The notes under the pieces were generated by a model. It ran no database searches. It was not told the DNA's origin and was given only the letters and a program-made list of their open reading frames with translations. Below, one piece after another: positions 1 through 64,000 of a DNA stretch of 64,000 nucleotides. Source of the stretch: Turicibacter bilis (lineage in GTDB: Bacteria; Bacillota_I; Bacilli_A; MOL361; Turicibacteraceae). The position numbers and the translations under genes were made by a program. The DNA lies in contig NZ_CP071249.1 of assembly GCF_024499055.1 (NCBI RefSeq), positions 1,279,001 through 1,343,000 on the forward strand, given 5' to 3'. Position 1 is the first letter of the stretch. Each line of letters opens with the position of its first letter.

Positions 1-360
1 TTTATTATCAAAAATGGCACGAACGACATACTCACCATCAAAAATTCGTTTTTCCACTTCAATTCCCTCAAATAACTCTTTTGCATATGATGCTTTTATT
101 TCGACTATTTTATTTTCCTGATCAATTAATCTAATTTTTCGTCTCCCATCAATTTTAATGTCTTCTAACTTCGTTCCTACTTCATAAATAATTTCATTAG
201 CTTTACATTTTTCAATAAATGCTTTAAGTCCTTCAGAGTAGCAATCTTTCACCTCATCTAAAGACGAAGATAAATTCTCTCCAGAGTGAGCTCCGGCACA
301 TACAAATCCAAATTTTTGATCTGGAAAACAAAACTCACAATCACAACATTTCCCTGCCAT
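1..360 (-). CDS. Cys-rich hypothetical protein, 3' end outside the window
   Basis: An ATG at 360 with AGGAGGAG eight bases upstream opens a frame that runs off the left edge without a stop, giving at least 120 codons. The start MAGKCCDCEFCF carries four Cys within eleven residues, followed by FVCAGAH, which suggests metal binding. The rest is a charged, mixed alpha/beta-looking sequence (DIKIDGRRKIRLIDQENKIV). I do not recognise the family. It lies downstream of the toxin-like gene at 842-1612, on the same strand, beyond two hairpin elements. The strong ribosome site makes the reading frame credible; the function is unknown. Confidence 0.6.
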   Translation of the reverse strand, partial: MAGKCCDCEFCFPDQKFGFVCAGAHSGENLSSSLDEVKDCYSEGLKAFIEKCKANEIIYEVGTKLEDIKIDGRRKIRLIDQENKIVEIKASYAKELFEGIEVEKRIFDGEYVVRAIFDNK

Positions 361-535
361 AAATACTCTCCTCCTGATTACCTATAGTTCTATTCTAATT
401 AGATCATTATCTCTCAAAAAATCTTTTATAATCTATATATAGAATCTAATTTTTTCATATTTTATCCAGATATCACATAGAAATAACTTAAACCTATTAT
501 CTGAAAAGTTATTTAAAAATTATGAATTGTCAAAT

Positions 536-599
536 ACAAAAACTACATACCTTGTGAGTATGTAGCTTAGAACCTACTGGTGCTAGACCAATCTTATTA
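536..599 (-). ncRNA. Structured RNA-like element, copy A, with terminator hairpin
   Basis: Read on the minus strand: TAATAAGAT, then a small hairpin TGGT-CTAGC-ACCA, then AGTA, then the stem CTACATAC-tcacaag-GTATGTAG followed by TTTTTG. The second stem plus T-run looks like a Rho-independent terminator. The order of blocks (TAAT.AAGAT, CTAG loop, CCAGTA, ACATAC stem with identical TCACAAG loop, T-run) recurs in copy B at 691-762, while the stems differ in ways that keep pairing. This suggests two related small RNAs or one tandem-repeat RNA. Confidence 0.5.
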
Positions 600-690
600 G
601 TATTATATGCAAATAATAAACATTGGTGTGGTTCTATTTTTATTTTCTCCGATTAATTCTAGCTTATTCAAATACCTTTAAAATTAGAAC

Positions 691-762
691 AAAAAACACA
701 TACCTTGTGAGTATGTGCTCTTACTTTACTGGCGTATGTCTAGACATAGCCTATCTTCATTA
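691..762 (-). ncRNA. Structured RNA-like element, copy B, with terminator hairpin
   Basis: On the minus strand this reads TAATGAAGAT, a hairpin GGC-TATGT-CTAG-ACATA-c-GCC, the shared AGTA, then CACATAC-tcacaag-GTATGTG and TTTTTTG. The CTAG and TCACAAG loops match copy A while the first stem is longer and different in sequence. It lies about 80 bp beyond the stop of the PemK-like gene, after another 8-bp hairpin at 772-799 (ATCAAGAT/ATCTTGAT). It may serve as terminators for that gene, a tandem antitoxin-type RNA, or both. Confidence 0.5.
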
Positions 763-841
763 CTGATTTGTATCAAGATGGTACAAAATCTATCTTGATT
801 AAATTATATTATTTCTCTCAAGTTGTGTCAATCACTAATTA

Positions 842-1612
842 TTACTTTTTAAGTTCTCTTTTTAAATTTGCAAGTTCTAGGTTTATTTGTTTAATCAGTT
901 GTTCTTGATTAGTGATAGTATTTTGTAAATCTGTAATTTCTTTCTCTTTTTGAGCAATAATAGATTTCTGATTAGAAATCACATCTTTTAATTTTTCAAG
1001 TAACTCATCCTTTTTAGGAATATACTTTTTTAAAATAATATTATCAATCTCATTTAAGAGATTTTCTCGCAATTTGAATCGTTTTTTATTAAGTATGCGA
1101 TATTTACTTACGCGAGTTATTTGGTCCACCTGTATTACAGAATCCTTCTTAAATAGATAAAGATTTTTCTTTTTAGTAGTAGTGTTCGATTTTTGAGCAA
1201 ACACTTCAAATTCATGTATAATAGGCTTTCCCGTCGACTTGTCTTTTGTTGCAGCCGTAATAGGAGCTACAATAACCCAATCTTCGTTATTGTCATATAA
1301 GACAACACAAGGATGAGGGTAACGTATTTCAGTTCCAATATTACAAGTTCCTAAATCTACTAAAGAAATAATATCTCCACGGCTATAATTATAATAATTA
1401 TTATTTAACTGCTTATATTCATTTTGTATCCAAAGATCATGAATATGAGCATAATTTACAGTTCGTTCTAAATTACCTTGACTGAGCATTATATTCGTAT
1501 GAGCAAATACATTTTGTATTTCATGCAATGCTTCTATCGAAACAGAGGTAGACTGATTTTTATTGTATTTATTTTTTAGAGTATTTCGTAAATCATTGAT
1601 TAAATAGCTCAT
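842..1612 (-). CDS. PemK/MazF-like toxin with C-terminal coiled coil
   Basis: The protein has 256 residues. Residues about 78-200 resemble the MazF/PemK fold: RGDIISLVDLGTCNIGTEIRY (the usual GDIV...G-S-E...R-P segment), HPCVVLYDN, VIVAPITAATKDK, and late VIQVDQITRVSKYRIL, which matches the conserved strand before the last helix. Family members are sequence-specific endoribonucleases. The N-terminal 75 residues are helical and the last 50 (QKSIIAQKEKEITDLQNTI...) look like a coiled coil, making it longer than a typical MazF of about 115 residues. No small antitoxin ORF lies next to it; instead two terminator-like RNA elements follow. The ribosome site is weak (AGGGG). An alternative is a regulator that kept the fold but lost RNase activity. 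Confidence 0.55.
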   Translation of the reverse strand: MSYLINDLRNTLKNKYNKNQSTSVSIEALHEIQNVFAHTNIMLSQGNLERTVNYAHIHDLWIQNEYKQLNNNYYNYSRGDIISLVDLGTCNIGTEIRYPHPCVVLYDNNEDWVIVAPITAATKDKSTGKPIIHEFEVFAQKSNTTTKKKNLYLFKKDSVIQVDQITRVSKYRILNKKRFKLRENLLNEIDNIILKKYIPKKDELLEKLKDVISNQKSIIAQKEKEITDLQNTITNQEQLIKQINLELANLKRELKK

Positions 1613-1841
1613 TCAAAAACCCCTATAAAAATTATATTTACTACATAGAAATTATTATAACACACATCTTATAGATGATGTTGTGAAGCGAACAAACTTT
1701 CTAAAAAATTCATAAATTTATAGTTTATAATATCGAAAATACTATCCTTATCTAACGCTACTTCCCACTTATGATGTAAGCAGATTCATGTTAGTCACTT
1801 TCTTATAAGATGGCTTTACAACTAATTTAATCTCACCTTAA

Positions 1842-1863
1842 AAGCCACCCATTCGGGGTGGCT
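1842..1863 (-). terminator. Rho-independent terminator of a lost glmM copy
   Basis: The stem AGCCACCC / GGGTGGCT with a five-base loop is followed on the minus strand by TTTT. It comes directly after the 12-codon glmM tail at 1870-1908. Confidence 0.65.
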
Positions 1864-1869
1864 CTCGAC

Positions 1870-1908
1870 TTATTTCATCTCTTTTTCAACGACTTCTAAT
1901 AATCGACG
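1870..1908 (-). pseudogene. 3'-terminal remnant of a second glmM
   Basis: On the minus strand the last 13 codons read RRLLEVVEKEMK-stop. They match the end of the glmM at 4540 (SRLLEVVEKELA-stop), including a 23-nt identical stretch, but differ at the very C-terminus. A terminator follows at once. Nothing of the rest of the gene is present; upstream the sequence switches to a dispersed hairpin repeat. The simplest reading is that another glmM allele stood here and was removed up to this point. Confidence 0.6.
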
Positions 1909-1914
1909 TAAGCA

Positions 1915-2012
1915 TGTAATAATAGCACGGATATAAAAATAGCTACCAATTCTGAAAACTATAAATACAGTGTTGGTAGCTATTATTTTATATTGTTACT
2001 GACAAAGTTCTT
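1915..2012. repeat. Dispersed hairpin repeat, copy 1
   Basis: About 100 bp centred on AATAGCTACCAA ... TTGGTAGCTATT, flanked by TAATAATAGCACG and TTACTGACAAAG. A diverged copy lies at 34290-34395. It abuts the glmM tail, so it may be the footprint of a mobile element or the junction of a rearrangement. The remaining 1613-2105 interval shows no credible gene. A further hairpin, CTGGATTT/AAATCCAG near 2050-2073, sits just after ptuB. Confidence 0.5.
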
Positions 2013-2105
2013 GGACTGTTTTAGCCCATGGCAAAACCCCTACCAGTATGTCTGGATTTCTAATAAAATCCAGATTTTGTAGCTTTTCAAATAAATAATT
2101 CAGGA

Positions 2106-2750
2106 TTAAGAAATTCCTTTACTTTTTAATTTTTTATTGATGTAATGTAAAATAATTCCTACATACTCTGTGTATTTGCCTTCCTGATTTAATTTTTCAA
2201 ACTTGTCCTTAGATTTTAATAAGTAAGGTATAGTATCTTTTCCTCCTTTTCCTTCATGGTATAAATGTTTCTTAAATTCATCTAGTACCGCTTTTCTATT
2301 AGTAACTAAATATCCGTGATAACAATTTAAATTCAAGTGTACATTTAAATCGTTATCAATTCTAGAATCACTAGATTTAATAATTCCTTGAGGAGTATAA
2401 CTAATAGTTTCAATATGCGTACTATTTTGAGGGTTCAAGTACAGGGTAGCGTTTTGTTTTTTCGTATCACATGTCGCTAAATGACTAGGAGATCCTTCAT
2501 TTCCTCTACAAACAATCATTAAATTAGAGTATTGTAATTGATTAGTACTATTTCTAGGTTGATAATGTTCAATCTTAGTATCTTTATAATCATTAATACG
2601 CTTCATACAATAAGCACAGATATAGCCCTGCTCTTTTAACAACTCAGTCCTTAATGAATCCTTATCTGCAGTCGATAATTCTTCAAAAATAGATTCTTTT
2701 CTATATTTTTTTAAGAATGCAGGAACAGGCCCCTTTTTTATCTCAATCAT
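2106..2750 (-). CDS. ptuB: Septu system HNH nuclease PtuB
   Basis: The protein has 214 residues with an HNH/RecB-associated nuclease arrangement: YICAYCMKRI (CxxC), then KIEHYQPRN (the H of the first HNH triad), then the N-rich NLMIVCRGNEG with further Cys and LATCDTKK. PtuB is the effector nuclease of the two-gene Septu anti-phage system. The ATG is seven bases after the ptuA stop, with GGGGAG in the junction, so the two genes are translationally linked. The N-terminal MIEIKKGPVPAFLKKYRKE motif is typical of this family. The function is assigned from motifs plus partner. Confidence 0.8.
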   Translation of the reverse strand: MIEIKKGPVPAFLKKYRKESIFEELSTADKDSLRTELLKEQGYICAYCMKRINDYKDTKIEHYQPRNSTNQLQYSNLMIVCRGNEGSPSHLATCDTKKQNATLYLNPQNSTHIETISYTPQGIIKSSDSRIDNDLNVHLNLNCYHGYLVTNRKAVLDEFKKHLYHEGKGGKDTIPYLLKSKDKFEKLNQEGKYTEYVGIILHYINKKLKSKGIS

Positions 2751-2757
2751 TTCTCCC

Positions 2758-4044
2758 CTACATCTCCTCTAATTCTAACGTAATCTTCGAACTTATGACT
2801 TCTTCATCATTACTTCCAAGAATATCTTCTAACTCATTCAGTATTTTTCGTGCATCCTCTAGTTTTGATTCTTCAATATAATCAGAAAAAGATTTCAATT
2901 TATCTAATATCTCTTTTGGCCTACTTTCTACAAGCATAATTTCTCTTAAAATCGAATCTACATCCCTTCCATATGTTTTATTCATAGGGGGATAAACTTG
3001 ATGATTATTCAACATGAGAATATTCTCTCTAGGTACATGACTTAAAACACTTGGGGAATGAGTGGTAAATAAAAATTGTACATTAGGGAAGATTTCTCTC
3101 AAATCATGAATAATTTTTTTTTGCCATGCAGGATGTAAGTGCATATCAATTTCATCAATTAAAATAATTCCTGGGGTTTCATTCACCTTCTCTAAAAGTT
3201 GAGGATTTAATAGTGCCATACGATAAGCAATATCAGCTACGACTCCAAGTATACCTTTAATCCCGTCACTCAACAAACGAGTGGGAAGAATCTCTCTACT
3301 TCCGTCCTTTCTCTCCATATAAATTTCTAAATCCTTTGTCTTCACATTAAACCTAAATTCAACATCTTCTAAATCTAGGCCAATACTTTGATAACATCTT
3401 TTCAAAGCGTCTTTTACCGCTTCTAATTCCGCTATCTTACTTCCTTCTTGTAATTGAAGATAGGTCATTTCCTCAAACCATTTTAACATTAGTTTTTCAT
3501 TAGCAGCTGCAGATAAACAATCTATATACCCATTCTGTCTTGCTAACCTTATAGCTGTATCTTTATTTTTTTTTTGTTTTTTTTGCATCCATAACCGTGC
3601 GGTTCCGTAATAAGAGACAATTGGTAAAATAATATTTTGATTTCCATGCATTAATTCTTCATTAAGTTGCAAAGCATAATTTTTTATTTGCTTTGTTCCG
3701 CTAACCGTCGTATTTCCACCTTGTCTATTTAAACTTCTAACCCAGAAAACGTTATCTCCATCAATATTTGCTCCCATTTCAATTGAAACAGGAAACTGTT
3801 GTTGGGGATCAATTCTGCTTCCAACTTCATAATACTTATAGTGAGCATCTTCATTATGAATACTATTCCCAGAAATATTACTAAATTCTGCAATATAACT
3901 TCCTAACCCTATAGAAATAGCTTCTAAAATAGAGCTTTTTCCAGCTCCATTTACGCCAACTAAAACAGTATAATCCTCATTAAAATCTATTTTTAACTCT
4001 TCAAAACATCTAAAATTCTTTATCTTAAGACTCTTTACTTTCAT
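2758..4044 (-). CDS. ptuA: Septu system ATPase PtuA
   Basis: An AAA15/RecF-like ATPase. The N-terminus KVKSLKIKNFRCFEELKIDF leads into the Walker A motif GVNGAGKSS at about residue 40. A signature-like LLSDGIKGILGVVADIA and Walker B GIILIDEIDMHLHP follow, then the switch THSPSVLSH. With a PtuB-type HNH gene immediately downstream this is the ATPase half of type I Septu, which restricts phage by nucleic-acid cleavage. I place the start at the ATG at 4044 because GGAG precedes it by seven bases; an in-frame TTG four codons upstream lacks such spacing. The length of about 428 residues is normal. Confidence 0.82.
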   Translation of the reverse strand: MKVKSLKIKNFRCFEELKIDFNEDYTVLVGVNGAGKSSILEAISIGLGSYIAEFSNISGNSIHNEDAHYKYYEVGSRIDPQQQFPVSIEMGANIDGDNVFWVRSLNRQGGNTTVSGTKQIKNYALQLNEELMHGNQNIILPIVSYYGTARLWMQKKQKKNKDTAIRLARQNGYIDCLSAAANEKLMLKWFEEMTYLQLQEGSKIAELEAVKDALKRCYQSIGLDLEDVEFRFNVKTKDLEIYMERKDGSREILPTRLLSDGIKGILGVVADIAYRMALLNPQLLEKVNETPGIILIDEIDMHLHPAWQKKIIHDLREIFPNVQFLFTTHSPSVLSHVPRENILMLNNHQVYPPMNKTYGRDVDSILREIMLVESRPKEILDKLKSFSDYIEESKLEDARKILNELEDILGSNDEEVISSKITLELEEM

Positions 4045-4492
4045 CAAACTCTCCAACTTTCCATTTCAAACTATTTCTAACATATCATTTCGATTCTAAA
4101 TATATCAGCAAATATATTATTGGAATTTATTACATTTCTATATTCAATAATACTTCGATTAAATTATCCTAATTAAGAAATAAATAATCAACCTTTCATA
4201 ATCGTTAGCTATTCTTTAAGTATCTACTTAATTGTAACCTATTCAAAGAGACAGGTCGATATAAAATTCTTTTTTCTATCTATTTTCTGACATAAAAAAT
4301 CGACCACAAACTTTAAGCTATAACATAGCCTAAAATTAATGATCGATATAGACACCTTTATATTATCTGTTAACCTTTAACACCATCTGTACACGTGAAA
4401 AGTTGACAGAATTGAATAATCTAAAAACTTAGAGAGAGTAAAAATCTTATCCATAAGCACGTACTATTACAATCTGTCAATCAGAGAAACTT
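4045..4492. other. Gene-free stretch between ptuA and glmM
   Basis: I see no credible ORF. There is a loose inverted pair GGTCGAT / ATCGACC at about 4254-4303 and an ATCGAT-containing block next to it, which could be insertion-sequence debris. The ptuA promoter must lie here, but no convincing -35/-10 pair stands out. Confidence 0.3.
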
Positions 4493-4523
4493 AAAAAGCA
4501 AAACACCTAAAAGTGGTCTGCTC
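4493..4523 (-). terminator. Terminator after glmM
   Basis: On the minus strand an imperfect stem GCAGACCAC / GGTGTTTTGC with a short loop is followed by TTTTT, 17 bases past the glmM stop. Confidence 0.55.
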
Positions 4524-4539
4524 CTTAATATCCACTCAA

Positions 4540-4881
4540 CTAAGCTAACTCTTTTTCAACGACTTCTAATAAACGACTCACGTAGCTTTCACATAATTTT
4601 TCTGTTTGTGCTTCGACCATGACACGAACGAGTGGTTCTGTTCCAGATGGACGAACTAAGACTCGACCTTTACCGTTCATTTCGGCTTCAATGTTTACGA
4701 TTTCTTCTAAAATCTTAACATTCGTCATCATGGCCATTTTATCTTCTACACGTAAGTTTTTCAGTAATTGAGGGTACTTCGGCATTTCTTTTGCAAGCTC
4801 AGCTAATGATTGCCCTTTTTCAACCACGATGTTTGCTAATTGCACGGCACTTAACATTCCATCTCCTGTTGTTCCATGATC
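4540..4881 (-). pseudogene. glmM: glmM segment 7 (C-terminal domain)
   Basis: Encodes DHGTTGDGMLSAVQ... to the stop: 113 residues with the phosphate-binding loop RPSGTEPLVRVMVE. An internal ATG at 4857 could be called as a 105-residue ORF, but there is no ribosome site and the homology continues upstream to the family B element at 4882. Confidence 0.85.
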
Positions 4882-5002
4882 TGTTATGAGTAGATCAATA
4901 TTTTACATTCTACACATCATGATTAAACACTTCATTCCTTTTAAATGAAGACTAACTATAGAATCCGTAACATTTTTGTTCCAAAAATGACGGATACTAA
5001 CA
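4882..5002 (-). repeat. Family B interrupting element, copy B2 (121 nt)
   Basis: Splits ATC TTC TTA | GAT CAT GGA (HLIFL-DHGT) precisely between codons. On the minus strand it begins TGTTAG and ends ATAACA. A 5' hairpin pairs AG-ATCCGT with ACGGAT-CT and ATTTTT with AAAAAT. The rest holds weaker hairpins CTTCATT/AATGAAG and GTAGA/TCTAC. The second codon read into the element is TAG. Confidence 0.85.
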
Positions 5003-5041
5003 TAAGAAGATTAAGTGTCCTGATTGTTCTCCACCAAAGTT

Positions 5042-5099
5042 ACACCACATGGGTGTCAAGTTGTTCTAATTTTCATCTAGTGAAAATAGAACAACTATG
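5042..5099 (-). repeat. Family A interrupting element, copy A4 (58 nt)
   Basis: Splits GGC TAT | AAC TTT (GNGY-NFGG) at a codon boundary. Hairpin 1 is AGTTGTTCTA / TAGAACAACT with inner stem TTTTC/GAAAA; hairpin 2 is ACACC-catgt-GGTGT. It has the best-paired stems of the four copies. Confidence 0.88.
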
Positions 5100-5123
5100 A
5101 TAGCCATTACCTAACATTTCTTC

Positions 5124-5247
5124 TGTTTTAAATAATGTTTGGATTTTTATATAATCTTCATCAGAAATAAACACTATCTCTTCTGTTAACTAAACCAACT
5201 ATAGTCGCAGTAAAATTTTCGTTCCACAAAAATTACGGCGACTAACA
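5124..5247 (-). repeat. Family B interrupting element, copy B1 (124 nt)
   Basis: Splits TAT GTG TTA | GAA GAA ATG (RYVL-EEM). It begins TGTTAG and ends AAAACA. The 5' hairpin pairs AGTCGC with GCGACT and GTAA with TTAC; a later stem CAGAA/TTTCTG is less certain. Only a 24-nt coding island separates it from A4. Confidence 0.85.
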
Positions 5248-5313
5248 TAACACATAACGGTCTCCAACTTTTGTTTGAACACTCTGTAATCCATGCGCTT
5301 CAACAGCATTGTA

Positions 5314-5371
5314 GCACCGCAAGGGTATCAAGTTATTCTAGCTTTCATAAAACGAAAGTAGAATAGCTATG
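5314..5371 (-). repeat. Family A interrupting element, copy A3 (58 nt)
   Basis: Splits TTA GGA TTT | TAC AAT GCT (LGF-YNA). Hairpin 1 is AGCTATTCTA / TAGAATAACT with inner stem CTTTC/GAAAG; hairpin 2 is ACC-cttgc-GGT. A TGA falls in frame within the element. Confidence 0.88.
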
Positions 5372-5530
5372 AAATCCTAAGTTACTCATCACGGTTGAAA
5401 CAACTGTTCCATGATTCAATAACCCTTTTTCATTTAAGTAACGCCCGACAATGAACATGATGTAATCTCCATCGATGATGGCTCCTGTATGATCAACCGC
5501 AATTAAACGGTCAGCATCGCCATCAAAAGC

Positions 5531-5588
5531 GCACCACAAGGGCATCAAGTTGTTCTAGCCTTCATACAGTAAAGGCAGAACAGCTATG
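5531..5588 (-). repeat. Family A interrupting element, copy A2 (58 nt)
   Basis: Splits TTA GGA TTT | GCT TTT GAT (LGF-AFDGD), just before the metal-binding DGDADR loop. Hairpin 1 is AGCTGTTCTG / TAGAACAACT with inner stem CCTT/AAGG; hairpin 2 is GCC-cttgt-GGT. The coding context TTAGGATTT is the same as for A3. Confidence 0.88.
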
Positions 5589-5748
5589 AAATCCTAAATG
5601 CGCTTCCTGCTTCACAACTTCCGTAGCTAACATTTCTGGATGAGTTGATCCACATGATTCATTAATATTAACTCCATCTGGTTGATGATAAATACTAACG
5701 ACTTCTGCGCCTAAGTCTTTAAATAGCTGAGGAGCTAATGTGGAACTT

Positions 5749-5806
5749 GCACCGAAAGGCACTAAGTTATTCTAGACACTCTCTTTGTTCGTGTAGAATA
5801 GCTATT
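5749..5806 (-). repeat. Family A interrupting element, copy A1 (58 nt)
   Basis: Splits GGG GC | A AGT TCC (NGA-SS), the only family A copy inside a codon. It is the most divergent copy: outer stem AGCTATTCTA / TAGAATAACT, inner stem CAC/GTG, hairpin 2 TGCC/GGT. It is still exactly 58 nt long. Confidence 0.85.
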
Positions 5807-6354
5807 GCCCCATTGGCACAATCTAAGACAACTTTTAATCCTGTTAATTTGTTAGAAATCGTCGTTTCTAAATGTTCAACGTATTCTTTAGCACCTAGAT
5901 GATAGTCTTCGACACGACCGATTTCGCCTCCAACTGGGCGTGGTAATTCATCCATCACATCCAGTAAAGCTTCAATTTCTTCTTCCTGGGCATCACTTAA
6001 TTTATACCCATTATGACTAAAGATTTTGATTCCGTTATCTTGCACAGGGTTATGTGAGGCAGAAATCATGATTCCAGCTTGAACATCTAAGTTTTTCGTT
6101 AAATAAGCCACTCCCGGTGTTGTAATGACACCAAGTTTTAACACATCAACTCCTGATGAAATCAGACCAGCCATTAAGGCCGACTCTAACATTTCACCTG
6201 AAATACGAGTATCTCGCCCAATCAATACTTTCGGACGTTCACATAAACTTTTTAATTGATACCCTAAAATACGTCCTAACTTTAAAGTGAATTCAGGTGT
6301 TAACTCTGTATTGGCAACACCACGAACTCCATCTGTTCCAAAATATTTTCCCAT
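5807..6354 (-). pseudogene. glmM: glmM segment 1 (N-terminal half)
   Basis: [12 protein letters not shown] starts at an ATG 37 bp after the glmS stop, with AGGAT about seven bases upstream. It carries the catalytic serine loop SASHNP and runs to VVLDCANG before element A1. Read without removing A1, translation ends 12 residues later. Confidence 0.85.
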
Positions 6355-6391
6355 ATCTTTATCCTCTATCCTTTTAATCTATCTAATTCTA

Positions 6392-7363
6392 CTATTCCAC
6401 CGTCACTGACTTCGCTAAGTTACGTGGTTTATCGATATCGAATCCACGATGTAACGCTGCATAGTAAGAAATTAATTGAGTTGGAACTACTGTTACTAAT
6501 GGTGTTAATAATGGATGAACATCATCAATCACAATTTGATCCGTTTCAGAACTTAATGAACGTAATGAAATAATCACAGTATTAGCTCCACGCGCTTTAA
6601 CTTCTTTTACATTTGAACGTGTATTTAAATTCACTGATTCTTGAGAAACAATCGCAATCACTGGTGTTCCTTTTTCAATTAAGGCAATCGTTCCATGCTT
6701 TAACTCACCAGCTGCGAATCCTTCTGTTTGAATATAAGAAATTTCTTTTAATTTTAACGCCGCTTCTAAGGCCACATAGTAATCCACATGGCGCCCGATA
6801 TAGAAACAGTTACGTTGTGTTAAATAATCTTTCGCAATGGCATCGTATTGCTCTTTATGGTCTGTAATACTTTCCATCACATTAGCAACGATCGCTAATT
6901 CACGAGATAAATCTAAATCTGTTTTTCCAGCCACTTTAGCTGCTAAAACGGCTTGAACCGCAACTTGAGCTGTGTAAGCTTTTGTTGAAGCTACTGCAAT
7001 CTCAGGTCCTGCATATAATAATAACGTGTGATCCGCTTCACGAGATAACGTTAAACCTGGTACGTTTGTAATCGTTAATGATGGATATCCTAATTGTTTA
7101 ATTTTAACTAATACGGCACGGCTATCTGCGGTTTCTCCTGATTGAGAAATGAAGATGAATAATGGTTTTTTACTAATCACTGGTGTATTATAAACGAACT
7201 CTGATGAAATGTGAACTTCAGTTGGAATTCCAGCTAATTGTTCAAACATTTGCTTTCCAACGAATCCAGCATGCATACTCGTTCCTGCTGCAATGATATA
7301 TAAACGATCCGCTTCCTTCACGGCCTTCACGATTTCTTGATCAATTTTAATGTCCCCATCTTC
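6392..7363 (-). pseudogene. glmS: glmS segment 3 (sugar isomerase domains)
   Basis: Starts [24 protein letters not shown] and covers both SIS domains to the stop. An ATG-like codon at 7330 would give a 312-residue ORF, but homology continues upstream to GAA at 7363, where the frame joins ...RRIVEQYF of segment 2. Confidence 0.8.
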
Positions 7364-7451
7364 GAAGTGTTTATAGTATTCTAATAATTAACAGGGATGC
7401 ATTTGAAAAGTTAACATCTCTTTTGTAAAATTATCCATATCAACTAGAGAT

Positions 7452-9035
7452 ATGGAGGAGATAGGAGTGCTAACTTTGGAGAAGAAAGAAAAAATGATTC
7501 GTTTATATCTAAAAGGTCTATCTTATACCGACATTGCTAAAGAGATAGGAATGACTCGACAAACGGTTAGTAAATATATTAAGCAATATGAGAAGGATCA
7601 ACAAGAATTAGAATTAGCTACGACCGCTGAAGAAAAAGAACAGATTATTATCCGTTCATCTGCTAAGCCTAAGTACGATAGTAGTAAACGTCAACGTATT
7701 AAATTAACACCTGATGTTGAGTCAATGATTGATTCTTGCTTAGAAGAAAATAAACAAAAGATTCAACAGGGGAAACGGAAACTCATCATGAAAAATACAG
7801 ATATTTATGAATGGCTGATTTCGAAAAATATTGATATTAGCTATCGTTCAGTTTGTGCTTATGTTTCTAAACAAGCCCAACGTTCAAAAGAGGCATTTAT
7901 TAGGCAAGTTTATGAGCCTGGACAAGTGGCTGAATTTGATTGGGGAGATGTTACTCTTTATATTGAGGAATTGGGTGCTGAGCGACGATTTAAAATTGGA
8001 GTGTTTGACTTAAAATATAGTGATAAGAGATTTGCTTACCTTTATTCACATGAAAATACGGAAGCTTTTCTTGATATTCACACTCGCTTCTTTGAAGAAA
8101 TCAAAGGGGTTCCGACTGAAATCGTCTATGACAATGCACGTGTTCAAGTGAAACATCTAGCTGGTAGAGAAAAACAACCCACTGAGGTGGTTAAAAAATT
8201 AATGAATTATTACGGTTATATTCCCCGATACACCAATCCTTACAGTGGTCATGAAAAAGGTCATGTGGAGCGTTCTGTTGAATTAATTCGACGAAAAGCT
8301 TATAGTAAGTCTCACCATTTCAAAACAATTGCAGATGCTGTTACTGCACTTTTAGAAGCAACTCACCGTGAAAATCAAAAAATAAAACAACGAACGAACC
8401 AATCTGCAGAAACTGTATTTGCACAAGAACAGAAGAATTTACTTCCATATAGGTTACCCTTGGATACTTATTTAACCTCTACCTATAAAGTGAATAAATA
8501 TAGTTTTATTCATGTCGATTCCAATTTTTATTCTGTTCCGGATTACTTAGTAGGAAAAGAGGTGACTGTCCGTAAAAACATTAACCAGATTAAAGTTTAT
8601 TTCGATGATCGATTTTTATTTAAGGCTAACCGATTAATCGGACGTCACCAATATCATATAGATATTCATCACTATTTAGCGACATTAAAAAAGAAGCCCG
8701 GGGCAATTGCGCATAGCTTGGCTCTCAAACAAGCTACTCCCTGGCTTCAAAACATATTCCAAACTTATTATAACACAAATCCACGAGACTTTATCTATCT
8801 ATTAACAATAATTGAGCAGAACTCTCTTGAAACGGTTCAGTTTGCGATTGAATCTTTAAAACGACAAGGGTTACCGATTCAAAATCATCACATCATCAAT
8901 TACTTATTGAATTTAAACCCTAGTCAGTTCAATACCAAAGATTTAATTGAAGCCCCTATTGAACAAGCTTGTTATCATCAATTATCTGAAATTAGTTCAA
9001 TGTATAGTCAAGGAGAAAACTCATGGATCAATTAA
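7452..9035 (+). CDS. istA: IS21 transposase IstA
   Basis: A 527-residue transposase. The N-terminal helix-turn-helix is MIRLYLKGLSYTDIAKEIGM...TVSKYI (residues about 14-45). The DDE catalytic core has D in VAEFDWGDVTLYIEE, D in EIVYDNARVQ and E in GHEKGHVERSVELIRR. A C-terminal beta domain follows (YSVPDYLVGKEVTVRK). It carries out strand cleavage and transfer with IstB. The ATG at 7452 has a short upstream space (GAGATATGG); an in-frame start near 7470 is possible. It overlaps istB by 13 nt, the normal IS21 arrangement. Confidence 0.95.
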   Translation: MEEIGVLTLEKKEKMIRLYLKGLSYTDIAKEIGMTRQTVSKYIKQYEKDQQELELATTAEEKEQIIIRSSAKPKYDSSKRQRIKLTPDVESMIDSCLEENKQKIQQGKRKLIMKNTDIYEWLISKNIDISYRSVCAYVSKQAQRSKEAFIRQVYEPGQVAEFDWGDVTLYIEELGAERRFKIGVFDLKYSDKRFAYLYSHENTEAFLDIHTRFFEEIKGVPTEIVYDNARVQVKHLAGREKQPTEVVKKLMNYYGYIPRYTNPYSGHEKGHVERSVELIRRKAYSKSHHFKTIADAVTALLEATHRENQKIKQRTNQSAETVFAQEQKNLLPYRLPLDTYLTSTYKVNKYSFIHVDSNFYSVPDYLVGKEVTVRKNINQIKVYFDDRFLFKANRLIGRHQYHIDIHHYLATLKKKPGAIAHSLALKQATPWLQNIFQTYYNTNPRDFIYLLTIIEQNSLETVQFAIESLKRQGLPIQNHHIINYLLNLNPSQFNTKDLIEAPIEQACYHQLSEISSMYSQGENSWIN

Positions 9036-9775
9036 TTAAAACTTACACCAAACATTTACGCTTACCTTATATTCATCAAAATTTGTCTTTTCATTTAGAA
9101 CAAGCTCGGTTAGAAAATCAATCCTATGAAGAGTTCTTACTGAATCTTTTTCAATATGAGGTTGAACTTAGACAACAGAATGGGGTTAATACGCGTATAA
9201 GAGCTGCTAAATTTCCATATCTAAAACATTTAGAGGAATTAGAGGTCGCTGCTTTACCATTAGAGGCTCAAAAACATTATCAAACATTAAAAAGCTTAGA
9301 ATTTATTGAAAAGAAACAAAATGTCATACTAGCAGGTAACCCTGGAACTGGTAAAAGTCATACGGTCATTGGACTTGGAATTAAAGCCTGTCAAGCTGGA
9401 TATCATGTGTATTTTGCGCATGTTCCGACTTTAATTATTGAGTTAAAAGAAGCAAAAAATGAACGTGTCCTACAACGTTTAAAAAAGAAGTTTGATAAAT
9501 ATCATCTCGTTATTTTAGATGAGCTTGGTTATATCTCGTTTGATAAAGAAGGCGCAGAGCTGCTCTTTAACTTTATCTCTACTCGATGTGAAAAAGCATC
9601 AACAATGTTTACGACTAACTTGCCCTTTTCAAGATGGAATGAAATCTTCCATGATCCGATTATCACAGCGGCCATGGTTGATCGCATTACCCATCAATCT
9701 TATGTGATTAACATGAATGGAACAAGCTATCGTCTACAACAATCAAAAAAATTCTTAGAAAATCATGAAAGTTAA
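9023..9775 (+). CDS. istB: IS21 ATP-binding helper IstB
   Basis: 250 residues of the IstB/DnaA-like AAA+ family: Walker A GNPGTGKSH at about 107, Walker B HLVILDELGYIS, sensor STMFTTNLPFSRW. IstB loads on target DNA and recruits IstA. AAGGAG in the end of istA precedes the ATG. Its length and motifs look fully functional, so the element should be active. Confidence 0.95.
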   Translation: MDQLIKTYTKHLRLPYIHQNLSFHLEQARLENQSYEEFLLNLFQYEVELRQQNGVNTRIRAAKFPYLKHLEELEVAALPLEAQKHYQTLKSLEFIEKKQNVILAGNPGTGKSHTVIGLGIKACQAGYHVYFAHVPTLIIELKEAKNERVLQRLKKKFDKYHLVILDELGYISFDKEGAELLFNFISTRCEKASTMFTTNLPFSRWNEIFHDPIITAAMVDRITHQSYVINMNGTSYRLQQSKKFLENHES

Positions 9776-9819
9776 AAATTAAATTTCAATTAAGTTAACT
9801 TTTCACTTGCAATATACAC

Positions 9820-10224
9820 GAAGTATTGCTCCACGATACGACGAATCACGTAAGGTTGCTCATCAATTTCTTTTAACATGTAGTGAGGATATGTTCCCTT
9901 TTCGATATCAGAAGCATCTAACTCAGCTGTGAATGGATCACGTTTAACTGTCACTCCTAATAAGTTATAGATCGTTACCCCTTCACGTGTTAACTTAATG
10001 AACTCTTCATCTTCGATTTCAACGAATTGATTGGTACATTGTAACATGGCCATCGCATCAGATCCAATCATATTGAACCCGTCACCTAAACCAATTAACA
10101 TGGGTGATTTATTTTTAGCTGCATATAGCACTTCAGGATTATTAGCATCAATAACTCCCAATGCATAAGAACCGTGTAATAAACTCATCACATGACGAAT
10201 CGCTAATTCCACATCTTCTTTTTC
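9820..10224 (-). pseudogene. glmS: glmS segment 2 (end of glutaminase domain and linker)
   Basis: [26 protein letters not shown] to [15 protein letters not shown]. It retains the conserved LHGSYA and [13 protein letters not shown] motifs. It is bounded by element B3 on one side and the IS21-containing insert on the other. Confidence 0.8.
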
Positions 10225-10344
10225 TGTTTTAAGAAACAAACTAACACTGTGATTCTATATCAAATTGTAAACAAAAAAACGTTATTAATTTATATAGACT
10301 ATAGACTCAGTAAAATTTTCTATCGAAAATTACTGAGTCTAACA
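10225..10344 (-). repeat. Family B interrupting element, copy B3 (120 nt) in glmS
   Basis: Splits TTT GTG TTA | GAA AAA GAA (HFVL-EKE). It begins TGTTAG and ends AAAACA. The 5' hairpin pairs AGACTCAGTA perfectly with TACTGAGTCT and TTTTC with GAAAA. The GTGTTA before the insert is identical to that before B1 in glmM. Confidence 0.85.
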
Positions 10345-10752
10345 TAACACAAAGTGCTCAATTAATGCTGCAATAACTTCTGTATCTGTATCTGAAATGA
10401 AGTTGTAATTTGGCAAGAATTCTTGGCGTAATTCTAACTCATTTTCAATAACCCCATTGTGAACAATCGTAAAACGACCTGTACTTGATTGATGAGGGTG
10501 TGAGTTACGTTGATTTGGTGCTCCATGAGTTGCCCTACGTGTATGTCCAATTCCTACTGTTGATAAAACAGATTCATCAACAACAGTACGTAAGTGAGCA
10601 ATACGCCCTTTATCCTTAAAAATATGAACTCCTGCTTCATTCACAACAGCGATCCCTGCTGAATCATATCCACGGTACTCTAATTTTTCTAATCCATTTA
10701 ATAAAATATCTTTAACATCTTGCCCACCAATATATCCAACAATACCACACAT
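10345..10752 (-). pseudogene. glmS: glmS segment 1 (glutaminase domain)
   Basis: [15 protein letters not shown]... to IEHFVL, with the Cys2 nucleophile, HTRRATHG and NGVIEN of class II amidotransferases. The start at 10752 has AGGAGAG eight to nine bases upstream. Without removal of B3, translation stops two codons after L136. No glmS-ribozyme-like core is evident in the 190-bp leader. Confidence 0.85.
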
Positions 10753-10943
10753 AAATAAATCTCTCCTGTTTTATTACGTACTGTAATTCCTATCTTATTT
10801 TCTGAAAAAGAAACAAGAACTTTATTTAAAACTCTTGCTCTTTGGTTATTCATAAACTTGTAATATATTCTAATGCCCACAATTTCTCTATTCAAAGTTT
10901 CTTTATCCTAAATTTTAGTTCATTTTATATGCTTAATACCTCT

Positions 10944-12125
10944 CTATTTATAGACTACTTTCTTCACTAATCTTTTCCCTTTAATTAATGCTCCATATCC
11001 TTTTCCTTTAACTCTCTGCAATAAAGTAGGTTTAATACATTTTTCAATTGCCTCTTGTAACCCCACACCTTGTTCTAATAAATCGAAAAATTGTTGTCTC
11101 TTTGGTTGTATTGGAGCATGTCTAACAATTGAGGGGTTACATTTCGTCGCATAATCAAAATCAGATTCTAACACCTGCAAATTAGTACTTATTTTATCAA
11201 AAATATCTTTTCCTTTTTGACTATGAACAAAAATCAATGAAATCCCTTTTTCATCTGTAAACTCAGGATGAATTCCACTAACACCCCAGTAATCCCCTAA
11301 CGTTATATCAGCAGTCGTATGAGGCTTTTTGAATTCACATTCAAAGCATGAAGGTCTTAAATAAATATCTTTTATAAAACCTTTCATATATATATTATTA
11401 CTTCCTAATTCTTGCTTAACTCTACCATTCTCAAACTCTGCCTTAAAAGAGTACGAACTCCATCCTGTATCTTTATTTCTAAATGATAGACTTTTTAATT
11501 TCGATTGATATTCATTTTCTAAATCGTTAAGATACCTTTTATAAACCATTGGACTTGGCACACCGTGACAGGCAATATCTACCCGTATTAAATTAGGATA
11601 TTCTTTGCTTAAATAACCACTTAGCCCCTCTATTTGACAAGGAGTCCCTGAAAACATAACAAGTCGTCCCTGATTTAAGAAAGTTCTAACTTGTTTATAC
11701 GTTTCCCCAATTTTACTTTGAACATATTTAGAACTCCTAAATTGAGAACATTCCCCTAACGTCTCTACATAGGTATGACGGACTTCAAATTGAGCATTAT
11801 ACGATGCTCCAAAAACAACACCTTCATGATTTATCACATATTCACATAATAAAGAGAAGACACCACCAGAAGAACTCTCTTTTCGAACTTCATTGTTTTT
11901 ATTTTTGCAAGCATACGTTAATAGATTAAACACCTCTTTTTTCTGCGGAACCTCTAAGATTGGACAAACTTTTTCACATAGATGACAGTCAATACAAAGA
12001 TTCTTATCGACTTTAGGATACCAAAATCCCTCCTGATCAGTTTCCATACTAATACAAGATTTGGGACAGATATTTGTACATCCATGACATCCACAACATT
12101 TACCTTTATCTATGATTTCAATCAT
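10944..12125 (-). CDS. FrhB-like iron-sulfur protein (F420 hydrogenase beta-subunit family)
   Basis: A 393-residue protein with two N-terminal 4Fe-4S clusters (GKCCGCHGCTNICP and CIDCHLCEKVCP), then the FrhB/FdhB domain (SSGGVFSLLCEYV, FSGTPCQIEGL, DIACHGVPSP, ITLGDYWG). Members encoded in polysaccharide loci usually accompany polysaccharide pyruvyltransferases; their redox role there is not settled. The ATG overlaps the stop of the upstream flippase (ATGA). It is the last gene of cluster 1, and the C-terminus is basic. Confidence 0.85.
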   Translation of the reverse strand: MIEIIDKGKCCGCHGCTNICPKSCISMETDQEGFWYPKVDKNLCIDCHLCEKVCPILEVPQKKEVFNLLTYACKNKNNEVRKESSSGGVFSLLCEYVINHEGVVFGASYNAQFEVRHTYVETLGECSQFRSSKYVQSKIGETYKQVRTFLNQGRLVMFSGTPCQIEGLSGYLSKEYPNLIRVDIACHGVPSPMVYKRYLNDLENEYQSKLKSLSFRNKDTGWSSYSFKAEFENGRVKQELGSNNIYMKGFIKDIYLRPSCFECEFKKPHTTADITLGDYWGVSGIHPEFTDEKGISLIFVHSQKGKDIFDKISTNLQVLESDFDYATKCNPSIVRHAPIQPKRQQFFDLLEQGVGLQEAIEKCIKPTLLQRVKGKGYGALIKGKRLVKKVVYK

Positions 12126-13657
12126 ACAGTTACCCTCCTTAACTTTCTTCCAATCATCTTAATCGGTCCTATAAATAATTCTTTCTCACTATTGTTCATT
12201 CCTAATAACCACATTAGAGGAACAAAAATCACAGTAAAGGTCATCCCGGTGAAAAGAACATCTATTATTCCATTTAATGAAACTATTTTGTTTATAGCTA
12301 ACATAATTCCAAGACTTATCACAACTGGAATACTAAGTTTTGAAATTTCTAACCAAAACTTAGGGATATTAATATGAATTTTCTTATAATAATAGATATT
12401 AATGATAATAATATTACCAATCACCATTGAAATCCCTGTAGCCAAGGCACATCCTACACCACCGTACATTTTAGCTAGAGGAATACTTGTAATCACATTC
12501 AATATTGCAATGATAATATAAACTGTCGATCTAAAATGATGCATATTTTTAGCTTGTAAAATAGTTATTCCTAAGTTTTGAATTAATGGAATAGTTAATG
12601 GAATCATAACTAAAAGTGCAATGAAATATGACTGTTCATAACCATCTCCTGCCCAAATAGCAATAAACTCTTTTCCAACTAACACAAATCCACTTAAAAT
12701 AAATGATAAAATAATAAATTGGATTCTTCCTGTTCTAATGAACAAATTAGATAATTCCTCACGAGATACATTCTTTGTTACCATCTTTGTCACTTTTGGC
12801 AAAAAGACTCCAGAAATAGCAGTCGAAAAATTCATATAATATTGATTGAATGTCGATCCAATCGAATAAACAGCAACGGCTACAGTTCCTCTTACTGAAC
12901 CTAAAATAAATTGATCAGTAGACCAATAAATCTTATCTACAATCATATTTAAGAAAATAAAAAATGAATATCCCATAATTTCTTTTAAAACTGAAAAATC
13001 CATTTTATTAAATTTAACTTTTATCTTTAAAACTTTAAAACAGTAATAAAGATTTACCCAAATAAAAATCAAATTTAAACAAGTTGAAGCAACTGTCATC
13101 CCAAGTGACTTATATCCCAATAATAATAATGGAATCATCACAAATGGATTTAAGACTTGCCTTACAAGCCCCACTAATTTAGGAAAAACAAATTGCTCAT
13201 GAGCCGTAATAATGGCTCCAAAAATTCCAAAGGGGAATGAAATAGCTAAATTAAATATCATTAATGCCATCATGAATCGAATTCGAGTCATTTCATCGTT
13301 TGTTAAACTACTTGAGAAAAATAAGTGAGTATTCATAACTAAAAAGCTCCCAGCTAGAATAACCAATACAGCTAAAATACTATAAATGACAATAAACATT
13401 CCATAAAGGTTTGATTCACCATCTTTGTCTTCTAATGCCTTATATTTAGCTGTATAACGAATGACGGCATTTCCAATACCAAAATCTAATACGCCTAAAT
13501 AACCGATAATCGAATTTGATAGATTATATAACCCATATTCTGATTGCCCTAATAAACGCAACATAATAGGTGTATATAATATTGAAATAACATTTCCTAT
13601 TCCTAAAGAAAAATAAGATAATATAGCACCTATCTTCAATTGATTATTACTTTTCAT
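12122..13657 (-). CDS. Wzx-type polysaccharide flippase
   Basis: 511 residues, about 14 hydrophobic segments, with the MATE/MOP N-terminus LKIGAILSYFSLGIGNVISILYTPIMLRLLGQSEYGLYNL typical of PST-family exporters. It flips undecaprenyl-linked repeat units across the membrane. I start it at the ATG at 13657, which AAAGGAG precedes by seven bases; an earlier in-frame ATG at 13684 has no ribosome site. It lies between a broken glycosyltransferase and the FrhB-like gene. A second, different flippase occurs at 34435. Confidence 0.88.
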   Translation of the reverse strand: MKSNNQLKIGAILSYFSLGIGNVISILYTPIMLRLLGQSEYGLYNLSNSIIGYLGVLDFGIGNAVIRYTAKYKALEDKDGESNLYGMFIVIYSILAVLVILAGSFLVMNTHLFFSSSLTNDEMTRIRFMMALMIFNLAISFPFGIFGAIITAHEQFVFPKLVGLVRQVLNPFVMIPLLLLGYKSLGMTVASTCLNLIFIWVNLYYCFKVLKIKVKFNKMDFSVLKEIMGYSFFIFLNMIVDKIYWSTDQFILGSVRGTVAVAVYSIGSTFNQYYMNFSTAISGVFLPKVTKMVTKNVSREELSNLFIRTGRIQFIILSFILSGFVLVGKEFIAIWAGDGYEQSYFIALLVMIPLTIPLIQNLGITILQAKNMHHFRSTVYIIIAILNVITSIPLAKMYGGVGCALATGISMVIGNIIIINIYYYKKIHINIPKFWLEISKLSIPVVISLGIMLAINKIVSLNGIIDVLFTGMTFTVIFVPLMWLLGMNNSEKELFIGPIKMIGRKLRRVTV

Positions 13658-13746
13658 AAAATTTACTCCTTTATGAAATACCATATAATGTCTATTAAAT
13701 CTTTTAATTAAGATTCATTTCTCTCTGAGGTTTCTCTGACTTTATA

Positions 13747-14841
13747 TCATACTTTTTTACAACTCTCATAGAAATCAATAATTTTATTCGTCCATACTGT
13801 TTCACTATATTTTTGTATGATAATATTTTTTGGATCTATTAATACCTTCTCAGTGGGTTTACAATTTAGCATAACTTTAATTTTTCTCACCAAACTTGAA
13901 ACATTTTCATTTTCAAAAAAATCAACAGATGGAATTTCTTTTGCCCATTGAACTCCCTCTACATCACTACTCAAACAAGGAATCTTACAATAAATTGCTT
14001 CTGCTAAAGCATATGAAAAAGTTTCTTTTCTACTAGCTGAAATAAAAAGATCGGCCATAGAATAATATTCTTTCATATTATCTGTGGTATCCAGGAGGAT
14101 TACCCATTCAGGTATATATCCAATTTTATCTATTAAATAATTTTCCTTGCATATTATCGCTAAATATACATTTAAATTATCTGCATTTATTTTTTCAATA
14201 GCCGAGAAAAGAATATCTGCACCTTTCCTATGCCAATCTCCTATAAATGAAAATATTATTGGTTTATTATAGGAGTTAATATAAGGAGATTGTGAGTCTA
14301 ATCTTTTGGTATTTATTCCATTAATTATTGTCACGCTCTTTTCTTTATCTATATATTTCTTATTAAGGAATTCACTCCTTATTTCTTCAGCCGTAAAAAT
14401 AGATAATGTTTTATCTTTTAAATACCACATATTTTTTTTTACATTATAAACTGCATATAGTTTCTTATGGATAGGTAAATTAGATATATCAAAATTATTA
14501 TGTCTATGACATATTTTTATTACGTTAGACGAAGAGGCTTTCACCATAGGAACATCATATCCATCAAAATGTGAATGAATTATATCAGGATTCTCCTTAT
14601 TAAATATCTTCTTCAACTCTTCAATAATTTTTGATGTATTTTTCCTATTAACTTCTTCAACAAAATAAATTTTATATCTATTCCCCAATTCTTTACACCA
14701 TTGAAAATTTCTTGCTTTTTTAGGAAAAATATAAATATATTATCCATTTTTTTGATGAATTTTTGTGGATAAATTTTCAGATAATGTAATAAACGATCCT
14801 TTGAAAGGAGCACAATAATTACTAATTTGAATTATTTTCAT
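13747..14841 (-). pseudogene. GT4-like glycosyltransferase with an in-frame stop
   Basis: The natural start is ATG at 14841 (MKIIQISNYCAPFKGSFI, after GGGG). A TAA at 14742-14740 replaces codon 34, and the same frame continues as YIYIFPKKARNFQWCKELGNRYKIYF... to 13747, for 364 codons in all. The C-terminal part has GT-B features: SFIGDWHRKGADIL, a donor-site stretch ADLFISASRKETFSYALAEAIYCKIPCLSSDVEG. A TTG at 14688 could restart a 313-residue product lacking the first acceptor-side strand. It is probably inactive unless suppressed. Confidence 0.75.
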
Positions 14842-15238
14842 TTTATTCCCCTCACTCTTCTTATCTCTAAATATTTAAATCAACAAATACTATTAAAGTA
14901 TATATATACATGGCGAAATATAATTCATGGTTTTTCTATATTCCATCTATAACAAGAAAATTTTAGAAAGAACTTATATCAAAACATTCTCTATGTTAAG
15001 ATTCCTGTTCAAATTATGTTAAAAACTTTTGGCCTTATATATAGGTGTCGATATGTTTTTCATATCGTAAAAAATTTTAATTGGGCTATAGGAGGCCTTA
15101 CTACTAAATTATTTTGATAACTAATCCCACTGATAAAAACGTAAAATACATTTAGTTCCTAATTTAATATTTCTCACTACTTTAACTGAATAAAATTTTC
15201 AAAAAAAGTTTCATTGACTTTTTCTAAAGTATAAGAGA

Positions 15239-15264
15239 AAACTTGACTTTTTACAAAGTCAAGT
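15239..15264 (-). terminator. Terminator of the relic gene at 15251
   Basis: Stem ACTTGACTTT / AAAGTCAAGT with a four-base loop, followed by TTTT on the minus strand; it overlaps the stop of the relic. Confidence 0.55.
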
Positions 15265-15448
15265 TTCTTAATAAGATTTCTTTTTTCCGCCATAAATATA
15301 ACAATTCTTGCTTCGCATACTTAAACCCTTCTAATATAATCTCAATATCATCAATTGAAATAATAGAAGAAATCTGTTTAAAATATTTATGCCTATTAAC
15401 TTCTGGCACCCCATCTTCATGATTAAGATCTTTACTAAGTATCCATTT
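15251..15448 (-). pseudogene. 3' relic of an unidentified cluster gene
   Basis: A 65-codon open stretch (KWILSKDLNHEDGVPEVNRHKYFKQISSI...) ends in a stop and terminator. A shifted frame upstream (SMLEQFYKNGYL) appears to continue it, so the gene is both truncated and frameshifted. The family is not recognised. The surrounding 14842-15577 interval holds no intact gene. Confidence 0.4.
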
Positions 15449-15577
15449 TTATAAAATTGTTCAAGCATTGAGTAGGGATTTTTTCATATTAAAATTCCAC
15501 TTTATTAAATCGTTTGTAATAACTTAATCTAAGTCTGTGTATCCCCCTCTACTAATAACACAATAATATTTATTATA

Positions 15578-16747
15578 TTATTGAAGTAAACTATCAATTA
15601 TATTTATACTTTCATAAGCTTTTTCTTTATATTGTGGCATTATGAAGTTTAGATGATTTCTTAATTCATCTTCTCTATCAATAAAATTCATAACTGTTTT
15701 AATTAACTGATTCTCACTTTCAAGATCTTGTACTGGTAATATTAATCCACTGCAATCGCCAAATAAATCTTTAGCAATTCCTCTAGCTTTAATACTGTAG
15801 CCAATAACTAATGTTGGAACACAAGTTGAATAAGCTGCTATGGTTGCATGAGTTCTAGCACCAATAAATAGATTACACTTTGAAATAATGTATTTAAGTT
15901 CTTTTGCATTATAATCATTACCAACCAAAGTAACTCTACTAGATTTAAATTTTTCAAATAAAGGTTTTAATGCTTCAATATCTGTTGAAACGTGACAGAT
16001 AAGAGCAATTTTAAGTTCAGTATTATCAAGAATATATTGAATCAAACTTTCTGTCGTCTTTTTCACTATTCCTGGTTTCTTTTCATATTCCATAATTAGA
16101 GGGCTTATATTTAATCCAAGTATTTTGCCGCTATTCCAAAAATCAGATAATTCTACTTTCTCAGGATCCATTGTAAAAGCTGGATCAGGACATAAATAAG
16201 TCTTACTTTCTAACCCTACTCTTTTTAATCCTTCGAAAGTAAGACTCTCTCTAACAATAAGAGCATCATGTAAATCTAAATTTTCTTTCATTCTCTCATC
16301 AATAGCATCAGGATCGACAGAAGCACCAAATAACACTAATTTACTCTTTGATAATTCTTTTACGGCTTTATTTAATGCGTATATCCAAACTGGAGTAGAA
16401 TAACAATAATTATCCCCTCCAACGGATAGTGTTAAATCTGCTTTTTTAATTTCTTTAATTACATCTTTATGGACCCATTGATAATATCCAATTTCATCTT
16501 TTAATAAATGTCCCTGAATTAAGTGTCTAAACCATTGTATCGAAAATCTATTTTTAATTGATCCTTGTAATAAATATTCGTCTACAGTAGAAATATTCCT
16601 TGCCTGGTCTAGTTTAGGATTATATGATCCTACTTTAATGTTGCAGTTTTCAATCCCTTTTTTCAAAATTTTTGTAGTTCCTCTAACTATTGCCTCGCAT
16701 CCTCTATTTTCATGGGTTCCATGAGCAAATAATACAACATTTTTCAT
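15578..16747 (-). CDS. Polysaccharide pyruvyltransferase family protein
   Basis: 389 residues. It has family landmarks: N-terminal HGTHENRGCEAIVRGT, LSVGGDNY, LFGASVDP, VRESLTFEGLKRVG, LCPDPAFTM, and the late SKCNLFIGARTHATIAAYSTCVPTLVIGYSIKARGIA, which corresponds to the PEP-binding SxR.H...A motif. It likely adds a pyruvate ketal to a sugar of the repeat unit. Start supported by AGGAGA. It precedes the FrhB-like gene in the same cluster, a recurrent pairing. Confidence 0.85.
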   Translation of the reverse strand: MKNVVLFAHGTHENRGCEAIVRGTTKILKKGIENCNIKVGSYNPKLDQARNISTVDEYLLQGSIKNRFSIQWFRHLIQGHLLKDEIGYYQWVHKDVIKEIKKADLTLSVGGDNYCYSTPVWIYALNKAVKELSKSKLVLFGASVDPDAIDERMKENLDLHDALIVRESLTFEGLKRVGLESKTYLCPDPAFTMDPEKVELSDFWNSGKILGLNISPLIMEYEKKPGIVKKTTESLIQYILDNTELKIALICHVSTDIEALKPLFEKFKSSRVTLVGNDYNAKELKYIISKCNLFIGARTHATIAAYSTCVPTLVIGYSIKARGIAKDLFGDCSGLILPVQDLESENQLIKTVMNFIDREDELRNHLNFIMPQYKEKAYESINIIDSLLQ

Positions 16748-16748
16748 T

Positions 16749-17942
16749 TTAATCTCTCCTATTCAATAAATTATTTAATTGTGTTATTTGTTTTATCTCT
16801 TGATGAATTTCTACTTTCAAATTATTACTTAAATTAGCTTTTAATTCAGAATCAGAGACTAATGTTTCAATACAATTAACTAATTCAGCTAAATTACTAT
16901 AAACTAATCCTGTTTTTTTATGAGTAATTTGAGTTGTAAACTCAGGTATATTACTAACTATAATTGGTTTGCATAAACATTTAGCTTCGGCTACAGTTAT
17001 TCCAAACCCTTCCCAAGAAGATGTCTGTACATAAATATCTGCCTGATTCATAAAGGTATAGGGGTTAGGTTTCGCACCAACTAAAATTATCTCTTCATTT
17101 AAGTCGTTTAGACTTATTAAATCACTTAATTCCTTTTTTAATTCTCCGTCTCCAACTATAAACCATTTTATTTTATATTTACCTCTTAGTATTTTCATTG
17201 CTTCTATAATAATAAATAAATTCTTAGCTTTGGTTAAGCGTGCAACAGTCGCAATTACCAAAGAATTATCTTTTAATTCTATCTTATTTTCTTTTTCAAC
17301 GGCTAAATTTCTTATCATTTGCGGTGAGACAAAATTCTCAATTACTCTTACTCTTGACTCAAGTTCAGGAAATATCTCTATAAAAGAATTTCTACAAGAA
17401 CTCGAAACTGTCACTATTTCACCTAATTGACTTAAATATTTTTTATCTAAATCATAGTTAAACTCAATTTTTTTATAATCAGTATGTATCCATCCGACTT
17501 TCTTTTTTGATTTCACCTTATCCACTGTAAAGTAAATACTTTTTTTTTCTAAAAACCCAATAGCAACATCGTACTCCTTAGGTAACACATCAATTGACTG
17601 GCTGATGTATCTCCAACCTATATATTCTTTATGAAATAAAAATTTATTAATAATTAAGACTGCTACCTCAATCATTTTACATATTAATAACTTTAAATTT
17701 CTTAGTTTGCATAGATATCTAATAGAATCTTTAGGTGAGGAAATATAATTTTTGAAATCTTCAGGAGTTTTCAATAGATTCACTTCTGATGGAATTAAAT
17801 TTATAAACTCGCCTGTAGGATTGAATAAAAATAAATCTACTTCATATTTTGAATAATCAAATTGTGATAATAAAGTAACTAAACTTTTCTCTGCACCACC
17901 AATACCTAAAGACTCCATTACAAATAATATATTTTTTTTCAC
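16749..17942 (-). CDS. GT4 glycosyltransferase
   Basis: About 397 residues, GT-B fold. N-terminal ILFVMESLGIGGAEKSLVTLL is the acceptor-side loop (GGAE); the donor half has VIATVARLTKAKN, WFIVGDGELK, IILVGAKPNPY and the E-x7-E motif SSWEGFGITVAEAKCLCKPIIVS. The GTG at 17942 is favoured because GAGGAG lies eight bases upstream; the GTG two codons earlier is too close. It overlaps or abuts the next gene's stop and is clearly a paralogue of the upstream neighbour. Confidence 0.87.
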   Translation of the reverse strand: MKKNILFVMESLGIGGAEKSLVTLLSQFDYSKYEVDLFLFNPTGEFINLIPSEVNLLKTPEDFKNYISSPKDSIRYLCKLRNLKLLICKMIEVAVLIINKFLFHKEYIGWRYISQSIDVLPKEYDVAIGFLEKKSIYFTVDKVKSKKKVGWIHTDYKKIEFNYDLDKKYLSQLGEIVTVSSSCRNSFIEIFPELESRVRVIENFVSPQMIRNLAVEKENKIELKDNSLVIATVARLTKAKNLFIIIEAMKILRGKYKIKWFIVGDGELKKELSDLISLNDLNEEIILVGAKPNPYTFMNQADIYVQTSSWEGFGITVAEAKCLCKPIIVSNIPEFTTQITHKKTGLVYSNLAELVNCIETLVSDSELKANLSNNLKVEIHQEIKQITQLNNLLNRRD

Positions 17943-17944
17943 CC

Positions 17945-19117
17945 TCACAACTCCTCTATTAATTGATATAATTTATAAACTTCATCTTCATTACCTAACG
18001 TTTCTTTTGATAAGTTTTCAACTAATTCTTGAATCAAATGAGGATTGTCAATCATTTGCTTTAACCCTTTGTAAACTCCCTTACTACTCATCTCAACAAT
18101 AAGTCCATTAATCTTATCTTTAATATGATCCGTTGCTGTTGAGAAGTCACTAATAATTATTGGCTTACATAATATCTTTGCTTCGTCTATTGCAACAGAT
18201 TTACCTTCAAATCTAGAAGGATGGAGATATATATCGGCATTTTTAACATAAGTATATGGATTATTCGTTTCACCGATAAAAATAAATTCTTTTTGAACAT
18301 CAAATTTTCCGACCATTTCCTTATACTTTTCGACTTCATTTGATGTACCAATTGCATAGAATCTAACTTTATAATCCATCTTTTTTAGCTTTACACAAGC
18401 TTCAATTGCAAAATCATATCCCTTAACTTGAGATGGTCTTCCAACCATAATAATATTAGTGTAATTAGAATCAAATTTGATTGGGCATTCTTCTTTTGCT
18501 AACTTCTTTATAATACGAGGTGAACTTATATTATGAATAACCCTAGTCTTCTTTTTATATTTTGGAAAAATATCATCTAAAGAGTTTTTACATATTTCTG
18601 ATATAGTCACAATATAGTCGACTTTGTCATAATAAATCATATCCGCATTCTTATAATAATCCCATTTTTTATAATCACTATGAAAATAAGAGATCTTCTT
18701 TTTAGCTTTTATTTTATCAACCATATAATATAATAAATGCTGTCCATTATAGTCGATCGCTACATCATAAACTTTACTTAAAGTAGGTATTTGCTTAGAC
18801 ATATAGATTCCTGCTTTACCTTTATCAATTCTAGACAAACAAAAGTGAAATGTTCTTTTAAGTGCTAACACGAATTCTTTTTCTTTGATTAATTCTATTA
18901 CTCCTTTTGGGAAACTACTAAAAAATTTTCTAGGAACATCTAATTTCAATACATTAACTTCACACGGTATTTGATTCATAAATATTCCTTGAGGAGATAA
19001 AATTAATAGATCCACACTATACTTGTCATAATCAAAACATTGAAGTAACGAAACTAAACTCTTTTGAAACCCACCACTCTCCATATCCGATACAATAAAT
19101 AATATTTCCTTTTTCAT
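17945..19117 (-). CDS. GT4 glycosyltransferase
   Basis: 390 residues, paralogous to the gene downstream (same layout, weaker GGFQKSL in place of GGAEKSL). Donor motifs: NIIMVGRPSQVKGYD, FYAIGTSNEVEKY, FIFIGETNNPYTY and HPSRFEGKSVAIDEAKILCKPIIIS. It transfers a nucleotide-sugar-derived residue to the growing lipid-linked unit at the cytoplasmic membrane face. TAGGAG precedes the ATG. The GGFQK change in the acceptor loop is unusual but tolerated in the family. Confidence 0.87.
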   Translation of the reverse strand: MKKEILFIVSDMESGGFQKSLVSLLQCFDYDKYSVDLLILSPQGIFMNQIPCEVNVLKLDVPRKFFSSFPKGVIELIKEKEFVLALKRTFHFCLSRIDKGKAGIYMSKQIPTLSKVYDVAIDYNGQHLLYYMVDKIKAKKKISYFHSDYKKWDYYKNADMIYYDKVDYIVTISEICKNSLDDIFPKYKKKTRVIHNISSPRIIKKLAKEECPIKFDSNYTNIIMVGRPSQVKGYDFAIEACVKLKKMDYKVRFYAIGTSNEVEKYKEMVGKFDVQKEFIFIGETNNPYTYVKNADIYLHPSRFEGKSVAIDEAKILCKPIIISDFSTATDHIKDKINGLIVEMSSKGVYKGLKQMIDNPHLIQELVENLSKETLGNEDEVYKLYQLIEEL

Positions 19118-19145
19118 CTCTCGCTCCTATTCTTCACTTTAATCC

Positions 19146-20186
19146 CTATAAATTTCTAAAATAATCTACTATACTACTTTCAAATACGAATGCTTTTCTA
19201 GTTAATAAAACATAATAAACTAATAATCCTATGAATATTAGATAATAAAACAATCTCTTCTCTTTTATATTTCGATTATAAAAAAGAATATTGACCATCG
19301 CCACAACATGGAATATATTAAAATACGATGCAAATCGAGCGTATAAAACCATATTTCTAGACATTAAAGTAAACATAGAAGCCATTGTTGCTAGATTAAT
19401 AAATAATTTTATATTTGCACATCGTACTTTCCTTAAGTTGATAATATAAAATCCTATAAACGCTAATTGCACCACATAATGTAATATGTTACTTCCATAA
19501 TTAAAGTAGCCATCAGAATAGTTTTCATAAAACATCTCTATCCCTATTTTTCTAATAAGTGGTTCTACGATAATCATGCAATTAATGAAAATAAAATAGA
19601 TAATATAATTTTTATAGATCTTTTCATTAAAGATACTTATTAAAAAATTTGTAAAAATAGGAATAATTGCTGTGGTATGAAATGAAACAGAAAGAACGCA
19701 AAATAGGATATACATTACATATTTTTTTTCTATCAAATAACGAATAGAGTAAGTAACAAGTGCAATAGCAATAAATTGTCTAGTTATATTTGTAGAAGTT
19801 ATATAGCCCCCCATTATTACATACATCAGCAAACTCATATCTATATTTTTAGAATATTTATAAATAAATGCAAGTATAAAAAAATTAATAATAAACATAA
19901 AGCATAGAAATGCGATACTAAAATTATCAGTAAAAGATTTAATAAGCAGATTTAAATAATAAAAGAATATTTCTTTATCTGGGAACTTTTCTAAACTAAT
20001 ACTATTAAATATATTTCGATAATTATCGTAATCTCCTCCACCACCTATCTTTTCATAGACTGATCCCGTAATGATAGAAAGTAGTAATAAATTCAAGAAA
20101 AAACTCATTTTTGGATATTTATTACTGAAGTTGAATACTGATGCTAGAATTAAATAAACTAATAATAAACTAAATAATATCTCCAT
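19146..20186 (-). CDS. EpsG/Wzy-like polysaccharide polymerase
   Basis: 346 residues with roughly nine to ten hydrophobic helices. It has EpsG-family features: early GGGGDYDNYRNIFNS (the D-x-x-NY periplasmic segment) and TRQFIAIALVTYSIRYL in the middle. It likely polymerises flipped repeat units outside the membrane. AAGGAG is seven bases before the ATG. It is the only polymerase candidate in cluster 1. Confidence 0.8.
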   Translation of the reverse strand: MEILFSLLLVYLILASVFNFSNKYPKMSFFLNLLLLSIITGSVYEKIGGGGDYDNYRNIFNSISLEKFPDKEIFFYYLNLLIKSFTDNFSIAFLCFMFIINFFILAFIYKYSKNIDMSLLMYVIMGGYITSTNITRQFIAIALVTYSIRYLIEKKYVMYILFCVLSVSFHTTAIIPIFTNFLISIFNEKIYKNYIIYFIFINCMIIVEPLIRKIGIEMFYENYSDGYFNYGSNILHYVVQLAFIGFYIINLRKVRCANIKLFINLATMASMFTLMSRNMVLYARFASYFNIFHVVAMVNILFYNRNIKEKRLFYYLIFIGLLVYYVLLTRKAFVFESSIVDYFRNL

Positions 20187-20329
20187 TTTCTCTCCTTATA
20201 TAATAAGTTTACCCCCTTCAGTTAAGACATAATTTGTTCTTTGAAAAATGAATGAGTTTTTTACCTCAATACTCATGTAAGTTAATTCCTTTTTATCTTA
20301 AATACTCTCCAACATCGCACAATAGAGGT

Positions 20330-20680
20330 AATGGAATTAGTCCATTAGGAATATATCTTTTTTACCTGTGACTACTTTTGAAGACTGTAGCCCCTCCCCG
20401 AACCGCACAAGCTGTATCGAATCTATATAGGTTTCTTTTCTTAGTAGGATGAGAGAAGCTAGCTAGTGTCTTTAGAATACTTATACGATACGCGAGGTTA
20501 TGGTGCTATTGGGAACCCTAGGGGTTCTGTTCGTATCCGATTTTACTATAAATTAAAGGCGCGCTTGGCAGTGACTGAAGAGAACTATCCTCCACTGCTT
20601 TTGAATCCTGTCTGTCTTACACTGAGGTAATTTTTAAGAATTATCCTAGAACCTTGTTCAGTACGATTAAAAATTAAAAT
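20330..20680 (-). other. Accessory scar, possibly a group II intron remnant
   Basis: The 20187-21048 gap has no intact gene. Its middle is less AT-rich than its surroundings. On the minus strand it contains CTTGTGCGGTTCGGGGAGGG, resembling the end of the intron-encoded-protein/domain IV region of some bacterial group II introns. No reverse transcriptase motif or domain V can be shown, so this is only a suggestion. Confidence 0.25.
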
Positions 20681-20832
20681 CTTAATTAATTTTTGTCAAT
20701 CATTAATTGACTTAATACCACAAATCTAAATTACTATTATTCTATTTTCCTCCCCATAAGATTCTTTATAAAGTTCTATTAATGAAAGTTCTATAATCCA
20801 TATCTACATATAGGTAGATTTAAGTGAAGTGA

Positions 20833-20913
20833 TTACAACGAACTGAATCGAAGTGGAAACACAAGAATGAACAATTACTTGAACGTATTAAAGAAATTTA
20901 TTTTAAAATGTAA
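20833..20913 (+). mobile_element. IS3-family (IS150-type) transposase fragment
   Basis: Plus-strand codons give ESKWKHKNEQLLERIKEIYF-KM-stop, matching the N-terminal part of IS3-family OrfB (..KNE.L.E.IKEIYF..). It has no start and is cut at the palindrome that follows. Confidence 0.5.
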
Positions 20914-20939
20914 ATGTCATTATAATGACATTTACATTT
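20906..20939. terminator. 34-bp perfect palindrome
   Basis: AAATGTAAATGTCATTA and its exact inverse meet without a loop. It sits directly at the end of the IS3 fragment and could act as a terminator or mark an element end. Confidence 0.45.
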
Positions 20940-21048
20940 ACCTTTCATCTCTAAAAAGAGTTTTAATCTGTTTGAAATACGTCTAATGATTAATAAAATT
21001 AAAAGGATTAATTTCACCTTAAATATTACCACTTCCTTAAAGCGTGGC

Positions 21049-21927
21049 CTAATCCTTATACTTAAATTTCCAATACTTGTACAAAGCAAATCCAAAAGGT
21101 AAATTAATAAAAGTTATTTTAAAATATTCATTTTTTAATATTTCTAAAATACTTTTATTTGCAAAAAATCCATAAGCTATATAGAGCCATGTTCTTTTTA
21201 TACGTTCTTTTAGTGGAAACTTTTTATTCATACCAACTTTAGAGTTTTCCATACCTCCTATTGGACTATTAATTCTCAACCTCCTTCCAGATTTCGACAA
21301 CCCCCCATCTAAATACTCAGTAATATAGATAATTTTATTAATATAATACATATCGTATTCTAATGCAATCTTCCACCAAACAATATTTTCTCCTAAAAAC
21401 CTTTCATCTCCATATACTGGGAACGGAAAGGTTTTTAGTAAATCAGTTCGCCAAACTTCCGCTTTATCTCCTTTCACATTATAGTTGAACTGAATCTTTA
21501 TCCCATTATCTACAACATCACTATCTGGAAATTTATCTCCAATAACAGTATCTTCAGAATAACCTCTTAAAAAATTTATTCCACATAAATTTTTATCTTT
21601 TATCATATTCCAAGTGGTATTGATAATCTCAACAGCATCTGGAGTTAATCTATCATCACTATCAACAATAAATGTTAATTCTGTTTTAATCATCTCTATT
21701 CCTGTATTCAATGCCGTATGTTTCCCACCATTCTCCTTATATTTATATATAATATCAAATGGCGTTATATCTAAAAATTTATTTACTACTTCTTTCGTAT
21801 TATCTGTACTACCATCATCAATAATTAGCCATATAAACTCTTTACAATTTTGATTACATAAACTCTCAAAACATTTGTTAAGAGTATGCGCTCTATTATA
21901 TGTAGGAGTAAGAATTGTCACCTTCAT
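21049..21927 (-). CDS. GT2 glycosyltransferase
   Basis: 292 residues. N-terminal VTILTPTYNRAHTLNKCFESLCNQ, nucleotide site LIIDDGSTDNT and DxD-type TFIVDSDDRLTPDAVE place it in family GT2 (inverting, GT-A fold). NGGKHTALNTGIE is typical of the subgroup. AAAGGTG precedes the ATG. The C-terminus ends at the edge of the 20.2-21.0 kb scar but looks complete. Confidence 0.87.
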   Translation of the reverse strand: MKVTILTPTYNRAHTLNKCFESLCNQNCKEFIWLIIDDGSTDNTKEVVNKFLDITPFDIIYKYKENGGKHTALNTGIEMIKTELTFIVDSDDRLTPDAVEIINTTWNMIKDKNLCGINFLRGYSEDTVIGDKFPDSDVVDNGIKIQFNYNVKGDKAEVWRTDLLKTFPFPVYGDERFLGENIVWWKIALEYDMYYINKIIYITEYLDGGLSKSGRRLRINSPIGGMENSKVGMNKKFPLKERIKRTWLYIAYGFFANKSILEILKNEYFKITFINLPFGFALYKYWKFKYKD

Positions 21928-21938
21928 ACTATCACCTT

Positions 21939-22904
21939 TTATTTCAATATTTTACGTAATCTACGTTGAATAGCCCCTTTTTTTATATTTTCTAAAATCA
22001 TTCTTCCTCGTTTGCTATACCATTCAAAATATATTTTGTCTTTACCGTATTTTTCAATATCTTCTTTCATTGGTTTGCTATACTTTATAAACTTATTTGG
22101 TACAATTAAAAAAGATTCTTCATCCATATCTTTTAGACAAACATCCATACTCCTCTTCTGTAGGTGTATGTACGCATACTCCTTAGATCCAAATTTACCA
22201 TTACATATAAAATGCGCCTCTAATTTTCCTTTATTCCAACTAAATACTGCTCCATATTTATTGTTTATTTCATTATAATAAAACGCAAACCGTGTAGCAT
22301 CAATATCTGCAAACTCTCTACCATCATATTGCTTCATCCCTATTAATTCTAGATATTTACTAATTCCTCCCCATTCATCAAAATGGCATGAATAAGGCGT
22401 AGTAAATGCATCTTCATAGGTGCATATACATTTATTATTAAAAATATCTTTTTTACTATATTTAAATAAGTTATTAATTCGTTCATTATTTCTATATAAA
22501 GATAAGTGTCCAAATGTAAAAATTCTATCATTTTCATTTAGAATTTCTTTCGTTAAAAACTTTCTCAAATCGCCCCAAATAATATCCGGATCACAATGTC
22601 CCCAAAAATCATAGTCTGTTATATAATCTGCAAAAACTAAGCCATATGCCGGTTTATAGTCACATAATTTATAATATTCATCCAAGCAAACTGTGAAATT
22701 ACAGATATCTTGACACCTTTTCTTTACCTCATCAAATGTCATAAATATAACCTTTACATTTTCAGGATAATTTTTTAGTTCTTTAATATCTGTGAAAATA
22801 TACCAATCTATTGTTTTATTGTATTTTGCTGATAAAATCCATAAATCAAAGTAATTCGGTAAACATCCGAAATAAGGCATAATTAATGCTATTTTACTCA
22901 ACAA
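21939..22904 (-). CDS. DUF6625-like putative glycosyltransferase
   Basis: 321 residues beginning with an N-terminal strand [22 protein letters not shown] and later [27 protein letters not shown]. The HCDPD is a DxD-like element, and the arrangement matches the DUF6625 group found in capsule loci, presumed GT-A transferases. The start is TTG at 22904 with GGAG nine bases upstream; it overlaps the stop of the preceding acyltransferase by 11 nt. The donor and acceptor are unknown. Confidence 0.75.
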
Positions 22905-23448
22905 AACCTACTCCTTTATCTAACTTTAATTTCATCTCTATTTTCTTCTCTCTTGTTATTTTTGTTCTCATAGTATATTCTGATGAAAAAACATTTTCAT
23001 CTATATGAATCATATTTTCGTTTTTAACCTTGAAATCTTTCAGTGAGCCTATTACTTTTGCAGGGTTGCCAGCTACAATACAATTAGAAGGGATATCCTT
23101 TGTCACTACACTATTTGCTCCTATTATAGAATTCTCCCCAATAGTCACATTTGGGAGAATTAGACTATTGGCTCCTATGAAAACATTATCTCCTATTTTT
23201 ATTTTCCCTATTTTTGTATATCCTGTTACATTTTTAGTACTTGCATCGTGAGCCATGAGAACTACTCTAATAGACATAGTTACATTATCCCCTATTTCTA
23301 TAAGCCAACAATGAGTTGGATCAATAAAACACCCTTGCTGCCTATTAAAGTTTTTTCCTACAATTAGTCCCCTTTTTATTAAAGTACTTGTTGGAATTTC
23401 ACCTATAATTCTTCTAATAATATCTTTAAAGAATAATTTTAACTCCAT
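22894..23448 (-). CDS. Left-handed beta-helix O-acyltransferase
   Basis: 184 residues with hexapeptide repeats ([48 protein letters not shown]) ending in the usual [19 protein letters not shown]. The histidine in MAHDAS is the likely catalytic base. It belongs to the maltose/galactoside acetyltransferase-like group and probably O-acetylates a sugar in the repeat unit. It is translationally coupled to the DUF6625 gene. Confidence 0.82.
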
Positions 23449-23496
23449 TGATTACACCGTCTTCCATTTTATTAATTATTACAAGTAATAATCTTT

Positions 23497-24609
23497 TTAT
23501 AAATTTATAACTTTATCATATATTGAAATTATCTTTTTTACATATGCCTTTATATCATTATTCCCTTCTATAAGCATTCGAGCATTATTACCGTATTTTT
23601 GTAAAATAGTTTCATCTTCTTTTATATTATATAAGCACTTTATAAATTCACTATAGGCTTTTGGTTTAACTAGTTTCCCTGTTATATCATCCTTTATTAT
23701 CTCATTTATACTTCCAACATTCATAGACACTACAGCCTTCCTAAACGCCATTGCTTCGAGTAAGACCATTGGTAATCCTTCATATAAAGATGGTAAGAAA
23801 AAGATATCGATTAACTGATAAAATGGATAAATATTCGATTGGAATCCTGTGAAAATAAATAACTCTTCTAATTCAAATTCCTTAACAAGTTGTTTAGTTT
23901 CATCTTCTTGTTCACCACTTCCAACAATCAAAAACTTACAATTTTCAAACTGATCTTTGTAATTTTTCAACGCCTTAATAAATGGTATCATTCCTTTTTG
24001 TTCAGATAGTCGCCCAATATAACCAATGATTTTCTGATCAGAAGGAATATTAAATATTTCTCGAATTTCGTTCACTTGGTTTTGCGGAGTTATCCCTAAG
24101 TTACTCACATCAATCGCATTTGATAAAATACATGTTTTCTTTAGGTTAAAGTAGGGCGCATGCTGATAATAATAATCATAAACAATTTGCCCACATGCAA
24201 TATTGAAATCGTATTTTGGACGAATGAACTGATCAATACGTTTATAGACTCCATTACCTTCTAGCCATGGATAACAATTATGAATATGAGAAACAATTTT
24301 CACCTTTAATCCATATCTTTTTTTCGTTAAATAAGCACTTAAAGAAGCGATATTATCATGAGCATGGATAATATCAATTTGTTTTTCCCTAATAAATCGA
24401 TTTAATTGCTTGATCACTTGTGGTAACTGCCTCATAGAAAAATTTAAGTGGTTCGTTTGAATACCTTCTTTTTCAAACACCGCTGCTAAGTCTGCTCCAC
24501 CTGTTATAACATAGGATTCAACTTCAGACATATGTTTACAAATGAGTAATCCCATCCGTTCTGCTCCACTTAACTTATTCATCGGTAACAAATGTAAAAC
24601 TTTAATCAT
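23497..24609 (-). CDS. GT4 glycosyltransferase
   Basis: 370 residues. VLHLLPMNKLSGAERMGLLIC supplies the acceptor-side GAE loop, IIHAHDNIAS the second strand, and the donor half has KIIGYIGRLSEQKGM, KFLIVGSGEQED and FFLPSLYEGLPMVLLEAMAFRKAVVSMNVG. The ATG lies one base after the stop of the upstream transferase, with AAGGGAGGG as ribosome site. It resembles EpsF-type transferases. Confidence 0.88.
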   Translation of the reverse strand: MIKVLHLLPMNKLSGAERMGLLICKHMSEVESYVITGGADLAAVFEKEGIQTNHLNFSMRQLPQVIKQLNRFIREKQIDIIHAHDNIASLSAYLTKKRYGLKVKIVSHIHNCYPWLEGNGVYKRIDQFIRPKYDFNIACGQIVYDYYYQHAPYFNLKKTCILSNAIDVSNLGITPQNQVNEIREIFNIPSDQKIIGYIGRLSEQKGMIPFIKALKNYKDQFENCKFLIVGSGEQEDETKQLVKEFELEELFIFTGFQSNIYPFYQLIDIFFLPSLYEGLPMVLLEAMAFRKAVVSMNVGSINEIIKDDITGKLVKPKAYSEFIKCLYNIKEDETILQKYGNNARMLIEGNNDIKAYVKKIISIYDKVINL

Positions 24610-24610
24610 C

Positions 24611-25729
24611 TTATCCCTCCCTTACAATATCGGTATAAATTTGCTTTAATTGCCCTAAAATAGATTCCACCTCATAAGACTTAAGATGCAGACTTAGTTC
24701 AAATTCTGATTCACGAGTGTGATACAACTGTTCAATTTCCTTAGCTAATCCAAATTCATCTTCAACCAAGACTTTAGCTCCTACTGTTTCGTCCACAATA
24801 ATATCTCGACAACCACGAATATTCGTTCCAATGATTTTTCGACCACAGGCCATGAGTTCCATGAGATTTCGTGGCAAGCCTTCACGATAAGATAATAGTA
24901 CTCCGATATTTGAAACATTAATGAGTTCATTAATATCATGTCTAAAACCTAAAAATTGAATTTTATCAGTCAGTTCTCTCTGTTTTACTTCGTGTTGTAA
25001 CTCAGATAACTTCAGACCTTCGCCTACAAGTAATGCTTTAATTTGAGGGTACTTATCTTTTAGCAATTCCATCGCTTTAATGAGTTGAATTTGATTTTTA
25101 TTTTCGTTAAGTTCTGCAATCATAATGATGACAAAATCATCTTTGCTTAATCCAAGTTCTTCACGTTTTTGCTGATTCTGTTTCTCGGGTAAGATTTTAT
25201 ACTGCGTTAAATCAAGTCCGACTCCATTCATTAAATACGTTTTTCTAGGCTTTAGTTTACTTACTGTAATGTCATAGTCCTCTTGATTAATGGTAATTGT
25301 GACATCAGTTAGTTTAGCCATGACTTTTTCAATGGGATAATATAACAACCACCCGATTTTTGGTCCACCTTTTAAAAAGTGATAGCCATGAGCGGTATAA
25401 ATCGTTTTGAGTTTGGGAAATCCAAGCTTTAAAAGGCGACCAAATAAGGAGGCGACTGGGGTATGCACATGAACCATGTCATATTGCTCTTTCTTTTGAA
25501 TTTGAATTAATTGACCAAACGCTTTAACATTTCCTGGGTGAAGTGGATTTCTTGTAAAAGGAATATTAAAGATGTTTACTCCACGACTAGTTAAAGATTG
25601 ATCGATTGGTTTATCAATACAGGTCGCAATATCAACCTGATATCCTTCATCGAGTAACATTTGAATATGTGGCACTAAAAAAGCATTCACTGTTCGACTA
25701 ACCGTTGTGATATAAAGTACTTTTTTCAT
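24611..25729 (-). CDS. GT4 glycosyltransferase (EpsD-like)
   Basis: 372 residues: LYITTVSRTVNAFLVPHIQMLLDEGYQVDIAT, DMVHVHTPVASLFGRLL, TAHGYHFLKGG and donor motifs FVIIMIAELNENKNQ, ALLVGEGLKL and LLSYREGLPRNLMELMACGRKIIGTNIRG. The TAHGYHF-KG pattern is typical of EpsD/CapM-type second-step transferases acting just after priming. Order kinase-EpsD-like-EpsF-like matches Bacillus eps operons. TAGGTG precedes the ATG. Confidence 0.88.
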   Translation of the reverse strand: MKKVLYITTVSRTVNAFLVPHIQMLLDEGYQVDIATCIDKPIDQSLTSRGVNIFNIPFTRNPLHPGNVKAFGQLIQIQKKEQYDMVHVHTPVASLFGRLLKLGFPKLKTIYTAHGYHFLKGGPKIGWLLYYPIEKVMAKLTDVTITINQEDYDITVSKLKPRKTYLMNGVGLDLTQYKILPEKQNQQKREELGLSKDDFVIIMIAELNENKNQIQLIKAMELLKDKYPQIKALLVGEGLKLSELQHEVKQRELTDKIQFLGFRHDINELINVSNIGVLLSYREGLPRNLMELMACGRKIIGTNIRGCRDIIVDETVGAKVLVEDEFGLAKEIEQLYHTRESEFELSLHLKSYEVESILGQLKQIYTDIVREG

Positions 25730-25746
25730 CTCATCACCTACTCTAT

Positions 25747-26436
25747 TTAATGACGTCTTTTACGTCCTTTAGGTTGTGCCCCTTCTTCATATTGATAATA
25801 ATATTTCGAATATCCTTTTGTTTTCTCTTCACAATCATTTAATACCGTTCCGACAATATTCGCCTGTACTTTCTCAAGCTCTTGATAGGCGGCTAAAACT
25901 AGCTTATGTTTAGCCATTCCTTCTCGAACGACTAATAATGTTCCATCTACTTTTAAAGCTAGTAACTGTGGATCGGTCACGGATAAAACCGGTGGGGTAT
26001 CAATAATAATGTAGTCATATTCTTCTTTTAACTGATTTAATAACTGAGCCATTGCTTCTGAACCAACAATTTCTGCCGGGTTCGGTGGAATTTTACCAGC
26101 TGTCATGACATGAAAATAATCATTCACCTTTTGAATGACTTCATTAAACTGTAGCTTATGGACAATTCCATCCGTTAAACCGATTTGATTCGATAAATTC
26201 AATTTTTTATGAATCGTCGGTTTTCTTAAATCGGCATCAATTAGTAGAACTTTTTTATTCATTTCATTCATTGAAAAAGCTAGATTTGAAGCAACTGTTG
26301 ACTTTCCTTCACCTGGAACGGAACTTGTAATGACGATGGTTTGTAACTCTCGATCAACCGATGAATATTGTAAGCTTGTACGAAGAGAACGATATGCTTC
26401 TGAAGATAATGATTTTTTTGAGCGATGATAGGCCAT
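25747..26436 (-). CDS. cpsD: Capsular tyrosine autokinase (CpsD/CapB)
   Basis: 229-residue BY-kinase. It has SSEAYRSLRTSLQYSS, Walker A SSVPGEGKST, Walker A' VLLIDADLRKP, Walker B YIIIDTPPV, and a C-terminal Tyr cluster (YSKYYYQYEEG) for autophosphorylation. It controls chain length and polymerisation with its membrane activator, encoded three bases upstream. AAGGAGGGG lies within the end of that gene. A paralogue serves cluster 2 at 48514. Confidence 0.92.
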   Translation of the reverse strand: MAYHRSKKSLSSEAYRSLRTSLQYSSVDRELQTIVITSSVPGEGKSTVASNLAFSMNEMNKKVLLIDADLRKPTIHKKLNLSNQIGLTDGIVHKLQFNEVIQKVNDYFHVMTAGKIPPNPAEIVGSEAMAQLLNQLKEEYDYIIIDTPPVLSVTDPQLLALKVDGTLLVVREGMAKHKLVLAAYQELEKVQANIVGTVLNDCEEKTKGYSKYYYQYEEGAQPKGRKRRH

Positions 26437-26439
26437 GAT

Positions 26440-27117
26440 TTATTTCCCCTCCTTTTCATCAAAATGTGGTAACGTTCCAAGCACCGGAACTGGTAAAAGC
26501 TTTTCTAATGTTTGTTTTTTACGGATCGTATCATCTAAATAATCAAGCACTAAAATCAAACCAATTGAAGCAATCACTCCAACGGCAAATGCAACCATAA
26601 TCACTTTTAGTGTTGCTGGCTCAATTGTAAATACTTTGACGCTATCAACTATTTGAACTTTCGCATTTGGCATAATACTTTCCGCTTGTCTCGTATATTC
26701 ATTGGCTAAGGCTTTTAACACATCACGTGCTTGTATTTGATCAGCACTCGTATAATTTATTTCTAAGATTGGAGAGTTTGTCGCAGACGTAAAGCTTAAT
26801 CCGCTTTTCACTTGATCGGCCGTTAACCCAATCTGATTCTTTTCTAATGTCTCATTTAAGAAGTCATCAATAACGATAATTTCTTTAAACGTATTCATGA
26901 AATTAGAATAATACTTCATTTGATCTTCCGTATAGCTATTAATAATGGTTTCTGAATCTCCTACATAAACTTTAACACGTGCACGGTACATTGTATCCAT
27001 GGTTAAAGAGTAGCAGACTCCTAACATCGTCATGATAAAAGTCACACCTATTAAAACCCATATTTTCTTTTTAAACAACTCAAAGAGTTCTTGTATTTCT
27101 AACGTTCTTTCTTCCAT
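26440..27117 (-). CDS. cpsC: Wzz-domain chain-length regulator and kinase activator (CpsC/CapA)
   Basis: 225 residues. Two membrane segments (about 20-38, WVLIGVTFIMTMLGVCYSL; and about 176-197, VIMVAFAVGVIASIGLILVL) enclose an extracellular domain. The short C-terminal tail DYLDDTIRKKQTLEKLLPVPVLGTLPHF is the part that activates the separate BY-kinase in Gram-positives. AAAGGAG precedes the ATG. Confidence 0.9.
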   Translation of the reverse strand: MEERTLEIQELFELFKKKIWVLIGVTFIMTMLGVCYSLTMDTMYRARVKVYVGDSETIINSYTEDQMKYYSNFMNTFKEIIVIDDFLNETLEKNQIGLTADQVKSGLSFTSATNSPILEINYTSADQIQARDVLKALANEYTRQAESIMPNAKVQIVDSVKVFTIEPATLKVIMVAFAVGVIASIGLILVLDYLDDTIRKKQTLEKLLPVPVLGTLPHFDEKEGK

Positions 27118-27128
27118 ATGGTACTCCT

Positions 27129-28274
27129 TTACTGCTCAAATAACTGCTTAATTAACTTAATAATAAATTCTTGTTGTTCTTTCGTCATTTTCGTATCCGA
27201 TGGTAAACAAACTCCACGATTAAAGTAGTCTTCTGAAAACGGGATTTCTTTAGTTGCTGTAAAGAATGGATACTGTTTAAAGACTGGTTGCAGATGCATT
27301 GGTTTCCAAACAGGACGAGATTCAATATTTTCTGATTCTAACGCTAACATGATATCGAGTGGTTTAACTTTAGAATCTTCTTTTAAGGTCATTACTGATA
27401 GCCAGTAGTTAGACTCACCAAAGTCACAAATATTCATCATTTGAATGTCTTCAATATCCCTGAAGCCTTCTTTGTACGTTTCGTAGATTTCTTTTTTCTT
27501 CGCAATACGATCATTTAATACTTTTAACTGCCCTCGTCCAATACCAGCAACGACATTTGACATACGGTAGTTGTAGCCAATTTCTTTATGTTCGTAGTGA
27601 CGTTCTGCTTCACGAGATTGTGTTGCCCAGAATGTTGCTTTTTTTGTATAGTCTTCATTGTTTGAAACCATCATCCCTCCACCTGAAGTCGTGATGATTT
27701 TATTGCCGTTAAAGGAATAGATCCCAATATCGCCAATCGTTCCACTCATTCTTCCTTTATAAGTAGCTCCTAAAGATTCGGCTGCATCTTCTAAAATCGG
27801 AACGGTATATTGTTGACAAAGTTCTAAAATAGGATCCATGTCAGCACTTTGCCCATATAAGTTAACAACCACCACTGCTTTTGGAAGTTGGTTGTTTTTT
27901 TCTGCGTTTTCAAAAGCTAGTTTTAATGCTTTCGGACACATATTCCAAGTTAAAGCATTGCTATCAATAAACACAGGTGTTGCCCCTAAGTAAAGAATCG
28001 GGTTGCATGATGCCGAGAACGTCAAGGTTGAACAAAAGACAACGTCTCCTGTCGTCACACCTAACGCTTTTAACCCTAAATGAATCGCAGCCGTTCCACT
28101 CGATAAAGCAGAAGCTGACTTCACACCTACGTACTGTGCTAATTCTTTTTCAAAATTCGTCACATTGGGTCCGAGTGGCGCCACCCAGTTCGTTTCAAAC
28201 GCTTCTTTTACATACTGTTCTTCATACCCTTGTTCACTCATATGAGGCGAAGCCAAATAAATACGCTCGTTCAT
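27129..28274 (-). CDS. DegT/DnrJ/EryC1 sugar aminotransferase (PglE/EpsN-like)
   Basis: 381 residues. NERIYLASPHMSEQGYEEQYVKEAFETNW is the signature N-terminus of the EpsN/PglE group; ALSSGTAAIHLGLKALG and LEDAAESLGATYKG are followed by FNGNKIITTSGGGMM, whose Lys binds PLP. It aminates the 4-keto sugar from the dehydratase at 29538, giving a UDP-4-amino-4,6-dideoxy sugar that the acetyltransferase next door modifies. AGGAGGAG precedes the ATG. Confidence 0.9.
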   Translation of the reverse strand: MNERIYLASPHMSEQGYEEQYVKEAFETNWVAPLGPNVTNFEKELAQYVGVKSASALSSGTAAIHLGLKALGVTTGDVVFCSTLTFSASCNPILYLGATPVFIDSNALTWNMCPKALKLAFENAEKNNQLPKAVVVVNLYGQSADMDPILELCQQYTVPILEDAAESLGATYKGRMSGTIGDIGIYSFNGNKIITTSGGGMMVSNNEDYTKKATFWATQSREAERHYEHKEIGYNYRMSNVVAGIGRGQLKVLNDRIAKKKEIYETYKEGFRDIEDIQMMNICDFGESNYWLSVMTLKEDSKVKPLDIMLALESENIESRPVWKPMHLQPVFKQYPFFTATKEIPFSEDYFNRGVCLPSDTKMTKEQQEFIIKLIKQLFEQ

Positions 28275-28292
28275 CGCGCTCTCCTCCTTCGA

Positions 28293-28922
28293 CTAGTATT
28301 GTTTAATCACTTTAGCAGGTGTTCCAACCGCAACGACTTGATCCGGGATATCTGTAATAACTGTTGCTCCCGCTCCAATCATCGACTGCATGCCAATTGT
28401 TTTTCCTTGAATGACTGTTGTTCCCGCTCCGATATGAGTCAGTGGTTTAACTCTGACCGTTCCACATAGCGTGGCGTTTGGTGAGAGATGAACATAATCA
28501 CCAATCAAGTTATCATGCTCAACAATTACTCCTGTATTAATGATGACATGCTCACCAATTTGACTATTCGCATTAATAACGGCATTTGGCATCACTACGG
28601 TTCCTACTCCAATATTAACCTGACTTCCAATAATCGCACTCGGATGAATCGCAGTAAAAAACTTCAAGTGACTATATTTTTCACTTAACTTATAACGGAT
28701 TTCATTTGAACCAATGGCAATAATGAAATAGGTATTTTCTTCATTAAAGTCATTGACTTCTAACGTTGAACCGAGGACTGGATAACCCATCCACTCTTTT
28801 TTGTTTGAGTCATCGAGCAAACCTTTAATTTTGATTTTTTCACCATTGGCAATTTGTGCTTTTAAAATATCTAATATGACAGCGGCATGACCGCCTGCTC
28901 CAAGTAAAATAATTTCTTTCAT
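28293..28922 (-). CDS. Sugar O/N-acetyltransferase (PglD/NeuD/EpsM-like)
   Basis: 209 residues. The N-terminal Rossmann-like half MKEIILLGAGGHAAVILDILK binds the UDP-sugar; the C-terminal left-handed beta helix (IGSQVNIGVGTVVMPNAVINANSQIGEHVIINTGVIVEHD) has the catalytic His-Asp (EHD). It ends in VAVGTPAKVIK. It likely N-acetylates the 4-amino sugar made by the adjacent aminotransferase, completing a bacillosamine-type nucleotide sugar. Confidence 0.9.
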   Translation of the reverse strand: MKEIILLGAGGHAAVILDILKAQIANGEKIKIKGLLDDSNKKEWMGYPVLGSTLEVNDFNEENTYFIIAIGSNEIRYKLSEKYSHLKFFTAIHPSAIIGSQVNIGVGTVVMPNAVINANSQIGEHVIINTGVIVEHDNLIGDYVHLSPNATLCGTVRVKPLTHIGAGTTVIQGKTIGMQSMIGAGATVITDIPDQVVAVGTPAKVIKQY

Positions 28923-28923
28923 C

Positions 28924-29526
28924 TTAGTTCATCCCATTAAATTTTTCCATTGTGACATTACCTTCTTGATTAATATCCGCTTGCCCTAACACTTTAGCAA
29001 CGGTTTGAAACAAGATTTTGACATCTAACCATAAGCTAAAATTCTCCACGTAGTAGACATCCAGTTCAAATTTTTTAGTCCATGAAATATTATTACGACC
29101 ATTCACTTGAGCATAACCCGTAATCCCTGGACGAACATCATGGCGTTTCATTTGCTCCGTTGAATAAAGAGGTAAATATTCCACAAGCAGTGGACGTGGC
29201 CCCACTAAACTCATATCACCTTTTAAAACGTTCCATAACTCAGGCAACTCATCTAAACTTGTTTTTCGAAGTAACTGTCCAAATTTAGTGAGACGTTCTT
29301 CATCCGGTAGTGGATTTCCTTCTGAATCAGTAGCATCTTTCATCGTACGAAACTTCACCATTTCAAAGATTTCTCCATTTAACCCCGCGCGTTGTTGCCG
29401 AAATAAAATGGGTGATCCAAGCTTCGTTTTTACTAAAATAGCGATGATTAACAAAATAGGAGAAGCTAAGATTAGTCCAATAAAAGCCATAATAAAATCT
29501 AAAATACGTTTAATGATTTGTTGCAT
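28924..29526 (-). CDS. Priming phosphoglycosyltransferase (PglC/EpsL-like)
   Basis: 200 residues of the monotopic bacterial sugar transferase family: re-entrant helix [42 protein letters not shown], then [39 protein letters not shown] and [14 protein letters not shown]. It transfers a phospho-sugar to undecaprenyl phosphate. The short PglC type, next to dehydratase, aminotransferase and acetyltransferase genes, suggests UDP-diacetamido sugar as donor. AAGGAGGAG precedes the ATG. Confidence 0.92.
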
Positions 29527-29537
29527 CTCTCTCCTCC

Positions 29538-31523
29538 TTATACAACTTTATGGTGGGTTCCCTGCGCCACGTGGGACAATCTTTGATTGGTCTCGTGGCT
29601 TTCCTCCACTGGTAGGGTCATCTTCTCTTTATCTAATTGATGATGATCTGGCTCCTCATAAGTCGGCACCACTTCTTTTAACTTCTCTTTTAGTTCTTGA
29701 ATCCCTTTTGTTTTCGCCACTTGTAATAACTCTTGAATTTGTGATTTGACCGTTGTTAATTCAAATTCACTTGGTTTTCCAATAAAGATTTTTTGATGGC
29801 GCGTCTCTGTTAATCCTTCTTCATCCATCAATAACTCTTCGTACAGCTTCTCCCCTGGGCGAAGCCCTGTGACTTCAATTTCGATGTCCACATGAGGTTC
29901 ATAACCGGATAACTTAATGAGATTTTCCGCTAAATCATAAATCTTAACTGGTTTTCCCATATCAAGCACAAAGATTTCTCCACCTTGAGCGAATCCTCCC
30001 GCTTGAAGCACCAGTTGTGCCGCCTCAGGAATCGTCATAAAGTAACGGGTAATGTCTTTATGTGTTAACGTCACCGGTCCACCTTTGGCAATTTGCTTTT
30101 TAAACAGTGGTACGACTGATCCATTCGATCCAAGCACATTTCCAAAACGCACCGCCACATATTCGGTTTGACTTTTAGGATTCATCGCTTGAATAATCAT
30201 TTCACATAAACGTTTCGTCGCTCCCATGACATTCGTTGGATTCACCGCTTTATCCGTTGAAATGAGTACAAAGCGTTTCACCCCATACTCACTCGCCAGT
30301 TCCGCCGTATTGAGTGTTCCAAGCACATTATTTTTAATCGCTTCAGACGGACTCACTTCCATGAGTGGAACATGTTTGTGGGCGGCCGCATGAAACACGA
30401 CATTTGGCTGGTACGTTTGATAAATCTCTTCTAATCGATGACGATCTCGAACCGAGGCAATTAACGTCACTAAATTTAGATTAGGATATTGACGTAACAA
30501 TTCATTTTGTAAATCATACGCATTATTTTCATAAATATCTAAAATAATCAGTTGCTTTGGATTAAACTTTACAATTTGACGACAAAGCTCCGAACCAATC
30601 GATCCACCACCCCCCGTCACCATCACGACCTGATGCTCTAAATACTCATGAATCCCTTCATAATCCAGTTTGATCGAATCACGAGCAAGTAAATCCTCCA
30701 CTTGTACCTCACGAATCATGTTAAGATTAAACTTACCATCAATGAGTTCAAAAAGACCCGGCATCATTTTAACCGTTAATCCAAGTTGTTTAATGGTGAG
30801 TGACACTTCTTTTAGAAGACTTTCTTCAATGTTTGCAATCGCGATAATCACTTCATCAATTTGATGTTGATGAACGATTTGTTCTAAGTCTTCATGGGTT
30901 CCATATACCGGTGTATTTCCAATCACCGTGCCTAACTTTTCTTGATTATCATCTATAAAACCAATGACTTTTTTCCCTAAATGAGGGTTTCGCTTATATT
31001 CATTCGCCACTAAGCTTCCACCCATACCAGCCCCATAAATCAAAATGCGCTGAATCTTATGCTGATATTCATATTGACGTGAGATAATCATTCGTCGAAT
31101 GATACGCCACAAAATACGAACTCCATTACAAAGTAGCATCGCCAAAATCCCAGCAAGTGTCGTCACCAGTAACGGTACACGATGAGGAAGTAGCATTGAA
31201 ATCATCAAGTTAATGATCGTTCCCCCCATAAACGCAAGCGTTCCAAGCATAAAATCCTCAATCCCCGCTAACGTCCAAATACTTTGATACTGCTTCATGA
31301 TCCACTGACATAGTAGTAAAATTCCTAAACTTAAAACAAACTCCCACTTGTAATAATTAAAAATCCCAATCGTTTCAACCAGTGAATTTCCCGCTAAGTG
31401 GTAACGAAATAACGTCGCTAATCCATACGATAGTGTGATTAAAATGGTATCTATCCCGATTAAAATTCCCTTTTTCACTCCACGTTTTCTAAGAAGTGGC
31501 CCCTCTAATATTAACTCTCTCAT
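29538..31523 (-). CDS. UDP-sugar 4,6-dehydratase (PglF/EpsC/CapD-like)
   Basis: 661 residues. Four N-terminal membrane helices (to about 130), a first Rossmann-like domain ([16 protein letters not shown]) and the catalytic extended SDR domain: [48 protein letters not shown] and [13 protein letters not shown]. This type converts UDP-GlcNAc to the 4-keto-6-deoxy sugar, so cluster 1 draws directly on the UDP-GlcNAc that GlmS and GlmM feed. It is the first gene of cluster 1, with GGAGG before the ATG. Confidence 0.92.
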
Positions 31524-31611
31524 ATACGACCTCCTCTATCTTAAATCATCGATTACTTATCTTACTTAACTTTTTTAATGTCACAAAGCTAATGACTTTC
31601 TATAAAATTGA

Positions 31612-31650
31612 TCACACAATCGAAGTCGGCGCTCTTCTCATCACCTTCAT
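31612..31650 (-). CDS. Possible leader peptide before the dehydratase gene
   Basis: Right after the leader terminator, AAAGGAGG is followed by ATG AAG GTG ATG AGA AGA GCG CCG ACT TCG ATT GTG TGA. The 12-codon frame (or 9 from the inner ATG) ends about 90 bp before the dehydratase start. The strong ribosome site without a long ORF suggests a translated leader or an mRNA-stabilising site; the frame itself may be chance. Confidence 0.35.
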   Translation of the reverse strand: MKVMRRAPTSIV

Positions 31651-31666
31651 TACCTCCTTTAAACAT

Positions 31667-31716
31667 AAAAAAAGCCACATCTATTAGACAATAAATGTGA
31701 CCTTTTTAGAGTAAAT
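31667..31716 (-). terminator. Leader terminator upstream of cluster 1
   Basis: On the minus strand, GGTCACAT ... ATGTGGCT with an 18-nt loop is followed by TTTTTTT. It lies between the probable promoter zone (31720-32040) and the first gene of cluster 1, so transcription must pass it. This is typical of antitermination or attenuation control. The 31717-32037 stretch shows no ORF. Confidence 0.6.
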
Positions 31717-32037
31717 CTCAACGATTTTAAAATGATTAAAAAATTCTACCCTAAATAATAAATCATGAAACTAGCAATTCTCCCAAAATTAACAGATTAA
31801 TATTTAACCCTATCTAGCATCGAATTTGTCCCAAATATTATCCCAATAACCCAATTTCCCTTTTACACAACTAAAATTTTACATTATTTATTATTTTTTT
31901 ACAAGTTTATCTAGAAATAAACATTATTTACCTTATAAAAGTTTATCTTCTAAATCAGTTTGATACAATTAAAGATTGAATCCATTTTTACAATATTATT
32001 GTTTTTTCTACCTAATATAACAATATATTACTAATTA

Positions 32038-32066
32038 TGTACATTTAATTAAAGTTATGATATAAT
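32038..32066 (+). promoter_or_regulatory. Probable sigma-A promoter of galU
   Basis: TGTACA, 17 bp, then TATAAT with an upstream TGA; about 40 bp before the ATG. The -10 is perfect, the -35 is poor. Confidence 0.55.
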
Positions 32067-32106
32067 TCTGCTATCTTTTTGAAAAGAGAGAAGGAGTTAG
32101 AAAGTT

Positions 32107-32991
32107 ATGAGAAAACCTGTACGTAAAGCCGTGATTCCAGCTGCCGGATTTGGAACACGATTCTTACCAGCAACGAAATCACAACCAAAAGAAATGTTAC
32201 CTATCGTTGATAAACCAACGATTCAATACATCATCGAAGAAGCGATTGCTTCAGGAATTGAAGAAATTCTAATTGTCACAAGCTCAACAAAGCGTTCCAT
32301 TGAAGATCACTTCGATAAATCTTACGAACTTGAAGACACACTAGCTAAAAAAGGAAAAAATGACATGCTTGAAATGGTTCAAAACATTTCAAATATGGCA
32401 CAAATTCACTATATTCGTCAAAAAGAAGCGAAAGGTTTAGGTCATGCGATTTTATGTGCCAAAACATTCATTGGGAATGAACCATTTGCTGTCTTACTTG
32501 GAGATGATATCGTCGTAAACGATGAAAACCCAGCAACCAAACAATTAATTAATGCTTATGAGAAAAACGGATGCTCAATTATGGGTGTTCAAACCGTAGC
32601 AGACGAAGACGTTTCTAAATACGGAATTATGAAACCTTCAAAATCACATCAACCAGAAGGACGTCTAGTTAAACTATCTGGAATGGTTGAAAAACCAAAA
32701 CAAGAAGAAGCACCATCAAACTTAGCTGTTATGGGACGCTACGTCTTAACACCAGAAATCTTTGAAATGTTAGAAACTCAAGGTGAAGGGGCTGGTGGAG
32801 AAATCCAATTAACAGATGCCATTGATCGCTTAATGGATCGCCAAGCCGTTTATGCCTATGACTTTGAAGGACAACGCTATGACGTTGGAGATAAATTCGG
32901 ATTCATCAAAGCAACCATTGACTTTTCATTAAACCGCGAAGATCTAAAACACCAAGTCATTGCCTACTTAAAAGAACTAAAACAAGCTTAA
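32107..32991 (+). CDS. galU: UTP-glucose-1-phosphate uridylyltransferase
   Basis: 294 residues. [29 protein letters not shown] is the nucleotide-binding signature; [11 protein letters not shown] holds the metal-site Asp; [11 protein letters not shown] and [12 protein letters not shown] complete the family pattern. It makes UDP-glucose, the substrate of the UDP-glucose dehydrogenase at 46504 and donor for priming in cluster 2. It is transcribed divergently from cluster 1, with AAGGAG before the ATG. A degraded partial copy lies at 50865. Confidence 0.96.
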
Positions 32992-33000
32992 TAGATAACA

Positions 33001-33028
33001 AAAGGAACCTTCCCTCGAAGGTTCCTTT
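33001..33028. terminator. Bidirectional terminator between galU and the LCP gene
   Basis: Perfect 12-bp stem AAAGGAACCTTC / GAAGGTTCCTTT with CCTC loop, followed by TT on the plus strand and AAA-flanked on the other. It serves the convergent 3' ends. Confidence 0.85.
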
Positions 33029-33033
33029 TTCTC

Positions 33034-34083
33034 TTATTTAACAGTTCCAAACTTCTCATAAATAGCAGCCTCATTCTCAATGACAGTTTGTGATGGCTGA
33101 TACTCAGCGTCATTATAAATAAAAGCATGCACATCACGTACTAAGTCCTGATAATTGTTCATGACATAAAGCGGGCTATATCCTTTATAACTTACCGTTC
33201 TATTTTTATTATCAGCAGCCGGAATTTGTGTTTGCTCAATATTTTTCAAATCAAATGTTAAAACTTTTGTTCCAAAACTAATCATCTCATTCATCGTTAA
33301 ATTCGTTTCAACATAAGGTAAACAAGCGTCTAGCAAGCCTAATAGCTCCGTATAACTTTGATTCATCACTTTATCAATCATCGCTTCCATCACTTTGTTC
33401 TGACGATTCATTCGATCAAAATCATCACCAACATAACGATTACGCATATACGCCATCGCTTGGCGTCCCGATAATTTTTGTAATCCACCTTTCGTTAAAT
33501 AAGGAGCATCTTGATCAGTATCTGATAAACTATTTAAATGCTGAATATAATCATTTGTCACTTTTAACTCGTTTTCATGAACATCTAACTCAATTCCATC
33601 AATCGTATCAATAATATGCTCAATCGCATCAAAATTAAACGCGACATAACGCGTAATATCTAAATCAAAATTATAATTTAACGTCTTTAATGTTAATGGC
33701 GCTTTTCCATACCAATACGCATGATTCAGCTTATCAAAATCATTTTCAGGCTCAGGAATATAAATCAATGTATCACGCTGAAACGATGTCATCTTCACCT
33801 TTTTATTATTCATATCAAGAGAAATCACCTTAATTGCATCACTACGACCATTTGACCCATCACCATCGCGATCAATCCCTAAAACCGCAATATTAACAAT
33901 ATTAGACTCTTCCTCTTTTTGAACAAGCTCTTCAATAACTCCAACCTCTGCGGGCTTTAAAGATTCCGTTGTCTCTACCTTTGAGTAAAAATGATTCGCC
34001 GCAAAAATCCCTCCACCAATAACTAAGATGAAAACAATAATCATTAAAGAAATCACAATCCCTAGTACTTTTTTCTTACTCAC
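33034..34083 (-). CDS. LytR-CpsA-Psr (LCP) family glycopolymer ligase
   Basis: 349 residues. A single N-terminal membrane helix (about 7-29) leads to the extracellular LCP domain: IAVLGIDRDGDGSNGRSDAIKVISLDMNNKKVKMTSFQRDTLIYIP, with the conserved Arg and Asp residues that hold the polyprenyl pyrophosphate, and GRQAMAYMRNRYVGDDFDRMNRQ. LCP enzymes attach capsular or teichoic polymers to peptidoglycan. Lying between the two EPS clusters, it probably anchors one or both polymers to the wall. Confidence 0.92.
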   Translation of the reverse strand: MSKKKVLGIVISLMIIVFILVIGGGIFAANHFYSKVETTESLKPAEVGVIEELVQKEEESNIVNIAVLGIDRDGDGSNGRSDAIKVISLDMNNKKVKMTSFQRDTLIYIPEPENDFDKLNHAYWYGKAPLTLKTLNYNFDLDITRYVAFNFDAIEHIIDTIDGIELDVHENELKVTNDYIQHLNSLSDTDQDAPYLTKGGLQKLSGRQAMAYMRNRYVGDDFDRMNRQNKVMEAMIDKVMNQSYTELLGLLDACLPYVETNLTMNEMISFGTKVLTFDLKNIEQTQIPAADNKNRTVSYKGYSPLYVMNNYQDLVRDVHAFIYNDAEYQPSQTVIENEAAIYEKFGTVK

Positions 34084-34289
34084 AGCAAATCCTCCTACTC
34101 CACATTAATTCAATCTCTACCATACTCAGAGATAATTTGTAAATAAGTCTGTCTATTTCGACCTCTCACTTTACTCTATACTTTAGTTATCAAAAATAAT
34201 TATATAAGAGAGAGTTATCAGCAGAACTTTTCTGACGTTAATCAAACTCTTTTATCCTATAGTTTTTCTCAAATAGTGAATTGTAAGTG

Positions 34290-34395
34290 GTTAATAATAA
34301 CACGAATATAACAATAGCTACCAATCCTGTAAACTCAAAGCACTATACTAAGTTGATAGCTATTATTTTTGTAGTTAGCGACAAACTTGTTGAAT
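34290..34395. repeat. Dispersed hairpin repeat, copy 2
   Basis: GTTAATAATAACACGAATATAACAA... shares layout and most bases with 1915-2012: AATAGCTACCAA left arm, TTGATAGCTATT right arm, then GTTAGCGACAAA. It occupies the gap between the flippase end and the LCP start; the rest of 34084-34434 shows no gene. Confidence 0.5.
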
Positions 34396-34434
34396 ATTTT
34401 AAGTCTACAATATTTAGTGTTTTGTTTCAGCTAC

Positions 34435-35883
34435 CTATTTTGTATTAGAATATTTTTCTAAAAAATATTTATTAAATTTAACTCTAATCTCTTTATCTAC
34501 TAGCAATACCATTAATCCAGTTAATATTAAATAAATACTTCCTCCTAAAATTATTTGAATACATATAGTACCTATAGCTGAAGAAAGTTTTAATGAAATT
34601 AGATTTCCAACTATATACATTATAATCGCTGGTCCAATATATATCATAGTATTAATTAGGTATTTTCTTATCTCTAATGCATTTCTTACTTTAACTGTTT
34701 GATATATGGCTACAGTGGCCTCTGCGAAGATTGTCCCAATAGCAGCACCTACTGCTCCATAAAACGGAATAAAAATTATATTACTAATTACATTGACTAG
34801 AGCCCCTAATAGGGTAGACTTAATATAAATTTTATCTTTTTGATGTGGAATAAGATACTGTGTTCTTATAACATTTGCCCAAGATATGAAAATAACAGTA
34901 AATGCTAATAATGATACAACTGGGATAGCATTCACAAACTCATCACCTAAAAATAAAGGAATAAAATTAGGCGATACAATAATAACTCCACCTGCAATAC
35001 CTATCGCTAAAAACATAATAAACTTAAGTGACATTTCAATCATTTGCATTGCCTTCTTATCATTTCCTGTGGCAATCAAATTTGACATTCTGGGTAACAT
35101 GACGGTTCCTAATGCTGCAATGATTCCCATGGGAATATTAATAATTTTTTCTGAATTTTCATAATAAGCAACCTCAGCCATATTCGTCATAGATCCTAGC
35201 ATGATTTTATCCATAATTTTATATATACTAACTGCTAAAACTGGAATAAATAATACTAGGTTAGGACGAAGATGAGAGCAAATCCCCTTCACTGTTGGCA
35301 TTCTAAAATAAACATATTTTTTGATAAAGAACCATAACATTAATTGACTTAATAATGTTCCACCTGCCATTATCACTGTATAAATCCATAAATCATTACT
35401 ATCTTTTACAAAAATAAAAATACATCCCACAGTTAACAATTTTATTATAGTATTTCGAGTTACAGTTAGTTTAAATTGCTCTAATCCAAAGAAAAACCAA
35501 TTAATATCCAATATAGTGGCTATAATTAGCAATAATTGAATATAAAAGATTACTCTATTCTCTGTAACAAAAGTATTTATGTAAAATACATACCCAACAA
35601 TCGTTATTAAAGATGTAATTAGCTGTAAACCATATATATTAAAAAATGTCTGGCTCAATAATTGCTTATTATCTCTAACTTGTGAAATCGTTCGATTACC
35701 ATAATTAACAAGCCCTAACATAGCAAATAAGACAAAATAATTTGCTATGGAGCTAGAATAGGAATAGACTCCTACCCCCTCAGCCCCTATAACGCGGGCA
35801 ATATAAGGTGCTGTAAATAAAGGCAATAACATTGTTAAAAGTTGATAGGATACATTATATAAAAAATTTTTCTTTATACTCAT
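34435..35883 (-). CDS. Wzx-type oligosaccharide flippase
   Basis: 482 residues, about 12-14 hydrophobic helices. The N-terminal IKKNFLYNVSYQLLTMLLPLFTAPYIARVIGAEGVGVYSYSSSIANYFV is characteristic of Gram-positive capsule flippases (RfbX/Cps2J type). The ATG at 35883 has AAGGAG seven bases upstream; the ATG two codons earlier is too close. It follows the first rfb operon and a hairpin, so it may belong to either EPS system. Confidence 0.9.
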   Translation of the reverse strand: MSIKKNFLYNVSYQLLTMLLPLFTAPYIARVIGAEGVGVYSYSSSIANYFVLFAMLGLVNYGNRTISQVRDNKQLLSQTFFNIYGLQLITSLITIVGYVFYINTFVTENRVIFYIQLLLIIATILDINWFFFGLEQFKLTVTRNTIIKLLTVGCIFIFVKDSNDLWIYTVIMAGGTLLSQLMLWFFIKKYVYFRMPTVKGICSHLRPNLVLFIPVLAVSIYKIMDKIMLGSMTNMAEVAYYENSEKIINIPMGIIAALGTVMLPRMSNLIATGNDKKAMQMIEMSLKFIMFLAIGIAGGVIIVSPNFIPLFLGDEFVNAIPVVSLLAFTVIFISWANVIRTQYLIPHQKDKIYIKSTLLGALVNVISNIIFIPFYGAVGAAIGTIFAEATVAIYQTVKVRNALEIRKYLINTMIYIGPAIIMYIVGNLISLKLSSAIGTICIQIILGGSIYLILTGLMVLLVDKEIRVKFNKYFLEKYSNTK

Positions 35884-35903
35884 GCTCATTCTCCTTGATA
35901 GTC

Positions 35904-35947
35904 ATTAATAAAGGCTACATATAAATCTATATGTAGCCTTTATTAAT
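35904..35947 (-). terminator. Long hairpin between rfbD and the flippase
   Basis: A 20-bp perfect arm (ATTAATAAAGGCTACATATA) with its inverse and a four-base loop. No clear U-run follows on the minus strand, so it may be a weak terminator or processing site. Confidence 0.5.
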
Positions 35948-36071
35948 CGATCTCTTTATGATCTCTCAAATAAATAAACTGTTCATCTCTTTGACCCAAT
36001 AATTAAAATATGTCACTAAGATAATATTTTAATGTTATAACATAGCTTTTAATTATTTCAATCTACATATA

Positions 36072-36911
36072 TTAAATTAGATCAAGATAATTCTTTAATG
36101 CCTCTTTCCAAGTAGGTAACAAGCTAAATCCATTAGCTTTTAACTTTGCTTTACTCATACGACTATTCATTGGGCGTTTTGCTGCTGTTGGATATTGATC
36201 CGTTGTAATTGGATTTGTTTTTACTTCAATCCCACTTTGTTTGAAAATTTCATTCGCAAATTCATACCATGAACAAGTTCCTTCATTTGTCGCATGATAG
36301 ATGCCATATTTATCTGTTTCCATCATATCGACTAATAATGGTGCTAAATCGGCTGTATACGTTGGTGATCCGATTTGATCGTTGATGATATTTAATTTAT
36401 CACGTTCTGAACCTAAACGACGCATCGTTTTGATGAAGTTGTTTCCGTTCACACCGAAGACCCATGAAATACGAACGATATAGTACTTTTCTAATAAGCC
36501 TTGAACGTATTGTTCCCCTTTTAATTTACTTGCACCATATACATTGATTGGATTAGGAAGATCTGTTTCCACATACTCTCCCTCTTTTGTCCCATTAAAC
36601 ACATAATCAGTACTGATATAAATTAATTTGACATCTAGTTCTTTGGCACATTCTGAAATGACTTTCACTGATTCAGCATTGATTTGGTAACAAGTCTCTA
36701 CTTCTTCCTCAGCTTTATCTACTGCTGTATAAGCTGCACAATGAATGATGGCTTCTGGTTTTAACTCCATAATAAACGTTCTAATTGCGGCATTATCCAT
36801 TAAATCCATTTCATCACGGTCAACCCCAATCGGTTGATGTCCACGTTTTTCTAATTCTTTTACCACATCATAGCCTAATTGACCTTTAACTCCAGTTACT
36901 AATACTTTCAT
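36072..36911 (-). CDS. rfbD: dTDP-4-dehydrorhamnose reductase (copy 1)
   Basis: 279 residues, SDR fold: VLVTGVKGQLGYDVVKELEKRG, IHCAAYTAVDKAEEE and the YxxxK motif in VYGASKLKGEQYV; TDYVFNGTKEG is family-typical. It performs the last step to dTDP-L-rhamnose. The start overlaps the rfbB stop by one base (TAATG type). It is nearly identical to the gene at 57801, with scattered substitutions. Confidence 0.95.
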   Translation of the reverse strand: MKVLVTGVKGQLGYDVVKELEKRGHQPIGVDRDEMDLMDNAAIRTFIMELKPEAIIHCAAYTAVDKAEEEVETCYQINAESVKVISECAKELDVKLIYISTDYVFNGTKEGEYVETDLPNPINVYGASKLKGEQYVQGLLEKYYIVRISWVFGVNGNNFIKTMRRLGSERDKLNIINDQIGSPTYTADLAPLLVDMMETDKYGIYHATNEGTCSWYEFANEIFKQSGIEVKTNPITTDQYPTAAKRPMNSRMSKAKLKANGFSLLPTWKEALKNYLDLI

Positions 36912-37939
36912 TATTTATCACCGTATTGTTTTTCAAAATAGTTTTGGTATTCTCCTGAGATGATATTTTCCCACCATTGTTTATTGTCTAAATACCACTC
37001 AATCGTTTGTTGGATTCCTGTATCAAAGTTATACGTTGGTTTCCATCCTAATTCAGTTTCTAATTTTTGTGGGTCAATCGCATAGCGTAAATCATGTCCA
37101 GGACGATCTTTCACGTAAGTAATTAATGATTCTGGTTTGTTTAAGGCTTTTAAAATGGTTTTAACGACCTCTAAATTGGTACGTTCGTTGTGTCCACCGA
37201 CGTTGTAAACTTCACCAATTTTACCTTTATGTAAAATTAAGTCGATGGCTGCACAGTGGTCATACACGTGTAACCAATCACGAACATTCTCTCCATTTCC
37301 GTAAACCGGTAATTGCTCATCATTTAACGCACGTGAAATCATTAATGGAATTAATTTTTCTGGAAAATGGTATGGTCCGTAGTTATTTGAACAACGAGAA
37401 ATCGTGATTGGCAATCCAAATGTACGGTGGTAAGCGAAGACTAATAAGTCAGCTGATGCCTTTGACGCTGAATATGGGCTTGAGGTGTGTAATGGTGTTT
37501 CTTCTGTAAAGAATAAATCTGGACGATTTAATGGTAAATCTCCATATACTTCGTCTGTTGACACTTGGTGATAACGTTCTACGCCATAAGCACGAGATGC
37601 ATCCATTAACACTTGTGTTCCTAATACATTCGTTTTAATGAAGATTTCTGGATCTGTTACTGAACGGTCGACGTGAGATTCTGCCGCGAAGTTAACGACG
37701 ATATCGAACTTTTCTTTTTCGAATAAATCGAAGATAAAGTCACGATCGGCGATATCTCCTTTAACGAATTTGTAGTTTGGTTTCCCTTCAACTGGTTGGC
37801 ATGTTTCTAAGTTTCCTGCGTAAGTTAACGCATCTAAATTCACAATCATGTAGTTTGGGTATTTATCTACCATGTAATGAACAAAGTTTCCACCGATAAA
37901 TCCGGCTCCACCTGTCACTAAAATCTTTTTATCCATCAT
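36911..37939 (-). CDS. rfbB: dTDP-glucose 4,6-dehydratase (copy 1)
   Basis: 342 residues. NAD site ILVTGGAGFIGGNFVHYM, FAAESHVDRSV, STDEVYGDL (Thr-Asp-Glu catalytic set) and YSASKASADLL (YxxxK). It acts second in the rhamnose pathway. ATG overlaps the rfbC stop. The protein differs from the copy at 58640 at only a few positions (for example D versus N in RDFIFxLF). Confidence 0.96.
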   Translation of the reverse strand: MMDKKILVTGGAGFIGGNFVHYMVDKYPNYMIVNLDALTYAGNLETCQPVEGKPNYKFVKGDIADRDFIFDLFEKEKFDIVVNFAAESHVDRSVTDPEIFIKTNVLGTQVLMDASRAYGVERYHQVSTDEVYGDLPLNRPDLFFTEETPLHTSSPYSASKASADLLVFAYHRTFGLPITISRCSNNYGPYHFPEKLIPLMISRALNDEQLPVYGNGENVRDWLHVYDHCAAIDLILHKGKIGEVYNVGGHNERTNLEVVKTILKALNKPESLITYVKDRPGHDLRYAIDPQKLETELGWKPTYNFDTGIQQTIEWYLDNKQWWENIISGEYQNYFEKQYGDK

Positions 37940-38520
37940 TACTTGCTCTCTCCTTCATAGACAAACGGTAAATCAGTTAATTCTTTTAATGTCTTTTGTT
38001 TTTTATCTTTTTCTGATAATAAAATGTCTCCTAGTCCTTCTAAAGGCCATTCAATGGCAACATCTTCATCATTCCACAGTAGCCCACTATCATATTCTGG
38101 CGCATAGAAGTCCGTACATTTATAGTTAAACACAGCTTCCTCTGATGTCACCACAAATCCATGAGCAAATCCCTCTGGTACATAGAACTGGCGTTTATTT
38201 TCAGCACTTAAGTAAACACCTTCCCATTGTCCATAAGTCGGAGATCCTTTACGTAAATCCACCGCTACGTCCCATACTTCTCCTTGAGTAACACGTACTA
38301 ATTTTCCTTGCGTGTGTTTCGTTTGGAAGTGTAAGCCACGTAGCACACCTTTGCGAGATTTTGATTCGTTATCTTGAACGAATGTCATCGTTAATCCTGC
38401 TTCAGCGAAGTCTTTTTGGCTGTAACTTTCCATAAAGTATCCACGATCGTCACCAAATACTTTCGGTTCAATAATATATAAGTCTGGAATTTTAGTCGCA
38501 ATAAAATTAAAGTTTCCCAT
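37939..38520 (-). CDS. rfbC: dTDP-4-dehydrorhamnose 3,5-epimerase (copy 1)
   Basis: 193 residues, cupin fold: PKVFGDDRGYFMESYSQ, SRKGVLRGLHFQ (catalytic His), VAVDLRKGSPTYGQW, YVPEGFAHGFVV and VFNYKCTDFYAPEYDSG (Tyr). It performs the third step. It shares one base with both neighbours, showing a compact operon. It carries somewhat more changes from copy 2 near the C-terminus (GLGDI versus GIEEL). Confidence 0.95.
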   Translation of the reverse strand: MGNFNFIATKIPDLYIIEPKVFGDDRGYFMESYSQKDFAEAGLTMTFVQDNESKSRKGVLRGLHFQTKHTQGKLVRVTQGEVWDVAVDLRKGSPTYGQWEGVYLSAENKRQFYVPEGFAHGFVVTSEEAVFNYKCTDFYAPEYDSGLLWNDEDVAIEWPLEGLGDILLSEKDKKQKTLKELTDLPFVYEGESK

Positions 38521-39389
38521 TAAATCACCTCATTTGCGATTTTCACTAAGTATTGTCCATATTCTGTCTTCAATAATGGCTGTGCTAATTCTAATAATTG
38601 TTCTTTTGAAATGTAACCTTTACGATACGCAATTTCTTCTAAACATGAGACATATAACCCTTGACGTGTTTGAACCGCTTCAACATAATTCGCTGCATCT
38701 AATAATCCACGGTGAGTTCCTGTATCAAGCCAAGCCATTCCACGTCCGAATAATTCGACTTTTAATTTTCCACGACGTAAATATTCATTATTAATATCAG
38801 TAATTTCTAGCTCACCACGTGGAGAAGGTTTGATATTTTTGGCGATTTCAACAACCTCATTATCATAGAAATATAAGCCTGGAACCGCATAATTTGACTT
38901 AGGTTGTACAGGTTTTTCTTCAATGGATAATACGTTGAAATCTTGATCAAACTCAACCACTCCAAATGCACTTGGATCACTGACGTGATATCCAAAAATC
39001 GTTGATTCCTCGCGTTCAACTGCTTTTTGAAGGCGCTCCGAAAATCCATAACCATGGAAGATGTTATCACCTAAAACTAAAGCTACTTTATCATTACCAA
39101 TGAACTCTTCTCCAATAATAAATGCTTCGGCTAATCCATTTGGTTGTTCTTGAACTTTATATTCAATTGTTAATCCTAAATGGGATCCATCTCCTAATAA
39201 TTCCTGAAATAACGTAATATCTCGTGGTGTTGAAATGATTAAAATATCTTGAATCCCTGCCAACATTAAGACTGATAATGGATAATAAATCATTGGTTTA
39301 TCGTAAATTGGTAATGCTTGTTTTGAAACAGATTTAGTGATTGGATATAAACGTGTGCCTGACCCACCTGCTAAGATTATACCTTTCAT
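38520..39389 (-). CDS. rfbA: Glucose-1-phosphate thymidylyltransferase (copy 1)
   Basis: 289 residues: [61 protein letters not shown]. It makes dTDP-glucose, the first step. I start at 39389 because AAAGGATG lies eight bases upstream and copy 2 starts at the same codon; an ATG three codons earlier overlaps that ribosome site. It is first in operon rfbACBD. Confidence 0.95.
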
Positions 39390-39722
39390 ATCTTTCATCC
39401 TTTCGAATCTTTCTTTATTATTAAGCCTTATTTTGTAATATTTATAATTTAACAGTATTTGAACTTATTCATAATGATAAATACTTGATTAATAATATAT
39501 TGAAAACAGAAACTAACTATATCAAGGCTTATGTTTTCCTTTATATGAAATTTGAGTTAATAATAAAAATTTATGTTTTTTTATATAAGTAGTGGTTCTT
39601 AAAAAGATTCATATTAATTACTAATCTAAATGTTAGGTAATTTAAAACTACTAGATGTTTAAGTCTTTCAAGAAAACATCAATACTTTCTAAAAAAAGTT
39701 AAACTTACTAATTATATACTCG
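39390..39722. other. Intergenic region upstream of rfbACBD copy 1
   Basis: Very AT-rich, with no ORF. It must hold the rfbA promoter, but no -35/-10 pair is convincing. It ends the similarity to the copy 2 operon. Confidence 0.3.
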
Positions 39723-40694
39723 CTATCTATGCTTTATTACAATTGGTATTTTATAAAAAGCATGTCCTCTCCATAATAATAACTTTATTTTTTGTTTAAA
39801 TGATATTTCTCTATTTTTTAGTATTGAAACATTATCAATTAATTCCGTATAACCATTTTCAAAAGAAAATTGGTATAAATCTATAATATCGACATCATTA
39901 ATATAATAAATATCTGTAGCAATTGCCAAAAAAGTAGCAACTCTAAATTTAGCGATTATCTTACTGTCAATATCTAATAGTTCTGCTTTTTTTATAATTT
40001 GTCGACAGGCATAATAGTAGTCATCTACTTTCTTTTTACTTTTTTTATAAACAGTAGAGGTACTTCTTTGTCGATAGAAATATAGTGATTCATTTATAAA
40101 TGTTATTTTACTCATCGATGCTAATGTTTTAAAAACGGGATACCAATCTTGTATATATCTACCTTTTTCAAAAAATATTCCTTTTGCTTTTAGGGCACTT
40201 ACCCTAAACAATTTATTCCATAAATATCCTTCTAAATCTAAGTTCATCATCATTTGAGCAGTAGCTATACCATCTAAAAAATCGACTGAAACATTATATT
40301 TTTTTTGATAATTTTCTCCTTTTATATCATCATAAAAAATTTCATAACCACATATTGCTACATCAGATTTTTCTTTCTCTATTGTCAAAACCAATTTTTT
40401 TAGATAATCAGGGTGTAAATAATCATCAGGATCAATATAAATTAAATAATCCCCTCGAATATAATTATTAGCTAGATTTCTTGCCTCTGAAACTCCTTGA
40501 TTTTCTTGGTTCAATAAAGTAATCTTTTCAGAATATTCATTTATATACTCTTTTATAATTTTTAATGAATTATCTGTTGAACCATCATTAACGATAATTA
40601 ATTCAAAATTGCTATATGTTTGGCAAAATAACGACTCTAAACATTCTCTAATATACTTTCCGACATTAAATACTGGTATTATAATTGTAATCAT
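39723..40694 (-). CDS. GT2 glycosyltransferase
   Basis: 323 residues. ITIIIPVFNVGKYIRECLESLFCQTY, LIIVNDGSTDNSL and the DxD segment YLIYIDPDDYLHPDYL mark family GT2. It resembles capsular transferases such as WbbD/EpsJ types. It is the last gene of the cluster 2 operon that starts at cpsC. The C-terminal basic tail IKLLLWRGHAFYKIPIVIKHR may touch the membrane. Confidence 0.88.
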   Translation of the reverse strand: MITIIIPVFNVGKYIRECLESLFCQTYSNFELIIVNDGSTDNSLKIIKEYINEYSEKITLLNQENQGVSEARNLANNYIRGDYLIYIDPDDYLHPDYLKKLVLTIEKEKSDVAICGYEIFYDDIKGENYQKKYNVSVDFLDGIATAQMMMNLDLEGYLWNKLFRVSALKAKGIFFEKGRYIQDWYPVFKTLASMSKITFINESLYFYRQRSTSTVYKKSKKKVDDYYYACRQIIKKAELLDIDSKIIAKFRVATFLAIATDIYYINDVDIIDLYQFSFENGYTELIDNVSILKNREISFKQKIKLLLWRGHAFYKIPIVIKHR

Positions 40695-40707
40695 TTTTCT
40701 CTCCCTA

Positions 40708-42084
40708 TCAACTGTTCTTTAGTTCTTGATGAAGCTTGCATATAAATGCAAAACAAATCCAAACTAATACACTAAAATTTAATTTTATCATTGACATACC
40801 GTAAAATAAGGAGACAACAATTAAAAATATAATTATTATTCCCGATAATCCTATATTAAATAATTCAGTATTTTTTTTCATCAATCTAAAACTATATATT
40901 AAGATAGTTATTAAAATTGAGATAATTAACAGTAAACCAATAATACCATTCTCATAAATATATTGACTTATCGTAAACATTTTATATATTGTTGTATGAC
41001 TGTTTTCATCAATTATATAAGTTCCATGACCAATTCCCATTCCGAATAATTTTGTCCCAAAAAAACGACTAATATTATTAAGTGCAATATAAAATGAATT
41101 ACCGCGACTTAGTCCTGATCCAGCATACTCAAAATTGATATATTCAGTTATAGTTTCAATATTTAAAAAATTATCAAACCATGGATATATTTTACCTAAT
41201 AAAATAATACTATTGTATCCACATATAGCCGTAATTAGTAGCCAAATCACACTTTTAATACTAGTTTTAAAAAACAAGACAATAGCAAAGCATAATACTA
41301 CTAGGAAAATTGCAAATTTAATTTCACTTATTATAAAAATATAGAAAAATAAACATAAAAATACTATAAATTTTGAAAAGGAAACTTTTTTATCTAAATA
41401 ATACATAAATAATATAGATAGAATTGCACATATTATTATGCCTAGTTCTGTTACTCCTCGTCCACCTAAAAGTCCACTAAGATAATCTTGACGAATATCT
41501 CCTGGGAGTTTTGGAACCCACTTTATCTTTGTTACTTTATCCTGAAAATATATAAAAGGAATTTGTAAAATAAAGAAGTACCATAATAATTTTATTATGT
41601 TGTAATATTTAATCTTATCCATATTAAAATTATAAGCACCCAAAAAGATAATAAAATAACGAGCATAATCGGTGTAGAAATCAATCATGTAATTTAAAAT
41701 ATTAATTTTATTTATAAATACAGAGCTTATAAATGTACATATAGTAAAAATAATTAATAAAAGATAAATTTTATCAAATAAAATTCTTCGTTTTAACATA
41801 TAATATAATAATTTAAATAGAATAATTAAAACCAAAAAGTCTACACCAATTTTTATAAACTTTAAAATTCCTATTGTATCTGTAACAAAATAAACTGTCA
41901 ACGCATAGAATAGGGTTACTATTATTAATAAATTGTCATGATTAAATAAAAAAATTCCCAAAAATAAAGCTAATAATACTATCAAAAATAAATTCATAAA
42001 ATTTACATTTAATACTGCACTAGCAATTATTATACTAATAATCAATAATACAACACATAAGAAATAGACTAAATTTTTCTTCAT
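40708..42084 (-). CDS. O-antigen ligase/Wzy-like polymerase
   Basis: 458 residues with about ten to twelve hydrophobic helices and a large extracellular loop before GLSRGNSFYIALNNISRFFGTKLFGMGIGHGTYIIDENSHTTIY, the Wzy_C/RfaL-type signature (G-x-G-x-G...H). It likely polymerises repeat units of the second polysaccharide. ATG follows GAGGGATAG. It has base composition similar to neighbouring transferases, even more AT-rich than the rfb genes. Confidence 0.85.
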   Translation of the reverse strand: MKKNLVYFLCVVLLIISIIIASAVLNVNFMNLFLIVLLALFLGIFLFNHDNLLIIVTLFYALTVYFVTDTIGILKFIKIGVDFLVLIILFKLLYYMLKRRILFDKIYLLLIIFTICTFISSVFINKINILNYMIDFYTDYARYFIIFLGAYNFNMDKIKYYNIIKLLWYFFILQIPFIYFQDKVTKIKWVPKLPGDIRQDYLSGLLGGRGVTELGIIICAILSILFMYYLDKKVSFSKFIVFLCLFFYIFIISEIKFAIFLVVLCFAIVLFFKTSIKSVIWLLITAICGYNSIILLGKIYPWFDNFLNIETITEYINFEYAGSGLSRGNSFYIALNNISRFFGTKLFGMGIGHGTYIIDENSHTTIYKMFTISQYIYENGIIGLLLIISILITILIYSFRLMKKNTELFNIGLSGIIIIFLIVVSLFYGMSMIKLNFSVLVWICFAFICKLHQELKNS

Positions 42085-42096
42085 ACTCTATCCCTC

Positions 42097-43044
42097 TTAA
42101 TAACACCCTATAAGAAATAATAAAAATTTAAATTTTGTTTGATAGTCTAAATTAGCATTAATCAATATATCCCATCTATTATGACTAAAGAAATTATTAT
42201 ATATTTTTTTTAGTATTATATTTTTATTAGTACTTTCTCCATTTTTTCTTAACATATACTTAGCATATAAACCATATATAGTATCAAAATTTAAAATATA
42301 TTTTGTTACCTCATTACAATTTGCATGTGATAGTACATGTTTCTTAGCTTTATTACATTCATTAATATAATCATTGATTTTTTTCTCACTGAAATTACTA
42401 GTAATACTATCACTATTCATTCTATAGACATACAAAGGCTTATTTATAAACATTGCCTCTTTATAATATTCAATTACTTTAAAAGAAAGATGAATATCCT
42501 CATAATAGATTCCTTCTTCAAATTCAATTTTATTATCTTGCCAAATATCAGTTCGATAAATTTTATTGATAACTTGACAATTTAATTCTCTTGTTAATAA
42601 ACTTTGATATAATTCATTTTTATTATAGATTCTCTCTTCATCTTTTTGTAATTTATTAAATGGTTGATGCTTGTTTTCATCCCAATATTGAAGTAAATCA
42701 CAAATAACTAAAGGAACTTGATTTTGTTCTGCCTTATAATACATTTTACTGAACATTTCTTTATCCATAAAATCATCGCTATCAACAAAAGCAAGATATT
42801 TTCCTTTTACATACTTCAATGCAGCATTCCTTGCTGCACTTAAGCCTTTGTTTTCTTGATTAATAATAATAATCTTTTTTTCATATTCTTTAAGAATTTG
42901 CAAAGAATTATCTGTTGATCCATCATTAACTGCAATTATCTGAATATTATCTAAAGTTTGGTTCAACAAACTCTCCAAGCATTTTCGTAAAAATTTTTCT
43001 ACATTATATACTGGTAAAATAATACTGACCTTATAATCATACAT
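42097..43044 (-). CDS. GT2 glycosyltransferase
   Basis: About 315 residues. YKVSIILPVYNVEKFLRKCLESLLNQTL, IIAVNDGSTDNSLQ, YLAFVDSDDFMDKEMF (DxD) and YEDIHLSFKV (catalytic-base region) are GT2 hallmarks. Start uncertain: TTG at 43053 directly follows the previous stop; ATG at 43044 is preferred as a conventional start, with only weak AGAAAG upstream. Confidence 0.87.
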   Translation of the reverse strand: MYDYKVSIILPVYNVEKFLRKCLESLLNQTLDNIQIIAVNDGSTDNSLQILKEYEKKIIIINQENKGLSAARNAALKYVKGKYLAFVDSDDFMDKEMFSKMYYKAEQNQVPLVICDLLQYWDENKHQPFNKLQKDEERIYNKNELYQSLLTRELNCQVINKIYRTDIWQDNKIEFEEGIYYEDIHLSFKVIEYYKEAMFINKPLYVYRMNSDSITSNFSEKKINDYINECNKAKKHVLSHANCNEVTKYILNFDTIYGLYAKYMLRKNGESTNKNIILKKIYNNFFSHNRWDILINANLDYQTKFKFLLFLIGCY

Positions 43045-43053
43045 TTTGATCAA

Positions 43054-43743
43054 CTACTTTCTAACTTTAATTATTCTTGCTGGAATTCCCACTACAACGC
43101 TATTATCAGGGATATTCCTATTGACAAGACAATTAGCTCCAATAACACAACCACTTCCAACCTCTACTCCGTCTAGAAATACTGCGCCTGATCCAATCCA
43201 ACAATTATTACCTATTTTAATTCCTTTATTTGTTACTCCTTGCAATCTAATTGGGATCGTGAGATCTTGATAATTATGATTTTCTGAATGGAATCTAACA
43301 TTTTGTCCCATTATTACATCATTTCCTATTTCTATTCCACCGGCAGAGCCAAAAAATCCATAATCTCCTATTCCACAATTATCACCAATTGAAAATCCTT
43401 TACCTAAATTTCTAATTGTTCCACTACATAAAATTCTACTGTAATCTCCAATACGTACATTACTACCTATCTTAACCCCATTAAGAGATAATGCATCAAT
43501 TACAACATTATCTCCTATATTTACCCCTTTATTAATTGTAACTTTTTTAGATACTTTAATCTTTGTCTTTTTTCCTACAAAAAATAATCTACTATTTTTT
43601 TTTACAAATAGGAATTTTATATTACCTCTGATTAAGTTAAATATCATTTCAATACTTTTATGAATAAGATAACTAAAGGGGATATTAGGATCTAATTCGA
43701 AATCATTTCCTTTTATTTTTTTTACAATTTTTTTTATTATCAT
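43054..43743 (-). CDS. Left-handed beta-helix O-acetyltransferase
   Basis: 229 residues. An N-terminal basic/hydrophobic stretch precedes many hexapeptide turns (VGKKTKIKVSKKVTINKGVNIGDNVVIDALSLNGVKIG...). RFHSENHNY carries the catalytic His; the end SVVVGIPARIIK is standard. It probably O-acetylates a repeat-unit sugar. It overlaps the upstream GT4 stop by four bases (ATGA). Confidence 0.85.
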   Translation of the reverse strand: MIIKKIVKKIKGNDFELDPNIPFSYLIHKSIEMIFNLIRGNIKFLFVKKNSRLFFVGKKTKIKVSKKVTINKGVNIGDNVVIDALSLNGVKIGSNVRIGDYSRILCSGTIRNLGKGFSIGDNCGIGDYGFFGSAGGIEIGNDVIMGQNVRFHSENHNYQDLTIPIRLQGVTNKGIKIGNNCWIGSGAVFLDGVEVGSGCVIGANCLVNRNIPDNSVVVGIPARIIKVRK

Positions 43744-45128
43744 GATATCTTTTCCTTTAAAATTCTATTGTATATATTGTTAATCTCTTGATAATGCTGT
43801 GATAAGGTTATATTAAATTCGTCATTTAAAATATTATGATTCATATTTTCTATTAACGATTTATCTTCGTATAATGTTACTAAAGTTTTAACTATATCTT
43901 CGCTACTATCCTGAATAATAATTCCTTTATTAAAGTTTCCTTTTAAAATATCTTTACTTCCAACTTTATCAGTTAGTAATACGGGAACCCCATAGCTAAT
44001 TGCTTCTAAAGTAATAAATCCAAAAGTTTCATAGCATCTACTAGGTACAATTAATAAGTCCGTTTCCTTAAAGATTTTTTCTAAATCGCTATATACATAT
44101 TTCCCGTTAACCTTTATATTTTCATCTATCTGTCCAATATAACTAGTATTTCCGTATACATTTAAACTAATATTTGAATAGCCTAACTCTTTTAATATCT
44201 TCATTGCAGTTATTAATAAATTGAAACCCTTATAGGGTTTATCCGGTCCCAAATATGTTAGTCTTAACTTATATGGATTTAAATACTTTTTTTGTCGGTT
44301 ATCTCGAATATCTTTGTGTGTAATAGATACTATATCTCCTTTTGTAGCAATATCAATATATTTACTATATACCTTTTTAGTTATTTCACTGTTAAATATA
44401 AACCTATCTACCAGAGTGAACATTTCTTCATAGTATTTTAATAATAACTCATAATTACTACTTTGAGCGTTATACTTAGTCAGTAGAATATTTTCTCCTA
44501 TACCATCCAAACTCTTATCAGATTTAATATAAGATTTTAAAATTTTTATTTTATCTATCATTCCAAGATTTTTCATCAGCCGATATTCTTTAGATTGAAG
44601 AATCCTTATTTTATTAAGACTGTCTGCTTTTAAGTTACAATTCGAACATTTATTAGAATTCCTATCTTCACAAATAATAGAATTTGAATCTAAAAAATTA
44701 ACCTTAAGACACAAACCAAAATAATCATGTGTTGTATAAACTATAGGAATAGTTAGCTCTTTTGCAGCAATTAAAAATTCTTTATGCAACCCCATTAACG
44801 TATGCAAGTTAATAATCTCTATTTTATTTGAATTCAAAAACTCTCTGTATACGATATAATCTGTAGATTGCATAAATGCTTCTGGATTTTGAATTCCATT
44901 CAGAAGCGGTACCGGTAATGGATTAATTAACTCATAAACGTTGATTCCATTAACTACTTTATAACGCTTTATAATAGTCTCATTACTATTTCTTTTTAAC
45001 TGACCAGGAAATAATAAATAAACATCTTCTCCATTCTTCACTTGTTCTTTCATCAGATCATATGTATATTTCGTCAATCCTCCTGATCTGTATGGAGGCA
45101 ACCCTAATGTATAATGTAGTATCTTCAC
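43740..45128 (-). CDS. GT4 glycosyltransferase with Cys-rich insert
   Basis: 462 residues. ILHYTLGLPPYRSGGLTKYTYDLMKEQ, INLHTLMGLH and YTTHDYFGLC lead into an insert CEDRNSNKCSNCNLK (CxxC type) of the kind found in some GT4 enzymes; the donor half has RLTYLGPDKPYKGFNLL and VPSRCYETFGFITLEAISYGVPVLLTD. Donor and linkage are unknown. The start is an ATG at 45128 with AGGAATTTAAG nearby, a modest ribosome site. Confidence 0.87.
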   Translation of the reverse strand: MKILHYTLGLPPYRSGGLTKYTYDLMKEQVKNGEDVYLLFPGQLKRNSNETIIKRYKVVNGINVYELINPLPVPLLNGIQNPEAFMQSTDYIVYREFLNSNKIEIINLHTLMGLHKEFLIAAKELTIPIVYTTHDYFGLCLKVNFLDSNSIICEDRNSNKCSNCNLKADSLNKIRILQSKEYRLMKNLGMIDKIKILKSYIKSDKSLDGIGENILLTKYNAQSSNYELLLKYYEEMFTLVDRFIFNSEITKKVYSKYIDIATKGDIVSITHKDIRDNRQKKYLNPYKLRLTYLGPDKPYKGFNLLITAMKILKELGYSNISLNVYGNTSYIGQIDENIKVNGKYVYSDLEKIFKETDLLIVPSRCYETFGFITLEAISYGVPVLLTDKVGSKDILKGNFNKGIIIQDSSEDIVKTLVTLYEDKSLIENMNHNILNDEFNITLSQHYQEINNIYNRILKEKIS

Positions 45129-45197
45129 TTAAATTCCTCCATATTAAGAATGCCTTATATTATAAGATAAGATTCAAACCTACTTTATTAAAAATAA

Positions 45198-45328
45198 GGC
45201 TGTGTTTTAAATAAATGTTGATGACTAAAACCATTTATCATATCAACTTTAATGGACCAATAGTTTAACGACATCAACATGATGTTCGTGTTTTTAGTTA
45301 AATATCAACATTCTTCTAAAACAGAGTC
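45198..45328. mobile_element. 131-bp MITE with 8-bp target duplication
   Basis: Ends 45198-45222 and 45304-45328 are about 25-bp inverted repeats (GGCTGTGTTTTA... / GACTCTGTTTTA...). AAAAATAA flanks it on both sides (45190-45197 and 45329-45336), a clear 8-bp duplication. It has no ORF. End sequence and duplication length resemble IS1595- or ISL3-type elements. It supplies the stop codon of the gene at 45316. Confidence 0.8.
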
Positions 45329-46476
45329 AAAAATAAACATTCATATTCATTAACAATTTTTGTCCAAGTATAATTCTTCTCTATTCTATCTTTAGCCTTC
45401 TCTCCCAAGATAAATCTCTCCGCTTCACTCATCTCTTCTAATTTATTAATTAAAGTAGCTAAATGATTCTTTTCCTTACTGAAATAGACTGCTCCATCCA
45501 TGCCAACTTCTTTATTAAATCCAACATCTAGTAATAAGTTTAAATCTGTGGTAGCTAAAGCTTCTAATAAAGACGGGTTAGTCCCTCCAACCTCATGTCC
45601 ATGCAAATAACCATAGGCATTTTCGCGTATTTTCTTCAATAATTCTTGATCATAAACGGTACCAACAAACTTGATGCGTGAATCTTGATCAAAACTAGTT
45701 TTAATTTTTAATTCTTCATAGAATTTATTTTGCTCAACATTGGTAATTAATACAAAATCTTTTTTTGTGTTCGATTTCATAAATTCCGTTATCATTGTTT
45801 CATAATTATTTTCTGGTACAAATCTACCAACTACTAAATAATATTCATTTTGTTTAATATTTTTTTCTTTATACCAATTAATTAAGGTTAAATCATCATC
45901 TGCTAACTTTGATTTTTCTGAATCTGCCCCATATGCAATAAAAGTTGTTTGTGGATTATACTTAGAGTAGTCTTCTTTAATATATCTTTCTATATTTTTA
46001 GAATCACAGACTAATAAATCAGCATGTTTAACCATCAATCGCTCTGAAATTTTCCAATACTTTTTAATTGGTGCACTCCATTTCCCACGCTTCCACTCAT
46101 GACCATCCGGATTAACGAATAAAGTTATATTATATTTTTTTAATACATTTTTGAATAACCACATAAAAGGACCGATTCGACAAGCTAGAATATAAATAAT
46201 TGGATTATCGATATTATTCATTTTAATGTATTTAATGCATTCTTTCAAAGCTGCTAAATCATAATAAACAGCTTTGGCAGGACCAATATTAGGAACTTTT
46301 ACATTAAAACAGCGAGAATCATTATAGACAAATTCTTTTTCATCTGTTGCCAAACAAGAAACGTGATATTTAATCTCATCACTTTTTTTATTTTCAGTAA
46401 GCTTTTCAACAAATGTTTCAAAACCACCATAATTTGAAGGTATTCCTTTTGAACCTATGATAAAAACATTTCTCAT
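45316..46476 (-). CDS. DUF1972 rhamnosyltransferase (Cps2T/WchF-like)
   Basis: 386 residues. NVFIIGSKGIPSNYGGFETFVEKLTE is the DUF1972 signature, with VNPDGHEWKRGKWSAPIKKYWKISE and the donor half YYLVVGRFVPENNYETMI and LHGHEVGGTNPSLLEALA. Known members transfer L-rhamnose to the priming sugar, in keeping with two rfb operons. The last four codons and stop lie inside the 131-bp MITE, so the C-terminus was probably altered by its insertion. Confidence 0.9.
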   Translation of the reverse strand: MRNVFIIGSKGIPSNYGGFETFVEKLTENKKSDEIKYHVSCLATDEKEFVYNDSRCFNVKVPNIGPAKAVYYDLAALKECIKYIKMNNIDNPIIYILACRIGPFMWLFKNVLKKYNITLFVNPDGHEWKRGKWSAPIKKYWKISERLMVKHADLLVCDSKNIERYIKEDYSKYNPQTTFIAYGADSEKSKLADDDLTLINWYKEKNIKQNEYYLVVGRFVPENNYETMITEFMKSNTKKDFVLITNVEQNKFYEELKIKTSFDQDSRIKFVGTVYDQELLKKIRENAYGYLHGHEVGGTNPSLLEALATTDLNLLLDVGFNKEVGMDGAVYFSKEKNHLATLINKLEEMSEAERFILGEKAKDRIEKNYTWTKIVNEYECLFLTLF

Positions 46477-46503
46477 TTATCTTTTACCCCATCCTTATAT
46501 AAT

Positions 46504-47670
46504 TTAGTCTCGATTAAATAAATCTCGTGTATAAACTTTTTCTTCAACATCTTGTAGTTCTTTTGATAAACGATTTGACACAATCACATCACTCATCGAT
46601 TTGAATTCATCTAAATCGCGAATAACTTTTGAATTATAGAATGTCTCTTCTTTTAATACCGGTTCATAAACAATAACTTCAATTCCTTTCCCTTTTAGAC
46701 GCTTCATAATTCCTTGAATCGATGAGGCACGGAAATTATCTGAATTAGTCTTCATTGTTAAACGATAAATCCCTACGATTTTAGGATTTTTTTTCATAAT
46801 CATATCAGCGATATGATCTTTACGCGTGCGGTTCGCTTCAACAATGGCCTCGATAATGTTATTTGGAACATCGGCATAATTTGCACGAAGTTGTTTTGTA
46901 TCTTTTGGTAAACAGTATCCTCCATATCCGAAGGAAGGATTATTGTAATGTGTCCCAATTCGAGGATCCAGTCCAACTCCTTCAATAATTTGTTTGGTAT
47001 CAAGTCCGCGAATTTCCGCATAGGTATCTAATTCATTAAAGTAAGCAACACGTAATGCTAAATATGTATTTGAAAATAGCTTCACCGCTTCTGCTTCTGT
47101 AGAATTCGTAAATAATACCGGAATATCTTCTTTTATAGCCCCTTGTACTAAAAGCTCAGCGAATTTTTTCGCACGTTTTGATTGTTCCCCAACAATAATA
47201 CGAGAAGGATATAAGTTATCATATAATGCGCGCCCTTCACGTAAAAACTCCGGTGAGAAGATGATGTTATCTGTTTCAAACATTTCACGAACCTTTTCCG
47301 TATACCCAACTGGTACGGTTGATTTAATGATCATCGTCGCGTCTGGATTAATTGACAGTACATTCGCAATTACAGCCTCAACTGAACGCGTATTAAAGTA
47401 ATTTAGCTCAGGATCATAGTTCGTTGGAGTTGAGATAATTACATAATCCGCATCTTTATACGCCGTAAAAACATCTGTTGTCGCAACTAAGTTTAATTCC
47501 TTATTTGCTAAATATTCTTCGATTTCTTGATCAACAATCGGAGATTTTTTTGCATTAATCATATCCACTTTATGTTGGATAATATCTAGGGCAATGACTT
47601 CATTATGTTGTGCGAGTAGTATGGCATTTGATAATCCCACATACCCTGTTCCTGCTACGGTAATTTTCAT
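46504..47670 (-). CDS. ugd: UDP-glucose 6-dehydrogenase
   Basis: 388 residues, the short Gram-positive type. [21 protein letters not shown] binds [38 protein letters not shown] and the catalytic Cys in [19 protein letters not shown] follow. It oxidises UDP-glucose to UDP-glucuronate, so the second polysaccharide likely contains glucuronic acid (or a derivative). GGAGAG precedes the ATG. Confidence 0.96.
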
Positions 47671-47682
47671 TTATACTCTCTC

Positions 47683-48348
47683 CTAACTTGCATTCTCATC
47701 GCCCAGCATTGCTGGAATAGTTAATAAAATTAATTTAATGTCTAGCCATAAATTTCGTGTTTTAATATATTCAATATCAAGTTCGACCCATTCTTCAAAG
47801 CCAATGTTATTTCGTCCACTCACCTGCCAAATACATGTAAGTCCAGGTTTTACAAATATACGTTGCTTTTGATAATCAGTGTATTGTTCAACCTCACGTG
47901 GAATTGCTGGACGTGGCCCCACTAAACTCATATCACCTTTTAACACATTAAACAGTTGTGGGAGCTCATCCAAACTTGTCTTACGAATAAACTTTCCAAC
48001 CTTCGTGATACGTGGGTCATCTTTGATTTTAAAAGCTGGACCACTTTGTTCGTTGAGATGCATTAGCTCTTGTAGCCGTTCTTCCGCATCGATATACATG
48101 CTTCGAAACTTATACATTTTAAAGGTTCCTGGATAAGCCCCATTTCGAATTTGTGAGAAAAAGATAGGCCCTTTTGGATCCTCTAACTTAATCAAAATAG
48201 CCACGATTAACATGATTGGTGAGGCTAAAATTAATCCCAGACTAGCTCCCACAATATCCATCAATCGTTTAAAGAATAAATAAATAACGTCATCCTTTAC
48301 TAATTCTTTTTTTTTCATGAGGAGTTCACTTTCACTAAAATGCTCCAC
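47683..48348 (-). CDS. Priming sugar-phosphate transferase (WbaP/CpsE C-terminal type)
   Basis: 221 residues without the large N-terminal membrane domain of CpsE/Wba[88 protein letters not shown] and KPGLTCIWQVSGRN are conserved. It loads a hexose-1-phosphate, probably glucose or galactose, onto undecaprenyl phosphate. The start is probably GTG at 48348 with GAGGTG nine bases upstream. It follows a terminator hairpin inside the operon. Confidence 0.9.
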   Translation of the reverse strand: MEHFSESELLMKKKELVKDDVIYLFFKRLMDIVGASLGLILASPIMLIVAILIKLEDPKGPIFFSQIRNGAYPGTFKMYKFRSMYIDAEERLQELMHLNEQSGPAFKIKDDPRITKVGKFIRKTSLDELPQLFNVLKGDMSLVGPRPAIPREVEQYTDYQKQRIFVKPGLTCIWQVSGRNNIGFEEWVELDIEYIKTRNLWLDIKLILLTIPAMLGDENAS

Positions 48349-48365
48349 TTTTATTTCACCTCACT

Positions 48366-48413
48366 AAAAAAGGTGTTTATTTAACATAGTGGGTATGGTA
48401 AATAAACACCTTT
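48366..48413 (-). terminator. Intra-operon terminator between cpsD and the priming transferase
   Basis: On the minus strand AAAGGTGTTTATTT and AAATAAACACCTTT pair around a 17-nt loop, followed by TTTTTT. It sits in a 165-bp gap inside an otherwise tight operon, at the same gene junction (after the BY-kinase) as the EAR antiterminator of Bacillus eps operons. Confidence 0.7.
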
Positions 48414-48513
48414 AAAAATAAGTTTGCATTAAACTCATATTCTAATATTTTTATCTCTACCCTAATTAACTCTTATAACCTTTATCGATAATTAAATCCC
48501 TCGATTCAATCAT

Positions 48514-49230
48514 CTATGCTTTTGAAAATACCCCCCGTTTCTTTCTTGCTGGTTGTGTCTCTTCTTCGTAGCTATAATATTGATAACCATAGTACCCTTT
48601 TTTCGTGACTGGAATCATCGTCATGACAACACCAAGAATTCGTGCATTAACATTTTCAAGTAATTGTTTAGCTCGTTTTGCCCCATCAATTTCTGTTTTA
48701 CCAGAAGCGACAACTAATAATGTTCCATCCACAATCGTTGAAAAAATAGCACTATCAGTAACCACTCCAACTGGTGGTGCATCAATAATAACCACATCAT
48801 ATTGTTGTCGTAAGTTTGCTACTAACTCTTTCATACGCTTTGAAGCAATTAGCTCTGAAGGATTGGGTGGAATTGGCCCACATGGAATAACTGTTAAATC
48901 TGATCCAACATAGCTTGTTACTTCTTCTAAAGATAACTGACCTGCTAATAAATTGGTTAATCCTCTAGTCCCTGAAATTTTAAACACTTTGTGAACACGT
49001 GGCTTACGTAAATCTCCATCAATTAATAATACGCGTTTTCCCGCTTGCGCAAACGTTTCTGCTAAATTACAACTTGTCGTTGTTTTTCCTTCTGAAGGCC
49101 CTGAACTTGTCACACAAATTACTTTCAAATCCTCATCAACATTAGAAAATTGAATATTTGTTCTTAATGTACGATAAGCTTCAGCAATTGGTGACTTTGG
49201 ATTCGTAATCGTAATTAATTCTGAACTCAT
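48514..49230 (-). CDS. cpsD: Capsular tyrosine autokinase (CpsD)
   Basis: 238 residues. SPIAEAYRTLRTNIQFSN, Walker A SSGPSEGKTTTS, Walker A' VLLIDGDLRKPRVH, Walker B VVIIDAPPVGVVTD, and C-terminal Tyr cluster GYYGYQYYSYEEETQ. It regulates cluster 2 polymerisation by cyclic autophosphorylation. It is 12 bp downstream of its activator. It is only moderately similar to the cluster 1 kinase, so the two systems were probably acquired separately. Confidence 0.93.
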   Translation of the reverse strand: MSSELITITNPKSPIAEAYRTLRTNIQFSNVDEDLKVICVTSSGPSEGKTTTSCNLAETFAQAGKRVLLIDGDLRKPRVHKVFKISGTRGLTNLLAGQLSLEEVTSYVGSDLTVIPCGPIPPNPSELIASKRMKELVANLRQQYDVVIIDAPPVGVVTDSAIFSTIVDGTLLVVASGKTEIDGAKRAKQLLENVNARILGVVMTMIPVTKKGYYGYQYYSYEEETQPARKKRGVFSKA

Positions 49231-49242
49231 ATCTGTCTCTCC

Positions 49243-49941
49243 CTATTTCCCTTGTTCTAACAACATATCTGGAATCGCACCGATTAGTGGTAATCCTAAA
49301 TGGCGTTCAACATCTGTTGGTGTTTTGTATGTACGATCTAAAAATTCCAATACAAAGACTAATCCCACACTAATCACTAAGCCTAATACGCCGGCAATGG
49401 CGATATTCATCATCTTATTTGGTGATGTTGGATCCTGCGGAACTTTAGCAATATCAACAGTTGAAACATTGTCTACTTCCATCATTTGACCAATATCTTC
49501 TTGGAATACTTTAGAAATTGTATTTGCGATTAAAGTTGCTAATTCTGCATCTGCATCCTTCACTGTTAATTTTAAAATTTCTGTTTGCCCCACCTGTGAA
49601 ACAGAAATCTTATTAATTAATTCTTTAGATGATAGCTCCAAGTTCAACTTATTAATAACTTCATCTAAAATACGCTCACTTTTTATAATCTCTGTATAAG
49701 TTGCTACTAACTTTTGACTTGTCTGTAAGTCATTATAAGTCATCACAGATTCTTGATTTTGCTTGTAATTAACAATCATCGTTGTTGACGCCTCATAAAT
49801 AGGCGTTAAAATAAAAAAGCTCACAATTGCTGAGATAATTAAAGCAGATACTGTTATACCTGTAATCAATACCCACCTTTTTTGTAGCATGTGAAAAATC
49901 TCTTTTAAATCAATTTCATACTCTGTATTTTCCATTGTCAA
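49243..49941 (-). CDS. cpsC: Wzz-domain kinase activator (CpsC)
   Basis: 232 residues. YEIDLKEIFHMLQKRWVLITGITVSALIISAIVSFFIL gives the first membrane helix; IAIAGVLGLVISVGLVFVLEFLDRTYKTPTDVERHLGLPLIGAIPD gives the second helix and the cytoplasmic kinase-activating tail. VPQDPTSPNK before the second helix is the standard proline-rich motif. It is first in the cluster 2 operon. AGGGAG precedes the ATG. Confidence 0.93.
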   Translation of the reverse strand: MTMENTEYEIDLKEIFHMLQKRWVLITGITVSALIISAIVSFFILTPIYEASTTMIVNYKQNQESVMTYNDLQTSQKLVATYTEIIKSERILDEVINKLNLELSSKELINKISVSQVGQTEILKLTVKDADAELATLIANTISKVFQEDIGQMMEVDNVSTVDIAKVPQDPTSPNKMMNIAIAGVLGLVISVGLVFVLEFLDRTYKTPTDVERHLGLPLIGAIPDMLLEQGK

Positions 49942-50014
49942 CTCCCTTTCTCTCTATATTATTCACTTAATCCCTATAAATGAATAATCTTTCCTGTTTT
50001 ACTTTATCATTACT

Positions 50015-50067
50015 ATAATAACATACTTTTTTTTACATTTTAACTACTTTTTTTCGACATTTTAACT
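50015..50067 (-). promoter_or_regulatory. Probable cluster 2 promoter with two direct repeats
   Basis: On the minus strand a -10 TATTAT (50015-50020) lacks a good -35 (TTAAAA at 50038-50043). ACATTTTAACT (plus-strand reading) occurs at 50035-50045 and again at 50057-50067, 22 bp apart, about two helical turns, overlapping and upstream of the -35. This is the layout of an activator-dependent promoter. Confidence 0.45.
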
Positions 50068-50191
50068 CTTTTTTTTACGACAGATTGTAATATTAAGTAA
50101 AACACATAAAACAGCTCATAAATAGAATCTTTGTTATAGTTTGTTATAGAATGAAGTTATCACACCAAATTCTTAACAAGGAGATCTATTT

Positions 50192-50803
50192 ATGCGTAAT
50201 CGCCGACTTAATACATTTGAACGTTCACATATAGAGGTTCTTTTGAAAGTGGAATATTTAGCAAAACAAATTTCTCAATAATTAAATCGCCATCATTCAA
50301 TTATTTCACGTGAACTTGAACGTAATGCTATTCAAGCTTATCAAACTGAGCTAGCACAAAATCGTCAATTAGTTTATTATTGCCAAGAGAAAAACGGGGA
50401 TGATTTAACATTAGAACATCGAGTCACCAACTCCCAAAAGAAGTAAAAGACGTCAAGTATTTGGACACTTGGAGTAGGATTCCCATCCCTGTTGTTAAAC
50501 AACAAGGTATCTTCCTTTGATGGGCAGTAGATACCATTGTTTAAAGTCATGGTAAAAATAGAGGTTGTTTAGCGACCTTTGTTGAACTTCAAATACTTTT
50601 TTATGTGGCCATTAAAATAGAAAATCGCTCAGCATACAAAATGTACAGAGCGATTAGTAAGTTGTATGAACGCTATCAAGAACATACATTTAAAATATAT
50701 ACGGTGTATCTGGGGAAAGAGTTTGCTTATTACTCCAAGTAACATTTTATTACCACGCTAAAAGCTCTCCAGACCACTCTGCCTCATTAATCATCAAACA
50801 CGA
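50192..50803 (+). pseudogene. Degraded IS30-family transposase
   Basis: Pieces in several frames read MRNRRLNTFERSHIEVLLK, then a stop, LNRHHSIISRELERN (helix-turn-helix), and later NRGCLATFVELQ..FYVAIKIENRSAYKMYRAISKLYE, part of the IS30 DDE core. Stops and frameshifts prevent a product, and the catalytic C-terminus is missing. It lies upstream of cluster 2, facing away from it. Confidence 0.75.
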
Positions 50804-50864
50804 AAATGATTAGGTTGGAAAAATTCATTTAAGCTATTTCATGAGAAAGTTTCACATTTGTATT

Positions 50865-51406
50865 GACAACTCATTATGTGCAAAAACACTCATTGGAAAT
50901 GAACCATTCGTTATTTTATTAGGTGATGACATCTTGGGAAACGATGAAAACCTAGCAACTAAACAATTAATTAATGCATATAACAAAAATGAATACTCAA
51001 TTATGGTGGTTCAAATAGTAGCCGATGACGACGCTTCTAAGTTTAGAATCATGAAACTATCAAAATCACATCAACCAGCTGGATTCATGGTAAAGATTTC
51101 TGGAATAGTTGAAAAAACTGAAAAAAGAAGAAGCACCGTCTAACTTAGCGGTAAAGGGATGCTACACTTTAACACCAGAAATCTTCGAAATGCTAGAAAT
51201 ACAAGAAGCTGGAGCTGTGAAGAAATCCAGTTAACAGATGCCAACGACAGCTTAATGGTCGTCAGATGATTTACACTTATGAAACCGAAGGACAATGATA
51301 CGATGTTTGAGATAAATTCGAATTCATTAAAGCTACCATCGAATTCTCATTAAACCGGACGAATTAAAAGGTCAAGTCATCAATTACTTGAATAATTTAG
51401 CCTTCT
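50865..51406 (+). pseudogene. galU: Truncated, decayed galU copy
   Basis: Similar to residues about 118-294 of GalU at 32107: [41 protein letters not shown], then after frameshifts [22 protein letters not shown] and FEFIKATIEFSLN. The first third is absent, and at least two frameshifts and stops are present. Like real galU it lies just beyond a capsule promoter and points away from the cluster. Confidence 0.85.
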
Positions 51407-53319
51407 AATCGAAATAAGATCGTTTCGTATTCATTCATCTCAACAGTAATCTGATCGCTTTTAAATGAATTCGTTTTTTGAGGTAGTAGTTGCGTAATGT
51501 TACGCTCTCGATCGAGATTTAATGTTTTTTCCCCTGAAGTCGCTGCATGAATGGCAATAAAGTTGTCATTCACGTAAATGACATCATCAGTTTCACACCA
51601 AATATGAATTTGATTATCTTTATAAAAATTTCTTAATTGCTTAACCGATAACTCTGGTGTTTGTAAGTTAATACTTAATGTGGCAATCTCACTCTCTTGT
51701 GCTAAATTGATGGCCTCTTGCATTTCTTGACGAACAACCGGTGATAAAAAGATAATCGCTTCGTAGTTTTTATACACCGATTCAAAGTCATTTAAGTCAT
51801 AACTATCATAAGGAACAGCAGTTAATCCTAGTTCATGACGAGCATCGGAAACGATGCTTCCAGCCTGTGAACGGGGATTTAAATATTGGTAAGCTGCTTC
51901 GTCTGTAAAAACTGCGACTTGAGCGATGCTTTCTCGTTTCTTATCATGTAAAGCTACTGTAGCAATCTCCTCGTAAGTCTTCATTTCCTCCATAATCTCC
52001 TCATTTTCAAACCAGCCGCCCCACATATCAAACCACCATAGCCCATTTCCCTTAGTTAACTGTCTGGTAAAGGTTTTACGAATGAGTTGAAGCGAATCTT
52101 CAACTGTTTTTGGTCCAAACCATAGCTCTGAATTGTACGTCCCCTCCAAAGCAGCACCTTCCCTTGAGTCGTTAATCCACTTCGTTAAACTCGTCCTTGT
52201 ATCACATTCGGCAAAATAAAATTTATTATGGTGTTTCATCGAGTCCGTTACCGTCATATCCGGCCAATCAATTCCCGCCTTTCGTTGGAATTGATACGAG
52301 TTTGGTGAACAGAAAAAGTCAACATTTTCATTATCTAATAAATAATTCAACGCATGAGTGCCATACAACGAGTTATAAACTTCTAAGCCATAACCGTAAA
52401 ATGTCCCAACAATTAATTGATAGTTCGTCGCCTCTTTCACTAATCCACTAAAATAAGAAATCGCATCTGCAACTGCTAAACTACAAAATTCAAGAAATCG
52501 CAAATGATGTAAGTCATCCGTTATCATCGCATCGTCTGACTTAAATTCAGGTAATCCATCATAATCACCTACTTCATCCGGATACATTTGCTTAATAAAT
52601 GCTTTAAAACTACGTTCGGCAGCAGGACCTATCCCCCCATTTAAATCAAAGTGAAACCACTCTTCTGTATTTCCACATGCAATTTGATAACCTAAAATAC
52701 GATCACGATAATCTGACTGATTAATGTGTTCAATGAATTGTAACAATAATTCCCCTGTATCTTTTCGCCATTTTTCTGAGTAGAACGACTCTCTTTTTGA
52801 TTCCCCATCCTCTGTTATATTAACTTCTGTTGGATTTTCCTCTTCCCACCAAGTCGGCATTGAAATATTAATTCGTGGTAAAATATAAGCATTTGAATTT
52901 TGTTCTAAAATAGTCTCAATATTTTTGTCAAAGATTTCAAAATTAGGCTCTCCTTTTATTTCAAAAATTCCCTCTTCAAACGGCGAAATATTCGAAAGCG
53001 TATTAATACCTCGCGTACTAAAAAACACAGGTAAAGAAAACAACTCATATCCTGCAGAAGTAAATGATTCATACTCATTATTTTCTTGAAAATACGTCAT
53101 ATATGCTAAAGCAGGCTGTGGTTCCCCATTAATAAATAAGGTCGGAACACCCCCATAATTTTCAATGCTTGATTGAGTGATTGGCAATGTCTCATCCGTC
53201 ATTTTATCCGAATAAACCGAGATTTGTGAGTCATCACTACCAATAAACGTTAAGACATTCAAAAGTAATAATAGACAAATTAACCCTGCTAATAATACCT
53301 TAAAACTTTTTTTTAACAT
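51397..53319 (-). CDS. Secreted/anchored glycoside-hydrolase-like protein
   Basis: About 640 residues. An N-terminal hydrophobic helix (LKKSFKVLLAGLICLLLLLNVLTFIG) acts as signal or anchor. VPTLFINGEPQPALAYMTYF and a later CGNTEEWFHF (candidate acid/base Glu after Asn) with LWWFDMWGGWFENE resemble GH42/clan GH-A beta-galactosidase-type proteins. The C-terminal beta region ends EYETILFRLEG. A candidate substrate is the exported polymer. I start at 53319, where AAAGGAG precedes the ATG; an earlier ATG 11 codons upstream lacks one. Confidence 0.65.
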   Translation of the reverse strand: MLKKSFKVLLAGLICLLLLLNVLTFIGSDDSQISVYSDKMTDETLPITQSSIENYGGVPTLFINGEPQPALAYMTYFQENNEYESFTSAGYELFSLPVFFSTRGINTLSNISPFEEGIFEIKGEPNFEIFDKNIETILEQNSNAYILPRINISMPTWWEEENPTEVNITEDGESKRESFYSEKWRKDTGELLLQFIEHINQSDYRDRILGYQIACGNTEEWFHFDLNGGIGPAAERSFKAFIKQMYPDEVGDYDGLPEFKSDDAMITDDLHHLRFLEFCSLAVADAISYFSGLVKEATNYQLIVGTFYGYGLEVYNSLYGTHALNYLLDNENVDFFCSPNSYQFQRKAGIDWPDMTVTDSMKHHNKFYFAECDTRTSLTKWINDSREGAALEGTYNSELWFGPKTVEDSLQLIRKTFTRQLTKGNGLWWFDMWGGWFENEEIMEEMKTYEEIATVALHDKKRESIAQVAVFTDEAAYQYLNPRSQAGSIVSDARHELGLTAVPYDSYDLNDFESVYKNYEAIIFLSPVVRQEMQEAINLAQESEIATLSINLQTPELSVKQLRNFYKDNQIHIWCETDDVIYVNDNFIAIHAATSGEKTLNLDRERNITQLLPQKTNSFKSDQITVEMNEYETILFRLEG

Positions 53320-53496
53320 ATTCTTCTCCTTTTTTCTTTTTGAACCGTCCATTTCATTCTTATCTTACCATAAATATTAATTAAATAGCATGCTCTATTT
53401 ATAAGCTGAACTTTTCAGCCTTATACACTAATAACTGCACTGGCTTTATATTCCTAATTTTGCAATCAACGTCATATAAAAATATTGAATTAAAAT

Positions 53497-53690
53497 AAAA
53501 AGCTACCTAAGTTGATATAGTACCTTCATGGTAGACAAAAAAATAAAAGCGACACTATCAAATCTGATAGAATCGCTTTAGTGTCTACTATGGAGGTGTT
53601 TTTCTTAGGCAATCAAAACATATCAATCATAGCTTTACTTATTGGCCGGAATTACAGGTTCAAGTTGATGCCAACTTAGATAGTTTTTTT
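53497..53690. mobile_element. Small element with inverted ends
   Basis: Ends AAAAAGCTACCTAAGTTG and the inverse of AAAAAACTATCTAAGTTG bound about 194 bp. Inside is a hairpin (GTAGAC...GTCTAC around AAAGCGA.../...TCGCTTT) and a short plus-strand stretch INHSFTYWPELQVQVDANLDSFFN that looks like a transposase N-terminus. It is probably a deletion derivative of an insertion sequence. No clear target duplication. The rest of 53320-53758 is without a gene. Confidence 0.45.
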
Positions 53691-53758
53691 AATCTGTTCT
53701 TTCATTCATACTACCGCAAAATCACCACTTTTTAAGTGGAAGTTCTCAAACAATAAGT

Positions 53759-54136
53759 CTATTTATGAGCGTCGTTTTTTCGACGTTCTTCTAGACGCTT
53801 TTCTAACATCGCTAAATTATGAGTGATGTCTTTTAATTTTTCATGCTGTTGACTGAGCTTAACAGATAATGAGAAAACCATTAACAGTAAGAAGAAGATA
53901 ATCGCACAGAAGATAAAGTTAGCTGCTGAGATAAATCCAAGGATTGAGGCTATTTTAGCAGGAATAATTGGGAAGATACTTAAGAGTAAGAGAAGAACAC
54001 TCCCGATTACCCAAATGATCATGTCATCAATTCTTACATTGGACTTACGAATTTTATAAATAACGTAAGTATATGTGGCTAATGCACCGATGATTAAAGC
54101 GAATTGTAATTCTAACGAAATAATTCTGCCACCCAT
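53759..54136 (-). CDS. DUF2304 membrane protein
   Basis: 125 residues. Three hydrophobic helices (about 8-26, 40-60, 66-90) are followed by a charged amphipathic helix, LSQQHEKLKDITHNLAMLEKRLEERRK. This matches the DUF2304 family, usually encoded next to a dolichol-phosphate-mannose-synthase-like GT2, as here (eight bases upstream). It is thought to assist polyprenyl-phosphate-sugar transfer; its exact role is unknown. Confidence 0.85.
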   Translation of the reverse strand: MGGRIISLELQFALIIGALATYTYVIYKIRKSNVRIDDMIIWVIGSVLLLLLSIFPIIPAKIASILGFISAANFIFCAIIFFLLLMVFSLSVKLSQQHEKLKDITHNLAMLEKRLEERRKNDAHK

Positions 54137-54143
54137 TTTATCC

Positions 54144-54824
54144 CTACTTTCTAAATCCTTGAATCAATAAGATACTTGTTAGCATTCTCATCATATATTT
54201 AATACTATTTGCCATTCCTAAATAGCTTTCTCCTTCGATACGCTCATCCATCTCAACTTGAATCTCTTTAATAATAGCACCTTTGCGTAATTGATACGCA
54301 ATTGTATCTGGTTCAGGTGGATAGTTCATTTTATAAGCAAACTCTTTGATTAATTTCTTATCAATAGCTCTCATCCCACTTGTTGGGTCTTTAACGCTCA
54401 CACCAGTAGTAATTTTAATTGAAAAAGCGATTAACCTTGAGCCAATCATACGTAAATTATATGGTTTAGGGGCACTCACGAAGCGCGAACCAATGGCGAT
54501 ATTAGCTCCACTTTGAATACATTCAACTAGTAATGGAATATATTCCGCCCGATGTTGGCCATCCCCATCATATTGAATCGCTACATCATAATCATTTTCA
54601 AACGCATACTTATATCCCGCTTGAACCGCACCGGCTAAACCGAGGTTTACCGGTAGGTTAATGAAGTTATAATGATTTTGTTCACATACTTTACCTGTCC
54701 GATCACTTGAACAATCATTGATAATTATATAATCACAATTAGGTAAATTAACTTTTAAATTTTCAATAACTCGTTTAATATTTTTTTCCTCATTATAGGC
54801 GGGAATAATTAGTAAAACCTTCAT
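54144..54824 (-). CDS. GT2 polyprenyl-phosphate glycosyltransferase (DPM1-like)
   Basis: 226 residues. VLLIIPAYNEEKNIKRVIENL, YIIINDCSSDRT and VAIQYDGDGQHRAEYI (DxD) with IAIGSRFV and DPTSGMRAIDKKLI mark the dolichol-phosphate mannosyltransferase-like branch of GT2, without the C-terminal membrane helices, which the DUF2304 partner may supply. It probably makes a polyprenyl-P-sugar used for side-chain addition outside the cell. Confidence 0.9.
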   Translation of the reverse strand: MKVLLIIPAYNEEKNIKRVIENLKVNLPNCDYIIINDCSSDRTGKVCEQNHYNFINLPVNLGLAGAVQAGYKYAFENDYDVAIQYDGDGQHRAEYIPLLVECIQSGANIAIGSRFVSAPKPYNLRMIGSRLIAFSIKITTGVSVKDPTSGMRAIDKKLIKEFAYKMNYPPEPDTIAYQLRKGAIIKEIQVEMDERIEGESYLGMANSIKYMMRMLTSILLIQGFRK

Positions 54825-54882
54825 TAGTCACCGCTCCTCTCTATTAACCACAATTAAGTTGTTCTAGGTTTAATTCAATCAT

Positions 54883-55887
54883 CTACCATCTATTTACGTT
54901 TATTTTTAACTTTTGAGTTATTCGATAAGCAAGTAACACTATATCAAAAAGATTATATTTAAACGCTTTTAAAGAGATAGCTTTCACGATCGATAATAAG
55001 TTATTCTGCGATAATGGTCGCCTTAAATTCATATACTTATTATGATTATACCTAGGAAATTTATTTGTAATATACTGCTTAGTTTCTTTTATATAGTTAT
55101 GTCGTTTAAATAGACTTTTCTCACTAGCACATCTTGAAAGATGACCTAAGATAATATGCATCAAAAAAACAGCCTCAATCTCTTCACGATAACGTGCTAT
55201 AACACTCTTTTCATTTAAATAGTCGTATAATTGATTAAAAACTTTAAAGATATCATTAACCTTTGGACTATATAAATTAATCGACGAATTTTCACGGAAA
55301 ACATAGTAATACAGCGGAATTTGATAAAAACCGATATTTTTTACCGTGAAGGCATAAGAATAAATGGCTAATACATCTTCATACCAGAGCTTTTCAGCAA
55401 ATTTCACTTCATGATTCAACCATGTTTGACGATGAAAAAGTTTATTCCATGGGCTAGTATTGATATCTGTTATACTGTCCATCTGATTCATCTCTGTATT
55501 TAAAATTGTATGATCTTGTGACACCCGGTAATAGGGACAAACTACTAAATCATATGAATATTGTTTTGCAAACTTATATAATTGTTCATACATCTCTGGT
55601 GCCATATAATCATCGCTATCAGCAAAGGCCAAATATTCACCAGTCGCATATGAGACACCAATATTACGTGCGATTCCTTGACCACTATTTTTAATCGTAT
55701 AAACTTTAAATAATTGAGGGTACTGTCTGACGTAATAATTTAAAACAGTTAAGGTATTATCGGTTGATCCATCGTTTATAATAATAACTTCTAATTCTTT
55801 TAATGTTTGATTTACTAACGAATCTAAACAAATTGAGACATAGTTTTCCCCATTATAAACTGGAACAATTACACTAACTTTGTACAT
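54883..55887 (-). CDS. GT2 glycosyltransferase
   Basis: About 334 residues: YKVSVIVPVYNGENYVSICLDSLVNQTLKELEVIIINDGSTDNTL, YLAFADSDDYMAPEMYE and LWYEDVLAIYSYAF. Standard capsular GT2. The ATG at 55887 is favoured (GAGGGTG upstream); the ATG seven codons before lies inside the end of the previous gene. The C-terminal 60 residues are basic and helical. Confidence 0.88.
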   Translation of the reverse strand: MYKVSVIVPVYNGENYVSICLDSLVNQTLKELEVIIINDGSTDNTLTVLNYYVRQYPQLFKVYTIKNSGQGIARNIGVSYATGEYLAFADSDDYMAPEMYEQLYKFAKQYSYDLVVCPYYRVSQDHTILNTEMNQMDSITDINTSPWNKLFHRQTWLNHEVKFAEKLWYEDVLAIYSYAFTVKNIGFYQIPLYYYVFRENSSINLYSPKVNDIFKVFNQLYDYLNEKSVIARYREEIEAVFLMHIILGHLSRCASEKSLFKRHNYIKETKQYITNKFPRYNHNKYMNLRRPLSQNNLLSIVKAISLKAFKYNLFDIVLLAYRITQKLKINVNRW

Positions 55888-55897
55888 ATTTTCACCC

Positions 55898-56761
55898 TCA
55901 ATATTCATTACTATTAAAATATTTTTTAAAGGCCATTAACGACTTAATATTATTTTGATAAACATATCGACTTTTGGCATGTGCGTTCTTTGAAATAGAA
56001 TCAACTGTACTGCTATGATCATGAATAAATTGAATTGCTGGTTGATAATACATTGGAATATTGGCACGAAGACATCGTAATGATAAAAAATCTTCTTCTA
56101 AATACATGAATGTAGATGGATGAAATGGTAAAGGATATCTATCAATAAAATCCTTTTTGAATAAGATGACACTACCATGAATTTTACCAACAATCGCCTC
56201 ACTTGAGATTTCTAACTGTTGTTTTTTTGCTTTTCGATTTGTTAAATAAGTTAAGCAATAAATTGCTAATCGGTGTAAATAATAATCTAAATAAAGCGTA
56301 TTCAAAATAACATAAATTCGATAAATCATCGTCATATAGAAAATATAAAAATTAGAATATTGAATAGTTGGTAACGGATTTTGATGTTCGTTAGTATCGA
56401 TCCGAATAATATCTGGCCCTACTACTGCATAAGGTAACTTTAATATGTCCGAAGTGAGAGGTGTTTTGAGATAAATATCATTATTCATCACAATTAACCA
56501 ATCATAATTGTGATATTGATTAACATATTCTACACCGTAATTATTTCCGTTTGCAAATCCTAGATTTTTAGGTGTCTGGATTACAGTTACATGAGAAGTC
56601 TGTTCATATTTTTGTTTTATCCTCTGATAAGCATCATTTGTTGAACAATTATCAACTACAACAATTTGATAATCGACCTTCGTATTTAATTCGATATGCT
56701 CAATACATTTAACTGTCTTTTCATATAAGTTATACTGTAGGATAACATAACTAACCTTCAT
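55898..56761 (-). CDS. GT2 glycosyltransferase (rhamnosyltransferase-like)
   Basis: About 287 residues. VSYVILQYNLYEKTVKCIEHI, IVVVDNCSTNDAYQ, LGFANGNNYGVEYV and WLIVMNNDIYLKT follow the WbbL/RfbF-like GT2 pattern, in which the DxD is replaced by NND. MYLEEDFLSLRC is the catalytic-base loop. The ATG at 56761, with TAGGAGA upstream, overlaps the previous gene by 11 nt. Rhamnose is a plausible donor given the adjacent rfb operon. Confidence 0.87.
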   Translation of the reverse strand: MKVSYVILQYNLYEKTVKCIEHIELNTKVDYQIVVVDNCSTNDAYQRIKQKYEQTSHVTVIQTPKNLGFANGNNYGVEYVNQYHNYDWLIVMNNDIYLKTPLTSDILKLPYAVVGPDIIRIDTNEHQNPLPTIQYSNFYIFYMTMIYRIYVILNTLYLDYYLHRLAIYCLTYLTNRKAKKQQLEISSEAIVGKIHGSVILFKKDFIDRYPLPFHPSTFMYLEEDFLSLRCLRANIPMYYQPAIQFIHDHSSTVDSISKNAHAKSRYVYQNNIKSLMAFKKYFNSNEY

Positions 56762-57725
56762 AGCTTCTCCTACTTTCATTTACATACTTCATAATAAACA
56801 CTCGATATAAAAATGGAAGATGTAAGATTATGAAGAAGATAATTTGATAATGTAACGTTCGAACCTTCATGTATTTAAAGAAGTTTGCAAAGTGAAAATT
56901 TATAAACCTCGTTTTCTTTAAAGAATCAACATATGTTGCATATTCTTCTACCGCTACTTGGTCCTTTAAAAAAGTTTTAAATACCTCAATTCGATTCAAA
57001 CGATTTTTAATGGCTTCTATTCGAAGATTTTCAATATACATCAACTTTTCTCGGAAACTCTTCTCTTTTAACGGTGAATACGCATCCGTATTCGTAACAC
57101 TATTCGTGTGTATTCGATATTGATTAATTGTTTTGTCGATATAATAAATTCCATGATTCTCAACGGCTTTAAAAGCTAAGTACCAATCATAAATAAACGT
57201 ACGAGATAAAGTTGGTACTGGGAATAACTGCTCCTTTAAGCGAGCATTGACTAGCATATTACGTCCAGGAATAATATTATCTTCAAATAATAAATATGGA
57301 ACTTTGACATCAATATTTCGAACATACGGTCGATTCGAGACTACATGATTAAATTGATCAATATAACTTGATTTACCATATACAATATCGACATCTTTCT
57401 TAATAATTGCTTGATATAAATCTTTTAATTGATTTGAATTCCAAATATCATCTTGATCTGCAATCGAAAAGAAAGGTGCTGTCGATAAATTAATGAGCTT
57501 CATAAAATTTTGATTGTAGCCTAAATTTTGATCATTTACATGTAGACTAATTCTAGAATCCTTATTCATATATTCTTTAATAATCTCAACTGTATTATCT
57601 GTTGACTGATCATCACAAACAATCAAATTAAACTCTTTAAACTCTTGATTAAGAATACTTTCAATTTGTTGAGAGATATACTGTCCCCCATTATAGGTTG
57701 CCATCAAAATATCAATTTTAGACAA
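56751..57725 (-). CDS. GT2 glycosyltransferase (rhamnosyltransferase-like)
   Basis: About 324 residues. KIDILMATYNGGQYISQQIESILNQEF, LIVCDDQSTDNTVEII and FFSIADQDDIWNSNQL (DQDD) are typical of RgpB/RfaB-type rhamnosyl- or glucosyltransferases. TTG at 57725 with GAAGGTG seven bases upstream is the likely start; earlier in-frame ATGs at 57779 and 57749 lack ribosome sites. It lies directly downstream of the second rfb operon. Confidence 0.86.
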   Translation of the reverse strand: MSKIDILMATYNGGQYISQQIESILNQEFKEFNLIVCDDQSTDNTVEIIKEYMNKDSRISLHVNDQNLGYNQNFMKLINLSTAPFFSIADQDDIWNSNQLKDLYQAIIKKDVDIVYGKSSYIDQFNHVVSNRPYVRNIDVKVPYLLFEDNIIPGRNMLVNARLKEQLFPVPTLSRTFIYDWYLAFKAVENHGIYYIDKTINQYRIHTNSVTNTDAYSPLKEKSFREKLMYIENLRIEAIKNRLNRIEVFKTFLKDQVAVEEYATYVDSLKKTRFINFHFANFFKYMKVRTLHYQIIFFIILHLPFLYRVFIMKYVNESRRSYEG

Positions 57726-57800
57726 GCTTTCACCTTCTAACTCACTCATATATGAAAAGAATAATGATTTTAAAATCATTATTTCTTTTCATTTTACTGT

Positions 57801-58640
57801 TTAAATTAATTTAAGATAATGAGCTAATGCCTCTTGCCATGTTGGTAATAAGTTAAATCCATTAGCTTTTAACTTTGCTTTACTCATACGACTATTCATC
57901 GGGCGTTTCGCTGCTGTTGGATATTGATCCGTGGTAATTGGATTTGTTTTGACTTCAATCCCACTTTGTTTAAAGATTTCATTCGCAAATTCATACCATG
58001 AGCATGTTTCTTCATTCGTCGCATGATAGATGCCATATTTATCGGTCTCCATCATATCGACTAATAAGGGTGCTAAATCGGCTGTATACGTTGGTGATCC
58101 GACTTGATCGTTGATGATATTTAGTTCATCACGTTCTGATCCTAAACGACGCATCGTTTTGATGAAGTTGTTTCCGTTCACACCGAAGACCCATGAAATA
58201 CGAACAATATAGTATTTTTCTAATAAGGTTTGAACGTATTGTTCCCCTTTTAATTTACTTGCACCGTATACGTTGATTGGATTAGGAAGATCAGTTTCCA
58301 CATACTCTCCCTCTTTTGTTCCATCAAAAACATAATCCGTACTAATATAGATTAATTTGACATCTAGTTCTTTGGCACATTCTGAAATGACTTTGACTGC
58401 TTCAGCATTAATTTGGTAACAAGTCTCTACCTCTTCTTCAGCTTTATCTACCGCTGTATAAGCGGCACAGTGAATGATAGCCTCTGGTTTTAAGTTCATG
58501 ATAAAGGTACGAATCGCTTCATTATCCATTAAGTCCATTTCATCACGGTCAACCCCAATGGGCTGATGACCGCGTTTTTCTAAATCTTTAACAACGTCAT
58601 ATCCTAATTGACCTTTAACTCCTGTGACTAGTACTTTCAT
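57801..58640 (-). CDS. rfbD: dTDP-4-dehydrorhamnose reductase (copy 2)
   Basis: 279 residues. Same motifs as copy 1 (GVKGQLGYDVVKDLEKRG, TDYVFDGTKEG, YGASKLKGEQYV). It differs at scattered positions, for example VFDGT where copy 1 has VFNGT; most family members have D there. It ends operon 2, and glycosyltransferases follow. Confidence 0.95.
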   Translation of the reverse strand: MKVLVTGVKGQLGYDVVKDLEKRGHQPIGVDRDEMDLMDNEAIRTFIMNLKPEAIIHCAAYTAVDKAEEEVETCYQINAEAVKVISECAKELDVKLIYISTDYVFDGTKEGEYVETDLPNPINVYGASKLKGEQYVQTLLEKYYIVRISWVFGVNGNNFIKTMRRLGSERDELNIINDQVGSPTYTADLAPLLVDMMETDKYGIYHATNEETCSWYEFANEIFKQSGIEVKTNPITTDQYPTAAKRPMNSRMSKAKLKANGFNLLPTWQEALAHYLKLI

Positions 58641-59668
58641 TAGCGATCACCATATTGTTTTTCAAAGTAGTTTTGGTATTCTCCTGAGATGATATTTTCC
58701 CACCATTGTTTATTGTCTAAATACCACTCAATCGTTTGTTGGATCCCTGTATCGAAGTTATACGTTGGTTTCCATCCTAATTCATTTTCTAATTTTTGTG
58801 GGTCAATCGCATAACGTAAGTCATGTCCTGGGCGATCTTTCACGTAAGTAATTAATGATTCAGGCTTATTTAAGGCTTTTAAGATGGTTTTAACAACTTC
58901 TAAGTTGGTACGTTCGTTGTGTCCACCAACGTTGTAAACTTCTCCAACTTTACCCTTGTGTAAAATTAAGTCGATGGCTGCACAGTGATCATACACGTGT
59001 AACCAGTCACGAACGTTCTCTCCATTTCCGTAAACCGGTAATTGCTCATCATTTAATGCACGTGAAATCATTAATGGAATTAATTTTTCTGGGAAATGGT
59101 AAGGTCCATAGTTATTTGAACAACGAGAAATCGTGATTGGTAATCCAAATGTACGGTGGTAAGCGAAAACTAATAAGTCAGCTGATGCCTTTGAAGCTGA
59201 GTATGGACTTGATGTGTGTAATGGTGTTTCTTCTGTGAAGAATAAATCTGGGCGATCTAACGGTAAGTCTCCGTATACTTCGTCTGTTGACACTTGGTGA
59301 TAACGTTCTACGCCATAAGCACGAGACGCATCCATTAACACTTGTGTTCCTAAGACATTGGTTTTGATGAAGATTTCTGGATCTGTCACTGAACGGTCTA
59401 CGTGAGATTCTGCCGCAAAGTTCACGACGATATCGAACTTTTCTTTTTCGAATAAATTGAAGATAAAGTCACGATCGGCGATATCTCCTTTAACGAATTT
59501 GTAGTTTGGTTTCCCTTCAACTGGTTGACATGTTTCTAAGTTTCCTGCGTAAGTTAACGCATCTAAATTAACAATCATATAGTTTGGGTATTTATCTACC
59601 ATGTAATGAACAAAGTTTCCACCGATAAATCCGGCTCCACCTGTCACTAAAATCTTTTTATCCATCAT
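58640..59668 (-). CDS. rfbB: dTDP-glucose 4,6-dehydratase (copy 2)
   Basis: 342 residues with all catalytic features of copy 1 (STDEVYGDL, YSASKASADLL). Only a handful of residues differ. Many synonymous third-base differences show that the two operons have diverged for some time rather than being a fresh duplication. Confidence 0.95.
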   Translation of the reverse strand: MMDKKILVTGGAGFIGGNFVHYMVDKYPNYMIVNLDALTYAGNLETCQPVEGKPNYKFVKGDIADRDFIFNLFEKEKFDIVVNFAAESHVDRSVTDPEIFIKTNVLGTQVLMDASRAYGVERYHQVSTDEVYGDLPLDRPDLFFTEETPLHTSSPYSASKASADLLVFAYHRTFGLPITISRCSNNYGPYHFPEKLIPLMISRALNDEQLPVYGNGENVRDWLHVYDHCAAIDLILHKGKVGEVYNVGGHNERTNLEVVKTILKALNKPESLITYVKDRPGHDLRYAIDPQKLENELGWKPTYNFDTGIQQTIEWYLDNKQWWENIISGEYQNYFEKQYGDR

Positions 59669-60249
59669 TACTTGCTCTCTCCTTCATAGACAAACGGTAA
59701 ATCTGTTAATTCTTTTAATGTCTTTTGTTTTTTATCTTTTTCTGATAATAAAAGTTCCTCAATTCCTTCTAATGGCCATTCAATCGCTACGTCAACATCA
59801 TTCCAAAGTAACCCGCTATCGTATTCTGGAGCATAGAAGTCCGTACATTTATAGTTAAATACCGCTTCATCAGATGTCACGACAAATCCATGAGCGAATC
59901 CTTCTGGCACATAGAATTGGCGTTTATTTTCAGCACTTAAGTAAACACCTTCCCATTGTCCATACGTTGGAGATCCCTTACGTAAGTCAACGGCAACATC
60001 CCATACTTCACCTTGAGTGACACGTACTAATTTTCCTTGCGTGTGTTTCGTTTGGAAGTGTAGCCCACGTAAAACACCTTTACGCGATTTTGATTCGTTA
60101 TCTTGAACGAACGTCATCGTTAAGCCTGCTTCAGCGAAGTCTTTTTGGCTGTAACTTTCCATAAAATAACCACGCTCATCTCCGAATACTTTTGGTTCAA
60201 TAATATATAAATCTGGAATTTTAGTTGCGATAAAATTAAAGTTTCCCAT
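59668..60249 (-). CDS. rfbC: dTDP-4-dehydrorhamnose 3,5-epimerase (copy 2)
   Basis: 193 residues. VFGDERGYFMESYSQ, GVLRGLHFQ, PEGFAHGFVV and YKCTDFYAPEYDSG are intact. The region around residues 160-170 differs most from copy 1. It overlaps both neighbours by one base. Confidence 0.95.
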   Translation of the reverse strand: MGNFNFIATKIPDLYIIEPKVFGDERGYFMESYSQKDFAEAGLTMTFVQDNESKSRKGVLRGLHFQTKHTQGKLVRVTQGEVWDVAVDLRKGSPTYGQWEGVYLSAENKRQFYVPEGFAHGFVVTSDEAVFNYKCTDFYAPEYDSGLLWNDVDVAIEWPLEGIEELLLSEKDKKQKTLKELTDLPFVYEGESK

Positions 60250-61118
60250 TAAATCACCTCATTTGCGATTTTCACTAAGTATTGTCCGTATTCTGTTTTC
60301 AATAATGGCTGTGCCAATTCTAACAATTGTGCTTTTGAAATGTAACCTTTACGATATGCAATTTCTTCTAAACATGAGACATATAACCCTTGACGTGTTT
60401 GAACCGCCTCAACATAATTCGCTGCATCTAATAATCCACGGTGAGTTCCTGTGTCAAGCCAAGCCATTCCACGTCCGAATAATTCGACTTTTAATTTTCC
60501 ACGACGTAAATATTCATTATTAATATCTGTGATTTCTAACTCACCACGTGGAGACGGCTGAATATTTTTCGCGATTTCAACCACATCGTTATCGTAAAAA
60601 TATAACCCTGGAACTGCATAATTTGATTTAGGTTCTGCTGGTTTTTCTTCAATCGATAACACATTGAAGTCTTGGTCAAATTCAACGACTCCAAACGCTG
60701 TTGGATCACTCACATGATAACCAAAGATAGTTGATTCTTCACGTTCAACTGCTTTTTGAAGACGTTCTGTGAATCCATATCCATGGAAAATATTATCTCC
60801 TAAAACTAAAGCAACTTTATCATCTCCGATAAATTCTTCTCCAATGATGAACGCCTCTGCTAGTCCATTTGGTTGATCTTGAATTTTGTATTCAATATTT
60901 AATCCTAAATGAGCCCCATCTTCTAACAATTCTTGGAATAATGTAATATCACGTGGTGTTGAGATGATTAAAATATCTTTAATTCCTGCTAACATTAACA
61001 CTGATAATGGATAGTAAATCATTGGTTTATCGTAGATTGGCAACGCTTGTTTTGAAACTGATTTCGTAATTGGGTATAGGCGTGTTCCCGATCCGCCTGC
61101 TAATATAATCCCTTTCAT
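60249..61118 (-). CDS. rfbA: Glucose-1-phosphate thymidylyltransferase (copy 2)
   Basis: 289 residues starting [23 protein letters not shown]; its ATG confirms the start chosen for copy 1. It follows the large GT2 gene by one base (stop 61120), so operon 2 is cotranscribed with that gene, unlike copy 1, which has its own upstream gap. Confidence 0.95.
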
Positions 61119-61119
61119 T

Positions 61120-63246
61120 TTACTTACCTACCTTTTTTATTTGAATCTGTTCACTATATAATGATAAATTATCATTATAGAATGGATCTCTCGATAAATA
61201 TTGTGGCCATTTATCTTTCATATACTTCGTCTCCTTTTGGAAACGTGCTACTTTTTCTGGAGTATCCTCATGTCCTCTAGATTTTGACTCATGATGATAA
61301 GCTTCTACTTGTGGAAGAATTACATTATAATAACCTGACTGTAAAAGCTTAATATTAAAGTCAACATCATTAAATGCAACCTCTAATTTTTCATCTAATC
61401 CACAAACTTCAATAAAATTATCTTTACTTACCATTAAACAAGCCGCTGTTACTGCTGCATAATTATAAGGAACCACTAACCTATTATAGTAGCCAAAATC
61501 ATTTCTCTCGGCATACTTCTGTAAGTGTCCAGCTACTCCTCCAATACCTAAAGTGACTCCACAATGTTGTACAGTATTATCTGGATACAATAGCTTAGCA
61601 CCAACTGCACCAATATGTGATTGTTGACAGTATCCCAACATTAATTCAATCCAGTTGGGAGTAATAATCTCAATATCATTATTTAATAAAATCAGATATT
61701 CTCCACTCGCAACGTTTACAGCATCATTATTAAGTTTTGAGTAATTAAACTTAATATTATTATCCATTACCTTAAAGTTTGTATATTTTTCTTTGTACTC
61801 TTTAAATAGTTCAAATGTTTTGGACTCACTACTATTATTATTTACAACAATAATTTCAAAATTACTATATGTTGATTTATTATATATTGAATCTAAACAA
61901 ACTTTTAATACATCAGCATAATCTTTAGTTGGAATAATAATTGATACCTTATCCTGTTTAATTACATCATAATCTACTGAATAAACCATTCCGACTTGGT
62001 TTACATGCCCCAACAATCCGCGTCGCTTTAATGCATCTTTAATAGCCTTTTCTCCTGCATAATATGCATAATCTTTATGACTCATATTTTTTGCTGTTGA
62101 TGTATCAAGTGTTCTCCAATGATAAAGAACTTTAGGAATATGATAAATATTATTTGTTTTTTCTGTTATTCGTAAAAATAAATCATAATCTTGAGCACCT
62201 TCATATCCTAAATTAAATCCTCCCACTTCCTTCACTAAACTTCTACGAATTACTGTGAAGTGACAAATATAATTCATTGATAATAATGTTTCTGGTGACC
62301 AGTCAGGCTTAAAATGTGGATCAAACCTTATTCCATTTTCATCAATTTTATCTTCATCTGTATAGATTAAATCTAGTGCTTGATTTTCATTTAATTTTTT
62401 AATTACTTCTTCTAAGGCAGTTGGAGCTAATTCATCATCATGATCTAATAAAGCAATATAATCTCCAGTGGCCATCTGTAAGGCATCATTAGAAGCTGCT
62501 GAAATATGACCATTTACTTCTCGAGTATAATACTTGATTCGACTATCCTCTTGAGAATATTCTTCCAATACCTTTATAATATTTTTATTCGGTGAGCAGT
62601 CATCAACAATACATAATTCCCAATTATTATATGTCTGATTAATTACAGAGTCTAAACATACACGTAGCCATTTTTCAGGAACATTGTAAACTGGTACTAA
62701 AATAGAAATTTTAGGTTGATAACTATATTTAACTTTTGTGTGGTGAATGTATTGCTCTTGTTTTAAAAACATCTGATATTGTGCATTCAAATCAATTTTT
62801 GTCTCTGAATAGCTTTTTGGTCCATGTAAAAACAGTCCAACTGTATGCTTAATAGCCGCTAAAACTCCATACTGACTTGAATAGGTTTTAAAGTGATAAA
62901 GACTTTTTGAGTTAAAAATTGCGAAACGATTAAAAAGTTTAATCTTAGTTGATTTTTTCTTCTCATCATCTAGGAACTCTAATGTAATATTTGATACACT
63001 TTTAGCGAAGTTAGCTTCTAAACTAAATCCAATATCGTTTCTCTCGATATTAAAATGGTGAGCTACATCTGCACGTTTTATTTTTTGAATTTTATATTCA
63101 GTACAATACTTATTACTCACTTTAATTTCAACATCTGAAGCAGAAAATGCCCATCCAGTGATAACTGCTCTTTTTTGTTCTCTAAAATACTCTACATTAT
63201 CAATATGAAATTGAATGGGATAATGCCCACTATTAACTTTAAACAT
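61120..63246 (-). CDS. Tandem-domain GT2 glycosyltransferase
   Basis: 708 residues. An N-terminal accessory domain of about 170 residues ([24 protein letters not shown]...) precedes two GT2 domains. The first has [35 protein letters not shown] and [13 protein letters not shown]; the second [30 protein letters not shown] and [11 protein letters not shown]. Such proteins (RgpF/WbbL-like fusions) make rhamnan-type chains by adding two residues alternately. AAGGGAG precedes the ATG, and rfbA follows directly, so rhamnose transfer is likely. Confidence 0.88.
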
Positions 63247-63263
63247 ATTTGCAACTCCCTTTT

Positions 63264-64000
63264 TTAAAAACCTTCTTCCAAAATCTCAATTTGAAATAAT
63301 ATTTGTTTTATTCCCTTTAAATCCGTATTTTCTATAATTAAATAAGGGTCATCATCTAAAAATCCAAATAAATTATGATATATGAACTTTGCATTAGATT
63401 TACAATCATTTACTCTAACTACATGCTCTTTTTCCTCAAATATCAGTTTAATTTCATTTAATAAAAAAACAATTTTAGATTCTGCAAAATCCACTCGCAA
63501 TCTTTCTATATTTGGTGTTTTCGTCAAATCAATTAATACTTTTCCATTCTCGTCTAAGTCAAAAACTATTATTTCGTCTTCACTAAACCCTCTCCCAGAA
63601 TCTAAGTAAAGTTTTCTAATTTTTTTAGTAACTGCTATTTCCTTTTGAGATATTTGTTCTTGTTGAATTCTAATTTTTTCAACATCTTTCTTAAGTAATA
63701 AGTCATTAAATAGTGAAATTATTCTATCAACTTTTCTTAATGTCTCATCAAATTTATTTTTATCACAATTAAAACAAGCTGTCATATCTTTATTGACCGA
63801 TTGGCATAAGTCTTGATTCGAAGAAATAAAAATAAATTTTCTATAATTTTCACTTGAAATATCATTCATATATATTTCATTATTATAAAAAGTATTAATT
63901 AAGTTTTCACAATCAGTATCAATTCCCTCTACTTGCCATAGATAATAATTTATTGTTTCCCATATCTCAAGTGATCCTTGTTCAAAAACAAAATAATTCT
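63264..64000 (-). CDS. Hypothetical protein, 5' end outside the window
   Basis: The frame runs from the right edge without a stop to 63264, at least 245 codons. An in-frame ATG at 63869 lacks a ribosome site, and upstream codons (FVFEQGSLEIWETINYYLWQVEG) look coding, so this is the C-terminal part of a longer protein. It includes a charged helix (DLLLKKDVEKIRIQQEQIS) and a beta-rich end. I do not recognise it; it is 17 bp upstream of the tandem GT2 gene and may be polysaccharide-related. Confidence 0.6.
   Translation of the reverse strand, partial: NYFVFEQGSLEIWETINYYLWQVEGIDTDCENLINTFYNNEIYMNDISSENYRKFIFISSNQDLCQSVNKDMTACFNCDKNKFDETLRKVDRIISLFNDLLLKKDVEKIRIQQEQISQKEIAVTKKIRKLYLDSGRGFSEDEIIVFDLDENGKVLIDLTKTPNIERLRVDFAESKIVFLLNEIKLIFEEKEHVVRVNDCKSNAKFIYHNLFGFLDDDPYLIIENTDLKGIKQILFQIEILEEGF

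Follow-up and report, generated by a model that had tools for sequence, protein, structure and literature searches.

Within the window analysed here, a 64,000 nt stretch of Turicibacter bilis DNA (NZ_CP071249.1, positions 1,279,001 to 1,343,000), a gene for a long PemK/MazF-domain protein is followed on the same strand by a promoter-like site and two structured RNA elements, RNA A and RNA B, and a Septu-type pair (2106-4056, minus strand) lies next to this toxin locus. In window coordinates, the features are:

842-1612, minus strand: long PemK/MazF-domain protein of 256 aa (open reading frame list and Pfam)
803-831, minus strand: sigma-70 promoter TTGACA-N17-TATAAT, scoring 12/12 (promoter scan; position conserved in four related loci)
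758-796, minus strand: RNA A, hairpin unit A1, with the predicted transcript start at ~796
720-757, minus strand: RNA A, hairpin unit A2, with a bulged C
692-722, minus strand: RNA A, closing hairpin with the conserved loop CUCACAAGG and a T-run, terminator-like
602-607, minus strand: possible -10 box TATAAT of RNA B (from sequence, with no good -35 at the usual spacing)
566-595, minus strand: RNA B, single short hairpin unit (found by covariance model R1, from whose build it was left out)
540-568, minus strand: RNA B, closing hairpin with the loop as in RNA A, terminator-like
2106-2750, minus strand: PtuB-like HNH protein of the Septu-type pair
2758-4056, minus strand: PtuA-like ATPase of the Septu-type pair

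The PemK domain of the encoded protein spans residues 78-193 (Pfam PF02452, 8e-12), preceded by a ~75-residue N-terminal extension and followed by a C-terminal tail predicted to form a helical coiled coil, as the original prediction had it. PF02452 (PemK_toxin) is the sole Pfam family above cut-off in the close toxin family, with no ToxN-type family found in that search and no ToxN-type chain among the PDB sequence matches of the protein, and the two structure predictions obtained were poor (mean pLDDT 52 and 40). MazF proteins usually carry an Arg-Pro near the active site; in this family His-Pro stands at this place (H99 of the window protein), the histidine also being kept in divergent proteins of Fusibacter (L007) and Metabacillus (L008). 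Judged by its family, the window protein is probably an endoribonuclease toxin. That the gene stands without a protein antitoxin, as had been claimed, is borne out by the window open reading frame list, which holds no frame of at least 50 aa between 1613 and 2105, and by the related loci described below, across which none is conserved.

The 12/12 sigma-70 promoter lies at 831-803, 10 nt after the toxin stop codon and on the same strand, and the promoter ahead of RNA B is poor. A 28-nt repeat occurs in two copies, at 536-563 and 689-716 (93% identical), both being terminator-like hairpins on the minus strand, with four terminator-like sites falling within 400-1900 compared with 0.3 expected in shuffles, and the folding energies of the RNA elements lie below those of shuffles (z -2.2 to -3.6). 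The earlier description of a two-copy structured RNA 3′ of the gene, each element ending in a terminator-like stem and T-run, therefore stands, and is filled out here by the shared strand, the promoter before the first element, and the division of the two transcript-like elements into two and one hairpin units. Of the two loops said to be shared, TCACAAG closes both elements, whereas CTAG is absent from the conservation among relatives and was rejected as coincidental.

Close relatives of the toxin were found in a sister species (L004, 87% identical), in Fusibacter sp. 3D3 (L002, 62% in the best segment and 47% overall), on a Desulfosporosinus acidiphilus plasmid (L003, 47%), and on a prophage contig (L162, 50% identical to L003). 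The original prediction proposed looking for the RNA element beside other PemK-like genes, and it is present at these four further loci, all of which share with the window the order gene, promoter, RNA. The promoter falls 3-18 nt after the stop codon in 5/5 loci and scores 10-12 of 12, a score matched by 0-7 of 500 shuffles of the same 80 nt, with the predicted RNA start 38-53 nt after the stop codon, at the first unit, in every case. The upstream neighbours of the toxin vary between loci (those of L003 and L162 are different HTH-type proteins), such that no conserved protein antitoxin is apparent, and the downstream genes vary likewise, for which reason a role of the RNA as cis-regulator of the downstream gene was set aside. 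An integrase accompanies L002 and L162, L003 is plasmid-borne, and, judged by sequence, an AbiE-like pair adjoins L002.

The repeated hairpin unit, ~38 nt at the window locus, has the form AAGAKAGG-stem-bulged C-CCAGUA. Across loci it measures 30-47 nt and keeps, with few exceptions, AAGAKAG at its 5′ side and (C)CAGUA at its 3′ side, with the stem sequence free to vary and, in many units, one C bulging out just ahead of the three basal pairs; each RNA holds one to three units, two in several loci. Conserved alongside AAGAKAGG, the bulged C, and CCAGUA is the closing-hairpin loop CUCRMAAGG, which is present in all copies where a terminator would need none, and Bacilli and Clostridia have both loop and flanks in common. 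The stems, already thought to covary between the two elements, do so strongly: in five unit-plus-hairpin sequences, 10/18 pairs changed on both sides with pairing kept and 97.8% of cells paired, a result reached by 0/500 shuffles. With 18 distinct sequences, 13/18 pairs show double changes (95.5% paired; covariation 0.565 against 0.182), in an alignment that was fitted to the model and leans towards structure. No Rfam family matched the RNA at gathering or relaxed thresholds. Elsewhere in the window, glmM (4540-6354, minus strand) seems to be split by several short structured inserts, comprising a family of three ~78-nt repeats (5028-5105, 5300-5377, and 5517-5594) and what look like two copies of a different type of insert near 4960-5000 and 5200-5250, none with an Rfam match; such breaks are striking in glmM, normally an essential gene.

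Covariance model R1, built from five copies with RNA B left out, recovers RNA B at 47.6 bits (E 1.2e-8). Across the window's genome and the rest of its genus, the only strong matches of R1 are the two here and two at the sister locus, with none in same-genus genomes that lack the toxin gene. Among 358 genomes of Fusibacter's phylum, strong matches occur only in two toxin-bearing genomes, namely Fusibacter and one holding a seemingly identical copy of the Desulfosporosinus plasmid locus; five weak matches (28-31 bits) lack the conserved loop and resemble ordinary terminators. Strong matches in the ~360 cellular genomes scanned are thus confined to positions beside the toxin, which argues that the RNA is no common terminator. 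The earlier caution that the elements might occur widely as ordinary terminators unlinked to this gene family is answered, in the genus and in these 358 genomes, by the lack of strong matches away from the toxin.

A scan of viral contigs by RNA pattern alone yielded 17 contigs. R1 matched every one of them, at E <= 0.003 as computed over those contigs, values flattered by the contigs having been pre-chosen by pattern. In one of these, L162, the toxin lies directly in front of the RNA; in the other 16 (L029, L092, L111, L125, L151-L161, and L163; up to 230 kb) no toxin was detected in the whole record, some records being fragments. A tblastn search of the phage collection with the window and L003 proteins gave no match, and with the L008 protein one weak match in an unannotated record. 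The 15-base loop pattern alone was discarded as a search, with many chance matches on viral contigs, for example within a coding region of L049. The RNA adjoins an HU-like gene in 15/16 of the toxin-less contigs, many of which are near-identical and bear names suggesting a shared sampling project, so that they represent only a handful of lineages. The RNA precedes the HU gene in some contigs and follows it in others, many contigs also have a PhoH-like gene nearby (families were checked for four proteins), and in L159 the RNA lies near phage lysis genes; no convincing RNA match was found in the SPbeta neighbourhood of a related HU gene. It is this gene context, common to diverged phage copies, that argues against chance. 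The closing hairpin of L029, L092, L111, and L125 keeps its loop, carries an extra bulged A four pairs below it, and has no T-run. Such phage RNAs could be what a trans-acting antitoxin mimic looks like, the rival view being that they do something for the phage that does not involve the toxin.

Three more divergent long PemK genes with an N-terminal extension, a second Fusibacter gene (L007) and genes of a Metabacillus (L008) and a Lysinibacillus (L020) plasmid, each have apparently structured RNA of a different sequence behind them:

L007, 2085-2312
L008, 2020-2165
L020, 2560-2665

The folds behind L007 and L008 have z-scores of -3.6 to -5.4, and the structure behind L020 is apparent by eye. 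A promoter-like site scores 10/12 in L007 and L020, reached by 33 and 29 of 500 shuffles respectively, with no clear site behind L008, and R1 finds no convincing match in any of the three RNAs. These loci are suggestive of a plan, a long PemK gene followed by its own RNA, that may reach beyond the window family.

The type III systems (ToxIN, AbiQ, CptIN, TenpIN; PMC5086642) are among the nearest tested precedents. They share with the window locus a toxin gene of ribonuclease type, tied to a short RNA of repeated structured units (~35-50 nt in type III) with a terminator, and mobile or phage-related contexts; phage RNA mimicry also has a precedent, in the mimicry of ToxI by phage phiTE, as cited in PMC5377504. 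However, the toxin here matches PemK/MazF (PF02452) without a ToxN/AbiQ, CptN, or TenpN family match, and where type III systems place antitoxin repeats and terminator upstream under one promoter, the RNA here is downstream with its own promoter in 5/5 loci. The tandem repeats that characterise type III are found here, though fewer and more divergent than those of ToxI, and whereas the type III antitoxin is pseudoknotted and binds and inhibits the toxin, the units here are predicted hairpins. The locus is thus similar to type III in anatomy and, given its toxin family and gene order, is not a member as that type is defined. The AbiF-RCd22 pair of a C. difficile phage, whose RNA of ~100-130 nt was shown to bind and neutralise the neighbouring toxin AbiF, is similar in having a short RNA with two hairpin motifs of 33-35 nt (~34 nt), a SigA promoter, and a terminator beside the toxin gene, and differs in that AbiF is a Cas13-related Abi_2 protein and RCd22 lies upstream of abiF and is co-transcribed (PMC12373285). 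The AbiF RNA family RF03085 gave no match in the relaxed Rfam scan. With type II MazEF/PemIK the locus shares the PemK/MazF domain; the protein is set apart by its length of ~250 aa and by the parts it adds at the N-terminus and as a coiled coil, and the adjacent protein antitoxin of those systems has no counterpart of at least 50 aa beside the window gene and no conserved one across loci. The Rfam 'pemK' RNA (RF02913) was rejected, giving no covariance-model match and differing in sequence and structure, so that only the name is shared; as a positive control, its members were recovered in 7/41 genomes of Fusibacter's family. Those members (L010-L016) were seen beside recombinase or sigma-factor-like genes, with no PemK-like gene next to them. 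Searches of open-licence papers turned up no account of a PemK under RNA control.

The simplest account of the RNA, two ordinary duplicated intrinsic terminators without special role, would explain the hairpin and T-run that end both elements, however it is very improbable given the consensus promoter between gene and hairpins, the covariation of the unit hairpin as well, the loop and flanks held from Bacilli to Clostridia, the several phage copies that retain the loop without a T-run, and the want of that loop in terminators picked up elsewhere. A type I system, in which the RNA would act as an antisense regulator of the toxin mRNA, shares the outline of a toxin gene next to a separately promoted small RNA, but the RNA lies on the same strand as that gene without overlap, and its longest complementarity to the toxin mRNA was no better than that of shuffles (89 and 14 of 100 for the two RNAs, Watson-Crick pairs only), on which basis antisense action was rejected and this reading given scarcely any credence.

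More weight attaches to the suggestion that the RNA is a working partner of the PemK-fold effector, as cofactor, guide, or sensor, in a ribonucleoprotein defence that would sense infection through the RNA. The conserved loops and single-stranded flanks resemble protein-binding sites, the protein carries parts beyond a plain PemK, and the sequence data fit binding and inhibition alike; we nevertheless consider it unlikely, as in the nearest precedents an RNA of hairpin repeats next to a ribonuclease toxin serves as antitoxin (PMC12373285, PMC5086642) and a decoy antitoxin is a simpler account of the phage-borne copies than a cofactor. Less probable again is that the RNA is a regulator of mobile or phage origin with its own function, to which its position behind the toxin gene is secondary. 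The 16 phage contigs without detectable toxin, 15 of them with the RNA beside an HU-like gene, favour such a role, whereas the strong cellular matches directly behind the toxin only, and the conserved spacing of promoter and start, do not, and, since the phage RNA can precede or follow the HU gene, it is no fixed leader of that gene.

The explanation that we favour, and regard as reasonably probable, is a toxin/RNA-antitoxin system working like type III with its parts in reverse order and a long PemK-type toxin. It draws on the five-locus layout, one locus of which was found from the RNA pattern alone, on strong compensatory covariation together with strong cellular matches only beside the toxin, and on the lack of both a conserved protein antitoxin and an antisense match to the toxin mRNA. 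It is further supported by the repetition of units of ~33-47 nt, a trait of type III antitoxins and RCd22 too (PMC12373285), by the mobile and defence contexts of the loci (Septu, integrase, plasmid, AbiE-like pair), and by phages that carry the RNA without the toxin, as counter-defence predicts. Counted against it are a toxin expressed before its RNA gene, contrary to known type III operons, the poor structure predictions for the protein, the number of toxin-linked loci of this RNA class, which is just five, and the possibility that the phage copies have a purpose of their own apart from the toxin. The original prediction of a variant toxin-RNA system is thus upheld as the best reading, with neutralisation of the protein by the RNA being what we infer.

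In the proposed mechanism, the strong constitutive-type promoter behind the gene would yield a short RNA of one or two hairpin units and a closing hairpin, which would bind the PemK-like protein, a probable endoribonuclease toxin, and hold it inactive. Following the type III precedent, a drop in RNA supply, such as a phage might cause by shutting off host transcription, would release the longer-lived toxin and arrest the cell, and the standalone RNA copies of some large phages may act as decoy antitoxins. A wider proposal, of a new RNA-antitoxin class in which long PemK-type ribonuclease toxins are each followed by their own promoter-driven structured RNA, the RNA classes differing by lineage, with free-standing phage antitoxin RNAs as counter-defence, is tentative, our judgement leaning slightly against it.

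Should this reading be confirmed, the PemK/MazF family, known for toxins neutralised by proteins, would gain an RNA-controlled branch with a gene order opposite to that of type III, and a conserved RNA absent from Rfam would gain a role. Natural phage-borne antitoxin RNAs would, moreover, make RNA-decoy counter-defence directly testable.

Follow-up and report, generated by a model that had tools for sequence, protein, structure and literature searches.

Translational bypassing, known from gene 60 of phage T4 and from the byps of yeast mitochondria, of which there are several per gene, requires the ribosome to re-pair. IS200/IS605 elements are single-strand transposons that leave DNA precisely and have non-autonomous derivatives. 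The BOX repeats of Streptococcus pneumoniae have the plan boxA-boxB(n)-boxC, and the available passages of their description state that they nest in one another, sometimes disrupt genes and pseudogenes, and are said to make target duplications (PMC3049150). A group I intron of Turicibacter is mentioned in the available part of an IStron survey (PMC4227781); it is a different kind of element from the inserts described below.

The window analysed here, the whole 64,000-nt stretch of Turicibacter DNA, contains a second glmS-glmM pair in which both genes are interrupted (Table 1). The islands of glmM measure 548, 160, 159, 66, 24, 39 and 342 nt, and a TIGR01455 glmM match lies in the first of them. 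Recomputed from these seven islands, the removal of all six inserts leaves 1338 nt in a single frame, 445 codons and a stop, as the first-pass annotation had claimed. Its coordinates for the inserts were also right, apart from some sliding of the junctions: the boundary of e1 can be moved by -2 to +2 and those of e4, e5 and e6 by 1 nt, whilst e2 and e3 are fixed. In every case (6/6) the insert contains the first in-frame stop. Every insert can be placed between codons (phase 0), and all seven inserts of glmM and glmS lie on one strand, in the sense orientation (7/7, P 0.016). The phase-0 placing is only weakly surprising: apart from e2 and e3 the junctions have room to slide, and at TTAGA one phase is ruled out by the TAG that it would place in frame. 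A length rule was considered and rejected: the length of each glmM insert leaves a remainder of 1 on division by 3 (6/6), yet the glmS insert is 120 nt.

Table 1. Interrupted glmM and glmS genes, their inserts and a dispersed relative in the window.
Feature	Position	Strand	Remark
Second glmM copy, six inserts	4540..6354	-	seven islands together give a complete 445-aa phosphoglucosamine mutase
e1, type A, 58 nt	5749..5806	-	junction ambiguous by -2 to +2; GCAA on either side
e2, type A, 58 nt	5531..5588	-	
e3, type A, 58 nt	5314..5371	-	
e4, type B, 124 nt	5124..5247	-	site TTA^GAA
e5, type A, 58 nt	5042..5099	-	
e6, type B, 121 nt	4882..5002	-	site TTA^GAT
Second glmS, three pieces (10752-10345, 10224-9819, 7367-6392)	6392..10752	-	93-98% DNA identity to chromosomal glmS
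Type B element in glmS, 120 nt	10225..10344	-	TTA^GAA; the genome's intact glmS shows the empty site
IS21-family insertion in glmS	7368..9818	+	istA 7452-9035, istB 9023-9775; ends TGT...ACA
Dispersed type B relative	15038..15156	+	outside any ORF of at least 80 aa

An intact 445-aa GlmM is encoded elsewhere in the same genome (G000:C1:2003009-2004340), downstream of cdaA and one further ORF, with glmS next to it. The position behind cdaA is, we assume, the usual place of glmM. The first-pass annotation had named an intact copy elsewhere among the findings that would make the window gene a pseudogene, and a genome search has now supplied it. The joined window protein and the intact GlmM are identical at 365 of 445 positions (82%) in a gap-free alignment, and the window protein is about equally distant (79-82% identity) from GlmM of all five members of the genus. 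The gene order is glmS then glmM in the window and glmM then glmS on the chromosome. One glmM over the cut-off was found per genome in all five genomes of the genus (5/5, with G002 being 85% complete in 140 contigs), and the interrupted second copy was found in this genome only. A search of named genomes, which may leave out the genus itself, gave 587 GlmM relatives (top identity 64%); the best 80 were all encoded in an uninterrupted single frame (80/80). The phage and plasmid collections contained partial matches of 60-80% identity, annotated, where at all, as glmM or phosphoglucosamine mutase; the phage records among them gave three short matches, one of 35 nt at 97%, and a search of the phage collection in the 'near' mode gave no match. 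In what we take to be the metal-binding loop, the chromosomal GlmM reads DGDCDR (L111:6953-8347) and the window copy DGDADR.

The partner gene glmS is broken as well, by a B-type insert and the IS21 element, and it carries a W-to-R change (TRRATHG vs TRWATHG in the intact copy, presumably a conserved GlmS motif). With its ends read by eye, the IS21 insertion has CGAAG on either side (7363-7367 and 9819-9823), a target duplication of 5 bp. The flanks of the B insert match the intact glmS, which reads straight through, and comparison with this empty site shows that the target was duplicated by at most one ambiguous base.

The three type B inserts (e4, e6 and that in glmS; 120-124 nt) share the insertion site TTA^GA (3/3) and show compensated changes at 5 of 19 pairs. 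At E up to 0.1, a model of B, in searches that score part of the first-look candidates in each genome, found further weak matches: 10 in the same genome, 7 in G001, 1 in G004 and one each in two genomes from other families of the class. Thirteen of these matches form one family with the glmM and glmS copies; across the 16 sequences, some nearly identical, compensated changes occur at 9 of 15 stem pairs. When 16 of 18 matches were checked against stop-to-stop frames, which are not curated genes, none lay within an ORF of 90 aa (0/16) and 7 overlapped an ORF edge. One of these seven, in L149, shares 104 nt with a frame of 108 aa that has no known identity. In a 480-kb sample of the genome, the B profile at E up to 1 returned 30 matches, of which 26 are dispersed and the others are the 3 known inserts and e4 read on its opposite strand. 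None of the 26 lies within a gene (0/26); one is inside a 190-aa frame, but ahead of its first likely start. A loose B pattern matched viral contigs eight times, yet none of these continues as B (0/8, best E 1.8), and the B consensus was absent from the viral contigs. Another of the 26 dispersed matches, a B element of the TTATGTTAG kind at L185:6797-6851, runs into a C-like module and ends a 227-aa frame, supplying its last residues and stop codon.

In several B copies the hairpin is split, near one point, by a further type of module, C, which is 45-55 nt long and occurs 1 to 9 times in a row. In the 480-kb sample, type C was also found within IS66 and ISL3 transposase genes. For ISL3, the empty site exists in G004 and G003, and G001 has a C element at the same point; the insert has GGGTCA at both ends, which may be part of the module or a target duplication. 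For IS66, L193 was tried as an empty site and rejected, as part of the element is still present there and the reading frame fails to close (by eye). Since C is found within B copies and within IS66 and ISL3 genes, short structured repeats of the genus insert at the DNA level into dispensable genes and into one another. Comparison of a B/C array with the phage collection gave no match. Tandem C arrays of 3 to 9 modules of ~45-55 nt were observed at L187:5690-6139, L184:1362-1502, L182:14823-14956 and L112:6686-6926; three of these four are joined to B parts, and copy number varies. A further ISL3 copy, at G000:C1:1907904-1909997, is split by ~1.8 kb within ~20 nt of the point at which C sits in another copy.

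In plan, these repeats resemble the BOX elements as described in the passages available: both are short, tightly folding and modular, with two end modules and variable internal modules, and the A, B and C repeats also nest and interrupt genes (PMC3049150). Type B is dispersed, mostly intergenic, shorter than 200 nt and conserved in fold, with 1-9 C modules between its 5′ and 3′ parts. By the same measure type A has only three good matches beyond glmM, all in G004. The B element in glmS, in contrast to BOX, lacks a target duplication, and the same passages report no gene with six inserts (PMC3049150). Among the type A inserts, e1 is flanked by a 4-nt repeat, and e2 and e3 have none.

The intact glmM, the broken glmS and the insertion of B and C into dispensable sites together support, at a probability of roughly 0.74, a redundant second glmS-glmM pair that very recently became unneeded and was then hit repeatedly by mobile repeats and IS21. 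The need for the pair would have been lost very recently, after which structured non-coding repeats endemic to the genus (A and B, of BOX-like build) would have inserted repeatedly, as would IS21. The inserts would inactivate glmM and probably came as a burst. Their uniform orientation suggests that they entered a single exposed strand of DNA, perhaps in the course of horizontal transfer or of replication. Insertion would be the work of some enzyme, although none that moves A or B was found in this analysis. If this reading is true, the locus captures a gene so soon after its loss of function that each insert still lifts out exactly. It would also expose a modular repeat system of the genus, of which no description was found in the literature on Turicibacter repeats, BOX, in-gene miniature elements or bypass elements.

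The type A inserts (e1, e2, e3 and e5) consist of a long hairpin, slightly bulged on its 3′ side, followed by a short hairpin, and the four glmM copies show compensated changes at 4 of 19 pairs. A covariance model of A, for which 150 of 1014 candidates in the same genome were scored, recovered the four glmM copies, three of them also on the opposite strand, and five matches of 14-18 bits. No further A match was found in the 480-kb sample at E up to 2. Two loci were set aside: L015, maybe a distant A copy in the same genome (16 bits, E 3.4), was left out of the counts, and L013 looks like chance. The exact type A pattern was absent from the viral contigs. A search of 395 genomes of the class at E up to 0.0005, with strict filters and a small number of candidates scored in each, gave A matches only in this genome and in G004, a sister species of the same genus. 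Two stretches of G004 contain three A-like elements (39.9, 29.0 and 26.7 bits), one with all stem pairs shown intact; the surroundings of two of them are without an evident gene (three frames, by eye). Model matches at G004 1176027, 1176254 and 1176481 belong to a 227-nt tandem repeat that was judged unrelated by eye.

A burst therefore has no visible source in this genome, close A copies being found nowhere else in it (150/1014 candidates scored; 480 kb). The same observation would fit a glmM copy imported ready-made from an unsampled relative full of type A, in which the burst occurred, as would the near-equal distance of the window glmM from all five members of the genus and the reversal of gene order relative to the chromosomal glmM-glmS. 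However, the adjoining glmS is closely identical at the DNA level to the glmS of its own genome and contains a B element of the same kind. The restriction of A matches to this genome and G004 in the strictly filtered search of 395 genomes also argues against such an import, which we consider unlikely.

A second alternative is that the inserts leave the DNA precisely, in the manner of IS200/IS605, so that part of the population would have a working gene and inactivation would be reversible. Hairpins with a 3′-side bulge, a B insertion in glmS lacking a target duplication and inserts confined to one strand all recall IS200/IS605, and Y1 transposase genes are present in the genome (5 matches). 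Folded as single-stranded DNA, six of the seven elements, the glmS one included, stand out from their shuffled versions, of which just 0-3 in 200 did as well or better (z -2.9 to -6.7), e1 being unremarkable (76/200 equal or better, z -0.28). However, six excisions would be needed within the same molecule, no matching autonomous element was found, and neither inspection of one element by eye nor profiles at Y1 loci revealed ends shared with a Y1-transposase element. A scan of 10 of the 14 Y1 loci for type A showed no A-like element near the Y1 genes; a scan of all 14 for B and C gave matches that lie 280 bases or more away from the transposase match and have the look of ordinary dispersed copies. 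Moreover, G004 has A-like elements yet no Y1 match. Precise excision is thus a very unlikely account. Elsewhere, G003:C1 carries seven Y1 transposase genes of identical score, which probably belong to an IS200-like element active in that species.

Between the window glmM and its paralogue dN is 0.13 and dS about 1.1, and dN/dS is at most 0.26 in six of seven islands and 0.35 in the 8-codon island. Since the chromosomal glmM copies of the genus differ from each other at dN 0.03-0.06, the window copy has evolved less tightly than they have. That the gene contains no other lesion, a point of the first-pass annotation, holds under a stricter test: of the 122 residues that never vary among the other 87 GlmM sequences, none is changed in the window copy. 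At the 97% conservation level the window copy differs at 2 of 162 residues vs 0 of 162 in the five chromosomal genus copies, and at the 90% level at 12 of 223 vs 14-15 of 224-226. On a rough bound that takes each transition as 4x as likely as each transversion, with 0-10% indels, the gene has received at most about 9-14 neutral substitutions (about 1% drift) since selection stopped, with no stop and no indel.

Against the B and C density of the 480-kb sample, 0.09 inserts would be expected in glmM where six are found (Poisson, P 8e-10); against that of the adjacent 20 kb, 0.54 would be expected (P 2e-5). These tests pool B and C, use hand-rounded cluster counts (for B and C respectively, 20 and 13 in the 480 kb and 4 and 4 in L177) and ignore possible attraction of inserts by inserts. 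With this excess and the bias to one strand, the ordinary rate of decay does not explain glmM, and either a burst or tolerated inserts must be invoked. An insert density so far above that of the surroundings, reached within ~9-14 substitutions, is a point against the burst.

Tolerance would be explained if the inserts were removed from the RNA or skipped by the ribosome: GlmM would still be made, and harmless inserts would accumulate and diverge whilst selection acted on the islands. The clustering would then need no burst. The unchanged invariant residues, the islands without stop or indel, the low dN/dS in all seven of them, the sense orientation and between-codon placing of all inserts, and the two-hairpin structure with compensated changes are what this account would lead one to expect. 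In addition, the inserts resemble those of T4 gene 60 and the byps in being short and structured and in restoring the frame on removal. Nevertheless, an intact glmM exists in the genome, and the glmS partner is cut by an IS21 element that removal of small inserts could not repair. The avoidance of open frames by the B family elsewhere argues against routine removal, since removed inserts would not need to avoid them. Unlike in bypassing, take-off and landing codons are mismatched at six of the seven inserts. The take-off codon equals the triplet before resumption only at e1, which has two phase-0 placings: one gives the match (GCA/GCA, by eye), the other GGG/GGT. The remaining six inserts give TTT/TGC twice, TAT/TGT once and TTA/ACA three times. 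No Rfam model reached its gathering score in the window, which therefore holds no intron of a family represented there; this includes the covariance models of group I and group II self-splicing introns. At E up to 5, positions 4400-10900 gave five weak Rfam matches to unrelated families, none credible.

As judged from sequence, routine splicing or ribosome skipping is thus argued against and removal seems unlikely; we hold it highly improbable that GlmM is still made in this way. The broader proposition that the A and B hairpins in glmM are removable inserts of a new kind, whether spliced, excised or bypassed, and are tolerated six to a bacterial protein gene, is given the least credence of all, though if true it would mean that bacterial genes can be interrupted in a new way. 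The first-pass annotation had left a choice between removal or skipping and very recent arrival. Recent arrival is favoured, and removal or skipping is made unlikely by the intact glmM, the IS21-cut glmS, the avoidance of frames by B and the unmatched codons. Outside the pair, the window also contains two four-ORF blocks, at 36072-39398 (279, 342, 193 and 292 aa) and 57801-61118 (279, 342, 193 and 289 aa), perhaps a duplicated gene set.
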